Source: Rhodospirillaceae bacterium (lineage in GTDB: Bacteria > Pseudomonadota > Alphaproteobacteria > Bin65). Taken from it: DNA of 64,000 nucleotides. The notes beneath the pieces are model-generated. The model had not been told where the DNA came from. It made no database searches and saw only the letters and a program-made list of their open reading frames with translations. Made by a program: the position numbers and the translations under genes. The stretch spans positions 1 to 64,000 of the forward strand of contig WTGH01000070.1 in assembly GCA_011523655.1 (NCBI GenBank). Reading direction: 5' to 3'. Below are positions 1 to 64,000 of this stretch, piece after piece; positions within the stretch are counted from its first letter, which is position 1; each line of letters begins with the position of its first letter.

Positions 1-23
1 GACGCTACGGCACCCCCACCTGA

Positions 24-47
24 CCTCCCCCTCTGAAGAGGGGGAGG
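24..47. repeat. 10-bp hairpin with TGAA loop
   Basis: A perfect stem made of CTCCCCCTC and GAGGGGGAG closed by a TGAA tetraloop, extended one pair outward. There is no T-tract on either side, so a terminator role is not shown. It lies at the window edge, next to other intergenic repeats. Confidence 0.5.
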
Positions 48-106
48 GATAGGAAGAATCAAACGTCTCCGCTCCCCGGTCCGACCCGCCGAATTCCCAA
101 CCCAAT

Positions 107-209
107 TTGCCGCCCCGGACCTGATCCGGGGCCCAGGGCCGACTTGAAAGGCCTTTGCCCGTGGCTCTGGTCCCCGGATCTCCGCTGCGCTCCGTCCGGG
201 GTGGCAATG
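107..209. repeat. Dispersed ~100-bp intergenic repeat, copy 1
   Basis: This segment matches 12671-12774 along its whole length. Both have a CCGGAC(C/T)TGATCCGG dyad, then a variable spacer, then GTGGCTCTGGT, CCCGGATC and GCTGCGCTCC blocks. The internal complementarity (CCGGAT with ATCCGG) would fold it into hairpins. Repeats of this look are common between alphaproteobacterial genes; a function is not evident. Confidence 0.7.
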
Positions 210-236
210 GGGATTGGGGCGGCAGCGCTCTTTCAA

Positions 237-760
237 AATTATTTCCTTTTTTACGATAATTTGCCTTGACATGGTGGATCCCGCGCCCTATATCGGCCCC
301 GTCAACGCCCGAAGTGCGCCTGCCGCGGCCGGTCGACGCCCCAAAAAAAAGCGAACGAAGAAACAGGCGGGACCCTTCCCGCTTTCCGGCCCGCCGCCGC
401 CGGTCGGCCATCCTGTGCGCCGCCCTGTGCGCCATTGGGCTTGACGGCCGGACCCCCATCCGGTTCCACCCTCCGATTCCGCCGGGCCATGCTGCCCCCG
501 ATCCTGCCCCGCGGTGCCGCTCCCGGTGTCGACCGGCGGTGCCGCTCGGCCGGGCGACTGGAAAAATTCCTATCAGGATTGATTTTGCGCATTTCCGAAA
601 GACGTCTTTCCAACGATTCCAAGGGGTTAGGGTCGCCGGGTGCAAAAAAACACGCAAGAAAGACCGGTCTGTCTAATTCAAAAAACCAAGCAATTTCAAA
701 GACTTGGGCAAATTGATTTTGAACATTTATTCAAAATCCGGCCGTTTCCCGGCGTCCGGC
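237..760 (+). repeat. Promoter-bearing intergenic repeat, copy A
   Basis: This 524-bp segment is a diverged copy of 57016-57533 in the opposite orientation. Reading on the plus strand it has, in order, an AT-rich block, TTGACA, a 17-bp spacer, TATATC, a GC-rich discriminator, a GC-rich body, the 14-bp palindrome GAAAGACGTCTTTC (597-610), a G-rich GGGGTTAGGG block, an A-rich stretch that differs between copies, and a shared end (ATTCAAAATCCGGCCG). No frame with a normal start codon is conserved between the copies. It is either a mobile intergenic element or a stable-RNA-like transcription unit; the sequence alone does not decide. Confidence 0.8.
266..294 (+). promoter_or_regulatory. Strong housekeeping-type promoter in repeat copy A
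   Basis: A TTGACA box (266-271), a 17-bp spacer and TATATC (289-294), with an AT-rich UP-element-like stretch just upstream and GGCCCC just downstream. The same boxes with the same spacing occur in copy B at 57478-57506 although the spacer bases differ, which points to selection on the promoter. The design resembles stable-RNA promoters of alphaproteobacteria (my recollection, not a search). Confidence 0.6.
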
Positions 761-991
761 CCGGCCGGCGCCCCGGACCTGCTACCGGCCGATCTCCGCA
801 CCTTTGCCCAAACGGCCCGGTAACAAGCGGTTGAGCACCGCGCCTGCGCGCCGATTCCATCGTGACCCGCGCCGCAGGTTCGACTAAGACTGCCGCCCTG
901 CACACGGCGCGGTTGCCGGCCTTTCCGGCCGGCGCCGTGCCGAAAAGCGAAACCGAACCGTCAACATCACGGAAACCCTGGAGGGGTGACG

Positions 992-2569
992 ATGAAACGA
1001 CTGATGACAGTGGCGGCGGTTGCCGCCGCCCTTGCGGTCGCCGCCATGCCGGCGTCGGCCAAGAATGTCCTGAAATGGGCCAGCCAGGGCGACGCGCTCA
1101 CCGCCGACCCCCATTCGCAGAACGAGGGCCCGACCAACTCGGCGACCCTGCAGATCTACGAAGGGCTGGTCTTCCGCGATCCGTCCATGAAGCTGATCCC
1201 CGCGCTGGCCACGAGCTGGACCACGGTCGCGGGCAAACCGAATGTGTGGGAGTTCAAGCTGCGCAAGGGCGTCAAATTCCACGACGGCTCGGCCTTCAGC
1301 GCCGACGATGTCGTCTTCACCATGCAGCGCATCAAGCTGCCGACTTCTGACTTCAAGAACTATGTGAAGAGCGTGGTCGAGGCGAAGAAGGTCGACAGCC
1401 ACACGGTGCAGCTGATCACCAAGGGGCCGAACCCGATCCTGCCCAACCAGCTGACCCAGATCGGCATCATGTCCGCCGCCTGGGCGAAGAAGCACAAGGT
1501 CGAGAAGCCCCTCGACTTCAAGAACAACGAAGAGAGCTACGCCGCGCGCCACGCCAACGGCACCGGCCCCTACATGCTGAAGCTGCGCGAGCCGGGCGTC
1601 CGCACCATCCTGGTGCGCAACCCGGCCTGGTGGGGCTGGAAGGACTCCGGCGGCAACGTCGACGAGATCGTCTACACGCCGATCAAGAACGCCGCGACCC
1701 GGGTCGCCGCGCTGCTTTCGGGCCAGGTCGATTTCGTGCTCGATCCGCCGTTCCAGGATCTCAACCGCATCGGCCGCAGCGCCAAGCTGAAGGTCGTGCA
1801 GACGCCGCAGATCCGGACCATCTTCCTCGGCCTCGACACCGGCGTGACGGAGCTGCGCACCTCCGACGTCAAGGGCAAGAACCCGTTCGCCGACGCCAAG
1901 GTGCGCGAGGCGATGTACCGGGCGATCGACATCGCGGCGATCCGCAAGGTCGTGATGCGCGGCCTCGCCGTGCCGGCGGGGATCATCACCTCGCCAGGCG
2001 TCCACGGCTACACGCAAGCCCTGAACGGGCGCCTGTCCTACGATCCGGCCAAGGCCAAGGCCCTGCTCGCCGAAGCGGGCTATCCGAACGGCTTCACGGT
2101 CCGGCTGGACTGCCCGAACAACCGCTACAACAACGACGAGAAGATCTGCATCGCGGTCGTCGGCATGCTCGGCAAGGTCGGCATCAAGGTCAATCTCGAC
2201 GCGATTCCGAAGTCCAAGCACTTCCCCAAGATCCAGAAGCGGGTGACCGACTTCTACATGCTGGGCTGGGGCGTGCCGACGCTGGATAGCCACTATGTGT
2301 TCACCTACCTCTACCATTCGAAGGGGCCGTGGAACGCAACGGGCTACGGCAATGCGCGGGTCGACGAACTGACCGACGCCATGCCGGTCACGGTCGATCT
2401 CAAGAAGCGCGACGCGATGATCGCCGAGGCCTGGAAGCATGTGAAAGGCGCCAACGCCTATCTGCCGCTGCACCACCAGGTGATCGTGTGGGGCATGTCG
2501 AAGAAGCTCGACCTGCCGATCCGGGCCGACGATTCCCCGCACTTCCGCTGGGCGAAGATGAGCAAGTAG
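992..2569 (+). CDS. Peptide/opine-type ABC substrate-binding protein (SBP_bac_5), paralog 1
   Basis: A 525-residue periplasmic binding protein of the family 5 (DppA/OppA-like) group, expected to deliver a peptide, opine or similar solute to the permeases encoded from 5490 on. Residues 1-24 form a signal peptide ending ASA before KNVLKWASQGD. The ATG at 992 was chosen over a GTG at 986 because GGAGGGG sits 7 bases upstream. The typical family phrases VWEFKLRKGVKFHDG and RVAALLSGQVDFVLDPP are present. A second, closely related binding protein is encoded at 3784. The two genes are unevenly similar at DNA level, nearly identical around 1545-1700. Substrate cannot be read from sequence. Confidence 0.92.
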   Translation: MKRLMTVAAVAAALAVAAMPASAKNVLKWASQGDALTADPHSQNEGPTNSATLQIYEGLVFRDPSMKLIPALATSWTTVAGKPNVWEFKLRKGVKFHDGSAFSADDVVFTMQRIKLPTSDFKNYVKSVVEAKKVDSHTVQLITKGPNPILPNQLTQIGIMSAAWAKKHKVEKPLDFKNNEESYAARHANGTGPYMLKLREPGVRTILVRNPAWWGWKDSGGNVDEIVYTPIKNAATRVAALLSGQVDFVLDPPFQDLNRIGRSAKLKVVQTPQIRTIFLGLDTGVTELRTSDVKGKNPFADAKVREAMYRAIDIAAIRKVVMRGLAVPAGIITSPGVHGYTQALNGRLSYDPAKAKALLAEAGYPNGFTVRLDCPNNRYNNDEKICIAVVGMLGKVGIKVNLDAIPKSKHFPKIQKRVTDFYMLGWGVPTLDSHYVFTYLYHSKGPWNATGYGNARVDELTDAMPVTVDLKKRDAMIAEAWKHVKGANAYLPLHHQVIVWGMSKKLDLPIRADDSPHFRWAKMSK

Positions 2570-2664
2570 CGCCTGAAGCAGTGCCTGACAGGGGGCGCAC
2601 TTCCGGCGTTCCGTCCGCCGGCTTCCGGCTCCGCGCCACGCGGGACCGGGGGCCGGCGATCCTT

Positions 2665-3465
2665 TCATTCTCCTCCGGCGCCGTGGTCGTGCAACATCAT
2701 CGCCATGAGTTCGGTCGCTGAGGTTACATTGAGCTTCCGGTAGGCGCGCTGCCGCAGCGTGCGCGTCGAGCTTTCCGCGATGCCGAGCATCATCGCGGTG
2801 CCGCCGACCGTCAATCCCTTGACGATGCAGTCGCAGACCTCCGCCTCGCGCTCCGACAGGGATGCAAACGCCGTCACGTTGCGTTCCCGCAAGCTCGATG
2901 CCGTGATGCTCGGCGTAAACCGAAAAGCTTCCGAACCGACAAGCCGGTGCCTCAATCCTGTCAGTTCGTGGGCCAGAGGCAGGACGGATTCCAGGCGCAC
3001 CATTTCATCGGCGGACAGCCATCCGCAGGCGAGACTGCGGCCGTAGAAGGTCTGAAAACCGCCCCGTCCCATGCGGGTGGAAATCGTCACTTTTTCCAGC
3101 ACTGCCACCCGCTCGTAGATGGCAACCCTCGGATCGCCTTGCGGCGGGTGCCAGCGTTCCATCAGGGCGCCCCCGACCGGCGCCGCCCTGATGCTGTTCA
3201 ATATTTCATTCCTGATCGCTTCGTGGGACATGAGTTCGGCCGCATTTCGACGGAACTGATAGTCGCTCATCTTTCCGAACCAGAGCGAAAGAACCGGCGT
3301 CACCTTGCCAAGCTCCGACACATAGTAAGCGCCGAAATTGTCGATCCGGGCGGCCCGCGAGACGAAACGCAACAGATTCGCGCAAAACGCCTCGTTGTCG
3401 ACCGAAGCGACAAGCGCGATCGCGTCCCGGTAGCTCAACGCCTTTACGGCGAATTTGTCGCCCAT
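2665..3465 (-). CDS. LuxR-family transcriptional regulator
   Basis: A 266-residue protein with a C-terminal LuxR/FixJ-type helix-turn-helix (about residues 205-258; it begins LSEREAEVCDCIVKG and ends in LNVTSATELMAMML). The N-terminal 190 residues have no domain I recognise; they are neither a clear response-regulator receiver (no phosphorylation Asp pattern) nor an evident autoinducer pocket. It lies on the opposite strand between the two paralogous ABC binding-protein genes, so it may control the importer. The ATG start sits 318 bases from the ATG of the second binding protein, a shared divergent control region with a perfect hairpin at 3663-3712. Confidence 0.85.
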   Translation of the reverse strand: MGDKFAVKALSYRDAIALVASVDNEAFCANLLRFVSRAARIDNFGAYYVSELGKVTPVLSLWFGKMSDYQFRRNAAELMSHEAIRNEILNSIRAAPVGGALMERWHPPQGDPRVAIYERVAVLEKVTISTRMGRGGFQTFYGRSLACGWLSADEMVRLESVLPLAHELTGLRHRLVGSEAFRFTPSITASSLRERNVTAFASLSEREAEVCDCIVKGLTVGGTAMMLGIAESSTRTLRQRAYRKLNVTSATELMAMMLHDHGAGGE

Positions 3466-3542
3466 ACCGATAACGGACGATGGCTGAGGGATCGGTATTT
3501 CAATGAGTTCCTCGACCGGTATCTCATTCGGCAGACGATTCT

Positions 3543-3567
3543 AGCCCGGATTTCTCACCCCGGTCAC
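3543..3567. repeat. Single-arm relative of the cloverleaf repeat
   Basis: Reads as CCCGGATTTCTC followed by a CCCCGGTCAC block, closely matching the 23-bp terminal arm of the element at 17753-18018 (CCCGGATTTCTCGCCACGGTCA). Only one arm is seen here. It lies upstream of the LuxR gene start and of the second binding-protein gene. Confidence 0.45.
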
Positions 3568-3662
3568 GGGCGGCAATACATCTTCCCCGCTTGTCGACGA
3601 ACGTGTCCGGGCGAGGCTCGTCCATCGCCCGGCGACCGCCGGCGACGGTGCGACGACCGAAA

Positions 3663-3712
3663 CCGGGAGGCGCCGTCTGTCATACAAGCGGATGACAGAC
3701 GGCGCCTCCCGG
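3663..3712. promoter_or_regulatory. Perfect 21-bp inverted repeat upstream of second binding protein
   Basis: Arms 3663-3683 and 3692-3712 are perfectly complementary over 21 bases, with an 8-base loop (ACAAGCGG). No T-run follows on the plus strand, so it is not a standard terminator. It ends 71 bases before the ATG at 3784, in the divergent region shared with the LuxR-family gene. It may be an operator, an mRNA-stabilising hairpin, or an element remnant. Confidence 0.55.
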
Positions 3713-3783
3713 CCGGGTATCGTAAGGGTACGAAGGCCCGCTGCTCCGTGTGCGCCCCCTCAAAGATCAGGAAAGTCGAGAAG

Positions 3784-5361
3784 ATGAAGGCTTGGCTCGT
3801 ACCGACAACCGTCGCCATGGCGGTCTGCTTCGGCGCCTGGGAGGCGTCTGCAAAGAACGTTCTGAGATGGGCGAGCCAGGGCGACGCGATCACGGCAGAT
3901 CCGCATTCCGCCAACGAGTCGCCGACGATCGCAGCGGCGCTGCAGGTGCACGACGCGCTGATCGACCGCGACCCGGACATGAAGCTGATCGCCGGACTTG
4001 CCACCAAGTGGGGCACGCTGCCGGGCCAGTCGAATGTCTGGCGGCTGAAACTGCGCAAAGGCGTAAAATTCCATGACGGGACACCGTTTACCGCAGACGA
4101 TGCGATCTTCTCCCTGGAGCGGGCGAAGCAGAAGAGTTCCGACATGAAAGCCTACATTTCCAGCATCGTGGAAATGCGGAAGGTCGACGACCACACGGTC
4201 GATCTGATCACCAAGGGACCGAATCCGATCCTGCCGAACCAGCTGACCGCGATCGGCATCATGTCCAGGGCATGGGCGAAGAAACACAAGGTGGAAAAGC
4301 CCCAGGACTTCCGCAAGCAGGAAGAGAGCTACGCAGCGCGCCACGCCAACGGCACCGGCCCCTACATGCTGAAGCTGCGCGAGCCGGGCGTCCGCACCAT
4401 CCTGGTCCGCAACCCGAACTGGTGGGGCTGGAAGGACGCGGGCGGCAACGTCGACGAGATCGTCTACACGCCGATCAAGAACGCCGCGACCCGCGTTGCC
4501 GCGCTGCTCTCGGGCCAGGTCGATTTTGTGCTCGATCCGCCGTTTCAGGATCTCAATCGAATCAAGCGGAATCCGAATCTGAAGCTGGTCCAAAAGGCCC
4601 AGATCCGGACGATCTTCTTCGGCATCGACGGCAGTTCGAAAGAGTTGCGCACCGCCGACGTCAAGGGCAAGAACCCGTTCGCCGACAAGCGGGTGCGTGA
4701 AGCGATGTACCGGGTGATCGACATCGAGGCGATCCGGCGCGTCGTGATGAAAGGCTATTCTGTGCCTGCCGGCATGATTACGGCTCCCGGCGTCACCGGC
4801 TACACTCCGGCGCTGGATCGGCGCTTGGCCCACGATCCGGCAAGGGCGAAGCAACTGCTGGCGGAAGCGGGCTATCCAAACGGCTTTTCGGTCCGCCTGG
4901 ACTGCCCGAACAACCGCTACAACAACGACGAGAAAATCTGCATCGCCGTGGTCCCCATGCTGGCCAGGATCGGTATCAGGGCGACACTCGATGCGCAGCC
5001 CAAATCCAAGCATTTCGTCACTGTGGCGCGCAAGCAATCGGATTTCTACATGCTGGGATGGGGTGTCGTGACGCTCGATAGCCATTTCGTCTTCAGCTAT
5101 CTGTTCCACTCCAGGGGCGCCTGGAACCGCACGGGCTACAGCAATGCCCGGATCGACGAACTGACCGACGCCATGCCGGTGACTTCCGACCTGAAGAAGC
5201 GCAACGCGATCATTGCCGAGGCCTGGAAAATCGTGAGGGACGACATCGTTTATCTGCCGCTGCATCATCAGGTGATCGTGTGGGGCATGTCGAAGAAGCT
5301 CGATCTGCCCATGCGGGCCGATGACGCCGCATATTTCCGGTGGGCAAAGCTGAAGAAATAG
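3784..5361 (+). CDS. Peptide/opine-type ABC substrate-binding protein (SBP_bac_5), paralog 2
   Basis: A 525-residue family 5 binding protein, the same length as its paralog at 992. A signal peptide of about 23 residues ends EASA before KNVLRWASQGD. The ATG at 3784 follows AGGAAAG at an 8-base spacing; the open frame extends further upstream but into non-coding repeats. It directly precedes the permease genes and is probably co-transcribed with them. The DNA at roughly 4335-4500 is almost identical to the matching part of paralog 1, while the first third is clearly diverged, which suggests gene conversion. A copy of its last codons and stop region recurs at 5404-5440. Confidence 0.92.
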   Translation: MKAWLVPTTVAMAVCFGAWEASAKNVLRWASQGDAITADPHSANESPTIAAALQVHDALIDRDPDMKLIAGLATKWGTLPGQSNVWRLKLRKGVKFHDGTPFTADDAIFSLERAKQKSSDMKAYISSIVEMRKVDDHTVDLITKGPNPILPNQLTAIGIMSRAWAKKHKVEKPQDFRKQEESYAARHANGTGPYMLKLREPGVRTILVRNPNWWGWKDAGGNVDEIVYTPIKNAATRVAALLSGQVDFVLDPPFQDLNRIKRNPNLKLVQKAQIRTIFFGIDGSSKELRTADVKGKNPFADKRVREAMYRVIDIEAIRRVVMKGYSVPAGMITAPGVTGYTPALDRRLAHDPARAKQLLAEAGYPNGFSVRLDCPNNRYNNDEKICIAVVPMLARIGIRATLDAQPKSKHFVTVARKQSDFYMLGWGVVTLDSHFVFSYLFHSRGAWNRTGYSNARIDELTDAMPVTSDLKKRNAIIAEAWKIVRDDIVYLPLHHQVIVWGMSKKLDLPMRADDAAYFRWAKLKK

Positions 5362-5440
5362 CGGCAACGTGACCCCCATCCGGCGCGGCATCGTCCGCTT
5401 TGAGGTGGGCAAAGCAAAAGAAATAGCGTTAACGTGACCG
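5339..5440. repeat. Direct duplication of the binding-protein 3' end
   Basis: About 35 bases around the stop codon of the second binding-protein gene (GGTGGGCAAAGC, GAAATAGCG, AACGTGACC) recur about 64 bases downstream with a few changes (5404-5440). The second copy includes relic Gly-Lys-Ala-Lys-type codons and a stop, but no gene body. It looks like the tail of a lost or recombined binding-protein copy left in front of the permease gene. Confidence 0.65.
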
Positions 5441-5489
5441 GCGCGGCGGTGGGCATCGGGCCCGCCGTATCGGGGTGCGTTACCGGGAC

Positions 5490-6479
5490 ATGTTCAGCTA
5501 TCTCGTCAACCGCGTGTTCCAGGCCGTCGGCGTCCTGCTGGTGGTCGCGCTGCTGTCCTTCGTGATCTTCAATTACGTCGGCGACCCGATCAACAACATG
5601 GTCGGGCAGGAAGCGACGCTCGAAGACCGCGAGGAACTGCGCGAACGGCTCGGCCTGAACGATTCGGTGCTCGTCCAGTTCCTGCGCTTCGTCGCCAACG
5701 CGGCCGAGGGCGAGTTCGGCATTTCCTACCAGTTCCAGCGCAAGGTCTCCGACCTGATCCTGGAGCGCATGCCGGCGACGCTGGAGCTGGTGTTCGTCTC
5801 GGCGGTCATCGCGCTGGCGGCCGGCATCGGGCTCGGCGTCTTTACCGGCCTCAGGCGCGACAGCTGGCTCAGCCGCTTCGTGCTCACGGTCTCGCTGGTC
5901 GGGGTGTCGCTGCCGACCTTCGTGATCGGCATCCTGCTCATCTACATCTTCTCGGTCGGCCTCGAATGGCTGCCCTCCTTCGGCCGCGGCGACACGGTGC
6001 GCATCGGCGACTGGGACAGCGGCCTGCTCACCGGCTCGGGCTGGCTCGCCATCATCCTGCCGGCGATCACGCTCGGCCTGTTCCAGCTCACCATCATCCT
6101 GCGCCTGGTGCGCGCCGAGATGCTCGAAGTGCTGCGCACCGACTATATCAAGTTCGCGCGCGCCCGCGGCCTGTCGCGCCGGGCGATCAATTTCGGCCAT
6201 GCGCTGAAGAACACGATGGTGCCGGTCATCACCATCGCCGGCCTGCAGATCGGCACGCTGATCGCCTTCTCGATCATCACCGAGACCGTCTTCCAGTGGC
6301 CGGGCATGGGCCTCTTGTTCATCCAGGGCGTCGAATTCGCCGACGTGCCGATCATGGGCGCCTACCTGCTGCTCGCCGCCATCGCCTTCGTCGCGATCAA
6401 CCTGATCGTCGACCTGCTCTACGCCGCCGTCGATCCGCGGCTGCGCGTCTCGGCCCAGCGCGGCAAGGGCACGGCATGA
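5490..6479 (+). CDS. ABC transporter permease, DppB/OppB type
   Basis: A 329-residue inner-membrane permease of the dipeptide/oligopeptide/nickel class. It starts with a membrane anchor (MFSYLVNRVFQAVGVLLVVALLSFVIF), continues with a periplasmic loop, and carries five further hydrophobic segments. The cytoplasmic EAA-type loop is visible as RTDYIKFARARGLSRRAINFGHALKN. The ATG at 5490 fits the family; an in-frame GTG at 5475 is an alternative. Its TGA overlaps the ATG of the next permease, which indicates translational coupling. Confidence 0.9.
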   Translation: MFSYLVNRVFQAVGVLLVVALLSFVIFNYVGDPINNMVGQEATLEDREELRERLGLNDSVLVQFLRFVANAAEGEFGISYQFQRKVSDLILERMPATLELVFVSAVIALAAGIGLGVFTGLRRDSWLSRFVLTVSLVGVSLPTFVIGILLIYIFSVGLEWLPSFGRGDTVRIGDWDSGLLTGSGWLAIILPAITLGLFQLTIILRLVRAEMLEVLRTDYIKFARARGLSRRAINFGHALKNTMVPVITIAGLQIGTLIAFSIITETVFQWPGMGLLFIQGVEFADVPIMGAYLLLAAIAFVAINLIVDLLYAAVDPRLRVSAQRGKGTA

Positions 6480-7459
6480 CGGCCCGCCCGGCAACCGGGG
6501 CCACATCCGGAACCGCCCCCGGCACCGCTGGCCGCCTGCTCGGCGCGCTCTATCGCGGCGCGGACAGCGACCTCGCCTACAGCTTCCGGCGCAATCCGGT
6601 CGTCGTAACCGCGGCGATCGTGACCCTGCTCTATTTCTTCGGCGCCGCCTTCGCCGACTGGCTCGCGCCGCACACACCGTTCGATCCGTCGACGCTGAGC
6701 CTGGGCGACGCGGAGAAGCCGCCGGCCTGGATCGAGGGCGGCGACTGGAGCTACGTCCTCGGCACCGACAACCAGGGCCGGGACATCTTCTCGACTATCC
6801 TCTACGGCAGCCGCCTGTCGCTCATCGTCGGCTTCAGCGCCGTCATCTTCTCGGTCGTGCTCGGCGTCGGCCTCGGGGTGACATCGGGCTATTTCGGCGG
6901 CTGGTACGAATCCGTCGTCATGCGCGCCGCCGACGTGCAGCTCACCCTGCCCTCGATCCTGGTCGCGCTCATGGTCGACGGAGTCGCCCGGGCGATCTTC
7001 GCCGGCACCGACATCAAGACCGACGCGACCTTTGCGATCTACGTCCTGATCTTCGCCATCGGCATCTCGGCCTGGCCGCAATATGCGCGGGTCGTCCGTT
7101 CGGCGACGCTGGTCGAGAAGTCGAAGGACTATGTCGCGGCGGCGCGGGTCATCGGCATTCCCTCCTGGCGCATCATGCTGCGCCATGTTCTGCCCAACAC
7201 GATGGGGCCGGTGCTGGTGATCGGCACCATCGACCTGGCGCTCGCCGTCATCACCGAGGCGACGCTCTCCTTCCTCGGCGTCGGCATCCCGCCGACCCAG
7301 CCCTCGCTCGGCACGCTGATCCGGGTGGGGCAGGAGTTCCTGTTCTCCGGCCAGTGGTGGATCACCCTGTTCCCGGCGCTGGCGCTGGTGCTGCTCGTGC
7401 TCGCCGTCAACCTGCTGGGCGACTGGCTGCGCGACGCCCTCAACCCGAAGCTGCGCTGA
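6476..7459 (+). CDS. ABC transporter permease, DppC/OppC type
   Basis: A 327-residue second permease that should heterodimerise with the product of 5490-6479. After a Gly/Thr/Ala-rich N-terminus come RRNPVVVTAAIVTLLYFFGAAFADWLAPH and the family phrase VLGTDNQGRDIFSTILYGSRLSL. The EAA-type loop is SKDYVAAARVIGIPSWRIMLRHVLPNT. It starts in an ATGA overlap with the upstream gene, and its TGA overlaps the ATG of the ATPase gene. Confidence 0.92.
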   Translation: MTARPATGATSGTAPGTAGRLLGALYRGADSDLAYSFRRNPVVVTAAIVTLLYFFGAAFADWLAPHTPFDPSTLSLGDAEKPPAWIEGGDWSYVLGTDNQGRDIFSTILYGSRLSLIVGFSAVIFSVVLGVGLGVTSGYFGGWYESVVMRAADVQLTLPSILVALMVDGVARAIFAGTDIKTDATFAIYVLIFAIGISAWPQYARVVRSATLVEKSKDYVAAARVIGIPSWRIMLRHVLPNTMGPVLVIGTIDLALAVITEATLSFLGVGIPPTQPSLGTLIRVGQEFLFSGQWWITLFPALALVLLVLAVNLLGDWLRDALNPKLR

Positions 7460-8484
7460 TGAACGGCGGCGCGGCCAGGGCCCTGCTGGATGTGCGCGAC
7501 CTCAAGGTCGGCCTGCCGACCCGGCGCGGCCCTCTGGCGATCCTCAACGGCGTCGACCTGCATGTGAAGGAAGGCGAGGTCCTCGGCGTGGTCGGCGAGT
7601 CCGGGGCCGGCAAGTCGATCACCGGGCTTGCCGTGATCGGGCTGCTCGAACCGCCGGCGCGGATCGACGGCGGCGAGGTCTGGTTCGACGGCGCGCGCAT
7701 CGACGGCCTCTCCGGCGACGAACTGCGCCGGATCCGCGGCGCCCGGATCGGCGTGATCTTCCAGGACCCGCTGACCAGCCTGAACCCGCTCTACACCATC
7801 GGCTTCCAGCTCACCGAGACCATCCGCACCCATATGGACCTGGGCGCGGACGCGGCGGAGAAGCGCGCGGTCGAACTGCTCGACGAGGTCGGCATTCCGG
7901 CGGCGGCCTCGCGCCTGGGCGCCTATCCGCATGAGTTCAGCGGCGGCATGCGCCAGCGGGTCGTGATTGCGCTCGCGCTGTGCGCCAACCCGCGCCTCAT
8001 CATCGCCGACGAGCCGACGACGGCGCTCGACGTCTCGATCCAGGCCCAGATCATCGGCGTGCTCAAGCGGCTGTGCCGGGAGCACGGCACCGCCGTCATG
8101 CTGATTACCCACGACATGGGCGTGATCGCCGAGACCGCGGACCGGGTCGCGGTCATGTATGCCGGCCGGGTGATCGAGGACGGCACGGTCGCCGAGGTCG
8201 TGCGCAACGCCTCGCACCCCTATTCCCACGGCCTGATGGGCTCGATCCCGACGATCGGCGCGCGCATCGGCCGGCTGCCCCAGATCCGCGGGTCCATGCC
8301 GCGGGTCGGCGCGGTGCCGGCGGGCTGCGCCTTCGCGCCGCGCTGCCCGGAAGTGCGCGACCTGTGCCGCGCCGAGCGGCCCGTCATGATGGACGGCAAG
8401 GCGACGAGCGCCGCCTGCTGGCAATATTCGCCGCGCTGGTCCGATACCGCCGCGGCTGCCGGAGGAGCGGCCGCCGATGGCTGA
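7459..8484 (+). CDS. ABC transporter ATP-binding protein, DppD/OppD type
   Basis: A 341-residue ATPase subunit. It has Walker A GESGAGKS, Q-loop FQDPLTSLNP, signature FSGGMRQRV, Walker B LIIADEPTTALD and the switch His in LITHDM. The C-terminal oligopeptide-transporter extension ends in CAFAPRCPEVRDLC. The ATG at 7459 was chosen because it overlaps the upstream TGA; longer in-frame extensions run through the permease gene. It overlaps the next ATPase gene by 8 bases. Confidence 0.93.
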   Translation: MNGGAARALLDVRDLKVGLPTRRGPLAILNGVDLHVKEGEVLGVVGESGAGKSITGLAVIGLLEPPARIDGGEVWFDGARIDGLSGDELRRIRGARIGVIFQDPLTSLNPLYTIGFQLTETIRTHMDLGADAAEKRAVELLDEVGIPAAASRLGAYPHEFSGGMRQRVVIALALCANPRLIIADEPTTALDVSIQAQIIGVLKRLCREHGTAVMLITHDMGVIAETADRVAVMYAGRVIEDGTVAEVVRNASHPYSHGLMGSIPTIGARIGRLPQIRGSMPRVGAVPAGCAFAPRCPEVRDLCRAERPVMMDGKATSAACWQYSPRWSDTAAAAGGAAADG

Positions 8485-9511
8485 TACGCCGCTCCTGCAG
8501 GTCGAGGACCTGGCCGTCCATTTCCGTCTGCCGCTGCCGGTCGCCGAACGGGCGATGGGCCGGAAACCGAAAGTCCTGAAGGCGGTCGACGGCGTGAGCT
8601 TCGCCATCGGCAAGGGCGTCACCCTGTCGGTGGTCGGCGAATCCGGCTGCGGCAAGTCCACCGTCGCCCGGCTGATCGCCGGCCTCTACCGGCCGACCCG
8701 GGGCCGCGTCGCCATCGACGGCCATGACGTGACCGCGGCGCGGGACCGGACGCGGGCGATCCGCCGGCGGCTCACCATGATCTTCCAGGACCCGCAGGCC
8801 TCGCTCAACCCGCGCTGGCGGGTGCGGGACATTATCGCCGAACCGATCAGGGCCTTCGGCATCGCCGGCGACGCACGGGAAACGAGCCGGCAGGTCGACG
8901 GCCTGCTCGAACAGGTCGGCCTCGCCGGCGCCGACGGCGAGAAATACCCGCACGAATTCTCCGGCGGCCAGCGCCAGCGCATCTCGATCGCCCGGGCGCT
9001 CGCCAGCAAGCCGGACCTGATCCTGTGCGACGAGCCGACCTCGGCGCTCGACGTGTCGGTCCAAGCCCAGATCCTCAACCTGATGCGCGATCTGCAGGAC
9101 GAGCTCGGCCTGACCTACCTGTTCATCAGCCACGACCTCGCGGTCGTGCACCACATGTCGGACCGGATCGCGGTGATGTATCTCGGCCGCTTCGTCGAGG
9201 TCGCCGAGGCTGCCGCGCTGTTCGCCTCGCCGCAGCATCCCTATACGCGGCTGCTGCTGGAGACGATCCCCGACCTCGGCATGACCAAGCGCGACCGCGA
9301 GGCGGTGGCCGGCGAGGTTCCCAGCCCGATCGATCCGCCGGGCGGCTGCGCTTTCCACCCCCGCTGCCCCCACGCCGACGAGCGCTGCCGCACCGAGCGC
9401 CCCGACCTGCGCCCGTCACAGTCCGGCGCCGGCGGCGGCGCCGTCGCCTGCCACGCGGTCGAGGAGGGGCGGCTGCCGCCGGCGCCGGCCGGGGAAGCGG
9501 CCGATGGGTGA
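8477..9511 (+). CDS. ABC transporter ATP-binding protein, DppF/OppF type
   Basis: A 344-residue partner ATPase. It has Walker A GESGCGKST, Q-loop FQDPQASLNPRW, signature FSGGQRQRI, Walker B LILCDEPTSALD and switch His in FISHDLAV. The Cys-containing C-terminal extension reads CAFHPRCPHADERC, as in OppF relatives. It is the last gene of the importer operon, which runs binding protein, permease, permease, ATPase, ATPase in one direction with short overlaps. Confidence 0.93.
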   Translation: MADTPLLQVEDLAVHFRLPLPVAERAMGRKPKVLKAVDGVSFAIGKGVTLSVVGESGCGKSTVARLIAGLYRPTRGRVAIDGHDVTAARDRTRAIRRRLTMIFQDPQASLNPRWRVRDIIAEPIRAFGIAGDARETSRQVDGLLEQVGLAGADGEKYPHEFSGGQRQRISIARALASKPDLILCDEPTSALDVSVQAQILNLMRDLQDELGLTYLFISHDLAVVHHMSDRIAVMYLGRFVEVAEAAALFASPQHPYTRLLLETIPDLGMTKRDREAVAGEVPSPIDPPGGCAFHPRCPHADERCRTERPDLRPSQSGAGGGAVACHAVEEGRLPPAPAGEAADG

Positions 9512-9554
9512 GCGGCCGCGCGGCCGGCGGCGGCGGGTGTGCCGGAGGGCGCGG

Positions 9555-9818
9555 CTACCGCTGGTTGCCCAGGCCGCCGTAAATCGCCCGCTTCGCACGG
9601 TCGGCGGAGACGGTCCTGCCGGACCGGTCGCCGGCACCCGGCGCAGCAACCGTCGCACCGTCGGCGGAGGCGGTCCTGGTGAACCGGTCGCCGCTGTCCA
9701 GCACCGGGCCCTGGCAGGCCGCCAGCAGGCCGGCGGCCAGTGCGATACCTGCGAAGCGGCCGAGCGGCGCAAGTCCGCGCGCCGGATCGCGGCCGTATCG
9801 TGTTGAAGAGGAGCGCAT
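9555..9818 (-). CDS. Small lipoprotein of unknown function
   Basis: An 87-residue protein with a lipoprotein signal peptide: MRSSSTRYGRD, a hydrophobic stretch (FAGIALAAGLLAAC) and a lipobox LAAC, so the mature protein would begin at Cys near residue 34. The mature part is short, rich in Ala, Asp, Gly, Arg and Thr, and contains the near-repeat DRFTRTASADGATV / DRSGRTVSADRAKR. AGGGAAAG precedes the ATG by 5 bases, supporting translation. The gene sits alone between the ABC operon and mutM on the opposite strand. No family is recognised. Confidence 0.6.
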   Translation of the reverse strand: MRSSSTRYGRDPARGLAPLGRFAGIALAAGLLAACQGPVLDSGDRFTRTASADGATVAAPGAGDRSGRTVSADRAKRAIYGGLGNQR

Positions 9819-9959
9819 GACACTTTCCCTGTTTCGAAGTCCGTTTCTCGAATCGATATGGCGATTGCAGGGCGCGATACAGCAGGCCGCGCCGCGCACG
9901 GCCGTTCACAGTTTCGCGCGCTCGCCAGCGCGCGGCATCGCTGAACCGGCGCAGGCCTG

Positions 9960-10799
9960 ATGCCCGAACTGCCCGAAGTAGAAACCGTCGTGCGCGGGTT
10001 GCGGCCGGTGCTGGAGGGGGCGGTGCTGGTCCGGGCCGAGGCGCGGCGGCCGGACTTGCGTATCCCTATTCCGCCGGATTTCTCCGAACGGCTCACCGGC
10101 AGGACGGTCCGGTCGGTGCGGCGGCGGGCGAAATACATCCTCGCGGAACTCGACGACGGCGCGCTGCTGATCGTCCATCTCGGCATGTCCGGCCGGCTCT
10201 GCATCGACCGGGGCGACCCTGAGTTGCTGCCCCACGACCATATCGTGCTCAAGACCGACCGGGGCGACACGGTCCGGCTCAACGACCCGCGCCGCTTCGG
10301 CCTGGTCGCGCTCGACCGGGTCGACACCATCGACCGGCACCGCCTGTTCGCCGGGGCCGGCCCGGAGCCGCTCGGCAACGCCTTCAACGGCCCGGCGCTT
10401 GCCGCGAAGCTCAAGGGCCGGCGCACGCCGCTCAAGGCCGCGCTGCTCGACCAGAAGACGGTCGCCGGACTGGGCAACATCTATGTCTGCGAAGCGCTGT
10501 TCTTCGCCGGCCTGTCGCCGATGCGCCTCGCCCGCAATGTCTCGGCGCGGCAGGCCGAGGCGCTCGCCGGGGCGATCAGGGATGTGCTGAACAAGGCCAT
10601 CGCGGCCGGCGGTTCCAGCCTGCGCGACTATGTCCAGCCGTCGGGCGAGCTGGGCTATTTCCAGCACCAGTGGGCGGTCTACGGCAAGGAAGGCGAGGCC
10701 TGTCCGGGCTGCGACTGCGCCGTCGGGAAGACCGGCGGCATCCGCCGCATCGTGCAGTCCAACCGCTCGACTTTCTACTGTCCGCACCGGCAGCGATAG
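9960..10799 (+). CDS. mutM: Formamidopyrimidine-DNA glycosylase (8-oxoguanine repair)
   Basis: A 279-residue bifunctional base-excision glycosylase/AP lyase. The N-terminus [10 protein letters not shown] carries the catalytic Pro2 and Glu3, and the conserved Lys lies in HLGMSGRL-type context. Helix-two-turn-helix residues include [20 protein letters not shown]. The C-terminal zinc finger is odd. It has Cys in ACPGCDC and YCP but ends CPHRQR, where the usual last CxxC cysteine is replaced by Arg, with His one position earlier as a possible ligand. The start is fixed by the family N-terminus. Confidence 0.96.
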
Positions 10800-10889
10800 G
10801 CTAGAACCGGCGCCTCTCCAGCGAAATTGCGGCGAAGACGCAAGGCAAAGCCGATGGCGCGCGCGCTGAGAGAGCAGCGGAGCAGACGA

Positions 10890-11666
10890 ATGGCCTACGA
10901 GAACATCCTCTACGAAACCCGCGGCCCGGTCGGGCTGATCAGGCTCAACCGGCCGAAAGCCTTGAACGCGCTCAATTCGGCGCTGGTCGCCGAGCTGGGC
11001 GACGCGCTGAACAAGGCGCAGGACGACGACGCCATCGGCGCCATCGTGCTGACCGGCAACGAGAAGGCCTTCGCGGCCGGCGCCGACATCAAGGAAATGC
11101 AGGCAAAGTCGTTCCAGGACGTCTATCTGGAGGATTTCATCACCAACGGCTGGGAGGTCGTCACGACGATCCGCAAGCCGGTGATCGCCGCGGTCGCCGG
11201 CTATGCGCTGGGCGGCGGCTGCGAGGTCGCGATGATGTGCGATTTCATCCTGGCGGCGGAGAATGCGCGCTTCGGCCAGCCGGAGATCAACCTCGGTATC
11301 CTGCCCGGCGCCGGCGGCACCCAGCGGCTGACCAAATTCGTCGGCAAGTCCAAGGCGATGGAAATGTCGCTGACCGGCCGGATGATGGACGCCGAGGAGG
11401 CCGAGCGGGCCGGGCTGGTCAGCCGGATCGTGCCGCTCGACGAGCTGGTGGACGAAGCGGTCCGGACCGCGGAAGCCATCGCGAAGCAGTCGCGCCCGGC
11501 GGTCTACATGACCGTCGAGGCGATCGACCGCGCCTACGAGACGCCGCTGCGCGAGGGCGTGCTGTTCGAGCGCCGGATGTTCCACGCCGCCTTCGCGACC
11601 GACGACCGGGCCGAGGGCATGGCCGCCTTCATCGAGAAGCGCGAGCCGAAATTCAAGAACCGCTAG
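10890..11666 (+). CDS. Enoyl-CoA hydratase (crotonase family)
   Basis: A 258-residue cytoplasmic crotonase that should hydrate short-chain trans-2-enoyl-CoA in beta-oxidation. The oxyanion-hole segment is AFAAGADIKEM, and both catalytic Glu are in place: one in GGGCEVAMMCD and one in FGQPEINLGILPGAGGTQRL. Length and motifs match EchA/PaaF-like hydratases. The ATG at 10890 follows a GGAG; an in-frame upstream ATG has no such support. Next in the same direction is a glutathione S-transferase gene, 37 bases away. Confidence 0.93.
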   Translation: MAYENILYETRGPVGLIRLNRPKALNALNSALVAELGDALNKAQDDDAIGAIVLTGNEKAFAAGADIKEMQAKSFQDVYLEDFITNGWEVVTTIRKPVIAAVAGYALGGGCEVAMMCDFILAAENARFGQPEINLGILPGAGGTQRLTKFVGKSKAMEMSLTGRMMDAEEAERAGLVSRIVPLDELVDEAVRTAEAIAKQSRPAVYMTVEAIDRAYETPLREGVLFERRMFHAAFATDDRAEGMAAFIEKREPKFKNR

Positions 11667-11703
11667 GCCGCTTGCCGGGGCGGCGCAAGAAGGAATTTCG
11701 TCG

Positions 11704-12624
11704 ATGGCCGAGCTGATTCTGCATCATTACGAAGGCTCGCCCTTCGCCCACAAGATCCGCGCGATCCTCGGCTTCAAGGGCCTGGCCTGGCGGTCCGTCG
11801 GGATTCCCATGATCATGCCGAAGCCGGACCTGATGCCGCTTTCCGGCGGCTACCGGCGCACGCCGGTGCTGCAGGCCGGGGCCGACATCTATCACGACAC
11901 CCAGCTGATCGCCGCCGAACTGGAGCGCCGGCATCCGGCGCCGACCCTGTATCCGAACGGCGGCGAGGGGATGGCTCACGCGCTCACCTTCTGGGCCGAC
12001 GGCGCCCTGTTCGGCACCGTAACCGGCGCGGCCTTCGCCCATATCGCCGACCGGATGCCGCCGGCCTTCTTCGCCGACCGGGCCGCCATGCGCGGGCAGG
12101 AGCCGGCGCCGCCGGAGAAGATCATGGCCGCCGCGCCCCGGCTGGTCGCGGAGCTGAACCGCACGCTCCACCTGGTCGAGGGCTGGCTGGGCGACGGCCG
12201 GCCCTTCCTGCTCGGCGACGCCGCCGGGCTGGTCGATTTCTCCATATTCCATCCCTTCTGGATGCTGAACCGGGCCGGCCGGAAGAACGCCGCGCTGCTG
12301 GAGCCGTTCTCCAACATCCGCGGCTGGCTCGACCGGATCGCGGCCTTCGGCACGGGGTCGCCGACCGAACTGGATGCGCAGGAGGCGCTGGACATCGCCA
12401 GATCGGCCGACCCGGCCGATCCGGGCGAGAGCGCGCCCGACGATGCCGGGCCGGCCCTTGGGCAGACGGTCTCGGTGCTGGCGGCGGACAAGGTGCCGGA
12501 AGCGGTGGTCGGCGAGGTCGTCGCCGTGCGGCGCAACGAAGTCGTCGTCCGGCGCGCCGACGACCGGGTCGGCTCTGTCCACAACCATTTCCCGCGCTCC
12601 GGCTACATCGTCCGCCCGGCGTGA
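11704..12624 (+). CDS. Glutathione S-transferase family protein with C-terminal extension
   Basis: A 306-residue protein with an N-terminal thioredoxin-like GST domain (LILHHYEGSPFAHKIRAILGFKGL, cis-Pro in GYRRTPVLQ) and an all-helical GST C-terminal domain to about residue 215. The last ~80 residues are an extra segment (VLAADKVPEAVVGEVVAVRRNEVVVRRADDRVGSVHNHFPRSGY) not found in ordinary GSTs. AAGGAA precedes the ATG. The substrate is unknown. Confidence 0.85.
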   Translation: MAELILHHYEGSPFAHKIRAILGFKGLAWRSVGIPMIMPKPDLMPLSGGYRRTPVLQAGADIYHDTQLIAAELERRHPAPTLYPNGGEGMAHALTFWADGALFGTVTGAAFAHIADRMPPAFFADRAAMRGQEPAPPEKIMAAAPRLVAELNRTLHLVEGWLGDGRPFLLGDAAGLVDFSIFHPFWMLNRAGRKNAALLEPFSNIRGWLDRIAAFGTGSPTELDAQEALDIARSADPADPGESAPDDAGPALGQTVSVLAADKVPEAVVGEVVAVRRNEVVVRRADDRVGSVHNHFPRSGYIVRPA

Positions 12625-12670
12625 GCGGCAAGGCCGAGCCGCTGCGAAGACCCGGTACCCGACTAACCAG

Positions 12671-12774
12671 AATGCCACGCCGGACTTGATCCGGCGTCCA
12701 GTGCCGAGCGTAGATTCATGCGCCCGTGGCTCTGGTTCCCGGATCGTCGCTGCGCTCCATCCGGGATGACATCG
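12671..12774. repeat. Dispersed ~100-bp intergenic repeat, copy 2
   Basis: Matches 107-209 block by block (CCGGACTTGATCCGG, GTGGCTCTGG, CCCGGATC, GCTGCGCTCC). It occupies the gap between the GST and photolyase stop codons, which face each other. It could act as a hairpin between convergent genes; no T-tract is seen. Confidence 0.7.
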
Positions 12775-12818
12775 TAGTGAACCGGCGAGAAGGTGAAAGA
12801 AGCGGTCGCAGACCGGAA

Positions 12819-14297
12819 TCAGCCGCCTTTCACCGCCTCATAGGCCGCCAGCGCCGCGCGCCGGGCCGCAGCGTGATCCACGACCGGGCGCGGATAGCTT
12901 TCGCCCAGGCGCACGCCGGCCGCGTGCAGCACCTCCGGCGGCGCTTCCCAGGGCCGGTGGATCCACCGGTCCGGCAGGCCGGCGAGTTCCGGGACGTAGC
13001 GGCGGACATACTCGCCCTGCGGGTCGAACTTCTCGCCCTGGGCGACCGGGTTGAAGATGCGGAAATAGGGCGCGCCATCGGCGCCGCAGCCGGCCACCCA
13101 CTGCCAGCCGCCGCTGTTGTTGGCAAGATCGGCGTCGACCAGCGTGTCCCAGAACCAGGCCGCGCCGTCCTGCCACGGGATCAGCAGGTGCTTGACCAGG
13201 AAAGACGCCGTGACCATGCGCAGCCGGTTGTGCATCCAGCCGGTCTGCCAGAGTTGCCGCATCCCGGCATCGACGAAGGGATAGCCGGTCTTTCCTTGCT
13301 GCCACACCCGCAGGGCTTCCGGATTTTCCTCCCAGGGAAAGTCGGCGAAGCGCGGCTGCAGCGGCGCTTCGGTCAGGTCGGGAAAATGGTGGAGCAGATG
13401 GTACGAGAATTCGCGCCAGCCGAGCTCGGCAAGGAACTTTCGAGGGCCGGCGTCGGCCTCGCCGTCGCCGACGGCGGACAGGCCGTAGATGGCGTGCCAG
13501 ACCTGCCGCGGGCCGATCTCGCCGAAATGGAGATATGGCGACAGGCGGGATGTCGAGACGAGGTCCGGCCGGTCGCGCTCCGCTTCGTATCCGGCGAGTC
13601 CGGTTTCGAGAAAGCCGCGCAGCAGGCGTTGCGCCGCCGCTTCGCCCGGCTGCCAGGCGGCGCGCAGGCCGCCGGCCCAGTCCGGGGCAACCGGCAGCAG
13701 CGCCCAGGTATCCAGCGTTTCGCTTTCAACCGTTGCGGCGGCCGCCGGCCCGGCGAACGCCGGCACGGGCAGGGGCGGCGCGGGCGGTTCCGCCGCCAGG
13801 CAGGCGCGCCAGAAGGGCGTGAACACGCGATAGGGCGCGCCGCCCTTGGTTGCGATTTCCCAGGGTTCGAACAGCAGGGCAGCATTGAAGCTCTCGATCG
13901 CGACGCCCGCCGCCTGCAAGGCCGCCCGTATCGCATCGTCCCGCCGGATCGCCCACGGTTCGTAAAGGCGGTTCCAGTAGACGCCGCGTGCGCCGGTTTC
14001 GGCGATCAATCGTTCAAGGACCGGACCGGCCGCACCGCGCCGCAGGACGAGGCGAAGACCCTGGCTCGCCAGGCTTCGCGACAGCGCCTCAAGGCTGTGG
14101 TGCAGCCACCAGCGCGACGCGCCGCCCGGCGCCCAAGCACCGGCGCTCTCCCGGTCCAGAATGTAGAGCGGGATCACCGGCCGCCCGGCCGCCGCCGCGG
14201 CATGGAGCGCGGGATTGTCCGACAGGCGCAGGTCCTGCCGGAACCAGACGATGACCGGCGCGAGGTCGCGCGCGCCGGTCGGGTGTCCGGCCGTCAC
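12819..14297 (-). CDS. phr: Deoxyribodipyrimidine photolyase (class I type)
   Basis: A 492-residue light-driven DNA repair enzyme. The N-terminal photolyase domain starts PVIVWFRQDLRLSDNPALHAA. The C-terminal FAD-binding part has WREFSYHLLHHFPDL, GYPFVDAGMRQLWQTGWMHNRLRM and the signature NNSGGWQWVAGCGADGAPYFRIFNP. The GTG at 14297 was taken because it begins just before this domain and 35 bases after the glutaredoxin-like stop; no clear ribosome site precedes it, so translation may be coupled to the upstream gene. An upstream in-frame extension lies inside that gene and is not protein-like. Confidence 0.93.
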   Translation of the reverse strand: MTAGHPTGARDLAPVIVWFRQDLRLSDNPALHAAAAAGRPVIPLYILDRESAGAWAPGGASRWWLHHSLEALSRSLASQGLRLVLRRGAAGPVLERLIAETGARGVYWNRLYEPWAIRRDDAIRAALQAAGVAIESFNAALLFEPWEIATKGGAPYRVFTPFWRACLAAEPPAPPLPVPAFAGPAAAATVESETLDTWALLPVAPDWAGGLRAAWQPGEAAAQRLLRGFLETGLAGYEAERDRPDLVSTSRLSPYLHFGEIGPRQVWHAIYGLSAVGDGEADAGPRKFLAELGWREFSYHLLHHFPDLTEAPLQPRFADFPWEENPEALRVWQQGKTGYPFVDAGMRQLWQTGWMHNRLRMVTASFLVKHLLIPWQDGAAWFWDTLVDADLANNSGGWQWVAGCGADGAPYFRIFNPVAQGEKFDPQGEYVRRYVPELAGLPDRWIHRPWEAPPEVLHAAGVRLGESYPRPVVDHAAARRAALAAYEAVKGG

Positions 14298-14331
14298 GCC
14301 CGCGCGAGGAGGAGCTTCCGCGGAAACGGTG

Positions 14332-14964
14332 CTACGCGGCCTTCGGCGACAGCGAGCACCGGCCGCGGTCGGGGTTGGGCTCGACCTCGCGGTCGAGCAG
14401 TTCGCCGAGCATGTCGGCGCCGCCGACATAGGCGCCGTCCAGCCAGATCTGCGGCACCGTGATCGGGGTTTTCGGCCCGACGATCGGCTTGACCCGCGCC
14501 AGCATTTCGTAAAGCGCGCGGGGGTCGCGCACCACGTCGTGATAGGCATAGTCGATGCCCGCTTCGGCGAGATAGGACTTGGCGCGGACGCAGTGCGGGC
14601 AGGTTTCCTTGCCGAAAAGATGATTGCCGGCCGGCGCGCTGCGCCGGGCCCATGCGTCGATCACGGCTTCGGTCAGGACGCCGCGGTTCAGCGCGTGGCC
14701 CTGGCTGACCAGCCGCCCCTCGACGATGACGATGGGCGCGTGCCAGCCGCCTTTCGGCAGGGGACGCCACCATTCGCTCAGCCAGTCGTGAATGTCGACG
14801 GCGACCGGAATGCCGTCGAGTTCATGGGCCATCGTGTCCTGGATCACGTCGAGGGTCAGCGAACACTCGCCGCACGGAATCTTCACCTTGAACGGCCCCC
14901 ATGCGCCGGCCCAGCGGTACAGGGTGACGGCCACGGGAGACGCGGTCGGTTCGGTTGCAGGCAT
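14332..14964 (-). CDS. Two-domain glutaredoxin-like protein
   Basis: A 210-residue protein. The C-terminal half (about residues 117-205) is a glutaredoxin with the redox motif CPHC in KETCPHCVRAKSYL, cis-Pro in ITVPQIWL and GGADML. The N-terminal half (about residues 10-100) looks like a second thioredoxin-fold domain with CGEC in IPCGECSLT and a putative cis-Pro stretch HAPIVIVEGRLVSQGHA. The ATG at 14964 follows AAGGAAAG. The photolyase gene is 35 bases downstream on the same strand. The role of the pairing is not known. Confidence 0.8.
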   Translation of the reverse strand: MPATEPTASPVAVTLYRWAGAWGPFKVKIPCGECSLTLDVIQDTMAHELDGIPVAVDIHDWLSEWWRPLPKGGWHAPIVIVEGRLVSQGHALNRGVLTEAVIDAWARRSAPAGNHLFGKETCPHCVRAKSYLAEAGIDYAYHDVVRDPRALYEMLARVKPIVGPKTPITVPQIWLDGAYVGGADMLGELLDREVEPNPDRGRCSLSPKAA

Positions 14965-15111
14965 GGCCCGTGCTTTCCTTCGATCGTGCCGGGGAAGCCT
15001 ATGCCCGGCCGCGGAGCCGATTCCATTTCGCGGACCGGTTCGCGGCACGCCGGCGCTTATCATCGAACAATAGACATTCCCCGGAACCGGGGTAAACCGC
15101 CTTGCCGGCCC

Positions 15112-15153
15112 GCCGGCGAAAATATGCCGGTGAAAGTATGCCGGCGAAAATGT
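15112..15153. repeat. Three tandem 14-bp repeats
   Basis: GCCGGCGAAAATAT, GCCGGTGAAAGTAT and GCCGGCGAAAATGT follow one another without gaps. They lie in the 308-base divergent region between the glutaredoxin-like gene and the haloalkane dehalogenase gene, about 120 bases upstream of the dehalogenase ATG. A CCCCGG-AA-CCGGGG palindrome lies just before them (15079-15092). They may bind a regulator. Confidence 0.6.
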
Positions 15154-15272
15154 GCTGCGGCATCGGCGGCAATTCCCGATCCGGCGGTTCTCAAGCCGTT
15201 GCCCACGGTTATAGTGCGGCCGACCCGACGGGCCACCCCGTTCCTCCATTGCCACGAACCGGGACTTCCGAA

Positions 15273-16157
15273 ATGGCCGATTCCCTTTCCGCCGCCGACC
15301 CCCACCCCCGCAAATCCGTCGACCTCCTAGGCTCGACGATGCGCTACGTCGATACCGGGTCGGGCGAGCCGGTCGTGCTGCTCCACGGCAACCCGACCTC
15401 CTCCTACCTGTGGCGCAACGTGATCCCCGAACTGGCCGGCAATTTCCGCTGCTTGGCGCCGGACCTGATCGGCATGGGCAACTCGGGCGGGAACCCGTCC
15501 GGGGAATACACCTTTGCCGAACACAGCAAGTTCATCGACGCCTGGCTCGACGCCGTGCTGCCGGCGGGCAGGCTGCGCTTCGTCGTTCACGACTGGGGCG
15601 GCGCGCTCGGCTTCCACTGGGCGGCGCGCCATCCGGAGCGGGTCGCCGGCATCGCCTATATGGAAACAGTGGTCTGCCCGGTCCGCTGGGCCGACTGGCC
15701 GGAGCAGGCGCGCGGCATCTTCCAGGGCTTCCGCTCGCCCAAGGGCGAAGACCTGATCCTGAACCGCAACCTGTTCATCGAGGGCGTGCTGCCCAACGCG
15801 GTGACGCGGGACCTGACCGACGAAGAAATGGCCGCCTACCGCAAGCCCTTTGCCGAAGGCGGCGAGGTGCGCCGGCCGATGCTGACCTGGCCGCGGCAGA
15901 TCCCGATCGACGGCGAACCGCCGGAGGTCGTCGCCGTCGTCGAGGCCTACGGCGCGGCGATGAAGGAAAGCCCAATTCCGAAGCTGTTCGTCAACGCCAG
16001 GCCGGGCAGCATCCTGACCGGCCCGGCGCGCGACTTCTGCCGCAGCTGGGCCAACCAGGAAGAGGTGACGGTGAAGGGGCTGCATTTCGTCCAGGAGGAT
16101 TCGCCGGCCGAGATCGGCGCGGCGTGCAACGATTTCTTTTCCCGACATGCCGGCTGA
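15273..16157 (+). CDS. Haloalkane dehalogenase
   Basis: A 294-residue alpha/beta hydrolase that should cleave carbon-halogen bonds in haloalkanes. Halide-stabilising Asn40 lies in HGNP and Trp108 follows nucleophile Asp107 in VVHDWGGALGFHWA. Glu131 (YMETVV) fits the acid position of subfamily II (LinB/DhaA type), and His271 (GLHFVQEDSP) completes the triad. All five key residues are present and the length is normal. A PaaG-like crotonase gene begins 12 bases downstream and is probably co-transcribed. Confidence 0.9.
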   Translation: MADSLSAADPHPRKSVDLLGSTMRYVDTGSGEPVVLLHGNPTSSYLWRNVIPELAGNFRCLAPDLIGMGNSGGNPSGEYTFAEHSKFIDAWLDAVLPAGRLRFVVHDWGGALGFHWAARHPERVAGIAYMETVVCPVRWADWPEQARGIFQGFRSPKGEDLILNRNLFIEGVLPNAVTRDLTDEEMAAYRKPFAEGGEVRRPMLTWPRQIPIDGEPPEVVAVVEAYGAAMKESPIPKLFVNARPGSILTGPARDFCRSWANQEEVTVKGLHFVQEDSPAEIGAACNDFFSRHAG

Positions 16158-16169
16158 GGAGGCGCAGCG

Positions 16170-16970
16170 ATGAGCGAGAAACTGGTCGAACTGGAAACTG
16201 AAGGCGGGGTCGCCCTTGTGACCATGAACCGGCCGAAGGCGCTGAACGCCCTGAACCGGGACATGACCCGCGCCCTGGTCGAGACGATCAACCCGCTGGA
16301 GCACGACCCGAACGTGCGCTGCGTCGTCATCCGGGGCGGCGACCATTTCATGGCCGGCGGCGACCTCAAGACCTTCCACGCCATGCTGGACCGGCCGCGC
16401 CAGGACAATCTTGTGGCGATCGAGGCTTTCATCCACGAGGTCCACAGCCTGATTATCGCAATCCGGCGCATGCCCAAGCCGGTGGTCGCATCGGTCAGCG
16501 GCGCCTGCGCCGGCTTCGGGCTCAGCTTCATGAGCGCCGCCGACCTCGCCATCGCGGCGGACGACAGCTACTACACCCTCGCCTATACCCTGATCGGGAC
16601 CAGCCCGGACGGCGGCTCGACCTACGCCCTGCCGCGGCTGGTCGGACTCAAGAAAGCGACCGAACTGGCGCTGCTCGGCGACCGGTTCGGCGCCGCGACG
16701 GCGAAGGACTACGGCCTGGTCAACTGGGTGGTGCCGGCAGCCGACCTGGCGGCCGAGACGGAGAAGCTGGCGGCCCGCCTGGCAGCCGGCCCGACCGTCG
16801 CCTACGGGCGGACGAAGGCGCTGCTGCAGCGCTCGCTCGACAATCCGCTGGAACGGCAGCTGCAGCTCGAGGCCGATAATTTCGCGGCCTGCGCCGTCGA
16901 GCCGGATTTCGCAGAAGGCGTCTCGGCCTTCGTCGAGAAGCGCAAGGCGGCCTTTACCGGCAGGGCCTGA
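16170..16970 (+). CDS. Enoyl-CoA hydratase/isomerase family protein, PaaG-like
   Basis: A 266-residue crotonase-fold protein. Both hydratase Glu positions are replaced (CAGFGLSFMSAADL and LAYTLIGTSPDGGS), but the Asp of the SPDGG stretch matches the catalytic Asp of PaaG-type enoyl-CoA isomerases. Isomerisation is therefore more likely than hydration. GAGGAGG lies about 10 bases before the ATG. The gene follows the haloalkane dehalogenase with a 12-base gap. Confidence 0.88.
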   Translation: MSEKLVELETEGGVALVTMNRPKALNALNRDMTRALVETINPLEHDPNVRCVVIRGGDHFMAGGDLKTFHAMLDRPRQDNLVAIEAFIHEVHSLIIAIRRMPKPVVASVSGACAGFGLSFMSAADLAIAADDSYYTLAYTLIGTSPDGGSTYALPRLVGLKKATELALLGDRFGAATAKDYGLVNWVVPAADLAAETEKLAARLAAGPTVAYGRTKALLQRSLDNPLERQLQLEADNFAACAVEPDFAEGVSAFVEKRKAAFTGRA

Positions 16971-17006
16971 GCCCGCCCTGCCGGCCTGCGACGCGGCGGG
17001 ACGGCG

Positions 17007-17753
17007 GTGACCGCGACCCTGCTCGAGGTCCCGCTCTACGGATTCGCCGCGATCGTAGCGGCGACGCTGCTCGGCGGCGTCCTGCGCGGCTTTACCGGCG
17101 GCGCCGGCGCGGTCGTCGTCGTCATGCCGGTGCTGAGCGCCTTCGTCGGCGCGCGGGAAGCGGTGCCGGTCGGCGTGAGCCTGATGCTGCTGACCGGCTT
17201 TCAGCTCGGCCGCCGGGCGCTGCGCGACGCCGACCTGAAGGAGACGGCCGCGCTCAGCATCGCCTGCATCCTGCTCATACCGGCCGGGGCCTGGCTCCTG
17301 TTCACGGTTGACGAGGCGCTGATGCGCCGGGCGGTCGCCGTCATGGCGATCCTGTTCGCGGCGGTCCTGCTCTCGGGCTGGCGTCATACCGGGCGGCGCG
17401 GGCCGGCCATGGCCTCCGTCGCCGGCGGCCTGAGCGGGCTGATCAGCGGCGCGGTCGGCATGGGCGGGCCGCCGATGTTCCTCTACGTCATGTCCGGCCC
17501 GGCGCCGGCCCATGTCCAGCGCGGCACGATCGCGCTTTCCAGTTCGATCACGCCGGTCGTCACCCTGATCGCGATGGCGGTCGCCGGCGCCTTCGTGCCC
17601 CGGGTCTTCTGGCTGATCCTGTTGCTGGCGCCGGTGTTCGTGTTCGGCACCTGGGCCGGCACCCGTTTCTTCGGCCGGGTCGACGAAGCCCTGTTCCGGC
17701 GCCTGGCGCTCGGCGCGATGATCGTCGTCTCGGCGCTGGTGCTGTTTCTTTAA
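17007..17753 (+). CDS. TauE/SafE family membrane transporter
   Basis: A 248-residue integral membrane protein with about eight hydrophobic segments. The two family half-motifs are visible: LLGGVLRGFTGGAGAVVVVMPVL near the start and GGLSGLISGAVGMGGPPMFLYVM in the middle. The family is linked to export or uptake of sulfite, sulfonates or organic anions. The start is a GTG at 17007. The stop codon touches the first base of the cloverleaf-like repeat. Confidence 0.88.
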   Translation: MTATLLEVPLYGFAAIVAATLLGGVLRGFTGGAGAVVVVMPVLSAFVGAREAVPVGVSLMLLTGFQLGRRALRDADLKETAALSIACILLIPAGAWLLFTVDEALMRRAVAVMAILFAAVLLSGWRHTGRRGPAMASVAGGLSGLISGAVGMGGPPMFLYVMSGPAPAHVQRGTIALSSSITPVVTLIAMAVAGAFVPRVFWLILLLAPVFVFGTWAGTRFFGRVDEALFRRLALGAMIVVSALVLFL

Positions 17754-18018
17754 CCCGGATTTCTCGCCACGGTCATGACCTGCGCGACGCTGTCGGGCCG
17801 GCAGGGCAGGAAAGCCGCGCCGCGCGATGCGGGGACATCGGGCAAGCGGCTTGACGCACCCTGCCGGCCCGACAGCGCCGCCCTCCGGGTCGCGTCCGGA
17901 CGCCCGCCCGCGGCGTCGCGGGCCTCGCCCGTAGGCCCCGCTACGCGCTTCGGCCCGCTTCTGGCGGATCGAACGTCCGGACGCGACGCAGGCCGTGACC
18001 GTGGCGAGAAATCCGGGT
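17753..18018. repeat. Nested-palindrome (cloverleaf-like) element between convergent genes
   Basis: A 266-bp element with perfect 23-bp terminal inverted repeats (17753-17775 and 17996-18018). Inside them are two further perfect hairpin stems: 19 bp (17788-17806 with 17859-17877) and 13 bp (17890-17902 with 17974-17986). Folded, this is a closing stem with two side arms. It starts on the last base of the TauE-type stop codon and ends on the stop codon of ispE on the other strand, filling the junction exactly. It has no open frame. It may be a miniature transposable element that also terminates transcription both ways. Confidence 0.8.
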
Positions 18019-18899
18019 CAATCCCCGAACCGGCCACCGATCGAACAGGCGGCGACCCACCATGAGGGATGCGCCGCCGCGATTGCGCGGGCCGCCGCTG
18101 CTGCCTCGGCATCGCCGGCGAACAGGCCGAAACAGGTGGCGCCGCTGCCCGACATGCGCGCGAGGCGAAGGCCGGGCGCAGCGCGCAAAGCGGCCAGGAC
18201 ATCCGCAATGTCCGGCACGAGCGCGATCGCCGGCGCTTCCAGATCGTTGCGGTTTGCGACCGCCCTGTCGGCAAGATCGCCGCCGCGATCTTCGGCCGGC
18301 GACCCGAAGGGCCCGGCCAGCGCCTCGAAGACCTGCCCGGTCGAAACCGCCGTCCCCGGATTGACGAGAACCGCCGGGGCGGCCGGCGGCGCCGGATCGA
18401 GCGGCGCCAGTTTCTCTCCTATCCCGGTCATGCGGGCGGTCGTCCCCGCCAGGCAGGCGGGAACGTCCGCGCCGAGATCGAGCGCCAGCCGCGCCATCGC
18501 CGTGCTGCCGATGTCGGCCTGCCACAGCCGGGCGCACAGGCGCAGCGCCGCGGCGGCATCGGCCGAGCCGCCGCCGATCCCCGCGGCGACCGGCAGGTTC
18601 TTTTGCAGGTGGAGCGCAGCGTTCGCCGAGACGCCGCAATGCGCCGCGAGAGATCGCGCCGCCCGCAGGACGAGGTTGTCGGCGCCAGCGTCGAGCGCCG
18701 GGGCAAACGGGCCGGAGACGGTCAGGGTCAAATCGCCGTCCGGCCCGGCGCTCAGCCGGTCCCCGACATCGGCGAAGGCGACCAGGCTGTCGAGTTCGCG
18801 GTAGCCGTCTGGCCGGCGGCCGGTGACGTGGAGCCACAGGTTGATCTTGGCCGGCGCAAATGCCCGCAACGGCGATCCGGGCTGCACGGCGGGCGGCAT
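18018..18899 (-). CDS. ispE: 4-diphosphocytidyl-2-C-methyl-D-erythritol kinase
   Basis: A 293-residue GHMP kinase of the MEP isoprenoid pathway. It phosphorylates CDP-methylerythritol. The N-terminal [24 protein letters not shown] holds the conserved Lys and substrate contacts. The ATP-binding GHMP loop is [20 protein letters not shown], and the third motif is [14 protein letters not shown]. Its stop codon sits on the outer edge of the cloverleaf-like repeat. The TPR-protein gene lies 40 bases upstream in the same direction. Confidence 0.96.
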
Positions 18900-18939
18900 G
18901 GCGGCTCTTGGGCGGCTCTTCGGCTTCGGGGCAGCCGGT

Positions 18940-20673
18940 CTATTGGCGCAGGATCGGCTTAAAGGGTGGCAGACCGCCCCGCAGCCTTTCTTCGATCTTC
19001 TTACGGTCGGCGTCTTCGGGTCCGAGCCACAGGGCCCGGTTCCACTGGAAGCGCGCCTCGTTGCGCCGGCGCGCCCGCCAGTAGGCGTCGCCCAGATGCT
19101 GGTTGATGATCGGGTCGTGGGGCCGCAGTTCTGCCGCCCGTTCCAGATGGCGGACCGCCGCCTCGAAATTTCCCAGCCGGTATTCCACCCAGCCGACGGA
19201 ATCGACGATATAGCCGTCGTTCGGCCGCTTGCGCACGGCTTCCTCCAGCATCCCGCGCGCCCGCACCAGCCGCTCGCCCCGATCGACCCAGGAATAGGCG
19301 AGGTAGTTCAGCACATAGGGCTGACCGGGATTGAGCTTGAGCGCATGAAGGAAATCCGCCTCGGCGCGCGGCCATTGGCCGGACCGCTCGAGCGCGATGC
19401 CCCGGGCATAGAGGAGGTTCCAGTGGCGCCGGGCGATCTTCGGAATGCGCCCGATCGCCCGGTCGTAGGCCAGCACCGCATCGCCGAACGCCGAGCGGCT
19501 GCGATGCACATTGCCCAGCAGCCACAGGGCGTCGTAGCGGTTGGGGCGCTCCTGCGCCATTGTTTCCAGGGCGGCGAACGCGGTGGTGTGGCGGTCGAGT
19601 TCGGCCATCGACGCCGCGGCCGATTTGCGCGCTTCCCAGCTGTAGATGGTTCCGGATTGCAGCCTGCCGAATACCGCGACCGCGTCATCGTAGCGGCTGT
19701 CCCGCTCGAGTATGCTGCCGAGCAGGAAGACCGAGGCCGCATCGTGTGGCCGCATCCAGACCGCGAGTTGCGCCAGCGGCAGCGCCTGCTCGGCACGGTC
19801 GCCCTCCTCGAACGCGCCCGCCAGATTGAGCAGCACCTCGGCCAGTCCGTCGGCCGGCGAACCGATCAGGGGCCTGACCGGCCCCCCGCCGCGAATCGCC
19901 GCCCGCAGCGACCGGACGGTCATGGAGTCGGGGGCGACGGACAGATGCCGGTCGACGGCCTCGAGCGCCGCCGCCCTTTCGCCGGACCGGGCGAGGAAGT
20001 TGGCCATGGTTTCCGTCATCCGGAGCGAGAGGAATGCCGGTACGCTCGAAATCGCCCGATAGGCCTGGGCCGCGCGCTCCGTCCGTCCGGCGACGTCGAG
20101 CAGATGCGCCGCGTGCATGAGGCGGAACAACTGGAACTGCTGTTCGCCTTCCAGATCGCGATGCTCGTCCAGCGCCAGATCCGGATCTCGGTGCCGCCCC
20201 AGGGCCAGCCAGGCATGCATCAGGGGCAGCAGCAGCCGGTTGAAATTACTGTGCGGCAGCCGGTCGAGATGGGTCTGTGCTTCGGCATAACGCCCGTTCC
20301 TTGCGGCGCGCAGGACGAGTATCAGGCGGGCCATCGCCTGTCCGGGCGCGAGCGCCGCGATCTGTCCGGCGAGGCCGCCCGCACGCTCCAGGCGTCCGGC
20401 AAGGACGTGGGACCGCAGCGCCCGGACCATCAGCGCGGCGTGGCCGGGCGCCTTCGGCGTGACCGAGATGAAATATTCCGAGGCGCGCTTCGAATCCTTT
20501 TGCCGGGACGCATGCAGCGCCGACAGGTAGGCGCCCCATGTCGTCATACGGTCCGGCACGAGTTTCGCCGCCGCCGGCTGGCCCGCACCCGACACGGGGC
20601 CCGCGGGCAGCAGAATGCCTGCTGCGAACAGGGCCAGCGCCGTCTGCCTACATGTTCGGATAGTTCGGTCCAC
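18940..20673 (-). CDS. Secreted tetratricopeptide-repeat protein
   Basis: A 577-residue exported protein built largely of TPR helices. The GTG at 20673 was chosen because GGAAGG lies just upstream and the product then starts with a signal peptide ([31 protein letters not shown]). Repeat units are clearest in the C-terminal half, for example [29 protein letters not shown] and [31 protein letters not shown]. The start overlaps the end of the ETF-QO gene by 26 bases. The order ispE / TPR / ETF-QO is, as I recall it, widely kept in this group. Confidence 0.88.
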
Positions 20674-22309
20674 CGCCGCCTTCCGGCACCGCCCAGTCGA
20701 TATTCTGGGTCGGATCCTTGATGTCACAGGTTTTGCAATGCACGCAATTCTGGGCGTTGATCTGGAGCCGCGGGTTGGCGCCGTCGTCGTCGCGCAAAAT
20801 CTCGTAGACCCCGGCCGGGCAATAGCGCTGCTCCGGCGCGTCGTAGAGCGCCAGATTGTGGTCGACCGCAACGGCGCCGTCTTTCAGCACCAGATGAACC
20901 GGCTGGTTCTCCTCATGGTTGGTCGCCGAGAAGGAGACGTTGGTCAGCCGGTCGAACGACAGCACGCCGTCGGGCTTCGGATAGTCGATCGGCCGGTGCT
21001 TGTCCTTCGGCTCCGTGGCCGCATGGTCCGGTTTTGCCGCCCGCAGGGTCCAGGGCGCCCGGCCGCGGAACAGCTGCTGGTCGATGCCGAACAGCAGGGT
21101 GCCGGCGACCAGCCCCTTCTTCATCAGCGGCTTGAAGTTGCGCGCCCGGTGCAGCTCGTCCTTCACCCAGCTCTTCTCGAACGCAGCAGGATAGGCCCCC
21201 AGCTCGTCCTGCGCGCGCCCGGCGGCCACGGCGTCGAACGCCGCCTCGGCCGCCATCATGCCGGTCTTCATCGCCGTGTGGCTGCCCTTGATGCGCGGCG
21301 CATTGAGAAACCCCGCGTTGTCGCCGATCAGGCAGCCGCCGGGGAACGCCAGCTTCGGCAGCGATTGCAGCCCGCCGGCATAGATGGCGCGAGCGCCGTA
21401 GGCGATGCGCTTGCCGCCTTCGAGGAAGGCGCGCACCTTCGGATGGTGCTTGTAGCGCTGGAACTCCTCGTAGGGGCTGAGATAGGGGTTCTTGTAGTCG
21501 AGCCCGACGACGAAGCCGACCGAGACCAGGTTTTCGTCGAAATGGTAGAGGAAGGAGCCGCCGTAGGTCTCACGGTCGAGCGGCCAGCCGGCGCTATGCA
21601 TGACCAGGCCCGGCACATGCCGCGCCGGCTCGATCTCCCAGAGCTCCTTGATGCCGATGCCGTAGGACGGCGGATCGGCCGCGTCGCGCAGGCCGAACCG
21701 GGCGTCGAGCTGCTTGCCGAGCGAGCCGCGGCAGCCCTCGGCGAAAAAAGTGTATTTGGCCAGCAGTTCCATGCCCGGCATGTGATTCGCCGTCTGCTCG
21801 CCGTCGGCGCCGACGCCCATGTCGCCGGTCGCGACGCCGCGGACCCGGCCCTCCCCGTCGTAGAGCACCTCGGCGGCGGCGAAGCCGGGATAGATTTCCA
21901 CCCCCAGCGCCTCGGCCTGCTCGGCGAGCCAGCGGCACAGGTTGCCGAGGCTGACGATGTAGTTGCCGTGGTTGCCGAAGCAGGCCGGCAAAAAGAGGTT
22001 CGGCACCTTGAAGCCGCCCTTTTCGGACAGGAAGAAGAAGCGGTCTTCGCTCACCGGGGTATCGAGCGGCGCGCCGCGCTCCTGCCAGTCGGGCAGCAGC
22101 TCGTTCAGCGCCCGCGGGTCGAGCACGGCGCCGGACAGGATGTGCGCACCGACCTCCGAGCCCTTCTCCAGAACGCAGACCTCGATGTCGCCGCCGCTTT
22201 CTGCGGCAAGCTGCTTCAGGCGGATCGCGGCGGCCAGGCCCGACGGGCCGGCGCCGACGATCACCACGTCGTATTCCATCGATTCGCGGTCCGGTCGCTC
22301 TTCCGTCAT
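20648..22309 (-). CDS. Electron transfer flavoprotein-ubiquinone oxidoreductase
   Basis: A 553-residue inner-membrane-associated enzyme that passes electrons from acyl-CoA dehydrogenases, via ETF, to ubiquinone. The N-terminus has the FAD dinucleotide motif VVIVGAGPSGLAAAIRLKQ. The C-terminus has the [4Fe-4S] cysteines in RYCPAGVYE and CVHCKTCDIKDP. Length and layout match the family. The ATG at 22309 is taken; MEYDVVIVGAG at 22279 is an alternative start. The gene is divergent from a uracil-DNA glycosylase gene. Confidence 0.95.
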   Translation of the reverse strand: MTEERPDRESMEYDVVIVGAGPSGLAAAIRLKQLAAESGGDIEVCVLEKGSEVGAHILSGAVLDPRALNELLPDWQERGAPLDTPVSEDRFFFLSEKGGFKVPNLFLPACFGNHGNYIVSLGNLCRWLAEQAEALGVEIYPGFAAAEVLYDGEGRVRGVATGDMGVGADGEQTANHMPGMELLAKYTFFAEGCRGSLGKQLDARFGLRDAADPPSYGIGIKELWEIEPARHVPGLVMHSAGWPLDRETYGGSFLYHFDENLVSVGFVVGLDYKNPYLSPYEEFQRYKHHPKVRAFLEGGKRIAYGARAIYAGGLQSLPKLAFPGGCLIGDNAGFLNAPRIKGSHTAMKTGMMAAEAAFDAVAAGRAQDELGAYPAAFEKSWVKDELHRARNFKPLMKKGLVAGTLLFGIDQQLFRGRAPWTLRAAKPDHAATEPKDKHRPIDYPKPDGVLSFDRLTNVSFSATNHEENQPVHLVLKDGAVAVDHNLALYDAPEQRYCPAGVYEILRDDDGANPRLQINAQNCVHCKTCDIKDPTQNIDWAVPEGGGGPNYPNM

Positions 22310-22473
22310 GCCGTCCGATCCCGTCCTGCTACGCCGCACCGGCGGTTGCCGCGCCGGCCCTCTAAGGGCTTGTAACGACAGCGGCTTTCCCCGAAAGTCA
22401 CGAGGGCGCGCGCACGCGTGAGAATCGCGGACGCGCGACACACGACACTTAGCGCAGAGGACGGTTCGACGCC

Positions 22474-23412
22474 ATGCCCGATCGCACCGACCGGCAGCCT
22501 GCGGCAGCGGCGGGCGCCCTCCGGCGCGCGCTTGCCTGGCAGGTCGAGGCCGGCGCCGACGAGGCGATCGGCGAGCGGCCGGTAGACCGGCTGGCCCCGG
22601 CAACGGATGGCGGTGCGCGCCGGGCTGCCGCGCCGCAGCCGGATGCGCCGCCCGCCGGCCCGCCGGGCCGGGCGCCGGCGGAGCCGCAGCACAGGACAGG
22701 ACCGGTGCCCCGGCCTGCCCACGCGCCGGCGCTCGAACCGGCAACAGCGGCGGTACGCCTCGAATCGACCGGCGAAACGGTGGCGTCGGCCCGCGAAAGC
22801 GCGCGGCGCGCCGAAACGCTGGACGCGCTGCGCGACGCGGTCGCCGCCTTCGACGGCTGCGGCTTGAAGAAGACGGCCATGAACACGGTCTTCGCCGACG
22901 GCGCGCCCGGCGGCCGGCTCATGCTGATCGGCGAAGCGCCGGGCGCCGAGGAGGACCGCCAGGGCAAGCCCTTCGTCGGGGCGAGCGGCCAGCTGCTGGA
23001 CAAGATGCTGGCCGCCATCGGCCTGAGCCGCGAGACCGACGCCTACATCACCAACATCGTGTTCTGGCGCCCGCCGGGAAACCGCGAACCGTCGGCCGCC
23101 GAAACCGCGGTCTGCCGCCCCTTCCTGGAACGGCATATCGAGCTGAAGAATCCCGACGTCCTGGTCTTTCTGGGCGGCCCCTCGGCCAAGACGCTGCTCA
23201 ACCGCACGGAAGGTATCACCCGCATGCGCGGACGCTGGTTCGACTACCGCACGCCGGACATGATCGAGGCCGGCGGCGACCCGGTCCCGGCCATGCCCCT
23301 GTTTCACCCGGCCTACCTGCTGCGCAGCCCGCTCAACAAGCGGGAGGCCTGGCGCGACCTGCTGGCGATCCGGGAAAGGCTGGACGCCCTGGCCGCAGAG
23401 CGCGAGTCGTGA
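22474..23412 (+). CDS. Uracil-DNA glycosylase, family 4-like, lacking two Fe-S cysteines
   Basis: A 312-residue protein. The first ~105 residues are Ala/Pro-rich and low complexity. The catalytic domain follows, with [42 protein letters not shown] and FHPAYLL. Of the four cysteines that usually hold the [4Fe-4S] cluster, only GCGLKK and AVCRPF remain; the partners are Phe in AAFDGC and Trp in VFWRPP. It should still excise uracil if the family fold is kept, but without a standard cluster. moaB follows 31 bases later on the same strand. Confidence 0.85.
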
Positions 23413-23443
23413 GGGTCGCCCGCGCCGCCGACAGGGGAGCAGC

Positions 23444-23983
23444 ATGACGAAGATCGACGAGAGCCGGCCCTTCCTGCCGGTCAACATTGCGGTGATGACG
23501 GTCTCCGACACGCGCAGCGCGGCCGACGACCGGTCCGGCGACACGCTCGCCGGGCGGATCGAAGGCGCCGGCCATGTCGTCGCCGACCGCCGGATCGTGG
23601 CCGACGAAATGACGGAGATCGTCGCCGCGCTCGAAAGCTGGATCGCCGACCCGGAGATCGACGTCGTCATCTCGACCGGCGGCACCGGCGTGACCGGCCG
23701 CGACGTGACGCCGGAGGCCTTCGAACAGGTCTTCGAGAAGAAGATCGAGGGCTTCGGCGAACTGTTCCGCTGGATCAGCTTCCAGAAGATCAAAACCTCG
23801 ACCGTCCAGTCGCGCGCGGTCGGCGGCGTGGCGGGCGGCACCTACCTGTTCGCCCTGCCGGGCTCGCCGGGCGCCTGCAAGGACGGCTGGGACGATATCC
23901 TGCAATACCAGCTCGACAACCGCTACCGGCCCTGCAACTTCGTCGAACTGATGCCGCGCCTCCAGGAGCATACCGGGCGGTAG
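23444..23983 (+). CDS. moaB: Molybdenum cofactor biosynthesis protein B
   Basis: A 179-residue MoaB/Mog-fold protein that adenylates molybdopterin or stabilises it before Mo insertion. Visible family elements are NIAVMTVSDTR, VVISTGGTGVTGRDVTPEA and GGVAGGTYLFALPGSPGACKDGWDDIL. GGGGAGC precedes the ATG. The stop faces the amidohydrolase gene stop across about 80 bases. Confidence 0.92.
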   Translation: MTKIDESRPFLPVNIAVMTVSDTRSAADDRSGDTLAGRIEGAGHVVADRRIVADEMTEIVAALESWIADPEIDVVISTGGTGVTGRDVTPEAFEQVFEKKIEGFGELFRWISFQKIKTSTVQSRAVGGVAGGTYLFALPGSPGACKDGWDDILQYQLDNRYRPCNFVELMPRLQEHTGR

Positions 23984-24013
23984 GCGGATTCCCTGCTGTA
24001 GCCACTGTCCGAG

Positions 24014-24058
24014 CGGCGCTGTCGAGCCGGCGGGCCGGGAAAGCCGGGCCGCGGGCGG
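24014..24058. repeat. Partial relative of the cloverleaf repeat side arm
   Basis: CGCTGTCGAGCCGGC, GGGAAAGCCGGGCCGCG and following bases resemble 17788-17828 of the cloverleaf-like element (CGCTGTCGGGCCGGC, GGAAAGCCGCGCCGCG). It lies, like that element, between two convergent genes (moaB and the amidohydrolase). Only part of the structure is kept. Confidence 0.45.
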
Positions 24059-24065
24059 TAGCGAC

Positions 24066-25535
24066 CTATTGCAGATGGCGCTCCTGTCCGTAGTAGCGGC
24101 GCAGCGCCGCCTGATAGCGCTCCAATGCCGGAACGAAGGCGTTGGCGGCTTCAGCGCCGGCGGCAGCTTGAGCGCGCAGTTCGCCGATGACCGCCGGTTC
24201 GTCCAGGCCCGTGACGCGCCCGTCCCGGACGATTTCGCGCCCCCTGGACCACACGGACGCGACATGGCCGCCCGTGGCCCGACCGAGGAGAATATCGATC
24301 TCGGTGGTTCTGGAACTGACGACGTCGCCGCCCAGCCGGTCCCAATCGAATGCGACCAGGTCGGCCGGCGCCCCCGACGCCAGGGCGCCGTCGCGTTCGC
24401 TGCCGTCGACCACGCTGAAACCGGTGACCGTCGCCGCACGCAACAGGTCTGCCGCCGAAAGGCCCGGATCGAGCGAACTGCCCCGGTGCAGGCGATAGAG
24501 CAGCCGCAATTCCCGGAGTGCGTCGTCATCGTCGTCCAGAGACAGGGCGTCGATCCCGACCGCGAGCCGCACGCCGCGCCCGACAAACTCCGCGACCGGC
24601 GCCACGCCCGAACCGAGACGCAGGTTCGAACTGGCATTGAGCGCGACCGTCACGCCGCGCTCCGCCAGGAGCTCGCATTCCTCCGGCCGCAGCCAGACGC
24701 AATGGGCCAGGGTCAGGCGCGGAGACAGCAGGCCCAGCGCGTCCAGATGCGCAACGAAACCGCCCGGAAAGCGGGTATCGGCCCAGGCGCGCTGGCGCCG
24801 CGTTTCCTGACAATGCATGTGGACGCGCCGGCCGGTCCGGGCCGAGGCTTCGGCAACGCTGGAGAGCAGGTCGTCCGACGCCCATTCCAGGCCGTAGGGG
24901 CCGAACTGGACGTTGACGGTAGCGGATTCGCAGTGCCGCGCAATTTCGCCGACCATCGCGACCTGCTCCTGCACCGATGGCAGGGGCCGCGCCCAGCGCG
25001 CCCGCAGAACCTCGCGGTCCGACTCGTTCAGGAGGCCGAGGATGGCGTCGTCCTCCCCGTAGCCCAGGCGATGGCGGTCGACCATGGGAACGACGAACGC
25101 GATGGGCAGGCCGATATCGCCGGCCGCCCGGCACACCGCTTTTGCCTCATCGACGAGCCGATCGGAGCGCTGCGGCATGTGGCAGTGCACGGCAGCAGCC
25201 ACGCCGGAACGCACCATCCGGGCAAACGCTGCCGCTGCGAGCAGATAGGGATCGACCGGCGGATGGAGAGCGGAGGCGCCCGCCAGCCAGATCTCCAGGG
25301 CATCGTCCAGCGCGCCGTAGGCGAGACGGCTCAATCCCCGCCCGTGATCGTGGGCGTTTGCCAGCGCCGGCATGACGAAGAGCGGCGGAGCGCCTTCCTC
25401 CGCCGGGCATTCCTGCACGTCGCAAATCGTGCCGCCCCGGATTCCGATCCGGCGGTTGTACGCGACCGCAGCCCGGTCGGCCCCTGCGAGCAGCCGGTGG
25501 GCGAATATCTGCGTTGTGTCCGATGGTGCGGTCAT
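24066..25535 (-). CDS. Amidohydrolase-family deaminase/hydrolase
   Basis: A 489-residue metal-dependent hydrolase of the TRZ/ATZ and cytosine/guanine-deaminase branch. Metal and catalytic residues are visible: HxH in ANAHDHGRGL, His and Glu in HMHCQE, His in LTLAHCVWL, and Asp in AVGIDALSLDDD. The C-terminal beta-sandwich returns at VSSRTTEIDILLGRATGGHVASVWSRGREIVRDGRV. It probably deaminates or opens a ring of a nitrogen-containing compound brought in by the TRAP system, with whose large permease gene it overlaps by ATGA. The exact substrate is not deducible. Confidence 0.86.
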   Translation of the reverse strand: MTAPSDTTQIFAHRLLAGADRAAVAYNRRIGIRGGTICDVQECPAEEGAPPLFVMPALANAHDHGRGLSRLAYGALDDALEIWLAGASALHPPVDPYLLAAAAFARMVRSGVAAAVHCHMPQRSDRLVDEAKAVCRAAGDIGLPIAFVVPMVDRHRLGYGEDDAILGLLNESDREVLRARWARPLPSVQEQVAMVGEIARHCESATVNVQFGPYGLEWASDDLLSSVAEASARTGRRVHMHCQETRRQRAWADTRFPGGFVAHLDALGLLSPRLTLAHCVWLRPEECELLAERGVTVALNASSNLRLGSGVAPVAEFVGRGVRLAVGIDALSLDDDDDALRELRLLYRLHRGSSLDPGLSAADLLRAATVTGFSVVDGSERDGALASGAPADLVAFDWDRLGGDVVSSRTTEIDILLGRATGGHVASVWSRGREIVRDGRVTGLDEPAVIGELRAQAAAGAEAANAFVPALERYQAALRRYYGQERHLQ

Positions 25536-26851
25536 GGCCGAATGATCAGGTTGGGCAACCAGGTCGCCAGCGCGGGGTAGACGACGACAAGGATCAGCAC
25601 CAGCAATTCGAGAGCGATGAACGGCCCTGCGGCGACGTAGACCTGACGCAGGGTAATCTCCGGCGGCGCGACGCCTTTCATAACGAAAAGAAGCAGTCCG
25701 AACGGCGGCGTGGTCAGGCTGACTTCGAGCACAACCAGAAGCAGGACGCCATACCAGACCAGATCGAATCCGGCATGCTGGGCCAGCGGCATGAAGAAAG
25801 GCAGGGTGATCAGCATCATCGACAGCTGATCGATGAACGCGCCGAGCGCGAGCAGGATCAGCAGCATCAGGATGAGCAGGGTAATCGGACTGAAATCGAG
25901 TTCGATGGTGATTTCCAGCAGGCCGTCGACGGCGCCCGAGAAGGCGAGAATCTGGGCGAAGGTAACCGACGCGCAGATGATGAACAGCGCCATGCCGGTG
26001 ACCTTGGCCGCTTCGACGAGGGCCGTGCGCAGGGCATGCCGCGTCAGGCAGCGATAGGCGACCGCCGCGATAACCGCGCCGACCGCGCCCAGCGCGGCCG
26101 ATTCCGTCGGCGTCGCCCAGCCCGCGAGAATGCTGCCGACGACCAGGACGAACAGCGTCATCAGCGGCACCACGTAGATAAGGAACGGTATAAACCGGTC
26201 GCCCGGCGCCAGGTCCTCCTGGACATAGGCCGGCGCCAGACCGGGGTTGAGGCGGCAACGCACGACGATATAGGCGAAGAAGAGCAGCGCGATGAGGAGA
26301 CCGGGCACGATGCCGGCAATCAGCAGTTCGGCGACCGGCATCTGAGCCAGGCTGGCCAGAAGCACCGCCAGCGCCGACGGCGGAATGAGCATCGCGATGC
26401 CGCCGGTTCCGAGGATCGGGCCCATCGCCATCGACGGGTGGTAGCCGCGCCGCTGCATTTCCGGGAGCAGGGAACTGCCGAGCATGGCGACATTGGCCAT
26501 CGTCGAGCCGGAGAGGGTCGAGAATATCGTGCCGCCCGTCACCGCAACCAGCGAGAGGCGGCCCGGCACCCTTGCGATCAGCCGGTCGACGGCATCGATG
26601 GCGCGAAACGCCATGCCGGTGTGAAACATGATCTCGCCCATTAGGATAAACAGCGGGATGGGTGCGAGGGAAAAGGTCGTGACCGACCAGACGGCATTGC
26701 GCACCAGCTGCATGAGGCCCGCCTCGCCACCGAGGAAAACCACTGCGCCGACCAGATTGACCGCGAAAAAGGAAAAGGCGACCGGCAGGCCGGTCGCCAT
26801 GAAAAGGATCAGCATGCCGAGCAGCATGCCAAGCGCGAAATACCATTCCAT
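25532..26851 (-). CDS. TRAP transporter large permease subunit
   Basis: A 439-residue DctM-type membrane subunit with about 12 hydrophobic segments. Visible family elements are LGMLILFMATGLPVAFSFFAVNLVG, FILMGEIMFHTGMAFRAIDAVDRL, and GSSLLPEMQRRGYHPSMAMGPILGTGGIAMLIPPSALAVLL. It uses the sodium or proton gradient together with the small subunit at 26855 and the binding protein at 27441. Its stop overlaps the start of the amidohydrolase gene. Confidence 0.93.
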   Translation of the reverse strand: MEWYFALGMLLGMLILFMATGLPVAFSFFAVNLVGAVVFLGGEAGLMQLVRNAVWSVTTFSLAPIPLFILMGEIMFHTGMAFRAIDAVDRLIARVPGRLSLVAVTGGTIFSTLSGSTMANVAMLGSSLLPEMQRRGYHPSMAMGPILGTGGIAMLIPPSALAVLLASLAQMPVAELLIAGIVPGLLIALLFFAYIVVRCRLNPGLAPAYVQEDLAPGDRFIPFLIYVVPLMTLFVLVVGSILAGWATPTESAALGAVGAVIAAVAYRCLTRHALRTALVEAAKVTGMALFIICASVTFAQILAFSGAVDGLLEITIELDFSPITLLILMLLILLALGAFIDQLSMMLITLPFFMPLAQHAGFDLVWYGVLLLVVLEVSLTTPPFGLLLFVMKGVAPPEITLRQVYVAAGPFIALELLVLILVVVYPALATWLPNLIIRP

Positions 26852-26854
26852 CGG

Positions 26855-27376
26855 TCAGAGGCCGGTATCGACCGGCCGGGCGGCGGGCTCTTCGCCGGAC
26901 GCGGCGACCCACCGAAAGAGCCTGCAGCCGAATTCGATTGCCATCAGCGCGCCGGATACCGGTACAAGGGCGAAGAGCCACCATTCGCGGATCGTCATGA
27001 TCTTGAAGATTTTCGTGTCGGCCGCGTAGAGCTCGATGGTCGAGCGCAGCCCGTAGTAGAAAATCACGGCGCACACGATCAGTCCGGCGGAATTGGCGAT
27101 CAGCGCAAGGATGCGGCGCCCGCGCGGCCCGACGATTTCGACCAGCAGATCGACGCTCACATGCGCCGAATGCTTCAGAACCCACGGCGCGGCGAGAAAG
27201 GTCACGGCGAGCAGGCTGTATTCGACGATCTCGATCATCCAGGGCAGCGACCCGAGGCCGGTCCCCCGCACCACGATTTCCGCAGTAATGCCCAGGACGA
27301 CGAACGCCAGCAGGAGGGCCGCGATTATCCCCAGCGCCTCCAGAAGCGCATCGTACACTTTCGAAAGCCGCACCAT
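26855..27376 (-). CDS. TRAP transporter small permease subunit
   Basis: A 173-residue DctQ-type protein with four hydrophobic segments, including LEALGIIAALLLAFVVLGITAEIVVR and IVEYSLLAVTFLAAPWVLKHSAHVSVDLL. The ATG at 27376 (MVRLSKVYD) is preferred; a longer frame begins only with TTG at 27430. It is spaced 3 bases from the large-permease gene and 64 bases from the binding-protein gene, all in one operon. Confidence 0.88.
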   Translation of the reverse strand: MVRLSKVYDALLEALGIIAALLLAFVVLGITAEIVVRGTGLGSLPWMIEIVEYSLLAVTFLAAPWVLKHSAHVSVDLLVEIVGPRGRRILALIANSAGLIVCAVIFYYGLRSTIELYAADTKIFKIMTIREWWLFALVPVSGALMAIEFGCRLFRWVAASGEEPAARPVDTGL

Positions 27377-27440
27377 CGGCGGGCGGATCTCCGGCGGCAG
27401 CGGCCGGCGGCAATCGCCGCCGGTGCGCAACCGGGAAGAT

Positions 27441-28430
27441 CTATTTCAGTTCCGTCAGCTCGCGGATTTTGGGGCCGTTCACCGGATCCTTCTTCATCAC
27501 ATCGGCCCAGCCGGCCCGCGTCGCCGTTTCGAGGAACTTCTTGCGCTCGGCGCCTTCGAGCACGATCGCCTTGACGCCGTCGCGCGCCTGCAAGGCCCGC
27601 TGGCTCTTGTTCGTTTCCTCGCGTTTAGTGCCGAACTCGTTCTCCAGGCGAATCTGAACGTCGTGCAGCACTTTCTGCTGCGCCGGCGTCAACTTCTTCC
27701 AGGTGTCGAGATTGACCAACACACTGACCTCCGCGGTGAAGAAGCCGGGCTCGACCCGGTATTTGAGCACCTTCTGCCAGCCCCAGGCATGAATGCCCCA
27801 TAACGGCCAGCCGAGTCCGTCGAACACGCCGCGTTCGAGGCCGGCATAAGCCTGGCTCGGCGGCGTGGTGATCATGACGCCGCCCAGCGCCTCGATGAAC
27901 GACTGGTAGACCGAGGTGCCGCGGATCTTGAAGCCCTTCAGGCTTGCGCCCTGGATCGGTTTGGTCAGGTAGAAATGGAAATTCACCCCGTCGCCCCAAC
28001 GCCCGAGATAGTGGACGTTCATCTTTTCGGCATGGAGCGGGCGCAGGAGCGCGAAGGTCCCATTGGTGCGCTGCTGCTGGACCGGTACGGTCGACATTTT
28101 CTGCGCGTCGGCGATCGGCAACAGCTTGTTGTAGAAGGTGCCGGACAAATGAGCGAGATCGAGCACGCCGGACTTCACCGCGTTACCCATCTGGAACGGG
28201 TTCATCGCCTTGAAGCCCGCGGCCACCATCTTGACCTGCAATCCATGGGCCGCGCCGGCCTCGTTGGCACGCTTTATCCATGTCCGGATATGCGGATACC
28301 AGATGCGGTCCACCGAAGGCAGAAAGGTGCCCGCTTTCAGTGTAACGTTTTCGGCGACGGCCGCCGTGCCTGCGACTTGCGCGCCGAGAATGACGGCGCC
28401 GGCAATACCAATTCCCGTTTTTGCGAACAT
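27441..28430 (-). CDS. TRAP transporter substrate-binding protein (DctP family)
   Basis: A 329-residue periplasmic receptor. A signal peptide (MFAKTGIGIAGAVILGAQVAGTAAVAE) precedes VTLKAGTFLPSVDRIWYPHIRTWIKRANEA. The conserved Arg lies in GFKIRGTSVYQSFIEALGG, where DctP proteins usually grip the ligand carboxylate. GGGGAG precedes the ATG. It is the first gene of the TRAP/amidohydrolase operon and is divergent from the FAH-family gene. Confidence 0.92.
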   Translation of the reverse strand: MFAKTGIGIAGAVILGAQVAGTAAVAENVTLKAGTFLPSVDRIWYPHIRTWIKRANEAGAAHGLQVKMVAAGFKAMNPFQMGNAVKSGVLDLAHLSGTFYNKLLPIADAQKMSTVPVQQQRTNGTFALLRPLHAEKMNVHYLGRWGDGVNFHFYLTKPIQGASLKGFKIRGTSVYQSFIEALGGVMITTPPSQAYAGLERGVFDGLGWPLWGIHAWGWQKVLKYRVEPGFFTAEVSVLVNLDTWKKLTPAQQKVLHDVQIRLENEFGTKREETNKSQRALQARDGVKAIVLEGAERKKFLETATRAGWADVMKKDPVNGPKIRELTELK

Positions 28431-28699
28431 CGATTTCTCCCCTTTGTGACGCGCCCAGACGGCGCCATGCCGTCCAGCCCGTCCCGCAAGGGCTTCTCGC
28501 TTCGGCCGGCAGCGGACCCTCCGCCAAATCTGAACCGGGGGCTTCGGCCTGATCCCTGGCGGCTGGACGCAGCGAGGGTCTGTTCTTAGTGTAGGGTATA
28601 TCCGGCGAAGCGTCGACCGGCGTTGCCATCGTGGACGCGGCCGGCTCACGGGGTGCAGGAAAGTCCGTGCGCCCGCGGATCGGGATGGACCGAAGCGAC

Positions 28700-29737
28700 A
28701 TGCAAACCTATCGCCTGGCCACGGTGGAACACCGGGGCCGAATCTTTCCCGTTGTCGAGGTCGGGGGAGTCCTCATCGACTTCGGCACCGGTTACGAGGC
28801 CTACAAGCGAGACACCGGCACGCGCGATTTCTTCAAGGCGAAGCACGGCTACACCATGCTCGACATTCTCGAGGAGTGGGACCTGTTCGACGCCGCTCTG
28901 GAGGGTTTCGCAGAGCATGCCGCATCGCAGGTCAGGGGGGCCTTGCCGGATTATGCCTACCGGCCGGACGAAGTGACCTTCCTGCCGCCCGTCCTGTACC
29001 CGAACAAGATCCTGAACGCGGGCTCCAACTACTACGACCATGCGCTGGAAATGGGCGCGGCAGCCCCGGACCGGGACAAGCACGAGCCCTATTTCTTTTA
29101 CAAGGGCTCAAGGCATAACGCGGTCGGCCATGGCGGGACGGTCTATCTGACGCCGCGCGCGGACTACATCGACTGGGAGGCGGAACTCGCGGTCGTCATC
29201 GGCCGCACCGCCAAGAATGTGCCGGTCGACAAGGCAATGGACTATGTCGCCGGTTTCACCTGTTACAACGATATCTCCGCACGCGACCGCATGATCCGCC
29301 ACGGCGAGACGTTCGACTACGACTGGTTCGCCAACAAGGGCAACGACAGTTTCGCCCCGATGGGGCCGTTCATCGTGCCGGCCAGGTTCGTCGGGAACCT
29401 TTCTGACATCCGCATCAGGTGCTTTCACAACGGCGACAAAGTCCAGGATTTCAGCACCGATAATATCGTTTTTCCGATCCCGGAACTGATCGCCAACGCG
29501 TCCGCAATTACAACCCTGTCGCCCGGCGACGTCATCGCGACGGGAACCGGCGCCGGCGCCGGAATGGCCCACGGCGTCACGGTCGAGCACGGCGAGATTC
29601 ACAAGGTTTTCGAGCATATGTACGCGGGCAGGAGCCGCCTGCTGGCGCCGGGCGACACCATTGCCGTCGACATCGAAGGGGTCGGCCGGCTTGAGAATAA
29701 CGTCGCGGCCTATCCGAACGACCCGAACCGCGGCTGA
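28700..29737 (+). CDS. Fumarylacetoacetate hydrolase family protein
   Basis: A 345-residue FAH-fold protein, probably a hydrolase or decarboxylase/hydratase acting on a dicarbonyl ring-cleavage product. The metal-binding part includes DWEAELAVVIGRTAKNVP, VAGFTCYNDISARDRM and the C-terminal PGDVIATGTGAGAGMAHG. MQTYRL at 28700 is taken as the start; ATG at 28685 is equally possible. RidA follows 11 bases downstream. Divergence from the TRAP operon over 269 bases suggests one catabolic locus. Confidence 0.85.
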   Translation: MQTYRLATVEHRGRIFPVVEVGGVLIDFGTGYEAYKRDTGTRDFFKAKHGYTMLDILEEWDLFDAALEGFAEHAASQVRGALPDYAYRPDEVTFLPPVLYPNKILNAGSNYYDHALEMGAAAPDRDKHEPYFFYKGSRHNAVGHGGTVYLTPRADYIDWEAELAVVIGRTAKNVPVDKAMDYVAGFTCYNDISARDRMIRHGETFDYDWFANKGNDSFAPMGPFIVPARFVGNLSDIRIRCFHNGDKVQDFSTDNIVFPIPELIANASAITTLSPGDVIATGTGAGAGMAHGVTVEHGEIHKVFEHMYAGRSRLLAPGDTIAVDIEGVGRLENNVAAYPNDPNRG

Positions 29738-29748
29738 GCAGAACAGTC

Positions 29749-30222
29749 ATGCCAGATCGGATCGACCGGCGTCTGCGCGAACTCGGGATTGTCCTGCCGG
29801 CCCCAGCGCCGGCATTCGCGAGCTACCTTCCCTGGAGAATTTCCGGCAATGCGGTTTACATCTCCGGTCAGGGTCCGCTGGTCGACGGCAGGATCGAGGA
29901 AAAATTCTGTGGCCGTGTCGGCCGCGATCTTTCCATAGAGGACGGCCAGGCAGCGGCGCGGTTGACGGCGCTCAACGTGCTCGCCCAGCTGAAAGACGCG
30001 TGCGGCGGCGATCTGGATCGCGTCGCCGGCTGCATTCAGTTGATGGGCTTCGTGAACTGCGATCCGGGATTCACGCAAACGCCGACGGTGATCAACGGCG
30101 GATCGGATGCGATCGTCGAGGTGTTCGGCGACGCCGGCCGCCATGCGCGGTATGCGATCGGCTCGCACGCGCTCCCCGCCAACATCGCCGTCGAAATCGC
30201 CGCGATTTTCGAACTCGACTGA
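29749..30222 (+). CDS. RidA/YjgF family protein
   Basis: A 157-residue protein of the Rid superfamily, in which the archetype hydrolyses reactive enamines and imines to keto compounds and ammonia. The N-terminal arm and core are seen in WRISGNAVYISGQGPLVDG and LNVLAQLKDACGGDLDRVAGCIQLMGFV. The end reads ARYAIGSHALPANIAVEIAAIFELD. The Arg of the RidA active site (IxxxRxxxG) is not clearly in place; SHALPAN stands in that region. It pairs with the FAH-family gene. Confidence 0.85.
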   Translation: MPDRIDRRLRELGIVLPAPAPAFASYLPWRISGNAVYISGQGPLVDGRIEEKFCGRVGRDLSIEDGQAAARLTALNVLAQLKDACGGDLDRVAGCIQLMGFVNCDPGFTQTPTVINGGSDAIVEVFGDAGRHARYAIGSHALPANIAVEIAAIFELD

Positions 30223-30262
30223 AAGCGGCAGCCGCTCGTCGCGCCAGTCTCCGGCCGGCAAC

Positions 30263-30898
30263 CTACAGCTGCGTCCGCCACCCGCCTTTCCACACCCGCC
30301 AGGCCGCGCCGTCGTCGACATCCGCCAGCGTTTCGGCGAAGGTCGCCCGGCAGTGGCGCGGGACGTTGCGCAGCGTGGCGGCGAGGGTCTCCGGACTTGA
30401 CCAGGGCACGCCGTCGAACAGGCCGCCGCACCGCGCCGGGCCGCGCTGCCCGACCAGCCAGAATCCGCCGTCCTCGGCCGGCCCGAACAACATATCGGAC
30501 CGTCGGAGAAGATCGAACGCGCGCCCGATGACGACGGCGTCGATCCCGGGAATGTCGGCGCCGAAAAGCAGGCGCGGGCGCGGCGCGAACCGGTCGAGGC
30601 AGCGCGCCATGCGCAGGCCGAGATCGCCCTCGCCCTGCTCGATGCAGGGCAGCCCGGCGAGGCGCGGCAGCCCGCGCCGCAGGTGCCGGGCCGATCGGCG
30701 GGGCGCAACCGCGACGACCATATCCCATTCCGGGCGCCGGGCCAGCCGCGCGCCGATCCGTTGCGCGGTTTCGCGATAGAAGCGCCAGGCGGCGGGCGCG
30801 CCGATCTCCGCCGCCAGCCGCGTCTTGACCGCGCCGACGAGCGGCGCCTTCAGAAACAGGATCGCGACCGGGCGGCCGCGCGGCGAACCGGCCGGCAT
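30263..30898 (-). CDS. GT-A type glycosyltransferase (TIGR04282-like)
   Basis: A 211-residue nucleotidyl-transferase-like protein: AILFLKAPLVGAVKTRLAAEIG at the N-terminus and the metal-binding region LLFGADIPGIDAVVIGRAFDLL. These match the family called rSAM/selenodomain-associated transferase 1. It lies one base from the family 2 glycosyltransferase gene upstream, and the two are probably an operon. The substrate is unknown. Confidence 0.82.
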   Translation of the reverse strand: MPAGSPRGRPVAILFLKAPLVGAVKTRLAAEIGAPAAWRFYRETAQRIGARLARRPEWDMVVAVAPRRSARHLRRGLPRLAGLPCIEQGEGDLGLRMARCLDRFAPRPRLLFGADIPGIDAVVIGRAFDLLRRSDMLFGPAEDGGFWLVGQRGPARCGGLFDGVPWSSPETLAATLRNVPRHCRATFAETLADVDDGAAWRVWKGGWRTQL

Positions 30899-30899
30899 A

Positions 30900-31580
30900 T
30901 CAGTACAGCCGGGCCAGCCAGGCCGGCGGTGCGCCCATGAGATAGAGCGAAAGCAGGGCGAGATTGCGCGCCGAGCGGCGGCGGTAGCCGGCCTGCAGGA
31001 ACCGCTCCGCCCCGGTCACCGCGTTGATGTCCAGCGCCACGAGCCGCTTCCGGCCGATGCGCCGGACCAGGTCGACATCCTCGAACAGCGGCAGCGGCCG
31101 GTAGCCGCCGAGCGCCCGGTAGAAATCGCGGCCGATCAGCAAACACTGGTCGCCCCAGGGCAGGCCGAAGCGCCGGCAGCGCCAGGCCACCCGCTTCTCC
31201 AGCCGCCGGGCCCGGGGGTGCGGATCGTCGAGCCGGAACCGGCCATAGCCCGCGCGCTGCCGGTTCGCGGGATCGGCCATGAAGGCGTCGGCGGGGTCGC
31301 GCCAGCCGGGGGCGAGGCGGGTATCGGCATGCAGGAACAGCAGCCAGCCGCCCCGCGCCGCCGCGGCGCCCGCCGCCAGTTGCGCGCCGCGCCCCTGTAC
31401 TCCGGTCACGACCTGCGCGCCGGCCCCTCGCGCAATGTCCGTCGTTACGTCCCGCGAACCGCCGTCGCTGACCAGGATTTCCGGCGCTTCACCGCCGCCC
31501 TCGGCCGGCATCGACAACGCTGCGAGCGTCGCCGGCAGGCGGGCGGCCTCGTTCAGTGTCGGGATCACGATGCTCAACAT
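30900..31580 (-). CDS. Family 2 glycosyltransferase (TIGR04283-like)
   Basis: A 226-residue glycosyltransferase: LSIVIPTLNEAARLPATLAAL, EILVSDGGSRDVT, LFLHADTRL and CLLIGRDFYRALGGYRPLPLFEDVDLVRRI. This is the family called rSAM/selenodomain-associated transferase 2. AGGAGG lies very close (2 bases) to the ATG. A radical SAM gene of another type starts 114 bases away on the plus strand. Transfer of a sugar to an unknown acceptor is expected. Confidence 0.85.
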   Translation of the reverse strand: MLSIVIPTLNEAARLPATLAALSMPAEGGGEAPEILVSDGGSRDVTTDIARGAGAQVVTGVQGRGAQLAAGAAAARGGWLLFLHADTRLAPGWRDPADAFMADPANRQRAGYGRFRLDDPHPRARRLEKRVAWRCRRFGLPWGDQCLLIGRDFYRALGGYRPLPLFEDVDLVRRIGRKRLVALDINAVTGAERFLQAGYRRRSARNLALLSLYLMGAPPAWLARLY

Positions 31581-31694
31581 AGCCTCCTCTCTCGCCCAGC
31601 CCGTCCCGCCGTTCAAGCGGCGGCGCGCGGCGATAGGTCTGTACGGCCGATTGTTCTTTTTTTGTTCTTGACTCTGGCGGCCTGTATACCCACG

Positions 31695-32861
31695 ATGATG
31701 GGCATGGACCCCGTTGAGCGAATTCCGGAGAGCACGCCGTTCGATTCTCGGTCGCCCGGCCCGCGACGCCCGGCCGGGCCGGCCTTCCGCGGCCGGGGCG
31801 CGGGGTTCAATCCGCCGAACCGGTTCGAGACGATCCGGCGCGACCCCTTCTTCGACGGCTGGGAGGCGCCGGCCGGCCCGGAAGAGGCGGGAGCGGGTCA
31901 GCCCGCCGCTGCCGTGCCGACGACGGTGACGGTCGACGCGACGCGCACGGTGATCGCGCGCAACGACTCGCCGGACGTCGGCTTCGACCGCTCGATCAAT
32001 CCCTATCGCGGTTGCGAGCACGGCTGCGTCTATTGCTATGCAAGGCCGAGCCACGCCTGGCTCGGCCTGTCGCCGGGCGTCGATTTCGAGACCCGGCTGT
32101 TCGCCAAGCCGGACGCCGCTTCCCTGCTGCGGCAGGAACTGGCCCGGCCGTCCTACCGGTGCGCACCCATTGCCATGGGCACGAATACCGACCCCTACCA
32201 GCCGGTCGAGCGGGAACGGCGGATCACGCGCGAAATCCTGAAGGTGCTGGCGGACTGCAACCATCCGGTCACCATCGTCACCAAGTCGGCCCTGATCGAG
32301 CGGGATATCGATATCCTCGCGCCGATGGCGGAAAAGGGCCTCACCTCCGCCGCCCTTTCGGTGACGACGCTGGAGCGGACGCTTGCGCGGGCGATGGAGC
32401 CGCGGGCGGTCGCGCCGGCGCGGCGGCTGGCGGCGATCCGGTCGTTGGCGGAGGCCGGCATCCCGGTCCGGGTCATGGTCGCGCCGGTGGTGCCGGGCAT
32501 CACCGACCACGAGATGGAGGCGATCCTCGAGGCGGCGCGCGACGCCGGCGCCTCGCTCGCTTCCTGGATCCTGCTGCGCCTCCCCGGCGAGGTGAAGGAG
32601 CTGTTCGCCGACTGGCTCGATGCCCACTGTCCGGCGAAGCGCAACAAGGTGCTGAATACCGTCCGCGCGCTGCGCGAGGGCAAGCTGAACAACGCCCAGT
32701 GGGGCGAGCGCATGGTCGGCAAGGGCGCCTTCGGCAAGGCGCTGGACCGCCGCTTCGCCATGGCCGTCCGGCGGCTTGGCCTGAAGCGGGAGGGCAACCC
32801 CCTGCGCACCGACCTGTTCGTCAAGCCGGCAAGGGACGGCCGGCAGATGAGCCTGTTCTAG
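31695..32861 (+). CDS. PA0069-type radical SAM protein (SplB-like)
   Basis: A 388-residue radical SAM enzyme. The iron-sulfur loop is YRGCEHGCVYCYARPSH (CxxxCxxC) and the fold continues with MGTNTDPYQPVERERRITREIL. The first ~70 residues are Pro/Gly/Arg-rich. It belongs to the group named after Pseudomonas PA0069; the reaction is unknown. Start codons at 31695, 31698 or 31704 are possible and no good ribosome site is seen. Confidence 0.88.
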   Translation: MMGMDPVERIPESTPFDSRSPGPRRPAGPAFRGRGAGFNPPNRFETIRRDPFFDGWEAPAGPEEAGAGQPAAAVPTTVTVDATRTVIARNDSPDVGFDRSINPYRGCEHGCVYCYARPSHAWLGLSPGVDFETRLFAKPDAASLLRQELARPSYRCAPIAMGTNTDPYQPVERERRITREILKVLADCNHPVTIVTKSALIERDIDILAPMAEKGLTSAALSVTTLERTLARAMEPRAVAPARRLAAIRSLAEAGIPVRVMVAPVVPGITDHEMEAILEAARDAGASLASWILLRLPGEVKELFADWLDAHCPAKRNKVLNTVRALREGKLNNAQWGERMVGKGAFGKALDRRFAMAVRRLGLKREGNPLRTDLFVKPARDGRQMSLF

Positions 32862-32916
32862 GGAGCGCCGTCCCAGCCGGATTCTCACGCTGCCGCCGCG
32901 ATGGTAGACTGACGCC

Positions 32917-34323
32917 ATGCACGACGGCGTCGAACTGACCGGCCTCGCCCTTGTCGGGCTGATCGCGCTCGCGGGCGGCCTGCTGATGGTGCGGATGCGC
33001 CAGCCGGTGATCGTCGGCTACATCGTAGCCGGCGTCGCGCTCGGCCCGTCCGGTTTCCAGCTGGTCGAGGACCGGCTGAGCGTCGCGGTCCTCGCCGAAC
33101 TCGGCGTGCTGATGCTGCTGTTCCTGGTCGGCATGGAGCTCAGCCTGCGCGGCTTCAAGGCGATCTGGAAGGTCGCCGTCGGTGCCACCCTGCTCCAGAT
33201 CGCGATTGCCGTCGGCGCGATGCTGCTGATCGGCTGGGTCGGCGGCTGGCCGACGCCGGTCGTCGTCGTGCTGGGCTTTGTCGTCGCCCTGTCGAGCACC
33301 GCGGTCGTCGTCAAGATGCTCGAGCAGCTCGACCTGCTGCGCCAGCCGGTCGGCCAGCTCACCATCGGCATCCTGATCGCCCAGGACCTCGCCGTGGTGC
33401 CGATGCTGCTGACCATCGGCCTGTTCGGCGACCGCGAGCCCGGCCTGCTCGACCTCGCCAAGATCCTGCTGTCGATCGGCCTGCTGGTCGCCCTCATCCT
33501 CTATCTCAGCCGGCGCAAGCGCCTCGTGCTGCCCTTCAGCGCCGTGGCCGGGGCGGCGCCGGAAATCCTGCCGCTCGCCGCGCTCTGCTTCTGCTTCGGC
33601 GCGGCGGCGCTCACCGGCATCCTCGGCCTGTCGCCGGTGCTCGGCGCCTTCCTCGCCGGTCTTGTGGTCGGCAACAGCACGGCCCGTGCGCACATGGTCC
33701 GCACGACGCGGCCGATCCAGAGCGTGCTGATGGTCGTGTTCTTCCTGTCGATCGGCCTGCTGATCGACCTGGGGTTCATCTGGGAGAATCTGGGCACGGT
33801 GATCCTGCTGCTCGTCACCGTCACCGTGGTCAAGACGGCGGTCAATGTCGGCATTCTCCGCCTGCTGCGCGAGCCCTGGCCCAACGCCCTCGCCGCCGGC
33901 ATCCTGCTCGCCCAGATCGGCGAGTTTTCGCTCGTCGTCAGCGAGGTGGCGCAGGAGCGCGCCATCATCACGAGCGAATCCGGGCAGCTGATCGTCGCCG
34001 TCATCGCCTTCTCGCTGCTGATGTCGCCCCTGTGGATCGCCATCGCGCGGCGGCTGATCCGTGTCATCATGCTGGGCGTGACCTCCCTGCGCGGCACCCT
34101 GCAGGCGGTCGAGACCCGCAGAACGGCGGCCCTCGTCCGTCAGTTGCTCGCCCTCTGGGCAACCGTGGTGCGCGTCTGGCGGGAATCGCGCCTGGCCCGC
34201 AGGCTGCGCCGCCGCAGGACCGCCGAACCGCCCGCAGTGGACGAAGCAGGAGCGCCGGCGCTGCTGATCGACCGCAGCGACGCGCCTGACACCACAAGCC
34301 GGGCCGGCCCGGACAATGCCTGA
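32917..34323 (+). CDS. CPA2-family cation:proton antiporter
   Basis: A 468-residue membrane protein with about 12 hydrophobic segments and a basic cytoplasmic tail from about residue 375. Family features are [50 protein letters not shown] and [10 protein letters not shown], as in KefB/RosB relatives. No TrkA-N domain follows, so gating differs from KefB/C. It overlaps rnhB by 8 bases. Confidence 0.9.
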
Positions 34324-34969
34324 TTTCGCCGCCGAACGGGCACTGGCCGGCGCCGCGGGCGGGCCCCGAAGCGTCCGGGGAAACATCCTGGTCGCCGGGG
34401 TCGACGAGGCCGGGCGCGGGCCGCTCGCCGGCCCGGTCGTCGCCGCCGCCGTATGTTTCCCCGGCCTGGCGCTACCGCCCGCGGTGCGCGGCCTGATCGA
34501 CGATTCGAAACGGCTCACCCCGGCCCGGCGCGAAACCGCCTTCGCCGCGATTCTCGAAGCCGGGACGGTCGGCACAGCCGCGGCGAGCGTCGCGGAAATC
34601 GACCGTCTCAATATCCTGCAGGCGACCCTGCTCGCCATGCAGCGGGCCGTCGCCGCGCTGGCCGCGCCGCCGGCGGCGGTGCTGGTCGACGGCAACCGGG
34701 CGCCGGACCTGCCCTGCCCGGCGCGCCCGGTGGTCGGCGGCGACCGGCGGTCCCTGTCGATCGCCGCGGCCTCCATCGTCGCCAAGGTGACCCGCGACCG
34801 CATCATGGCGCGGCTCGCCGCCGAGCATCCCGGCTATGGCTGGGAGCGCAACGCCGGCTATGGTGTGGCCGCGCACCGGGCCGCGCTCGCCGCCCTCGGC
34901 CCGACGCCGCACCACCGCCGAACCTTCGCGCCGGTGCGGGATATGCTGGTGGCATCGAAACGGCAATAG
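34316..34969 (+). CDS. rnhB: Ribonuclease HII
   Basis: A 217-residue enzyme that cuts RNA in RNA-DNA hybrids and at single ribonucleotides. The DEG motif lies in [25 protein letters not shown] and [16 protein letters not shown] are also present. The ATG at 34316 overlaps the antiporter gene; [10 protein letters not shown] begins at residue 24, so about 20 residues are extra. In many alphaproteobacteria rnhB neighbours the ccrM methyltransferase gene; here a different methyltransferase is found downstream on the opposite strand. Confidence 0.94.
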
Positions 34970-35325
34970 CCACCGACCGACACAGTCTTGCATACAGCCT
35001 CTAACGTCATTTTCTCAAATCTTTACTTTCACCGTCGCGATAGGGAGCTTCACAGCCCGCTGTTAATTTAATTTATTGCGCGAATTCAAATATTTTCCCA
35101 GGGCGCGCCGGCGAACCTTCCAGACCACCTTGAGGCAAGTTGAGATAAAGCGGTATCTCCTTCCTCAATCGTCAAACCGTGCGGTGGTGTTTGTTTTTCA
35201 GTTCGCCACGTTAAGCGTTGCAACGGAAACCTAAAACCCTGTCGTGCGCATCACGGTATCCTTCTAAACTTCAGGATCATTGCTCTGATGAGAACAGAAA
35301 ATAAAACCCTATTCTTGGACATACC
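34970..35325. other. AT-richer intergenic stretch without gene
   Basis: 356 bases of clearly lower GC than the surroundings (for example TTAATTTAATTTATTG near 35060 and AGAACAGAAAATAAAACC near 35290). I see no gene, no clear hairpin and no repeat seen elsewhere in the window. It may be the edge of acquired DNA that carries the methyltransferase gene. Confidence 0.5.
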
Positions 35326-36081
35326 TCATCCGTTGATGTCGCATCCCAGGAAATTACGACCCCGGAGTTGCGCCGCCTCAAGCACAGAAAAGGAACCGGC
35401 GGCAGGGTCAATAACATAATCTCCTTCGTGGCTCACGGCGGCAAGAAGCGCGCCTTGCAATTCGACTGGCTTAGCGTGAGGGTGGTCGCGCTGCGATACT
35501 GTTTCCTGCACAACGTCCGGAATGTTGTGGGCTTTCCACACGCCCTTGGCTTTACGAGGGTCTTTCTGGAGGACGGCGCAATATTCTGCACGACGCCGCG
35601 TTCGATACCCCATTCCAAAAGTACCCTTATCCCAAGTTAGCAGGTCTACAATATCCAATTTCGTTCCATGGAACCAGTCCCGGACGCCCTGGCAAAGATG
35701 AAACTTGTCCACCCACAGGAACAGGTGGCCGGATGGAATGAGTACGCGATCAATACCAAGAATAAATTGACCGATTTTATCTTCGTTCATTTGTTCCAGA
35801 GCGCTTCTTCTCCGGCCTCGGCTCTTCCCCTCATTACCGTAGCTCAATTTCTCAAGTACGCCGCGATACTGCGGATCAAGAAACCCAACGGGTATGGAGC
35901 TTTCCGGCAGTAAGGACAGAAATTCCAAACCGTCCATTTTCAGACGCGTGTTCGGATTCAATACCTCAGGCAATTCAAGGGCCGGAGCCTGGACAATCCT
36001 ATCGGCCGAATATACAGAACCGGAAGTCGAACCAGAATCTGCGAGTAAAGGGAGTACGGTCTGATAGCCCGATTTCGACAT
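35326..36081 (-). CDS. Orphan DNA methyltransferase (N4/N6, beta-like order)
   Basis: A 251-residue methylase. The catalytic motif IV is DPQY (residues 69-72, GFLDPQYRG). The AdoMet motif I, DPAAGSFSVLEAAQLRGRNFLGCDI, is at the C-terminal end. This order (IV before I) is that of beta-class enzymes, but the protein is short and motif IV is not the NPPY/DPPY form. GC and codon choice are lower than in neighbours and no restriction gene is near. It may be phage-derived. Target sequence unknown; the ATG follows GGAG at 10 bases. Confidence 0.82.
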   Translation of the reverse strand: MSKSGYQTVLPLLADSGSTSGSVYSADRIVQAPALELPEVLNPNTRLKMDGLEFLSLLPESSIPVGFLDPQYRGVLEKLSYGNEGKSRGRRRSALEQMNEDKIGQFILGIDRVLIPSGHLFLWVDKFHLCQGVRDWFHGTKLDIVDLLTWDKGTFGMGYRTRRRAEYCAVLQKDPRKAKGVWKAHNIPDVVQETVSQRDHPHAKPVELQGALLAAVSHEGDYVIDPAAGSFSVLEAAQLRGRNFLGCDING

Positions 36082-36183
36082 TGTGTTTGATCTCCGTGGA
36101 AACGGATCCCTTCCAGCCGATCAAGTCTGCGACATCGCCCGTACTTCGGCTACCGCAAATGACAAAATACGCGAAACTGCCTT

Positions 36184-37008
36184 CTATTCGAACAGCGTCT
36201 GGCGGACCGGGATCGTTTCGACGGTATCGGCGCCTGTCGCGGCGGCGACCTGGGCAGCCAGCCGGTTCAGCGTCTCGCGCTGGCCGATCACATAGTCCAG
36301 CCAGTCGCCGGCGAAGGCGCGGACCGCGGCCAGCATTGCGTTCGCCGCGGCGGCTGTGGCCCCGGCGGCCGGCACGAGCGCAGCCTGCGCCGGGCCGCCG
36401 CCCTCGCCGTGGGCACCTTGCGCCGCGGCGGCAACCCGGCGCGCCGCGATCCGGTTCCGCTCGATCCGGAGGATCAGCGCGTTGAGCTTGACGAGATCGC
36501 CGCCGATTGCATCCAGCGCGTCGCGCGCCGCCGTCATGCGCGCCCGGTGGCGGGCATCGTCCGCCGGCAGTGGGTCGCCGGCCTGGAGCCCGAACGCACC
36601 GGCCGCCGCCAGATAGTCCCGGGCATAAAGGGCGAGCGAGCGTTTGCGCAGGGCGAATTCCTCGTCCCGGTCGGCGAGCGCCCGCTCCACCCGGCGATGG
36701 GCGTCCGCGACGGCGGCACCGCGGCCGGTTTCCGCGACCCGCGCCGAGGCGGTCGGCCCCGCATCGCTTCCGGCCGCCGGGCGGAACCGGAGGTCCGGCG
36801 CCTTCGGCGGCGGCCGGCCCAGGGGCGGCGCGCCGGTGATTTCGACAAACGGCGTGCGCGTGCCCGGCGTCTCGCCGGCGAAGGTGAGGAACAGCGTGCG
36901 CTCGCCCCCGGTGCAGCCGGCCAGCGCCGCACCGGAGAGGATAAGCGCGGGCAGCGCAATATGGCTGGCAGCGCGTTTCACAGCGTCGGTTCCGGCCCGG
37001 TTCGACAT
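36184..37008 (-). CDS. Lipoprotein with helical mature domain
   Basis: A 274-residue protein. After MSNRAGTDAVKRAASHIA comes a hydrophobic segment ending in lipobox LAGC (ALPALILSGAALAGCTGG). The mature part starts with a Pro-rich stretch and continues as long Ala/Arg-rich helices, suggesting a coiled-coil bundle. No family is recognised. The ATG at 37008 gives a proper lipoprotein signal; further in-frame upstream sequence is probably non-coding. Confidence 0.7.
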   Translation of the reverse strand: MSNRAGTDAVKRAASHIALPALILSGAALAGCTGGERTLFLTFAGETPGTRTPFVEITGAPPLGRPPPKAPDLRFRPAAGSDAGPTASARVAETGRGAAVADAHRRVERALADRDEEFALRKRSLALYARDYLAAAGAFGLQAGDPLPADDARHRARMTAARDALDAIGGDLVKLNALILRIERNRIAARRVAAAAQGAHGEGGGPAQAALVPAAGATAAAANAMLAAVRAFAGDWLDYVIGQRETLNRLAAQVAAATGADTVETIPVRQTLFE

Positions 37009-37276
37009 GGCGGCAGCTTGCCCGCAATCGGCCGGACGGGCCAGCCCGATTTCGCCCGCGCCGGGACCGGGGCGCCGGGACCGGGCCGGCGGGCCGGAAC
37101 GGCGCAACGGCGGCCGCAATGTCGCGCCCCTTTCCAAGGCGTCGGCCAATGCTTACAAACCATGGGCTGACCGGACAGCGCGACCGGCCGATTTGGCCGG
37201 GGCGGCCGGGGCGCCTGCCCCGCCGCCAGTGCACCGAAGCCGGTCGACCCGCGCGGCGCCGAGGCCCGCGCCGGCA

Positions 37277-37353
37277 GCGCCCGTAGCTCAACTGGATAGA
37301 GCACCTGACTACGGATCAGGAGGTTGGGAGTTCGAATCTTCCCGGGCGCGCCA
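37277..37353 (+). tRNA. tRNA-Arg(ACG)
   Basis: A complete cloverleaf: acceptor GCGCCCG pairing with CGGGCGC, D-arm with AGCTCAACTGGATAGAGC, anticodon stem CCTGA/TCAGG around CTACGGA (anticodon ACG), T-arm with GGTTCGAATC-type loop (GTTCGAA), discriminator G and an encoded CCA (37351-37353). This tRNA is a frequent integration site; an accessory region follows on its 3' side. Confidence 0.96.
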
Positions 37354-37423
37354 ATTAAACCAATGTCTGGTGAAGATCGAAAAATGGTCGGCTATTTCCG
37401 ATTCGACGATAGATCAATGACTT

Positions 37424-37446
37424 GGCGGTTAAAGGTTCGAACCGCC
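37424..37446. other. Hairpin downstream of tRNA-Arg
   Basis: A 7-bp stem (GGCGGTT with AACCGCC) and a 9-base loop that contains GGTTCG. It lies 70 bases after the tRNA 3' end. There is no T-run after it; it may be a weak terminator or a trace of integrated DNA. Confidence 0.35.
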
Positions 37447-37570
37447 TGAAGCGAACCTCATGTTGTATGCGGCTATTATTCGTCGCGCCTCCATGACCGC
37501 CCAGATCAAAAGCGATTTCGAAGACTTGGCACAACGTTCGGCGACCGCGCCGAACAGAATTCGTCGTCCG

Positions 37571-38461
37571 TCACCCCGCCAGCGCCCGCCGGCGACGCTG
37601 CGAAACGTGCCAGTATGCGACCACGCTTTCGAGATACTGCATGAGCAGAAACATGCCAAAGCCGACCGCGCTGATGTAGAGCACACCCGCAAAGACGACA
37701 TCGGTTTCGCGGCCCGCACTCGCCTTCAGCATGGCACGCCCGAGTCCCTGGTCGGCGCCGATGAACTCGGAGAGAACGGCGCCGGTGACAGAAAAGGTGG
37801 CGGCGAGTTTCAACCCGGCAAACATCTGAGGGAGGGCGTTCGGGAAGCGAATCAAAAGCAACGTGCGCATCGATCCCGCACCTGTCGAGCGGGCAAAATG
37901 CAGGGCTTCGACGGACGTTGAACGCAACCCGAGGACTGTGTCGATCACGACCGGGAAGAAGGAAAGCAGGAATGCGATGAGGATTTTCGAGGTCATTCCG
38001 AATCCGAACAGGACCAGGAATACCGGGGCAAATACGATTTTAGGAATTACCTGGGAAATGACCAGGATCGGATAGATGCACTTACCGATCGTGCGCACCG
38101 ACACGATCAGGAATGCCAGCGAAATCCCGACGATGACGCTCAACAGGAACCCGGCCACGATTTCCTGAAACGTTACCCAGGTCTCGGCAAGCAGGTAGCC
38201 GCTCTCTTCGACCGCCGTCCGAAGCACCTCGGTCAGCGGGGGGAGCACGTAGTGCGGGACGTCTCCGAGACGCACACTCGCCTCCCAAACCGCGAGACCC
38301 AAGACGATTCCGGCGACGGAGTAGGGAAACCGGCCCGATCGGCGGCTTCCGATCGGCAGGCGCAACAAATTCCTGCCCTGCTTTCGAAGACCGGCAACCG
38401 GCCTCTTCCCGCCATGTTCAGGAGGGGTGTTTCCGGCGCCGGGTCTGATCCTGTCCGACAT
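37571..38461 (-). CDS. ABC transporter permease (SsuC/TauC type), second of two
   Basis: A 296-residue inner-membrane permease with six hydrophobic segments. The EAA-type loop reads ALHFARSTGAGSMRTLLLIRFPNALPQMFAGLKLA. It is closely related in layout to the permease at 38466, from which it is 4 bases away; the two probably form a heterodimer, while most relatives use a single permease. Last gene of the importer operon. Confidence 0.88.
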   Translation of the reverse strand: MSDRIRPGAGNTPPEHGGKRPVAGLRKQGRNLLRLPIGSRRSGRFPYSVAGIVLGLAVWEASVRLGDVPHYVLPPLTEVLRTAVEESGYLLAETWVTFQEIVAGFLLSVIVGISLAFLIVSVRTIGKCIYPILVISQVIPKIVFAPVFLVLFGFGMTSKILIAFLLSFFPVVIDTVLGLRSTSVEALHFARSTGAGSMRTLLLIRFPNALPQMFAGLKLAATFSVTGAVLSEFIGADQGLGRAMLKASAGRETDVVFAGVLYISAVGFGMFLLMQYLESVVAYWHVSQRRRRALAG

Positions 38462-38465
38462 CCGA

Positions 38466-39311
38466 CTACGTCAAATGGGTTTCTTCGAGTCGTCTTGAAA
38501 CGTGCCAGCGAATGGCCCGCTTTTCGATAAACTCGATGAGAAAGTAGACACCGACCCCTAACGCCGCGAGCCAGATGATCGCGGCAAGCATGATGACGGT
38601 TTCGAGACGAGTTTGAGCCACGATGATCAGGCGGCCGAGGCCGCTGTGGGCGCCGATGAATTCCGCGACTACGGCGCCGATGACCGAGAAGGCCGCCGCC
38701 AGCTTGACGCCTCCGAAAATACTGGGCAGCGCATGGGGAAGCCGGATTTTGAAAAATATGGCGACGGTGCCGGCGCCCATAGACCGGGCAAGATAGAGCC
38801 TCTCTTCTTCGATCATGCGCAGGCCGGTCAACGTGTCGATCGTGACGACGAAGACTCCGAAAATCGCGACGATCAGGACTTTCGAGAGCAGCCCGTAGCC
38901 GAACCAGATCACGATCGCCGGCGCAAGCGCGATGATCGGGATCACCTGGGTTGCGACAAGGTACGGATAGACGGCGCGCTCGAACCGCATCGAGGTGTCT
39001 ATCAGCAAGGCGAGCCCGATGCCCACGACGACCGCGAGGGCGAAGCCGAGAGCCACTTCCTTCATGGTAACCGCGGCCTCGGGGGCGAGCGTAGACCACT
39101 CGGTAACCGCGGCAAGAAGCGCGTCGGACGGCGCCGCAAAGACGTACAGCGGAACGTCGCCCAGCCGGATCCAGAGTTCCCAGGCGATCAGCACGAGCAA
39201 AATCGTTAAGATGGGCCAAGCCAGATCCGCCAGCCGCTGGCGCCACCGCGCCGGTCGCCTCTGTCCCGAGGAAATCCGGCTCGGACCCGCAGCAGATCCG
39301 GCGCCCGTCAC
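38466..39311 (-). CDS. ABC transporter permease (SsuC/TauC type), first of two
   Basis: A 281-residue permease starting with GTG. After a basic N-terminus it has ADLAWPILTILLVLIAWELWIRLGDVP and the EAA-type loop RLYLARSMGAGTVAIFFKIRLPHALPSIFGGVKLA. It lies between the binding-protein gene (128 bases upstream) and the second permease. Confidence 0.88.
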   Translation of the reverse strand: MTGAGSAAGPSRISSGQRRPARWRQRLADLAWPILTILLVLIAWELWIRLGDVPLYVFAAPSDALLAAVTEWSTLAPEAAVTMKEVALGFALAVVVGIGLALLIDTSMRFERAVYPYLVATQVIPIIALAPAIVIWFGYGLLSKVLIVAIFGVFVVTIDTLTGLRMIEEERLYLARSMGAGTVAIFFKIRLPHALPSIFGGVKLAAAFSVIGAVVAEFIGAHSGLGRLIIVAQTRLETVIMLAAIIWLAALGVGVYFLIEFIEKRAIRWHVSRRLEETHLT

Positions 39312-39439
39312 CGTTCCGGCCTGAATCTGTTCAGGGCCTGTCGCCCGGTGTCAGCGCGCAGACGCGACGAGCGCGGGGCCGACCCTCGGCCCCTCGCCGC
39401 GCCTGCCGGACTCTTTCCAGCTTTGACGCCAGCTACGCA

Positions 39440-40474
39440 TCAGTTGCCGCTGATGTATTTGTTCGTGAACACATCCTTGGCAGCGGGCGCATTTTTCAAT
39501 CCCGCATACTTCGTCAGGACGGCGATCGCATTCTTCCAATCGTCGTGCGACATCCATCCGAGCGCCTTGCCCTTGGCGTTCGGGGTGCGTGTTACGAATG
39601 CCGAAAGCGCTGCGACGTTTGCCGCCTCGTCGTAGTAGTATTTCTTCACCTGTTTCGCGATGATGCCGTAAAGCTCTTTCGGATTCGCGAATGCATAGTC
39701 GAAGCCCCGCATCGTCGCCTGGACGAATTTCCGGGCCGCCGAACCGCTCTCGCTCAGGGTTTTCTTTCTGGCAACGATGCCCCACCCCAGCGACGGCACC
39801 TTGTGGTCCCGGTAGTTGATGAAGCGGACGGGCCCGGAGCCGGTATATCCGGACGGCCACCAATCGTTGGAGACCACGGCGTCGAACTTGCCCTCGAGAA
39901 AGCCGGGAATAACCGCCTGCGTCGGAAGGGTTACGATCTTGATCTTGCCGCAGTCGATATTGTTGACCTCGCATACGGCGCGGAGAAGCCCGATGCCTGC
40001 CGACCCGGGCGAATCCGCGTAGGATTTCCCGACAAGATCCTTCGGCGAGCGAATGTCGGAATCCTTCCGGACCGCGAATCCAAGGCCCGAATCCTGGATT
40101 GGCATCGCTACCATCATGAGGTCGGCACCCTTGCTGTTCGCTCGCAGCAGGGCATCCCCGGTTACGAAACCGAAGGTTTCCCTGCCGGCAGCGACGAGCT
40201 GCGCGGTGGAATCCGAGCCCTGGCCCTCCTTCACGTCGACGTTCAGGCCCTGGGCGGCGTACCAGCCTTTCGCCTTTGCAACCCAAAATCCGGCCTGCTC
40301 GGGCCCGGCGTAGTAGTCGAGGCGGACCGAGACCTTATTCTCGGATTGCGCCGGTGCCGCGGTAAGCGTGCCGAGAACGGCCGCACCGCCAATCGCGAGA
40401 GCGACGCCTGCTGCGGCTGTCAACATCGAGCGACGATGACGACAGACTGTCTTTGATCCAAGTTGCGTTCTCAT
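39440..40474 (-). CDS. NMT1/THI5-type ABC substrate-binding protein
   Basis: A 344-residue periplasmic binding protein: a long signal region (residues 1-45, RRSMLTAAAGVALAIGGAAVLGTLTAAPAQS), then VRLDYYAGPEQAGFWVAKAKGWYAAQGLNVDVKEGQGS, typical for the family that binds pyrimidines, sulfonates, riboflavin and similar small molecules. GGAGG lies 8 bases before the ATG. Because the flavin-dependent oxygenase gene precedes it, the ligand may be its substrate or a cofactor precursor. Confidence 0.88.
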   Translation of the reverse strand: MRTQLGSKTVCRHRRSMLTAAAGVALAIGGAAVLGTLTAAPAQSENKVSVRLDYYAGPEQAGFWVAKAKGWYAAQGLNVDVKEGQGSDSTAQLVAAGRETFGFVTGDALLRANSKGADLMMVAMPIQDSGLGFAVRKDSDIRSPKDLVGKSYADSPGSAGIGLLRAVCEVNNIDCGKIKIVTLPTQAVIPGFLEGKFDAVVSNDWWPSGYTGSGPVRFINYRDHKVPSLGWGIVARKKTLSESGSAARKFVQATMRGFDYAFANPKELYGIIAKQVKKYYYDEAANVAALSAFVTRTPNAKGKALGWMSHDDWKNAIAVLTKYAGLKNAPAAKDVFTNKYISGN

Positions 40475-40622
40475 CTGCGTTTCCTCCAGTTTGGCTTTTG
40501 CATTTTTCCGTTCGTTTGTTTCATCTTTTTTGTCTCGTGTGCCGCCATGCGCGGCTCGCACCGAACTCCTCAGATCGACTGCGTTGTTTGCTGCCCCGCT
40601 CGGCCGAACACCTCCCTGAGCA

Positions 40623-41717
40623 TCAACGCCGCGCCGATGGCTCGATGCGGATGTCTTGTCCGTCACGCAATGCCGGGATCACCCGCTCGCCGATCAGCTC
40701 GATGGCCCGCATGTGCGCGCCGTGCTCGAGGCCATCGATGCAAAATATGACTTCGTCGGCGCCGAGCTCCTTCAGTCTCGTGCAGCGCTCAATGAAGAAT
40801 TCCGGGTCTCCGACCGTAACGAAAGGTCCTCTCTCATTCAGATACTCGACATCCTGCGTATGCTCCTCGATATCGCCGAGTTGCCCCATGTAGGCGTAAT
40901 CGGGACTCGCCGATGCCAGCTTCTTGTAAAAGCCGAGAACCAGTTCGACGGTCTCGATAGCGACCCGGCGGGCAGTGCCCATCGCCTTTTCCATGGTCTC
41001 GGCGCAGTGCGCCCGATTTACGTAAACCCCGAGACTGTCGAACACATATGCGCCGATCGGATCCGCATCTTTCAGCGATTCCTTGTATGCCGGAATGGCT
41101 TCCTCCACGAAGTCCCATCCCCGGACGAGGCTGCCTCCGCTCATGACGCCGAGCCCCTTCCGGCCTGCCACCCGGTGACCCTCCAGCCCGGTCGAGCAGT
41201 ACACCATGGGCGGATGCGGATCCTGCACGGGCCGCGGAACGAGACTGCGGGACGGGATGTTCCAGAACTTGCCTCGATGCTCGAACGGATCGCTGCTCAG
41301 GGCCTTCGCGATGATTTCGAGGGCCTCGTCGGATTGGGCCCGCGTTTCCTTCGGCGAGATCTCGAACCCCTCGATCACGTCCCGATTGTTCGACCGCACC
41401 GCGCCGAGTTCGGCGCGCCCGTCCGACAAGACATCCAGGGTGGCCAGCTGCTCGGCCACCCTGATCGGATGATTGAAACTCAGCACGACGACGCCGCCGG
41501 CGCGGAGCTTCATCCGGTTCGTTCGGGTCGCAACCGCCGAGAGGAAGACCTCCGGCGACGAGATTCCGTAGTGTCGGCTGAAGTGCGATTCCGACAGAAG
41601 ATAGATGTCGAAGCCTACCTCCTCGGCGCGCACGGCTTCGGCGATCATTTCCTTGTATCGCTGATGATACCGTTGGGGAGTCGTCGGACTGCACTCGTGG
41701 AACAGGCCGAAGCGCAT
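40623..41717 (-). CDS. LLM-class flavin-dependent monooxygenase
   Basis: A 364-residue luciferase-like TIM-barrel protein: MRFGLFHECSPTTPQRYHQRYKEMIAEAVRAEEVGFDIYLLSESHF at the N-terminus and GRAELGAVRSNNRDVIEGFEIS in the flavin region. It should use reduced flavin and oxygen to attack a sulfonate, amine, ketone or ring compound. It follows the esterase gene by 14 bases and precedes the ABC genes in the same direction. Confidence 0.88.
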   Translation of the reverse strand: MRFGLFHECSPTTPQRYHQRYKEMIAEAVRAEEVGFDIYLLSESHFSRHYGISSPEVFLSAVATRTNRMKLRAGGVVVLSFNHPIRVAEQLATLDVLSDGRAELGAVRSNNRDVIEGFEISPKETRAQSDEALEIIAKALSSDPFEHRGKFWNIPSRSLVPRPVQDPHPPMVYCSTGLEGHRVAGRKGLGVMSGGSLVRGWDFVEEAIPAYKESLKDADPIGAYVFDSLGVYVNRAHCAETMEKAMGTARRVAIETVELVLGFYKKLASASPDYAYMGQLGDIEEHTQDVEYLNERGPFVTVGDPEFFIERCTRLKELGADEVIFCIDGLEHGAHMRAIELIGERVIPALRDGQDIRIEPSARR

Positions 41718-41731
41718 CTCGAATCGCCTTG

Positions 41732-42793
41732 CTATTGCCCGGTGCGGCCGGGCCCGTCTCGCATCTGGTTGGGCGGAGCCTGGCTTCCGCCGGCGCGGCC
41801 TGCCCGATGTTCCAGCCACCGGCACATGCGTTGCACCTCGGCCTCCGCGGCCGGCAAGATGTGCGAAATATGGACGAATGCGTGACTCAGACCTTCGACC
41901 ACCGACAGGGTCGTCGGGACCCGCACCCTGGTCAGCGCGGCCGCCAGAGCGAGGGACTGGCCGACAAGAAGATCCTCATCCCCGCACGAAATGTATGTCG
42001 GCGGAAACCGCTCCAGGTGGGCGGCGCACACGGGACTGACGAGAGGATTGCGGTATTGGCTGAGATAATGGGGCCCGAGGTAGGCTGCGTTGAACATCCA
42101 CTCGATCATGCCATCCCAGGTTTCCGGCTCTTCCTCGCTCAGGAGATAGAGGTCGTAAATCCCGTAGATCAAAAGCGCGCCGGCGAAATCGATCGGCATG
42201 CCGGCAAATTCGCCCTCGTCGAGGCTGGAGAGCAATTCGTCCTTGAACGCGACAACGGTCGCCGCGGCAAGGTTGGCTCCGGCCGAGCTGCCCGCGATCA
42301 GGACGTTGCCAGGATCGCCGTTATACGCGCCGATGTATTCGGCTATCCAGCGACAGGCGTAGATCGAATCCTCGAGCGCGCAGGGGAAGGGATGCTCCGG
42401 CGCCAGGCTGTAGTCGAGATTGACGACGACATAGCCCGCCTCGGCCAGGCGCATGGCCGATTTCCGGAACTGTATGGCCGACCCCGCGGCCCAGCCCCCG
42501 CCGTGCATATACAATAACGGCGGAAACGGCCCCTCGCCCTTCGGAACGTAGATTTCCGCCGTCAACGGAATCCCGTCGCGCTCGCGGAGGACGACCCGCT
42601 CCTCGACCCGCGCCATCTTCGGGTACTCGGCCACGGGCCCCGCGTCGATCTTCATGGAGTCGCGGAACGCAATCACATCTTCGATAGACGCGAAACCCGG
42701 CGGCTCTACGGGCCTTCCGGCCGCTGCCGACATCCATTCCCGAACCCAGTCCGATCTGAACGAGCCGGTTGGCGATCGAGGGGAAAAAGCCAT
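41732..42793 (-). CDS. Alpha/beta hydrolase, HSL-type esterase
   Basis: A 353-residue hydrolase of the hormone-sensitive-lipase group. The oxyanion motif HGGGW, nucleophile in GSSAG, Asp in SCGDEDLLVG and His in GLSHAFVHI are all in place. It is first in the operon with the flavin oxygenase and the NMT1-type importer and divergent from the importer ATPase. It may cleave an ester before or after the oxygenase. Confidence 0.88.
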   Translation of the reverse strand: MAFSPRSPTGSFRSDWVREWMSAAAGRPVEPPGFASIEDVIAFRDSMKIDAGPVAEYPKMARVEERVVLRERDGIPLTAEIYVPKGEGPFPPLLYMHGGGWAAGSAIQFRKSAMRLAEAGYVVVNLDYSLAPEHPFPCALEDSIYACRWIAEYIGAYNGDPGNVLIAGSSAGANLAAATVVAFKDELLSSLDEGEFAGMPIDFAGALLIYGIYDLYLLSEEEPETWDGMIEWMFNAAYLGPHYLSQYRNPLVSPVCAAHLERFPPTYISCGDEDLLVGQSLALAAALTRVRVPTTLSVVEGLSHAFVHISHILPAAEAEVQRMCRWLEHRAGRAGGSQAPPNQMRDGPGRTGQ

Positions 42794-43023
42794 TGCGAAA
42801 CCGCAGTTTTATGCAACGGAAACTGTCACACGACCGACGGCGGCTTGTAAAGGGTGCAGCTGCACGAAGAGCCTTCGCGAGACTGCCGCAAACGCTTCGG
42901 GCAACAGGCCGGCAGCAGAATTCCGGAGGGCAGCCCGGGCATCGCGTTGAGCGGTTTCGGGCAATTGTGTACACTCGCCGCCGCGGCGGACGGCACCGTA
43001 TCGCAGTCTCCACGAGGAAGAAC

Positions 43024-43854
43024 ATGAAGGTCTTTGGGTTGGCAAGCGTAAGGCCCACGGTGCCGGGTGCCGGGCGAACGGAGGGTGTCGGTGTCCCGGT
43101 GGTGCTCGATAACGTCTCGAAGCGTTACGAAACCCTCGGCGAGCCCGTGCAGGCGGTCGACGATGTCTCGCTGACATGCAACCCCGGCGAGTTCCTCGCC
43201 GTCCTCGGCCCGTCGGGCTGCGGCAAGAGCACGATCCTCCTGCTGGTCGCGGGACTGGTGCCGCTGACCGGCGGGACGATCTCCATCGGCGGGACCGTGG
43301 TCTCGAAGCCGTATACGAATCTCGGAATGGTCTTCCAAGAGGCGGTGCTGCTCGACTGGCGCAGGGTGATGAGCAACGTGCTGCTCCAGGTCGAGATGCG
43401 CGGCCTGAACAGGAAGGCGTACCGGTCCCGCGCCCAGCAACTGATCGACCTCGTGGGCCTGACCGGCTTCGAGGACAGCTACCCGTTCGAGCTCTCGGGC
43501 GGGATGCGCCAGCGCGTCTCCATCTGCCGCGCCCTTCTGCACGATCCGCCGCTCCTGCTCATGGACGAGCCGTTCGGCGCGCTGGATGCGCTCACCCGCG
43601 ACAAGTTGAACCTCGACCTGCAGCAAATCTGGCTGGCGTCCAGGAAAACTGTCTTTTTCGTCACGCACTCGATTGCCGAGGCGGTTTTCCTCGCCGATCG
43701 TGTCGTCGTCCTGTCTCCGCGTCCCTGCACGGTCGAGGAGATTCTCGACATCGACCTGCCCCGTCCGCGCGATCACTCTGTACGCGAGACTCCCGAGTTC
43801 GGCAGGTACGCGAGCGAAATCCGTCATATCTTCGCGTCGCTCGGTATTCTCTGA
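43024..43854 (+). CDS. ABC transporter ATP-binding protein (SsuB/TauB type)
   Basis: A 276-residue ATPase for the NMT1-type importer on the opposite strand. Walker A GPSGCGKST, Q-loop VFQEAVLLDWRRV, signature LSGGMRQRV, Walker B LLLMDEPFGALD and switch His in FVTHSIAEAVFLADRV. AGGAAG precedes the ATG. The importer is thus split into two divergent units sharing the 230-base region 42794-43023. Confidence 0.92.
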   Translation: MKVFGLASVRPTVPGAGRTEGVGVPVVLDNVSKRYETLGEPVQAVDDVSLTCNPGEFLAVLGPSGCGKSTILLLVAGLVPLTGGTISIGGTVVSKPYTNLGMVFQEAVLLDWRRVMSNVLLQVEMRGLNRKAYRSRAQQLIDLVGLTGFEDSYPFELSGGMRQRVSICRALLHDPPLLLMDEPFGALDALTRDKLNLDLQQIWLASRKTVFFVTHSIAEAVFLADRVVVLSPRPCTVEEILDIDLPRPRDHSVRETPEFGRYASEIRHIFASLGIL

Positions 43855-43937
43855 GTCGCGGTCCGGCCTGCGCGCGGGAGCCCGTTTCCGGAGCCGCCCG
43901 GCGGGACGCCCTCACGCGGCGGTGCAGTCCACCTCTT

Positions 43938-44007
43938 GATCGGCACCCGAGGTTGACCCGAGACGGGCACGGAAATTCAACGAGTTAGCGTGCTGATCGG
44001 CGCTCAA
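43938..44007. repeat. Inverted 70-bp repeat, left copy
   Basis: Matches the reverse complement of 48478-48547 at 60 of 70 bases by my count (for example GATCGGCACCCGA at one end and GATCGGCGCTCAA at the other). Weaker similarity continues about 16 bases further inward. The pair brackets the genes from 44038 to 48306. Confidence 0.75.
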
Positions 44008-44022
44008 ACTGTATACCGATCA

Positions 44023-44047
44023 ACACCTTCGACAAGCTCAGGGCAGG
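44023..44047. repeat. Short dispersed repeat at ligase stop codon
   Basis: Contains TTCGACAAGCTCAGG on the plus strand, whose complement includes CCTGCCCTGAGCTTGTCG and supplies the TGA stop of the acyl-CoA ligase. I recall the same string as a frequent interspersed repeat in many bacterial genomes; within this window only this copy was noticed. Confidence 0.5.
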
Positions 44048-45618
44048 CTGCTACGCGGCTGGACGGCACCGGGGTAGAGCGCGGCGCGGATTTCCCGCTT
44101 GAGTATCTTGCCGTAGCCGCTCTTCGGCAGCGCATCGACGAAATGGATGTCGGCGGGAAGCTTGAACGCGGCGACGGACTCGGAGCACCAGCCGATCAGC
44201 GCGGCGGCATCGGCCTGCGCGCCGTCGCGGAGCACGACGGCCGCGGCGACCGCCTCGCCCCACTCCGCGTCCGGGACGCCGAAGACCGCCGCTTCGGCGA
44301 CGTCCCGGTGGCGATGCAGCACTTCCTCGATCTCACGCGGATAGATGTTGGTCCCGCCCTTGATCACCATGTCCTTGATCCGGTCGGTGATATACAGATA
44401 TCCGTCCTCGTCCTTCCACCCGACGTCGCCGGTATGAAGCCAGCCGCCGCGCAGGGCCTCTTCGCTTGCCTCCGGCGCGTTCCAGTAGCGCTGCATGACG
44501 ACATCGCCGCGAACGACGATCTCGCCGGGCGAGCCCGGCCCGACGGGCGTATCGTCCGGACCGAAGACATCGACCTCGGCGCCGTAACATTCGCGCCCGA
44601 CGGACGTCAGGCGCCGCGATGACGTCTCGACGGCCGCCCGATGCTCCGGCTTCGACAGGAAGGTGCAGGCCAGCGGCGCTTCGCCCTGGGCGTAGACGTT
44701 GACGAATATCGGCCCGAAACGATCGAGCGCCCGGCGCAGCGGCTCCAGATGCAACGGCGCGCCGCCATATTGCACCGTCTTCAGGCTGGAAATGTCGTGG
44801 CGGACCGGCCAGGGACCGTCGAGCAGCCGGTGGATCATCGTGGGCACCAGCGAGGCCTTGGTCACCCGGTGGCGCTCGACCATCCGGTAGAAGTCTTCGG
44901 GCTCGAAGCGCGTGAATTCCGGGAATACATGGGCGCCGGCGCCGGCAGTCTGGTGAAAGACCAGGAGCCCGGCGGCATGGCTCATCGGCGTGACGTGGGC
45001 CAGCCGTTCGTCGACGCCGCTGGGCCAGATATCGATGAGCTGGGCCTCGACCATGGCGCCGAGCGAGCGATGGGTGTGCACGGCGCCTTTGGGGCGCCCG
45101 GTGGTGCCGGATGTGTAGAATATCCACGCCACGGTATTCCGGCCGACCGGAACGTCGGGGACCGGCGCTGCTCCGGCCACAAGGTCCTCGTAATCCTCGA
45201 TCCCCGGATCGACCGGACGGGCGCCTCCGACCACGATGAAATGGTCCAGCGCCGGCATCCGGTCCCGCACATCGAGCAACCCCGCCGCCCGCGCGGCGCT
45301 GCACAGGACGGCCCGCGCGCCGCAGTCGCCAAGCATGTAGGCGTGCTCGGCCGGATGCAGACGGCTGTTGACCGGGACGATCGCGAGCCCCGCGCGCAGC
45401 GGCCCCAGGAGGCATTCGATCGCCCGCGGTTCGATATCCATGACGATGCCGACCCGGTCGCCCTCGGCGAGGCCGAGCCGCCGCAATCCGCCGGCCAGCC
45501 GCCCGACCCGGTCGTCCAGCCAGGCATAGCTGCGCTCGCGGTCGCCATGCAGGATTGCCGGCGCATCGGGATGGCGGCGCGCCGCCCGCGTCAGGTGTCC
45601 GGCCAGGTTCAGGGGCAT
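44038..45618 (-). CDS. AMP-dependent acyl-CoA synthetase
   Basis: A 526-residue acyl/aryl-CoA ligase. Motifs are WIFYTSGTTGRPKGAVHTH (P-loop), YAQGEA-type A5 region, GWLHTGDVGWKDEDGYLYITDRIKDMVIKGGTNIYPREIEEVL and PKSGYGKILKREIR with the catalytic Lys. The final residues (RSSLP) and the stop codon lie in a short dispersed repeat, so the natural C-terminus may have been altered. The ECHDC3-like gene ends 24 bases upstream. Confidence 0.9.
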   Translation of the reverse strand: MPLNLAGHLTRAARRHPDAPAILHGDRERSYAWLDDRVGRLAGGLRRLGLAEGDRVGIVMDIEPRAIECLLGPLRAGLAIVPVNSRLHPAEHAYMLGDCGARAVLCSAARAAGLLDVRDRMPALDHFIVVGGARPVDPGIEDYEDLVAGAAPVPDVPVGRNTVAWIFYTSGTTGRPKGAVHTHRSLGAMVEAQLIDIWPSGVDERLAHVTPMSHAAGLLVFHQTAGAGAHVFPEFTRFEPEDFYRMVERHRVTKASLVPTMIHRLLDGPWPVRHDISSLKTVQYGGAPLHLEPLRRALDRFGPIFVNVYAQGEAPLACTFLSKPEHRAAVETSSRRLTSVGRECYGAEVDVFGPDDTPVGPGSPGEIVVRGDVVMQRYWNAPEASEEALRGGWLHTGDVGWKDEDGYLYITDRIKDMVIKGGTNIYPREIEEVLHRHRDVAEAAVFGVPDAEWGEAVAAAVVLRDGAQADAAALIGWCSESVAAFKLPADIHFVDALPKSGYGKILKREIRAALYPGAVQPRSSLP

Positions 45619-45642
45619 GCAGGCGACCGGGAAACCGCCGGT

Positions 45643-46452
45643 TCAGCGGCCGTGGCGGCCGGGCCACTCCGCCGCGCGCTTGCCGAGGAAAGCGGAGACT
45701 CCTTCCCTGGCGTCGGCGGCATGCGCGTTGCGGGCCGCAACCTCGCCGGCAAAGTCGTAGGCGGCGTCGATATCGAGTTCGAGTTGCCGGTAGAAACTGC
45801 GCTTGCCCAGCGCAATGGCGTAGGGCGATTTGGCGGCGATCTCATCCGCCAGTTCGTCCACGGCGGCATCGAGCCCGTCGGCCGCCACCACTTCGTTGAC
45901 CAGGCCCATGCGAAAGGCGTCGTCCGCAGGGAAAAGCCGGCCGGTCAGCAGCATCTGCATGGCATGTTTGCGGCCGACGGCGCGGCTGAGCGCGACCGAG
46001 GGCGTCGAACACCATGTACCGATATTGACGCCCGGCGTCCCGAAGCGCGCGTCTGCGGACGCTATGGCGAGGTCGCAGGTGGCTACGAGCTGGCAGCCGG
46101 CGGCGGTTGCGATCCCGTGAACCCTGGCGATGACCGGTTGCGGGATTCGGTTCATGGACAGCATCATGCGATTGCAGGCATCGGCCAGACGGCGGGCGAA
46201 TTCTCCGCCCTCTTCGTTGCTGTCGAGAATCTCCTTCAGGTCGTGGCCGGTGCAGAAGAAGCGCCCGGCGCCTTCGAGAACGACCGCCCGGACCGATATA
46301 TCGGTCTCCAGCCGCTGCCAGAGATCCTGCAGCGAACCGATCAGTTCGAGCGACAGCGCGTTGCCCGATTCGGGCCGATTGAGCGTCGCGTAAAGAATGG
46401 CGTCGCGCCGGCGCGTCTGCAGCACCGCGGATGTTCGGGTCGACGATTCCAT
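45643..46452 (-). CDS. Enoyl-CoA hydratase family protein, ECHDC3-like
   Basis: A 269-residue crotonase-fold protein. The oxyanion segment is RFFCTGHDLKEIL. Both catalytic Glu of true hydratases are missing (AAGCQLVATCD and FGTPGVNIG). The phrases GCQLVATCDLAIAS, WCSTPSVALSRAVG and GKRSFYRQLELDIDAAYDFA match the ECHDC3 group, whose reaction is unsettled. It is co-directional with the acyl-CoA ligase. Confidence 0.88.
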   Translation of the reverse strand: MESSTRTSAVLQTRRRDAILYATLNRPESGNALSLELIGSLQDLWQRLETDISVRAVVLEGAGRFFCTGHDLKEILDSNEEGGEFARRLADACNRMMLSMNRIPQPVIARVHGIATAAGCQLVATCDLAIASADARFGTPGVNIGTWCSTPSVALSRAVGRKHAMQMLLTGRLFPADDAFRMGLVNEVVAADGLDAAVDELADEIAAKSPYAIALGKRSFYRQLELDIDAAYDFAGEVAARNAHAADAREGVSAFLGKRAAEWPGRHGR

Positions 46453-46624
46453 GCCCGACCGCTCCTGTTGTCCGGACGATTGGCAAATTTACCGGCTGAC
46501 CGAAGACAGCGGCAATCAGGGTAACACCGATCCGCCCCCGCCGACCACCGTCGCTGCCGCCCCGGCAGAAGCGCCGAAACCGAAGCGTTTCCGGGCGCGC
46601 GTCGGCTCGCCGCCCGGACGGCCG

Positions 46625-46900
46625 GTAACGCTCATCATGCCCTACATGCCCTGCGCAATCTGGTCGAGACCGGGCCAGCTGCCGTAAGGACCGGTCCGGC
46701 CCATCCCCGAGATGGTGCCGTAGATGACCTTCGAATTCGCCGCCTTGATGTCGTCGTAGCCGAGGTCCATCGCCTCTGCCGTTCCCGGCCTGAAATTCTC
46801 GACCACGACATCGGCCGGTGCCGCAATCCGGCGCACCGCCTCAACGCACTCCAGGTCCGGCGACTTGCGTCCCCCGGTCCATCGAAGCGGTGAGCATATC
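46625..46900 (-). pseudogene. CaiB/BaiF CoA-transferase remnant
   Basis: About 90 codons of a type III CoA-transferase: VEAVRRIAAPADVVVENFRPGTAEAMDLGYDDIKAANSKVIYGTISGMGRTGPYGSWPGLDQIAQGM. An in-frame TAG (46642-46644) interrupts DQIAQGM before GMMSVTGRPGGEPTR. A GGGGG run near 46871 must lose one base to join SMDRG with RKSPDLE. The first ~50 and last ~250 codons of a normal family member are absent. Clearly non-functional. Confidence 0.85.
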
Positions 46901-47124
46901 CCGAGCGTTCAGCGACGAATTCCTATATCCCTCCCAGGCTGTTTCCTACGCAAAACAGAAACAAACCATTTTATTTGCTTAAAATATGAGGCTTTCTTAT
47001 GCGAGCAAAGTTATCGACCCGGAAGCGGCAGCCTCGAGCCTCTTGCCGGCAGCCAGGGCGCCAGGGCGCCATTATTGTGTGCTCTCGCCTCGGGCCGCTT
47101 TTGATCGATCTGAACCGACCGTTA

Positions 47125-48306
47125 TCAGCAAATCGTGTCGTAGACCGCTGTCTCGAACGCCATGTAGCCGGGGAAGGAAACCGGATCGCCAAAGGGCAGG
47201 ACCTGCGTCGCCCAGAAGCCACCGACCCTGTTTTTGCGGTCGAACCAGTAGAAGAGGTTGGCCAGCCCGTGCCAGCCGATACCCCCCGCCGGGCGTCCTG
47301 TGGGCGCTTCCTCCCTGGCGACCATGAAGCTGTAGCCGAAGTCCTTCTTCATCCCGGGGAAGAACGGCGTGCCATGGGTCAGCGCAGGGATGACGGCAGG
47401 CAGGTCGAAGAGCGCCTGCGGCGGTTGCAATGCGCCTTGCACCGCGAACCGGACCGTTTCCGGCTTCAGGACCCGGCCATGGGGACCGGCGCCATCGTTC
47501 AGCCACATGCGGATGAACTTCATGTAGTCGGGAATCCGGGCATAGAGCCCGTGACCGGTCATTTCCACTTCAGGGTCGTCAGGCAGCGCAAAATCGTCCA
47601 TCGGCGATAACGAGCCGTCTTCTTCGCGCCGGTGGAAGATCGCGGTGCGTGCCTTCATGTCCGCGGTGCGGGTGAACGCCATGTCATCCATCCCCAGCGG
47701 AGCAAACACGCGCTCTTGCAGCACCTCGCCAATCCGCTTGCCGCGGACCGCCTCGACAACCTGACACGCCCAGTCGATGTTCGTGCCGTATTCCCATCTG
47801 TCGCCGGGATCGAACAGCAGCGGCGTGGTCAACGAGGCGCGGCTGCAGGTCAGGATGCTGGGCTGACCATGCTCCTGGGCCAGGCGATTGTAGTTTTCGT
47901 TGAAGATGTCATAGCCGAGGCCGGCAGTGTGCAGCATCAGCATGCGCGTTGTGATATCGCGCCTGGGAGGACGCAGTTGCGGGTTCCCGTCCGCGTCAAA
48001 GCCTTCCAGCACCTGCAAGTCGCCGATCTCAGGCGCGTAGTCTTTCGCGGGCGCGTCGAAGTCCAGCAGTCCTTCCTCGACACACTGCAGCACTGCGGTA
48101 CCGCCCACGGCCTTGGAAGTTGAGAGAATTGCGAACACCGTATCTTCGGTCATCGGGTCGTCGCTGCCCCAGCGACGCACACCGGCCGCGCCTTCATAGA
48201 TATTCTCTGTCTCGTTCGTCACCATGGCGACTACGCCGGGCACCCGCTCTGCACCGGTCGTCACGCGCTCCAGCACCGCGTCGCACGCTTGCGCCAACGT
48301 CGACAT
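47125..48306 (-). CDS. Serine hydrolase, beta-lactamase class C fold
   Basis: A 393-residue penicillin-binding/esterase-like hydrolase (EstB type). The SxxK motif is in FAILSTSKAVGG, the YxN motif in WEYGTNIDW and the third motif is probably WHGLAN. No signal peptide, so cytoplasmic action on an ester or amide of a small molecule is more likely than cell-wall work. It is the last gene before the right copy of the 70-bp repeat. Confidence 0.85.
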   Translation of the reverse strand: MSTLAQACDAVLERVTTGAERVPGVVAMVTNETENIYEGAAGVRRWGSDDPMTEDTVFAILSTSKAVGGTAVLQCVEEGLLDFDAPAKDYAPEIGDLQVLEGFDADGNPQLRPPRRDITTRMLMLHTAGLGYDIFNENYNRLAQEHGQPSILTCSRASLTTPLLFDPGDRWEYGTNIDWACQVVEAVRGKRIGEVLQERVFAPLGMDDMAFTRTADMKARTAIFHRREEDGSLSPMDDFALPDDPEVEMTGHGLYARIPDYMKFIRMWLNDGAGPHGRVLKPETVRFAVQGALQPPQALFDLPAVIPALTHGTPFFPGMKKDFGYSFMVAREEAPTGRPAGGIGWHGLANLFYWFDRKNRVGGFWATQVLPFGDPVSFPGYMAFETAVYDTIC

Positions 48307-48477
48307 GATGGTCCTCCCCTCTCCACAGCGACAGGAAACACCGGCACCGCAGTGAGTATTGCGTTAGCCCGCAATCGCCGCGCCAATCTTCCGGCGGCGT
48401 TATCGGACCACGAAAGCTGCCGCCGGACAATGCGATGGCTTCAACCGGCCTTCATCCTGTGCCGACCGGCATGCAGG

Positions 48478-48547
48478 TTGAGCGCCGATCGGCACTCTGG
48501 CTCATTGAATTTCCGTGACGGTCCCGGGTCAAAATCGGGTGCCGATC
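48478..48547. repeat. Inverted 70-bp repeat, right copy
   Basis: Reverse complement of 43938-44007 with about 10 mismatches. It lies in the 323-base gap (48307-48629) between the serine hydrolase start and the Rieske gene stop; I see nothing else in that gap. Confidence 0.75.
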
Positions 48548-48629
48548 GACGTTCGGCGGTCCGCGGCGAAAACCCTTCCGGTCGCCCGCCGCGCCGGCCG
48601 GCACTCTTGCAGAGGGCTGCAAAGCCTCC

Positions 48630-49694
48630 CTACGGACCCGCGCCGGCTTCCTCGGCCTCCATCGCAGCGAACAGCTTGCGGATGCCCATCACCGCCTTGT
48701 CCGCCTTGAGCGGGACCTCGGAATAGCCGTCGTCGTCGTAGGCGAACATCGCCTGCTGTTTCTCGAGCGCCCAGCGGTCCTCCTCCACGACCGAAGGGAA
48801 GGTCTCCGAGAAGCGTTCGGCGACCGATCTCGACCCGCCTTCGTGCCTGTAATGGCCCGGCGTGTTGACGATCCAGTGCCACTCGACATGCTCCCGGTCG
48901 ATCGGCAGATGGGTGTGGTAAAGGACGTAGCCGCGATCCGCCCCGGCGCCCAGCTTGCCCGGCGGCGCGACGCGGATTTCGACCCGGGTGAGGCCCGGGT
49001 TCATCATGTGGTGGGTGTGGTCGCGGTCGACGGTCTCGAGGCCGAACCAGTCGACCATCATCGGCGGCTGCGTGTAGTTCTCCGCGTGCCTGATCGACTT
49101 GATCGTGTGGTTGCCGTCGATGATCTTCTCCTCGAACTTGACCGGGAGCCGGCTGTTCGCCTCGTCGCCGATATTGCCGTCGTGCAGTGGATAGAAGTGC
49201 GTGATGTCGAGGAGATTTTCGACCACGAGGCGGTAATTCGCCTTCACCCGAAGGGTGTCGGAGCTGACCGTATCCCATTCGTCGCTGACGATTTCGGGGG
49301 TCCGCGGCGGCTGGCAGTTGCCGATCTTCTCCGGGTTGCCCGGCCAGATCCAGACCAGCCCGTCCTGCTCGATGACCGGATAGGGCCGCAGTTTCGCCCG
49401 CGCCGGGATCGGCCCTTCCGGCTGGGAAGGTATTTTCACGCACGCCCCTTCGGTGTCGTAGCACAGGCCGTGATACGCGCATTCGAGGGTGCCGTTCTCC
49501 AGCAGCCTGCCGGCGGACAGCGGCATGCGCTTGTGCACGCAGCGGTCGTCGAAGGCGACGACCCTGCCGTCCGCGGCGCGCCACATGACGACCGGCTTGC
49601 CGCCGATCTTGCGCCCCTGCAACTCGCCGGCCGGGAACTGCCCGGCCAGCCCGGCCGCATACCAAGCGTTCAGAATCAGACTGTTTGCGATCAT
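48630..49694 (-). CDS. Rieske non-heme iron oxygenase, alpha subunit (VanA-like)
   Basis: A 354-residue oxygenase. The Rieske cluster ligands are Cys52/His54 and Cys72/His75 (RCVHKRMPL, ECAYHGLCYD). The mononuclear iron site shows N160, D163, H166 and H171 in VVENLLDITHFYPLHDGN. Size and layout fit the vanillate demethylase type, which hydroxylates or O-demethylates aromatic acids. No dedicated reductase gene is adjacent; the reductase at 55873 could serve it. The ATG at 49694 is preferred; an upstream extension would cross the operator at 49846. Divergent from the CoA-ligase operon. Confidence 0.9.
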   Translation of the reverse strand: MIANSLILNAWYAAGLAGQFPAGELQGRKIGGKPVVMWRAADGRVVAFDDRCVHKRMPLSAGRLLENGTLECAYHGLCYDTEGACVKIPSQPEGPIPARAKLRPYPVIEQDGLVWIWPGNPEKIGNCQPPRTPEIVSDEWDTVSSDTLRVKANYRLVVENLLDITHFYPLHDGNIGDEANSRLPVKFEEKIIDGNHTIKSIRHAENYTQPPMMVDWFGLETVDRDHTHHMMNPGLTRVEIRVAPPGKLGAGADRGYVLYHTHLPIDREHVEWHWIVNTPGHYRHEGGSRSVAERFSETFPSVVEEDRWALEKQQAMFAYDDDGYSEVPLKADKAVMGIRKLFAAMEAEEAGAGP

Positions 49695-49845
49695 CCCGGT
49701 CCCCCCCTGTCTCCGGCGCGAACCGACGAACGAACGGCGCGCCCCCGCGATAGAAGCCCAATCGGCCGCGCCGGGCAACACTCGCACACAGCGACCGGTA
49801 CGGCAGCCGGGTCGTCCGGGCGGCGACGCGGCGCCGGATTTGATG

Positions 49846-49862
49846 TTGACGTAAACGTAAAA
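49846..49862. promoter_or_regulatory. Operator 1 of the TetR regulon (TTGACGT-AA-ACGTAAA)
   Basis: A dyad TTGACGT-AA-ACGTAAA with one mismatch between the arms. It shares ACGTAAACGTAAA with operator 2 at 54216-54236. It lies in the 221-base divergent region between the Rieske gene and the CoA-ligase gene, 54 bases before the ligase ATG. The TetR protein encoded at 53548 is the likely binder. Confidence 0.75.
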
Positions 49863-49915
49863 TTTTCCCACGTTCTGCGTCGCACGGGACAAGACCGGTC
49901 TGCCGGAGCGCCGCG

Positions 49916-51511
49916 ATGCTGGGTTCGCCGATTGCCGAGAAGGCCCCGATCGGGAACGTCGTCGACTATCTCTTCGAGACGTCCGGCGCGCCGGACCATG
50001 CCGGCCGGCCGGCCCTGCTGCTCGACGATGCGGAGCGCACCGTCGTGACCTACGGCGCCTTGCAGGCCCGGGTCTGCCAGGCCGGCCACTATCTTCGGTC
50101 GCTCGGCATCGGCGAAGGCGACCGGGTGATGTTCAGCGTGATGGACGGGCTGGATTTCGAGGCCCTGTTCCTCGGCGGAATCAAGATCGGCGCGGTGACG
50201 ATTCCGATCAACACCTGGCTGAAGCCGCAGGACTACGCCTACTATGTCAACGACAGCGGCTGCCGCGCCGTCGCGATCGACCATTCCCTGGTGCCGGTCT
50301 TCGAGCAAATCCGCGATCGGCTCGGCAGCGTCGAGCATATCGTGGTCTGCGGCGAGCCGGTCGCGGGCCACCCGTTTCTCGGCGACGAACTCGACCGCTT
50401 CCCTGAGACCCTGGAATCCCTGCCGCAGGAACCGGACGACACCGCCTTCTGGCTCTATAGCTCCGGTTCGACCGGCGATCCCAAGGGCGTCGTCCACACC
50501 CACGCGCATATCTACTGGGCGACCGAGTTGTTCGGCATCGCGGCGCAGAAGATCACGGCCGACGACACCGTCTTCTGCCCGCCGAAAATGTTCTTCGCCT
50601 ACGGGCTGGGCAACCAAGTCTATTTCCCGATCCGCGCCGGCGCGTCGAACGTCGTCGGCAGCGGCCCGATCCTGCCCGGCCCGTGCTGGGACCTGTGGCT
50701 GGAGCACCGGCCGACCATCGTGATGAGCGTGCCGACGCTCTACGCCGCCATGCTTCAGACCGCCGAGCAGGAGATCGGCCGGAAGGCGGTGCGCGACGCC
50801 TGCGCCCGGATGCGCTTCTGCGTCAGCGGCGGCGAACTGCTGCCGCCCTCGCTGTTCGACCGGTGGAAGGAATTCACCGGCGTCGAGATCCTCGACGGCG
50901 TCGGCACGACCGAAATGACCCACATGTTCCTGCTCAACCGGCCCGGCGAAGCCGTGCCCAACAGCTGCGGCCGGCTGATCGACGGCTTCGGGGCGGAGAT
51001 CGTCGACGACGAAGGCAATCCCCTGCCGGCCGGCGAGGTCGGCAACCTGCGCGCCTTCGGGCCGTCGGCCGCGCGCGAATACTGGAACAAGCCGGCGCGC
51101 ACGGCGCAGGTGTTCGGGGACGGCGGCGTACTGACCGGCGACAAGTTCCGGGTCGACGCGGACGGCAACTTCTTCATCGTCGGCCGGTCGGACGACATGC
51201 TGCGGGTCGGCGGCATCTGGGTCTCGCCGACCGAAATCGAGGCGGCGATCGCCGAGCATGACGGCGTGCTCGAATCCGCCGTGATCGGAAGGCCGGACGA
51301 CGAACAGCTCATCAAGCCCCACGCCTATATCGTGCTGAAGGACGGCGTGACCCCGGAAGATGGGGCGGACGGCCTAGCCGACGCGCTGCGCAGCCATGTC
51401 CGCGACCGGCTGGCCCACTACAAGTGCCCGCGCTGGATCGACTTCGTCGACGAACTGCCGAAAACGACGACCGGCAAGATCCAGCGCTACAAGCTGCGCG
51501 CAGAGGCCTGA
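49916..51511 (+). CDS. Benzoate-CoA ligase family protein
   Basis: A 531-residue acid-CoA ligase close in layout to benzoate-CoA ligases. Motifs: FWLYSSGSTGDPKGVVHTH, YGLGNQVYFPIRAGA, GVGTTEMTHMFLLN, GDKFRVDADGNFFIVGRSDDMLRVGGIWVSPTEIEAAI and PKTTTGKIQRYKLR with the catalytic Lys. It should activate an aromatic or similar acid as the first step of the pathway encoded to 56883. The Fe-S protein gene begins 7 bases downstream. Confidence 0.9.
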   Translation: MLGSPIAEKAPIGNVVDYLFETSGAPDHAGRPALLLDDAERTVVTYGALQARVCQAGHYLRSLGIGEGDRVMFSVMDGLDFEALFLGGIKIGAVTIPINTWLKPQDYAYYVNDSGCRAVAIDHSLVPVFEQIRDRLGSVEHIVVCGEPVAGHPFLGDELDRFPETLESLPQEPDDTAFWLYSSGSTGDPKGVVHTHAHIYWATELFGIAAQKITADDTVFCPPKMFFAYGLGNQVYFPIRAGASNVVGSGPILPGPCWDLWLEHRPTIVMSVPTLYAAMLQTAEQEIGRKAVRDACARMRFCVSGGELLPPSLFDRWKEFTGVEILDGVGTTEMTHMFLLNRPGEAVPNSCGRLIDGFGAEIVDDEGNPLPAGEVGNLRAFGPSAAREYWNKPARTAQVFGDGGVLTGDKFRVDADGNFFIVGRSDDMLRVGGIWVSPTEIEAAIAEHDGVLESAVIGRPDDEQLIKPHAYIVLKDGVTPEDGADGLADALRSHVRDRLAHYKCPRWIDFVDELPKTTTGKIQRYKLRAEA

Positions 51512-51518
51512 ACCCGCC

Positions 51519-52565
51519 ATGACGCGCACCCCGCTCGACGCCGCCGAAGTGAAGCAGATGGCGCTCGACCTGGGCGCCGACCTGGTCGGCATCGCGTCGG
51601 CCGACACGCTCAACGCCTTCCCGCCGGACCCGCGCTGGCCCCAGACGCCGGAGCGCATCACCCCCTACTGCCGCAGCGTCATCGTCATCGCGCTTGCGAT
51701 ACCCGTTGCGGTGTTCCGGACCAAGCTGTCGATCACCGTCCAGTATATGGACCAGGCGATCCTGCGCCGGCTCGACAAGGTCTGCCACCGCCTTGCCCGC
51801 AAGCTGGAGCAGAACGGCTGGCCGAGCTTCATCACCATGGGGCAGGAAACCGACCTCAGCATGAAGAACGGCAGCTATGGCCGGCTTTCGACCCGCCATC
51901 TCGGCGTCGAGGCCGGCATGGGCACGCTGGGGCTGGACGTCAACATCCTGACCCTGGAATACGGCCCGCGGGTCTATCTCACCGGCATCCTGACCGAGCT
52001 GGAACTGGAGGCCGATGCGCCGATGACCGAGCAGGTCTGCATCGGCGAATCCTGCTCGCGCTGCCTGCATTCCTGCCCGACCGACGCGGTGCTGCATTAC
52101 GGCCTGGACAAGCGGGATTGCGCCCAGGCCGCCCAGGAGTTCGGCTACGGCGTTTCGACCGCCTTCATGCGGGACTATTTCGAGGCCGGTGCCGAGGGTC
52201 GCAAGCGGATGATCCGCGACCGCAACATCTTCGGCCTGTGGCAGGGCCTGCTGCGGGTCGCCGGCTCGTTCGGCGACTGCCCGCGCTGCATGGCGGTCTG
52301 CCCGGCCGGCAACGACTATCACGCCTTCCTCGCCGATCCGCAGAAACGGATTCCGGAGAGGACCGAGGAAAAGGCCGAACGGGGCCGGGAATACCGCCGC
52401 ATCCGGCGCGAAGGCGGCGACGCGCCGGGCCTCGACGACTGGAACATCCGCTGGGTCGGCCCGGAGGGCTACCGGGGCCTCGTCGCGCGCGAATTGCAGG
52501 ACTTCAAGAAACGCGAGGCGGCGAAGATCGAGGCCGGCCGGGCGGCGGTGGAGAGCAGGGACTGA
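51519..52565 (+). CDS. QueG/RdhA-like double [4Fe-4S] protein 1
   Basis: A 348-residue protein resembling epoxyqueuosine reductase and reductive dehalogenases. The N-terminal part (LGADLVGIASADTL; AGMGTLGLDVNILTLEYGPRVYLTGILTEL) is of the type that holds cobalamin in those enzymes. Cluster ligands are C174, C179, C182, C186 plus C201, C254, C257, C261. It is not QueG itself: queuosine genes are absent and a paralog with the same cysteine layout follows 5 bases downstream. The setting in a CoA-ligase/oxygenase cluster suggests a reductive step or electron transfer. Confidence 0.75.
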   Translation: MTRTPLDAAEVKQMALDLGADLVGIASADTLNAFPPDPRWPQTPERITPYCRSVIVIALAIPVAVFRTKLSITVQYMDQAILRRLDKVCHRLARKLEQNGWPSFITMGQETDLSMKNGSYGRLSTRHLGVEAGMGTLGLDVNILTLEYGPRVYLTGILTELELEADAPMTEQVCIGESCSRCLHSCPTDAVLHYGLDKRDCAQAAQEFGYGVSTAFMRDYFEAGAEGRKRMIRDRNIFGLWQGLLRVAGSFGDCPRCMAVCPAGNDYHAFLADPQKRIPERTEEKAERGREYRRIRREGGDAPGLDDWNIRWVGPEGYRGLVARELQDFKKREAAKIEAGRAAVESRD

Positions 52566-52570
52566 CGGCG

Positions 52571-53551
52571 ATGGTCGAGATCTATCGCGCGCCGCTCACC
52601 GCCGAACTGGTCAAGCAAAAGGCCCGGGACTTCGGCGCCGACATCGTCGGCATCGCCGACGGCGCGGTCATGAACGAGAACCCGCCGGACCCGGACGATC
52701 CGCGCCGGCCGAGCGACATCACCGACTACGACGCCGACCGGGTGATCGTGATCGGCCAGCGCGTCAGCCTCGGCGCGACCCGCATCCCGGCCTGGTCGGA
52801 CCGGCACAAATACGTCAACGACGAACTCACCATCGCCGGGCTGGAGGAGGTCGCGCTCGACCTCGTGCGCTGGCTGGAGCAGAGCGGTTATCCGGCGCTC
52901 ATCGTGCCGCCGACCCATGTCGACCCGTGGCGCTACGACGGCGATCCCCGGCTGCACCAGAAGCTGCCCCTGTCGCTCGACCATGCCGCGGTCGAGGCCG
53001 GGCTCGGAACCCTCGGGCTCAACCTGCAATTGCTGACGCCGGAATACGGCCCGCGGGTCATCCTGACCGCCGTGCTGAGCTCGATTCCGGTCGAGCCCGA
53101 CGCGCGGATGGAGAAGCCCCTGTGCCTCGGGCCGGAGTGCGGGCGCTGCCTCTCGGCCTGCCCGGGCGACGCGATCGGCCACTGGAGCCGGGACTGGCCG
53201 GCCTGCAACGAGCATCGCCAGCCCCACGGCTTCCGGCAGGTCGCCGAGTTCCTCGACGAGGTGATCGACGAGACCGACCCCGAGATGCAGAAACGAATGC
53301 TGCGCAACGAGAAGAGCTTCTATATCTGGGCCAGCATCCTGCGCGGCGCCGGCGCGGTCACCGGCTGCCGGCGCTGCCAGGATGTCTGCCCGGTCGGGGA
53401 GGACTACGAGGCGATGCTCAGGGACGCGCTGGACGACATCCCGGAGGACACGCCGTCGAAGCGGCTCCGACTGGACGAACTGCGCAGCGCGGAGACGGCG
53501 GGCGACCGCGGCCCGGCCTGGCCCGCCCAGAAACGGTGGATCGGATCATGA
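52571..53551 (+). CDS. QueG/RdhA-like double [4Fe-4S] protein 2
   Basis: A 326-residue paralog of the preceding protein. FGADIVGIADGAVM and AGLGTLGLNLQLLTPEYGPRVILTAVLSSI match its partner. The cysteines C185, C190, C193, C197, C212, C266, C269 and C273 keep the same pattern (C-x4-C-x2-C-x3-C, single C, C-x2-C-x3-C). The two may form a heterodimer. Stop overlaps the ATG of the tetR gene (ATGA). Confidence 0.75.
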   Translation: MVEIYRAPLTAELVKQKARDFGADIVGIADGAVMNENPPDPDDPRRPSDITDYDADRVIVIGQRVSLGATRIPAWSDRHKYVNDELTIAGLEEVALDLVRWLEQSGYPALIVPPTHVDPWRYDGDPRLHQKLPLSLDHAAVEAGLGTLGLNLQLLTPEYGPRVILTAVLSSIPVEPDARMEKPLCLGPECGRCLSACPGDAIGHWSRDWPACNEHRQPHGFRQVAEFLDEVIDETDPEMQKRMLRNEKSFYIWASILRGAGAVTGCRRCQDVCPVGEDYEAMLRDALDDIPEDTPSKRLRLDELRSAETAGDRGPAWPAQKRWIGS

Positions 53552-54210
53552 CAAGCACAGCGGACGAACGGACCGGGGCGCCGGACGGGTCGCGCAGGGC
53601 CGGCAGGACCGGCGGGCGCCGCGCCGAGATCCTCCAGCGGGCGACCGAGTGTTTCGACCGGCTCGGCTACGCCAACACGACGCTGGACGACATTGCGCGC
53701 GCGGTCGGCATCAAGCGCGAGGGCATCTACTACTATTTCAAGAACCGCGGGCAGATCCTGCTCGAAATCATCGAGCCGCAAAGCCGCCTGCTGGTCGACG
53801 GCGTCGCGGCGGTCGTCGAGGATGCGGCGCTCGGCCCGCGCGAGAAGTTCCGCGAGGCCATCCGCATCCATCTGCTCCATTTCGACCGCTACTGCCTGGA
53901 AATGACCGTGAGCCTGCGCGACGGCCGGTTCGAAGGCGAGCCGGAAGTGCGCCAGGCGATGGTCAGGCTGTGGAAGGAATACGAAGCGTCCTGGACCCGC
54001 ATCATCGCCGAAGGCCAGGACCGGGGCGAATTCAGGACCATCGGCGAGCCGAAGACGCTGGCCTTCGCCGTGCTCGGCACCTGCAACTGGCTGGCCCGCT
54101 GGTACGATCCCCGCAAGCCGGTGACGATCGACGCACTGATCGATTCCTACACCGAGCTGCTGTCGTCGGGCCTGTTCGAACAGGAACCGGCACCGCCTTC
54201 GCCGACTTGA
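53548..54210 (+). CDS. TetR-family regulator of the oxygenase cluster
   Basis: A 220-residue repressor type. The N-terminal helix-turn-helix spans about residues 25-70 (RRAEILQRATECFDRLGYANTTLDDIARAVGIKREGIYYYFKNRGQIL). The C-terminal ligand domain is all-helical and may bind an acyl-CoA, as in related regulators of CoA pathways. It is coupled to the Fe-S genes and ends 5 bases before operator 2, which suggests that it represses both this operon and the downstream one. Confidence 0.9.
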   Translation: MTSTADERTGAPDGSRRAGRTGGRRAEILQRATECFDRLGYANTTLDDIARAVGIKREGIYYYFKNRGQILLEIIEPQSRLLVDGVAAVVEDAALGPREKFREAIRIHLLHFDRYCLEMTVSLRDGRFEGEPEVRQAMVRLWKEYEASWTRIIAEGQDRGEFRTIGEPKTLAFAVLGTCNWLARWYDPRKPVTIDALIDSYTELLSSGLFEQEPAPPSPT

Positions 54211-54236
54211 CTATATTTTTACGTAAACGTAAAAAA
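54207..54236 (+). promoter_or_regulatory. Promoter with operator 2 (TTTACGT-AA-ACGTAAA) in the spacer
   Basis: TTGACT (54207-54212), a 17-base spacer and TAAAAA (54230-54235) form a plausible promoter. The perfect dyad TTTACGT-AA-ACGTAAA, extended by two more T/A pairs on each side, overlaps the spacer and -10, so a bound repressor would block RNA polymerase. It lies 20 bases before the ATG of the MaoC-type gene. Confidence 0.75.
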
Positions 54237-54255
54237 CATCTGAGGGAGGACGGCG

Positions 54256-54654
54256 ATGAACATGGACCGGCAGGGGCACGTTTTCCCGCGCTTTACCGTG
54301 CGCCCCGAGAAAGCGCTGGCGGAGAAGCTGTTGCGCGGCCAGGGGGCGCCGGTCGATCTGGAGACGGTGCCGCCGACCTACATGATCTTCCTCCGCGGCG
54401 AGACCCGCGGCGCCAACCTGTTCGAGGCGCTCGGCATCGACCGCAGACGCGCCCTGCACGGCGGCCAGCGCTACGAATGGTACGAACCGGCCGCCTGGGA
54501 CGAGGAACTGACGGTGACGGCGACGGTCGAGAAAATCACCGAGAAGCAGGGCCGCAGCGGCAGGATATGGTTCGCCGACGTTGCGCTGGACTATGCGCGC
54601 GCCGACGGCACGCGGGTGCTGCGCGAGATCACCCGGCTGATCGAGCGGGAGTAG
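54256..54654 (+). CDS. MaoC-like hot-dog fold protein, subunit 1
   Basis: A 132-residue protein of the MaoC/FAS1-type N-terminal hot-dog group (PPTYMIFLRGETRGANLFEALGIDRRRALHGGQRYEWYEP). It has no clear catalytic Asp-His pair and probably pairs with the next gene product as a non-catalytic or substrate-binding half, as in two-chain hydratases of the HadAB type. First gene after operator 2. Confidence 0.8.
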   Translation: MNMDRQGHVFPRFTVRPEKALAEKLLRGQGAPVDLETVPPTYMIFLRGETRGANLFEALGIDRRRALHGGQRYEWYEPAAWDEELTVTATVEKITEKQGRSGRIWFADVALDYARADGTRVLREITRLIERE

Positions 54655-54658
54655 GCCG

Positions 54659-55045
54659 ATGGCATACAGCGAAGGCGACATCCTGTTGGACGCGACGGTT
54701 CCCGGCGCAAACCTGGCCCGGCTCGCCGACTTTTCCGCCGGGACCGAGGACCCGAACCCGATCCACACCGACGAGGAATTCGCGAAAGCCGCCGGTTTTC
54801 CGACCGTGCTGCAGCAGGGCCCGATGACCACCGCCCATTTCGCCCGCCTGCTCGCGGAGCGGGTCGGGCAGGATCGGCTGCGCTGGCTCGACGTCACCTT
54901 TACAGCGCCGGTCTTCCCGGAAGAGGACCTGAAGATCGAGGCCGTGGTAACGGCGGTGGACGGCGAGGCCGTCACCTGCGCGCTCACCGCATCCAAGGGC
55001 GACGGCACGGTCACGGCGAAGGCCGAGGCCGGATTCGGGGCTTGA
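54659..55045 (+). CDS. MaoC-like enoyl-CoA hydratase, subunit 2
   Basis: A 128-residue hot-dog protein with the hydratase motif FSAGTEDPNPIHTDEEF (Asp31, His36) followed by GFPTVLQQGPMTTAHFARLL. It should be the catalytic half of an (R)-specific hydratase. The ATG is 5 bases after the previous stop. Confidence 0.87.
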   Translation: MAYSEGDILLDATVPGANLARLADFSAGTEDPNPIHTDEEFAKAAGFPTVLQQGPMTTAHFARLLAERVGQDRLRWLDVTFTAPVFPEEDLKIEAVVTAVDGEAVTCALTASKGDGTVTAKAEAGFGA

Positions 55046-55090
55046 CGTGGCGCCCAGCGTCCTGAACCGGCGAAAGCGGAGAACGCTCCC

Positions 55091-55867
55091 ATGTCTGTAA
55101 CCGAGTCCGTCACCTACGGAGAGGCGGGAATTCCCAGCGTCACGCCGGAGACCTTCTGGGACCAGGACGAGGAATTCCGCGACCTGCAGCTCAACCTGAT
55201 CAAGATCCATGTGGTCAGCGAGGATTACGGCGCCGATTGTTTCGAGCCCTCGATCCTGCGCGCGCCGACCCCGGAAGCGAAGATGCGCATGGCAAAGACC
55301 GTGGCGGAGGAATACGGCCACCATCTGCGGTTCCGGGCGCTGCTCGACGAGCTCGGCCTCGACTGGCGCGAATTCAGCGCCGACAAGGACCATCTGACCA
55401 CCTTCGACACGCCGATCGACGACTGGGCCGACCAGGTCGTCTTCCTCGCGCTGGTCGACCGGGCCGCGGCGCACCAGTTCCGCCAGTTCGTCAGGTCGCC
55501 CTATGCGCCGTTCCGCAAGGCCTGCCAGGACACGCTGAATGAGGAATACGGCCATGTCGGCTTCGGCATGGACGGCGTGAAGGACATGCTGGAGACGCCG
55601 GCGGGCCGCGCCGCGGTCGAGGCCGCGGTGCCGAAATGGCTCAGGGTCGGCCTCGCCTCCTTCGGCGGCGACCGGTCGCGGACCAACGAGCGCTACCGCT
55701 ACTGGGGCTTCAAGACCGAGACCAACGCCGCCATGCGCGCGGCCTACTACCGCCAGACCCGCGCCTTCGTTGCCCGCGACTGGGGCATCGAACTGGCCGA
55801 AGATCCGGCGGTCTACATGGCCGCAGCCAGCGAACCGTCCCGGCCGGCGCCTGCCGCGGCGGGCTGA
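55091..55867 (+). CDS. PaaA-like di-iron oxygenase
   Basis: A 258-residue ferritin-like protein of the phenylacetate-oxygenase (PaaA/PaaC) superfamily. Two ExxH metal motifs are visible: E74-x-x-H77 (AEEYGHHLRF) and E152-x-x-H155 (NEEYGHVGFG), with E44 (VVSEDYGADC) as a further ligand candidate. No PaaB, PaaC or PaaD partner is encoded nearby. It may epoxidise or hydroxylate a CoA-bound substrate using the reductase that follows 6 bases downstream. Confidence 0.85.
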   Translation: MSVTESVTYGEAGIPSVTPETFWDQDEEFRDLQLNLIKIHVVSEDYGADCFEPSILRAPTPEAKMRMAKTVAEEYGHHLRFRALLDELGLDWREFSADKDHLTTFDTPIDDWADQVVFLALVDRAAAHQFRQFVRSPYAPFRKACQDTLNEEYGHVGFGMDGVKDMLETPAGRAAVEAAVPKWLRVGLASFGGDRSRTNERYRYWGFKTETNAAMRAAYYRQTRAFVARDWGIELAEDPAVYMAAASEPSRPAPAAAG

Positions 55868-55872
55868 GCGAT

Positions 55873-56883
55873 TTGACTGCCTTCACCGTCGCGCTGCAGG
55901 ACGGCACGGCGGTTTCCTGCGCCGCCGGCCAGAGCGTGCTGGAAGCCTGCCTCGCCGCCGGCCTGCCCATGCCCTACAATTGCCGCTCCGGCGAATGCGC
56001 CGAGTGCCGGGCGGTGCTGCTGAGCGGCAGCGTCGACGAGAGCCCCGGCGCCGACCCGGCGGTCTTCACCGAGGCCGACCGGCGCAAGGGCCGCATCCTG
56101 ACCTGCCTGTGCGCGCCGACCTCCGACATCGCGCTGGAAATCGTGCTGCGCGATGGCGCGAGCGCGCCGCGGATCGAGCATGTGGAAGCGACGGTCGGCC
56201 GGGTCGAAGGGGTCTCGGCCAGCGTCGTCCAGGTCGCGCTCGACTGCCCGCGCGAGATCGCCTACCGGGCCGGCCAGTATTTCGAATGGATCGTCCCCGG
56301 CATCGCGCCCAACCGCTATTTCTCGGCGGCGAACCCGCCGGGCGGGACCGAACTGGTGTTCGACGTCCGGCTCTATCCGGGCGGCGCAATCGGGGACCAT
56401 GTGCGGTCCGGCCTCTCGCCGGGCCATCCGCTGGAGATCGCCGGGCCCTACGGCCATTTCGGCTTCACGGCGAACGATCACCGGCCGGCGATCTGCGTTG
56501 CCGGCGGCACCGGCCTCGCCCCGATCAAGGCGATGGTCGCGGACGCCCTGGCCGGCAAATCCGGCCGCCGCATCCGCCTGCTCTACGGCGCGCGCCGGCG
56601 CGAGGACCTGTACGATACTGCGCTGCTCGACGCCTTTGCTGCCCGGTCGGCGGATTTTAGCTACGCCATCGCCCTGTCGGAAGAACCGGACGGCAGCGCG
56701 TGGGACGGGCCGCGCGGCACTGTGACCGGACTGCTGGCCGATACGGTGTATGACGGATTCGGCGCCGAGGCCTTCCTGTGCGGACCGCCGCCGATGATCG
56801 ACGCGGCCATGCCGATCCTGGAGGCAATCGGCGTCGACCCCGACGACATCCACGCCGACCGCTTCAGCCCGGCGAAGATTTGA
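55873..56883 (+). CDS. Flavin reductase with N-terminal [2Fe-2S] ferredoxin domain
   Basis: A 336-residue reductase. The ferredoxin part carries C37, C42, C45 and C78 (YNCRSGECAECRAVL, ILTCLCAP). The FAD/NAD part has NRYFSAANPPGG, AGGTGLAPIKAM and FLCGPPPMIDAAM. This order (ferredoxin first) is that of BenC and phenol-hydroxylase reductases, not PaaE. It starts with TTG at 55873; no ATG fits. It likely feeds the di-iron protein and perhaps the Rieske oxygenase. Confidence 0.88.
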   Translation: MTAFTVALQDGTAVSCAAGQSVLEACLAAGLPMPYNCRSGECAECRAVLLSGSVDESPGADPAVFTEADRRKGRILTCLCAPTSDIALEIVLRDGASAPRIEHVEATVGRVEGVSASVVQVALDCPREIAYRAGQYFEWIVPGIAPNRYFSAANPPGGTELVFDVRLYPGGAIGDHVRSGLSPGHPLEIAGPYGHFGFTANDHRPAICVAGGTGLAPIKAMVADALAGKSGRRIRLLYGARRREDLYDTALLDAFAARSADFSYAIALSEEPDGSAWDGPRGTVTGLLADTVYDGFGAEAFLCGPPPMIDAAMPILEAIGVDPDDIHADRFSPAKI

Positions 56884-57015
56884 CCGGAGCGGTCTTGGGC
56901 GATCCCTCCGGCTGACTCCGCCCCCAAGGAACTTCTCTCCGAAAAGTACCGGGTCGGACTCGACAGGCAGAGCAACGCGTTCCCCCTCCTCTTGGGATTC
57001 CTCTGCGATAGGGCG

Positions 57016-57533
57016 TGCCGGATGCCGGAAAACGGCCGGATTTTGAATGAATGTTCAATTTTTTTCTTTTTCTTTTTTTGTGCGCCCGGCTGCCCTAACC
57101 CTTTGGAATCGTTGGAAAGACGTCTTTCGGAAATGCGCAAAATCAATCTCGATAGGAAATTTTCCAGCCTCCCGGCCGAACGGGAGCGCTTCTCGACACC
57201 GGCGGCGGCACCGCCGGGCAGGATCGGGGCGCGATGGCCCGGCGGAATCGGAGGGTCGAACCGGAGGGTGGAACCGTATGGGGTCCGGCCGTCAGGCCCA
57301 ATGGCGCACAGGGCGGCACCCTGGATCGCCGATTGGCGGCGGCGGGCCGGAGAGCGGGCCGGAGGGCGGGAAAGACGGTACGGTCCCGCACGGTCCCCCG
57401 CCGGTTTCTTCGATTGCTTCTTTTTGAGGGGGGCGTCGGCCGGCTGCGGCAGGCGCACTTCGGGCGTTGACGGGGCCGATATAGGGCGCGGAACCTGCCC
57501 TGTCAAGGAATATTATCGAAAAAAAGGAAATAT
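57016..57533 (-). repeat. Promoter-bearing intergenic repeat, copy B
   Basis: The inverted counterpart of 237-760. Shared features in order on the minus strand are the AT-rich block, TTGACA-N17-TATATC, a body with many substitutions and indels, the GAAAGACGTCTTTC palindrome and the ATTCAAAATCCGGCCG end. The A-rich stretch before the end differs. The rest of the 56884-57722 gap (56884-57015 and 57534-57722) holds nothing else I can support. Confidence 0.8.
57478..57506 (-). promoter_or_regulatory. Strong housekeeping-type promoter in repeat copy B
   Basis: On the minus strand TTGACA (57501-57506), a 17-base spacer and TATATC (57478-57483), with an AT-rich block upstream. Boxes and spacing are identical to those of copy A. 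Confidence 0.6.
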
Positions 57534-57722
57534 TGTTGGAGACCGACCCGGCAGAGCCCGCCGTAGGGGGTGTGCAGGGCGGCGGCCAAATACCAAACCC
57601 TTCCGAACTGACAAAACGGACGGCGCAGGAAAAGCCTAATTCAGAGACAGCCGAATTTTGTACCCTTATTGTTCATTTCCTGTAAGCTGTGCAGGTTTCC
57701 CACCCGTGGCCGGGGGCCGCCC

Positions 57723-58223
57723 ATGGACCTGCGTACGTCCGACCCTGCCGCTGCCGCCCCGGCGGATTCCGCCGAAACCGGCGGCCGGGCCCTGCGCATG
57801 GCGCGCGGGGTCTGCCGGTTCCTCGCCGCCCGGGGCTACAGCACGCTCACCGAGTTTCCCGTCGGCAAGGGAAGGCGCGTCGACGTGATCGGCCTGAACC
57901 GGGAGCAGCGCTTCGTCATCGTCGAGATCAAGACCACGCTGGCCGATTTCCGCGGCGATGCGAAATGGCCGGACTATCTGCCCTGGTGCGACGCCTACTA
58001 TTTCGCCGTGCCGGACGGTTTCCCCGCCGACATCCTGCCGGCGGACCAGGGCCTGCTGGTCGCCGACGCCTTCGACGCCGCGGCGATCCGCGAGGCGCCG
58101 GAGCGGACGATGAACGCGACCCGCCGGCGCACCCAGATCCTGAAATTTGCGCTCGCCGCCGGGCAGCGCCTGCAACAGGCCCTCGACCCCGCACCGGCCG
58201 AGCGCTGGAACGGCCGCGCCTGA
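57723..58223 (+). CDS. mmcB: MmcB-family putative DNA repair endonuclease
   Basis: A 166-residue protein. The core RFLAARGYSTLTEFPVGKGRRVDVIGLNREQRFVIVEIKTTLADFRGDAKW has the E/D...D...ExK arrangement of a restriction-like nuclease. In Caulobacter the family is part of the SOS damage response (established for the family). The ATG at 57723 (MDLRTSD) is preferred to 57669. The stop codon lies in a tandem repeat. Confidence 0.88.
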   Translation: MDLRTSDPAAAAPADSAETGGRALRMARGVCRFLAARGYSTLTEFPVGKGRRVDVIGLNREQRFVIVEIKTTLADFRGDAKWPDYLPWCDAYYFAVPDGFPADILPADQGLLVADAFDAAAIREAPERTMNATRRRTQILKFALAAGQRLQQALDPAPAERWNGRA

Positions 58224-58259
58224 CCGACCCGCGCCTGACCTACCCGCGCCTGACCTACC
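58215..58259. repeat. Three tandem 15-bp repeats carrying both stop codons
   Basis: Units 58215-58229, 58230-58244 and 58245-58259 read CGCGCCTGACC(G/T)ACC. The first unit supplies the TGA of mmcB and the third the TAG of the methyltransferase-like gene on the other strand. Confidence 0.7.
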
Positions 58260-58953
58260 CGCTCCGGGCCTTGCCGCGCAGGGGCAGGAAGCGCGGCACG
58301 GCGGCGCTGTAGCGGGCATAGTCTTCGCCGTAGATCTGCAGCAGCTTGCGCTCCTCAAAATGCGTGCCGACGACGAGATAGAGCGTGCCCCACGCCGCCG
58401 TCATCAGCGCCGCCTCGTCGAAGGCGCGGCCCCAGAACACCATCATCATCGCGCTGTAGAGCGGATGGCGGACATAGCGGTGGATGCCGTGGGTGATCAG
58501 CGGCTCCAGCCGCGCCTGCGGGACGTCGGGCGGCGGCTCCGGCAACTCGCGCGCCGCACCCGCCATCGGCCCGTAGCCGGCGCCGCGCCCCCGCCCGCGC
58601 CCGGAGTCGCGCCGGTGGACGATGACCCTGGCCTGGGTCAGGCCGCCGAAGCGGCCGAGATCGTATTGCACCAGGGCGACGAACAGCAGCACCCAGCCGG
58701 CGACCTGGACCGCCACCATCGGCGCGTGCAGCCAGAGCGGCATGTCGAATGCGACCTTGCCGGGAAAGCCGCGCCACTCGAAGAACAGGATCGCACCGAG
58801 ATGGACCGCCGCGATCAGGTTGTAGGCGATCCGGGCGAAGCCGCCGAGCGCGGCGTCGAACGCCCGGTTGGCCTTCTGCCGCGCCAGCAGGCTGTGCAGG
58901 ACGCCGAAGCTGAGCCAAGCGAGCGCATAGAGGAGATGGTCGGCAACGGTCAT
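58255..58953 (-). CDS. Isoprenylcysteine methyltransferase-like (ICMT/NnrU) membrane protein
   Basis: A 232-residue protein with about five hydrophobic segments. The C-terminal ICMT-type signature is HGIHRYVRHPLYSAMM together with GTHFEERKLLQIYGEDYARYSAAVPRFLP. A Gly/Arg-rich insert (RRDSGRGRGRGAGYGP) separates the halves. It could methylate a small hydrophobic molecule at the membrane; the substrate is unknown. Confidence 0.8.
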   Translation of the reverse strand: MTVADHLLYALAWLSFGVLHSLLARQKANRAFDAALGGFARIAYNLIAAVHLGAILFFEWRGFPGKVAFDMPLWLHAPMVAVQVAGWVLLFVALVQYDLGRFGGLTQARVIVHRRDSGRGRGRGAGYGPMAGAARELPEPPPDVPQARLEPLITHGIHRYVRHPLYSAMMMVFWGRAFDEAALMTAAWGTLYLVVGTHFEERKLLQIYGEDYARYSAAVPRFLPLRGKARSG

Positions 58954-59135
58954 GGCGGGTCAGGATACGCCACACGCCGGGCCGGAGTCATGGGATGTCA
59001 TGGCCGGAGTTGTACCCGGCTCCGGTCGAAATGACGGTTCGGGGGTGCGGCGGCGGTCCGGGGCAGGCCCAGGGGCGGTGGAGCGCAGGCGAAAGTCTGA
59101 ACCCCCCTACCGCTGCGGCGCACAGCCGGGAACGC

Positions 59136-60290
59136 TCAGCTCTTCAGCCCTTCCCAGAGGGTCTTGACCCGATCGAAGAAGTCGGTCGATTTCGGGCTGT
59201 TGCTGTCGCCGCCGGCCTCGCGGAACTGGTCGAGGATTTCGCGCTGCTTCGGGCTGAGATTGCGCGGCGTCTCGACCTCGATCTCGATATACATGTCGCC
59301 GCGCGCCCTTGAGCGAAGCTGGGACATGCCCTTGCCGCGCAGCCGGAACTGGTCGCCGCTCTGCGCGCCCTCGGGAATCGTGACCCGGGCGCGCATGCCC
59401 TCGACGGTCGGGACCTCGAGCGCGCCGCCGAGCGCCGCCGTCGTCATGGGCAGCGGCACCTGGCAGTAGATGTTGGCGCCGTCGCGGTGGAACACGTCGT
59501 GCGGCGCCACCGAGACGAAAATGTAGAGATCGCCCGGCGGGGCGCCGCGCATGCCGGGCTCGCCCTCGCCGGCGAGGCGGATCCTTGTGCCGTCGTCGAC
59601 GCCGGCCGGAATGTTAACCGAGAGGGTCTTCTCGCGCCGCACCCGCCCGGCGCCGTTGCAGGTGCGGCAGGGCTTGTCGATGACCTCGCCTTCGCCCTGG
59701 CACCGGGCGCAGGTGCGCTCCACCGTGAAGAAGCCCTGGCTGGCGCGCACCCGGCCGCGGCCGCCGCACTGGCCGCAGGTCACCCTGGCCGCGCCGCCCT
59801 CCGAGCCGCTGCCGCCGCACGATGCGCACTGGTCGGCGCTGGGCACCCGGATCGTCGTCTGCTTGCCGGTGAAGGCGTCTTCCAGGCTCACTTCCATATT
59901 GTAGCGCAGGTCCTGGCCGCGGGTCGGCTGGCGCCGGCGGCCGCCCTGGTTCATGCCGGAAATGTCGCCGAAGATGTCCTCGAAGATATCGCCGAAGCTG
60001 CCGCCGCCGAAATTGAACTCGAATCCGCCACCCCCAAAGCCACCGGGGCCCGGCCCGCCCGCCTGCTCGAACGCGGCATGGCCGAAGCGGTCGTAGGCCG
60101 CGCGCTTCTCGCCGTCTTTCAGGACTTCGTAGGCCTCGTTGACCTGCTTGAAGTTGCGCTCGGCCTCGCCGTCGCCGGGGTTGCGGTCGGGGTGGTACTG
60201 CATCGCCTTCCGGCGGAAGGCGGACTTGATCTGCGCCTCGTCGGCGTCGCGGCCGACGCCGAGCACGTCATAAAAATCCCGCTGCGCCAT
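59136..60290 (-). CDS. dnaJ: Chaperone DnaJ
   Basis: A 384-residue Hsp40 co-chaperone. J-domain with HPD ([15 protein letters not shown]), Gly/Phe-rich linker ([20 protein letters not shown]), four CxxCxGxG zinc motifs ([32 protein letters not shown]) and the C-terminal peptide-binding domain. 49 bases downstream of dnaK and very likely in its operon. Confidence 0.97.
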
Positions 60291-60339
60291 CGCCGATCCC
60301 GCCTGTCAGGCCGAAACCGCCATCGGCCGACGCCGGCCG

Positions 60340-62295
60340 TCAGGACGCTTTCTTCTGCTCGTCGTCGTCGACTTCCTCGAAGTCGGCATCGACGACGCCC
60401 TCTTCGGCTTCGGTTCCGGCCGGGGCGTCGGTCGCTTCGGCGCCGCCGGCCGCATCACCGGCCGCACCGGCGGCGGCTTCGGCCTCGGCCTGCTGGGCGG
60501 CATACATGGCCTCGCCCAGCTTCATCGATGCCTGCATGAGCGCCTGGGTCTTTTCCTGGATCGCGCCGAGATCGTCCTCGTCCTTGACCGCCTTCAGGTC
60601 CTCGATCGCTTTTTCGATGGCCTCCCTCTCGGCGGCCTCGATCTTGTCGCCATGCTCGGCGAGCGACTTGCCGGTCTGGTGGATCATGGCATCGGCGGCG
60701 TTGCGGGCGTCGGCCAGCTCGCGGCGCTTGCGGTCCTCCTCGGCGTTGGCCTCGGCCTCCTCGACCATGCGCTCGATCTCGTCGTCACTCAGGCCGCCGG
60801 AGGCCTGGATGCGGATCTGCTGCTCCTTGCCGGTCGCCTTGTCGGTCGCCGTGACGCTGACGATGCCGTTGGCGTCGATATCGAAGGCGACCTCGATCTG
60901 GGGCACGCCGCGCGGCGCCGGCGGAATGCCGACCAGGTCGAACTGGCCGAGCAGCTTGTTGTCCGCCGACATTTCGCGTTCGCCCTGGCCGACCCGGATC
61001 GTGACCGCGCCCTGGTTGTCCTCGGCGGTCGAGAAGACCTGGCTCTTCTTGGTCGGGATCGTCGTGTTGCGGTCGATCAGCCGGGTAAACACGCCGCCCA
61101 GGGTTTCGATGCCGAGCGAGAGCGGCGTCACGTCGAGCAGCAGGACGTCCTTCACATCCTTGTTCAGCACGCCGCCCTGGATTGCCGCGCCGAGCGCCAC
61201 GACCTCGTCCGGGTTGACGCCCTTGTGCGGCTCGCGGCCGAAGATCTGCTGGACCGTCTCCTGGACCCTGGGCATGCGGGTCATGCCGCCGACCAGAATG
61301 ACTTCGTCGACCTCGCTGGCCTTGAGGCCGGCATCCTTGAGCGCCGATTTGCACGGCCCGACCGTGCGCTGGATCAGCTCCTCGACCAGGGTTTCCAGCT
61401 TGGCGCGGGTCAGTTTGACGTTGAGGTGCTTCGGCCCGCTCGCATCGGCGGTGATGAAGGGCAGGTTGATGTCCGTCTGGGTCGCGCTCGACAGTTCGAT
61501 CTTGGCCTTCTCCGCGGCCTCCTTGAGGCGCTGGAGCGCCAGCCGGTCCTCGCGCAGGTCGATGCCCTGGTCCTTTTTGAACTCGGCGGCCAGATAGTCG
61601 ATGATCTTGGCGTCGAAATCCTCGCCGCCCAGGAAGGTATCGCCGTTGGTCGATTTGACCTGGAACAGGCCGTCGCCGATCTCGAGGATGGAGACGTCGA
61701 AGGTGCCGCCGCCCAGGTCGTAGACCGCGATGGTGCCGCTCTCCTTCTTCTCCAGCCCGTAGGCCAGCGCCGCCGCCGTCGGCTCGTTGATGATACGCCG
61801 GACATCGAGGCCGGCGATCCGGCCGGCGTCCTTGGTCGCCTGGCGCTGGGAATCGTCGAAATAGGCCGGCACCGTGATGACCGCCTCGTCGACCGGCTCG
61901 CCGAGATAGGCCTCGGCGGTCTCCTTCATCTTCTGCAGGATGAAGGCGCTGATCTGGCTCGGGCTGAATTTCTCGGCGCGCGCGCCGACCCAGGCGTCGC
62001 CGCCGTCGGACTTGACGATCTTGTAGGGGACGAGGTCGATATCCTTCCTGGTCATCGGATCGTCGAAGCGCCGGCCGATCAGCCGCTTGACCGCGAAGAT
62101 CGTGCTTTCGGGGTTGGTCACCGCCTGGCGCTTGGCCGACTGGCCGACCAGCCGTTCGCCGTCCTCTGCAAACGCCACCATCGACGGCGTCGTCCGGCCG
62201 CCCTCCGAATTCTCGACCACCTTGGCATTCCCGCCGTCCATGACGGCGATGCAGGAATTGGTGGTGCCGAGATCGATACCGATAATCTTGGCCAT
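60340..62295 (-). CDS. dnaK: Chaperone DnaK (Hsp70)
   Basis: A 651-residue ATP-dependent chaperone. It begins [21 protein letters not shown], carries [17 protein letters not shown], and ends with an acidic tail ([21 protein letters not shown]). Full length and unbroken. A heat-shock promoter is seen at 62455-62483, about 150 bases upstream of the ATG; GGGGAG precedes the start. Confidence 0.98.
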
Positions 62296-62454
62296 GGTCG
62301 TCTCCCCTTACGGCAGCAGGCCCGCGCCGGCCCTCTCAGGCGCCGGTGCGAACCCCCGCTGCGACCGATTCCGGGCCGGCTGCGCCGCCCGCCGGGGCGG
62401 GTGCATCCGGCCGCAAATGACAGGATTGCGGGGCCTTCCCCGCTTCGTTCCTGC

Positions 62455-62483
62455 ATATAGGAAGCGGCCGGGCGCGCCGCAAG
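62455..62483 (-). promoter_or_regulatory. Heat-shock (sigma-32 type) promoter of dnaK
   Basis: On the minus strand CTTG (62480-62483), an 18-base spacer and CCTATAT (62455-62461). This agrees with the alphaproteobacterial RpoH pattern CTTG-N17/18-CYTATNT as I know it. Transcription would start near 62448 and leave a leader of about 150 bases. Confidence 0.65.
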
Positions 62484-62561
62484 ACGCCGCAAAAGCGGAC
62501 AAAACCGCCCGGGCAAAATCCGTCCTGACCGCCGCCCATACGCCGCTTCGCCAAGGGTTCC

Positions 62562-62836
62562 GGACCAATAAAAATGTTTGATTGATCGATTAATATCCTT
62601 TTCGATACTATTATTGGCCTTTCCGATATTTTTCGACCAGTCTGCGATACGGTTTCTGGCTTGGGCATTGTCTTTGAAATCCATGAGTATCCATTCTGGA
62701 CGTTTACCGAAGCGCACCTTCGGAGAATGCCGAACCCCGTTCCCGGGCAAGAATGGGGTTCCGGCCGCACCGGCGGTGTGCCCGCCCTCCAGCGCAATAC
62801 GAAACGCCTTTCCTGCTGTCGCGGCCGGTGCATTCT
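62562..62836. other. Partly AT-rich intergenic DNA between dnaK promoter and DUF924 gene
   Basis: AT-rich around 62565-62640 (AATAAAAATG and TTGATTGATCGATTAAT near its start). It contains CCCCGTTCCCGGGCAAGAATGGGG, whose ends can pair. No gene is supported. Confidence 0.35.
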
Positions 62837-64000
62837 GTGACTCCTGACGAAAAGCCCGCGATTACGGAGAGGACCCCCGAGGCCGTGCTCGATTTCTGGC
62901 TCGGTCCCTTGCGGACGGCGGCGGATACGTCCCGCAAGAACTGGCAGGAGGGGATGCTGCGGTGGCGGATGGGGCCATTCGCCAGAAGCACCGAAAACCT
63001 GCACGCTCTTCGCGCGCAGCGCGAGTGGTGCGAGCAGATGCATCGTGAAGGGACGGACCGTTTCTTTCGCGACCCGGTCTGGGACACGCCGACAGGTTGG
63101 CTGGCGAAGCTGATCGTTCTCGACCAGTTCCCGCGAAGCGTCTATCGCGGCACGGCGCTCGCCTATGCGAACGACGCCGTCACCGCCGCGATGGCCGTAC
63201 AAGCCTGCAAGGCCGGACGAGACATCTCGCAATACAACATCGTCGAGCGCTTCTGGATCTACGTACCCCTCGCGCATGCGGAGGACCTGACGGTCCAGGA
63301 ACTCTCGATGGAGCGCTTCGGACGCTGGAGTGCCGAACTGATCGCGGAAGCGCCGCCCGAACGGCGCAGGACCAATCAATTCGTCGGCTGGTCCATCATC
63401 AAGGGTGTGATCGAGCATTCCGAGGCCTTGCTTCTCTTCGGCCGCTTTCCTCACCGGAACGCCGCCATGCAGCGGCCCCACCGCGGCGGCGAACCGCGCT
63501 ACCTTGCCGACGCGATGCGCCCGCTCTGGAGCTTCACCCAGCCACCGAACCCGGATTACTTCGCCCTGCTTGGCGCCTTGTTAAGAGTGGAGGACGGGCC
63601 CGACACGAACCGGATAACCCGCAAGGCGCTGGCCGCTCTGCTTCGCGCCGCGGAGCTTTCGCCGGAAGACCCGGCTTCGCCGATGGACGTGTTCGACCGC
63701 GCCGGCGGCGACACCGTTTCCTGGCCGCTCCTTTACCGGCACCTGCTCCTTCCGGAGCACGCCCGGACGTTGGACATCCTGCGCACAATGCCGCCGGTGG
63801 CCGGCCTGACGGCCGCAGTCAAGAGACTCTTTCTCAAGAATGGAGCGTCGCTGAGCGTGGAAGAGCTGGTCTGGCCGCCCAGGAGCGCCAGACATTCCGT
63901 TGAACCGGCAATCGATGTCGCGGCGCTGAACGCGCTCGTGCACGGTGACGGGCCGGCCGACGCGACGGCAGGCGATTTCCCGGAGTCAAGCCGGACGGAC
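62837..64000 (+). CDS. DUF924-type protein with long C-terminal extension (3' end outside window)
   Basis: An open frame from GTG at 62837 (VTPDEKPAITERTPEAVLDFWLGPLR) to the window end, at least 388 codons. The first ~215 residues match the DUF924 family: AVLDFWLGP, GWLAKLIVLDQFPRSVYRGTALAYAND and ERFWIYVPLAHAEDLTVQELSMERF. Ordinary members end near 200 residues; here a further ~175 residues follow (NPDYFALLGALLRVEDGPDTNRI through AALNALVHGDGPADATAG), without a domain I know. GTG at 62828 is an alternative start. Function unknown. Confidence 0.8.
   Translation, partial: MTPDEKPAITERTPEAVLDFWLGPLRTAADTSRKNWQEGMLRWRMGPFARSTENLHALRAQREWCEQMHREGTDRFFRDPVWDTPTGWLAKLIVLDQFPRSVYRGTALAYANDAVTAAMAVQACKAGRDISQYNIVERFWIYVPLAHAEDLTVQELSMERFGRWSAELIAEAPPERRRTNQFVGWSIIKGVIEHSEALLLFGRFPHRNAAMQRPHRGGEPRYLADAMRPLWSFTQPPNPDYFALLGALLRVEDGPDTNRITRKALAALLRAAELSPEDPASPMDVFDRAGGDTVSWPLLYRHLLLPEHARTLDILRTMPPVAGLTAAVKRLFLKNGASLSVEELVWPPRSARHSVEPAIDVAALNALVHGDGPADATAGDFPESSRTD

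Follow-up and report, generated by a model that had tools for sequence, protein, structure and literature searches.

We propose that positions 48630 to 56883 of the window (the whole 64,000-nucleotide stretch that was analysed) encode a TetR-controlled, minimal paa-like pathway for aromatic acids bound to CoA, with an accessory Fe-S reductase. We regard the chances of this model as a whole as evenly balanced. The locus holds nine genes, all intact, with a Rieske oxygenase gene on the minus strand and the other eight on the plus strand. The original prediction had counted ten; every gene it named was present and intact, but the number was one too high. As a tenth member, acmB (47125-48306) was excluded, having no preceding operator. 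Observed directly are the gene content, the operators, the conservation of the modules, and the catalytic motifs. We infer the substrate, the reaction order, and the reactions of the Fe-S pair and the Rieske enzyme, and a methoxylated or halogenated benzoate is our guess for the substrate. The host bacterium is sponge-associated, as are the genomes of its close relatives, e.g., Spongia_Bin9. A literature search found no paper on this gene combination, which is weak evidence since it covered openly licensed papers only.

The plus-strand genes fall into two transcription units, CoA ligase–FeS1–FeS2–TetR and MaoC1–MaoC2–PaaA-like–reductase. Operator 1 (TTGACGTAAACGTAAAA; 49846..49862, plus strand) lies in the gap that separates the Rieske gene from the CoA-ligase gene, and the Rieske gene and the first unit diverge from it. 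Operator 2 (TTTACGTAAACGTAAAA; 54218..54234, plus strand) lies before maoC1 and is followed by the second unit. The two operators are nearly identical over 16-17 bp. Their motif had zero occurrences in dinucleotide shuffles of the window, and a search of the whole 4.27 Mb genome allowing at most one mismatch returned operators 1 and 2 only, with zero matches in the same genome for a reversed control pattern. Across six genomes, the motif matched eleven times, always at the cognate loci. An equivalent of operator 1 precedes the CoA ligase gene in G001, G003, G005, and G006 and, with one mismatch, in G007. The regulon of G003 is split over two contigs, and an operator is kept on each half, the equivalent of operator 2 standing before the detached MaoC-PaaA unit. 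Since both halves of this split locus keep an operator, the evidence that the genes form one regulon is strong. The original prediction of one TetR regulon is supported by these genome-unique and conserved operators. The gene for the TetR-family regulator (TetR_C_24; PF00440 and PF17932; 53548..54210, plus strand) is conserved between the two transcription units in the mapped relatives. This TetR-type repressor would control both adjacent units via the two operators, with repression presumably set by TetR and its ligand.

The aryl-CoA ligase (49916..51511, plus strand) scored 502 bits against TIGR02262 (cut-off, 375), which places it in the benzoate-CoA ligase family, and its nearest solved structures are anthranilate-CoA and benzoate-CoA ligases. 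It would make an aryl-CoA from an aromatic carboxylic acid. The CoA-bound ring would be epoxidised by a PaaA-like di-iron monooxygenase/epoxidase with a single catalytic subunit (55091..55867, plus strand). This protein scored 48.9 bits against PF05138, over the cut-off, and 54 bits against the PaaA equivalog TIGR02156, below the cut-off of 280; the genome has just one further PF05138 match, on contig C24. Its candidate di-iron ligands (E44, E73/E74, H77, D123, E151/E152, and H155) are invariant in nine relatives and align to solved PaaA chains as a full PaaA ligand set. Comparison with annotated plasmids returned distant PaaA-type genes only. Electrons would come from a BenC-like reductase with [2Fe-2S], FAD, and NAD domains (PF00111/PF00970/PF00175; 55873..56883, plus strand), which scored 188 bits against NF040810 BenC, below the cut-off of 430, and which we predict to be the donor for the oxygenase or oxygenases of the regulon.

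Two hot-dog proteins precede the epoxidase gene. MaoC1 (PF13452; 54256..54654, plus strand) lacks the hydratase Asp/His motif in the alignment and probably has a structural role. MaoC2 (PF01575; 54659..55045, plus strand), the (R)-hydratase subunit, carries a conserved DPNPIH motif, has the (R)-specific enoyl-CoA hydratase 1iq6 as its nearest solved structure, and is the probable ring-opening hydratase. As a heterodimer, they would hydrate and open the rearranged ring in the manner of the hot-dog domain of PaaZ. No PaaB, PaaC, PaaD, PaaG-like epoxide isomerase, BoxA, BoxB, or BoxC was found in the cluster, and the BoxB model TIGR03225 gave 19.7 bits against a cut-off of 499, so by curated cut-offs the epoxidase belongs to neither the paa nor the box type. 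Thus, the original prediction was right about the aryl-CoA ligase, the single PaaA-type oxygenase, the MaoC pair, and the absence of PaaB/PaaC and BoxB/BoxC.

The core module comprises a benzoate/anthranilate-type CoA ligase and the series MaoC1–MaoC2–(thiolase–aldehyde dehydrogenase)–PaaA-like–reductase. The order with both bracketed genes was found in G001, G006, and G114 and, across two contigs, in G007. G114 is from another, unrelated alphaproteobacterial family and has the whole core with a divergent ligase; its locus also reads as including a branched-chain-type ABC transporter. In relatives, the operon includes a thiolase gene and an aldehyde dehydrogenase gene, which suggests that ring opening follows the order of the paa pathway. 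We read the core as a minimal paa-like pathway for epoxidising and opening the ring, one that dispenses with PaaB, PaaC, and PaaG. The thiolase and the aldehyde dehydrogenase would finish the breakdown. Neither gene is at the locus of the window strain itself, and both are presumably elsewhere in its genome, where the best thiolase relative is 45% identical and on a different contig. Neither these genes in the relatives' operon nor the usual CoA-ligase partner of the Fe-S pair featured in the original prediction.

Several of these findings count against the model, namely, the missing PaaG-like isomerase, the missing thiolase and aldehyde dehydrogenase at the strain's own locus, and the distance of the PaaA-like protein from PaaA. 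In addition, the relatives' thiolase is nearest lipid-transfer/SCP-x types and their aldehyde dehydrogenase nearest betaine-aldehyde types, neither being nearest PaaJ/PaaZ. A lipid-transfer-type thiolase beside an aldehyde dehydrogenase would also suit a pathway in which the products of the oxidative genes trim the side chain of a phenylpropenoid by MaoC hydration, thiolase-like retro-aldol cleavage, and aldehyde oxidation, with the PaaA-like enzyme acting as a hydroxylase and the ring left closed. The acyl-CoA dehydrogenases and the DUF35/thiolase pair in Burkholderiales loci and the VanA type of the Rieske oxygenase are consistent with this chemistry. However, the ligase belongs to the benzoate family and not to the cinnamate/4-coumarate type, and side-chain cleavage needs no PaaA-type epoxidase. 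We consider side-chain shortening unlikely and keep ring epoxidation and ring opening as our reading of the core.

The Rieske non-haem iron oxygenase is of the VanA/dicamba-O-demethylase type (PF00355 and PF19112; 48630..49694, minus strand), and its start is likely the ATG at 49694 and not position 49892. Among the loci mapped, its gene occurs only in G000 and G005. Judged by this distribution, the enzyme would be a strain-specific peripheral step at the entry to the pathway, probably O-demethylation of a methoxylated substrate. Since the gene has no adjoining reductase gene of its own, the enzyme may share the BenC-like reductase of the regulon.

FeS1 (51519..52565) and FeS2 (52571..53551), both encoded on the plus strand, are sister proteins with a QueG/RdhA fold and two [4Fe-4S] motifs. 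Both matched QueG, PceA, and NpRdhA with a Foldseek probability of 1.00 at modest TM-scores (~0.36-0.51), and the fold matches include the B12-binding protein CblC. These matches agree with the original prediction of two distinct QueG/RdhA-fold proteins and, together with the two [4Fe-4S] motifs, place them in the class III cobalamin/Fe-S superfamily at fold level, with cobalamin binding putative. The CxxxxCxxCxxxCP and CxxCxxxCP motifs are invariant. In a tree, FeS1 and FeS2 formed their own clade of sister subfamilies (clade support, 100/99). Among solved structures, FeS1 is closest to QueG, and yet neither protein is QueG: TIGR00276 gave 60 and 39 bits against a cut-off of 200, while the true QueG of the genome, on contig C57, gave 435 bits. 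The catalytic Asp of QueG (Asp130 in S. thermophilus; PMC4646009) is Ser119 in FeS1 and is not conserved in FeS2. Tyr76 of FeS1 is nearly invariant at a position like that of the Tyr in the QueG DYH motif, although this position lies beside alignment gaps. An RdhA identity was likewise rejected, with about 28-31 bits each against TIGR02486 (cut-off, 160). The Lys/Arg position of the RdhA Tyr-Lys/Arg dyad (PMC4646009, PMC10463259) is Tyr153 in FeS1 and the variable Ile164 in FeS2, where hydrophobic residues occur. With the catalytic residues of both QueG and RdhA missing, which also counts against our model, the original claim that these proteins carry out a reductive step in the pathway was not supported as stated.

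The two Fe-S genes were adjacent in all 80 named loci found, in Alpha- and Betaproteobacteria. Their usual partner is a CoA ligase, which directly adjoins the pair in 61 of the 80 and occurs anywhere in the locus in 68. Only remote matches were found on annotated plasmids. The oxidative core of G007 and G114 has no Fe-S pair in its operon, a further point against the model. With this and the Rieske gene confined to two of the genomes examined, the idea of ten genes as one fixed pathway was not supported as stated. Scattering among unrelated partners, which the original prediction named as evidence against itself, was seen in part for the Fe-S pair, but the core module and the operators did not show it. 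We therefore predict the pair to be accessory to the core. As a tentative proposal, which we hold with less than even confidence, FeS1-FeS2 is a new two-gene enzyme of the QueG/RdhA superfamily, an obligate heterodimer that is found widely among Alpha- and Betaproteobacteria and is specialised for CoA-activated acids; in aerobic bacteria, it would catalyse a reduction of the acid or of its CoA thioester. Such a step was not assigned to this superfamily in the literature found, and the pair is possibly a new enzyme family. Made together with the CoA ligase, this accessory reductase would most likely make the acid or its CoA ester acceptable to the oxidative core by removing or reducing a substituent, either a halogen or an oxygen function.

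A more specific version makes FeS1-FeS2 a heterodimeric reductive dehalogenase of halogenated aryl acids or aryl-CoA, with the regulon degrading halogenated (methoxy)benzoates of the sponge host. RdhA-like proteins adjoin the pair or are encoded close to it in six loci from two lineages, with RdhA above the family cut-off in Rhodobacteraceae and Defluviicoccus loci, and elsewhere the window's genome has two RdhA that exceed the cut-off, plus a long third protein that is NpRdhA-like. The RdhA above the cut-off, near the pair and elsewhere in this genome, also favour our broader model. The dicamba O-demethylase affinity of the Rieske enzyme and the sponge association of the relatives fit as well, and bromo-4-hydroxybenzoates are substrates of NpRdhA, a catabolic RdhA (PMC10463259). 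Nevertheless, the replaced dyad Lys/Arg and the low TIGR02486 scores argue against dehalogenation, and genomes from soil and groundwater also carry the pair, there without any RdhA in its vicinity; we find this version improbable. The pair could instead be a separate CoA-ligase-linked module that the regulon captured and that acts on a different substrate, as its association with PaaK-like ligases among varied neighbours in 57-58 loci and its absence from two core operons would allow. However, in five genomes of the genus, the pair and the regulon's own ligase stand head to tail and share the regulon operator, and where the regulon is split, the pair remains with the ligase and TetR, so we judge capture distinctly unlikely. 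Very unlikely is a safety valve, in which the pair would take the oxygen back from a reactive aryl-epoxide-CoA made by the PaaA-like enzyme: QueG does reduce an epoxide (PMC4646009), and PaaA-like genes lie near the pair in Burkholderiales/Betaproteobacteria and one further alphaproteobacterium, but most pair loci have a CoA ligase and no PaaA-like gene nearby, the QueG Asp is missing, and two core operons do without the pair.

If the model of a minimal core with an accessory reductase is true, its aryl-CoA epoxidase would consist of one PaaA-like subunit served by a dedicated reductase and would be far simpler than the multisubunit Paa complex, in a regulon sharply delimited by its operator. 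The Fe-S pair shows that the vitamin-B12-type QueG/RdhA superfamily has at least one more widespread, catalytically unassigned branch, which goes with CoA ligases and would add to the aerobic reductive chemistry of marine and sponge-associated bacteria.

The PaaA epoxidase of the paa pathway has a CoA ester as its substrate. PaaZ of that pathway joins two activities, an aldehyde dehydrogenase and a hot-dog (MaoC-type) oxepin-CoA hydrolase, which in some bacteria are separate enzymes (PMC7497051). Like the paa system (PaaABCE, PaaZ, and PaaJ), our locus has an acid-CoA ligase, a PaaA-family di-iron oxygenase with complete ligands, an iron-sulfur flavin reductase, and a hot-dog hydratase, to which the relatives add a thiolase and an aldehyde dehydrogenase, the latter completing both PaaZ halves. 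Unlike it, the cluster has no PaaB, PaaC, PaaD, or PaaG, its PaaA-like protein falls below the equivalog cut-off, its reductase is BenC-like and not PaaE-like, its ligase is of the benzoate family and not PaaK, and a MaoC pair stands in place of one hot-dog domain. With the box pathway, it shares the benzoate-family ligase and, as proposed here, di-iron aryl-CoA epoxidation, but not BoxA, BoxB, or BoxC. The Rieske protein has DdmC (3gb4) as its best solved relative, at moderate similarity (114 bits), and carries a VanA_C domain, recalling vanillate demethylase VanA. FeS1 and FeS2 resemble QueG in fold and in their two [4Fe-4S] motifs and differ in scoring below TIGR00276 and in lacking the catalytic Asp. 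Compared to NpRdhA-type reductive dehalogenases, they lack the dyad Lys/Arg, score far below TIGR02486, and form a separate clade, but they share the fold, the Fe-S motifs, and a GPR segment. A doubled cobalamin-type core is common to both, fused and partly vestigial in NpRdhA and carried by two genes in FeS1-FeS2.

The window covers bases 1-64000 of contig C28 in a genome of 4.27 Mb and 70 contigs. By name, its close relatives are MAGs from marine alphaproteobacteria, sponge-associated ones among them (e.g., bin65 and Spongia_Bin9), and its own source is marine, probably sponge-associated. As originally predicted, a gene cluster is present; it comprises nine genes located between acmB and the mmcB/dnaJ/dnaK block. 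A Rieske oxygenase is encoded on the minus strand, followed on the plus strand by a CoA ligase, FeS1 (51519-52565), FeS2 (52571-53551), TetR, MaoC1, MaoC2, a PaaA-like di-iron protein, and a BenC-like reductase. The genes are closely packed, with FeS2 and TetR overlapping by a few bases. Since mmcB-like, PEMT-family, dnaJ, and dnaK genes flank it (57798-62295), the cluster seems to have been inserted next to housekeeping genes. The MaoC-PaaA half of G002 and of G003 adjoins transhydrogenase genes instead. The neighboring acmB-type methyl acetate hydrolase gene (47125-48306, minus strand; NF052559, 641 bits versus a cut-off of 550) is kept beside the cluster in G005, and no operator motif was found upstream of it.

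The operator motif is 17 bases long, a near-perfect 16-base dyad with the half-site TTTACGT. One copy (49846-49862) lies in the gap from which the Rieske and ligase genes diverge, and the other (54218-54234) is upstream of maoC1. Allowing up to one mismatch, we found no further copy in the whole genome, where a reversed control pattern gave zero matches. Three relatives (G001, G005, and G006) carry the motif at both equivalent positions. The best test came from G003, in which ligase-FeS1-FeS2-TetR (C20) and MaoC1-MaoC2-PaaA-reductase (C24) are on separate contigs, each fragment with its own operator. The prediction of one regulon is thus well supported by an operator pair that is unique in the genome and also marks both halves of a split regulon, which is as near to proof as sequence alone can come. 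From the position of its gene, the cluster's TetR is the putative operator-binding protein.

Gene content common to relatives was used to delimit a core. In G001 and G006, the order is MaoC1-MaoC2-thiolase-aldehyde dehydrogenase-PaaA-reductase. In G007, one contig ends with ligase-TetR-MaoC1-MaoC2-thiolase and another with thiolase-aldehyde dehydrogenase-PaaA-reductase; neither part contains Fe-S genes. G114, from another family, has the complete six-gene order (45-66% identity), a divergently oriented ligase gene (50% identical), and an apparent branched-chain-type ABC transporter; the Fe-S pair is absent from this locus. At E <= 1e-40, the PaaA-like protein is rare (5/385 sampled genomes of the class, 4 of the 5 in the window's genus); FeS1 occurs in 11/385 (E <= 1e-100).

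FeS1 and FeS2 are predicted to share the QueG/RdhA fold (pLDDT 78 and 89), matching QueG, PceA, and NpRdhA with a Foldseek probability of 1.00 and modest TM-scores of about 0.36-0.51. Two [4Fe-4S] cysteine motifs are invariant in both. By alignment, both lack the QueG catalytic Asp (PMC4646009) and the RdhA Lys/Arg (PMC10463259). They form two sister groups separate from RdhA and QueG (support 100/99 for FeS2, 82/73 for FeS1) in a tree whose long branches call for caution on deep branching order. The true QueG is encoded elsewhere in the genome. An additional QueG-like family of about 300 aa (C40:213-1935; L069, 13067-13993), also found as a two-gene tandem, forms its own clade.

The FeS1 and FeS2 genes lie side by side in each of the 80 named loci that were recovered; these come from Alpha-, Beta-, and a small number of other lineages. 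A CoA ligase is present in 68 of these loci and immediately adjoins the pair in 61 (downstream in 57, mostly PaaK-like; upstream in 10). Loci with nearby PaaA-like genes are L100, L109, L110, and L116 in Burkholderiales/Betaproteobacteria and L102 in an alphaproteobacterium, and those with Rieske dioxygenase genes are L069, L072, L080, and L082; thus, the pair repeatedly accompanies aromatic oxygenases, with CoA ligase its commonest partner. RdhA-like proteins adjoin it in Rhodobacteraceae (L081 and L086) and lie a few genes away in Defluviicoccus (L083, L089, L096, and L103). The two checked with family models, L081 and L089, exceed the RdhA cut-off, the latter being strongly NpRdhA-like.

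Further copies were also seen. A second FeS1-FeS2 pair in the window's genome (C41:22502-24503) is preceded by a transglutaminase-like gene and followed by a PaaK-like ligase, a set found again in relatives and other lineages. G202 has three FeS1 genes (L168 and L169); two or more of these belong to FeS1-FeS2 pairs, about 20 kb apart on one contig. In eight loci (L083, L084, L089, L090, L095, L102, L103, and L112), one gene adjoins or diverges from the FeS1-FeS2-ligase genes; the L089 member is GTP cyclohydrolase II.

The proposal that ten genes make up one pathway, including a defined reductive step, held only partly: the regulon stands, but the Fe-S-free cores and the missing QueG and RdhA residues count against the rest. 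Of all components, the Fe-S pair is the likeliest to be new. Where no paper is cited, the chemistry of paa, QueG, and RdhA is given as general background.

Among mapped loci, the Rieske gene occurs only here and in G005. It shares the first operator with the ligase side, and the nearest relative of its product is dicamba O-demethylase; we read it as an entry-step enzyme acting on methoxylated substrates. The other RdhA genes in the genome and the relatives' sponge link make halogenated methoxybenzoates an attractive guess, although an unproven one. Those genes encode reductive-dehalogenase-type proteins (C23:50005-50556, C1:94523-95089, and C10:47338-47877), two exceeding the TIGR02486 cut-off and the third (752 aa) being NpRdhA-like; the frame of this third protein contains an additional, weaker match.

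The CoA ligase exceeds the benzoate-CoA-ligase family cut-off, and its nearest known structures are anthranilate- and benzoate-CoA ligases. The PaaA-like protein retains the PaaA di-iron ligand set; falling below the curated PaaA cut-off, it was rejected as PaaA itself. MaoC2 has the DPNPIH hydratase motif and MaoC1 does not, a one-sidedness likewise found in heterodimeric hot-dog hydratases. Phenylpropenoid side-chain shortening instead of ring opening is a less likely explanation, but the missing PaaG-like isomerase and the atypical thiolase and aldehyde dehydrogenase in the relatives' operon speak for it. In the paa pathway, isomerization of the epoxidized aryl-CoA precedes ring opening, a step performed by the PaaZ hot-dog domain; the other PaaZ domain oxidizes the resulting aldehyde, and in some bacteria, these two activities are separate enzymes (PMC7497051). 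Because the operon order in relatives offers an equivalent activity set, the core is best read as a pared-down, paa-like route to ring opening. The gene set as a whole represents a new form of CoA-dependent aromatic degradation.
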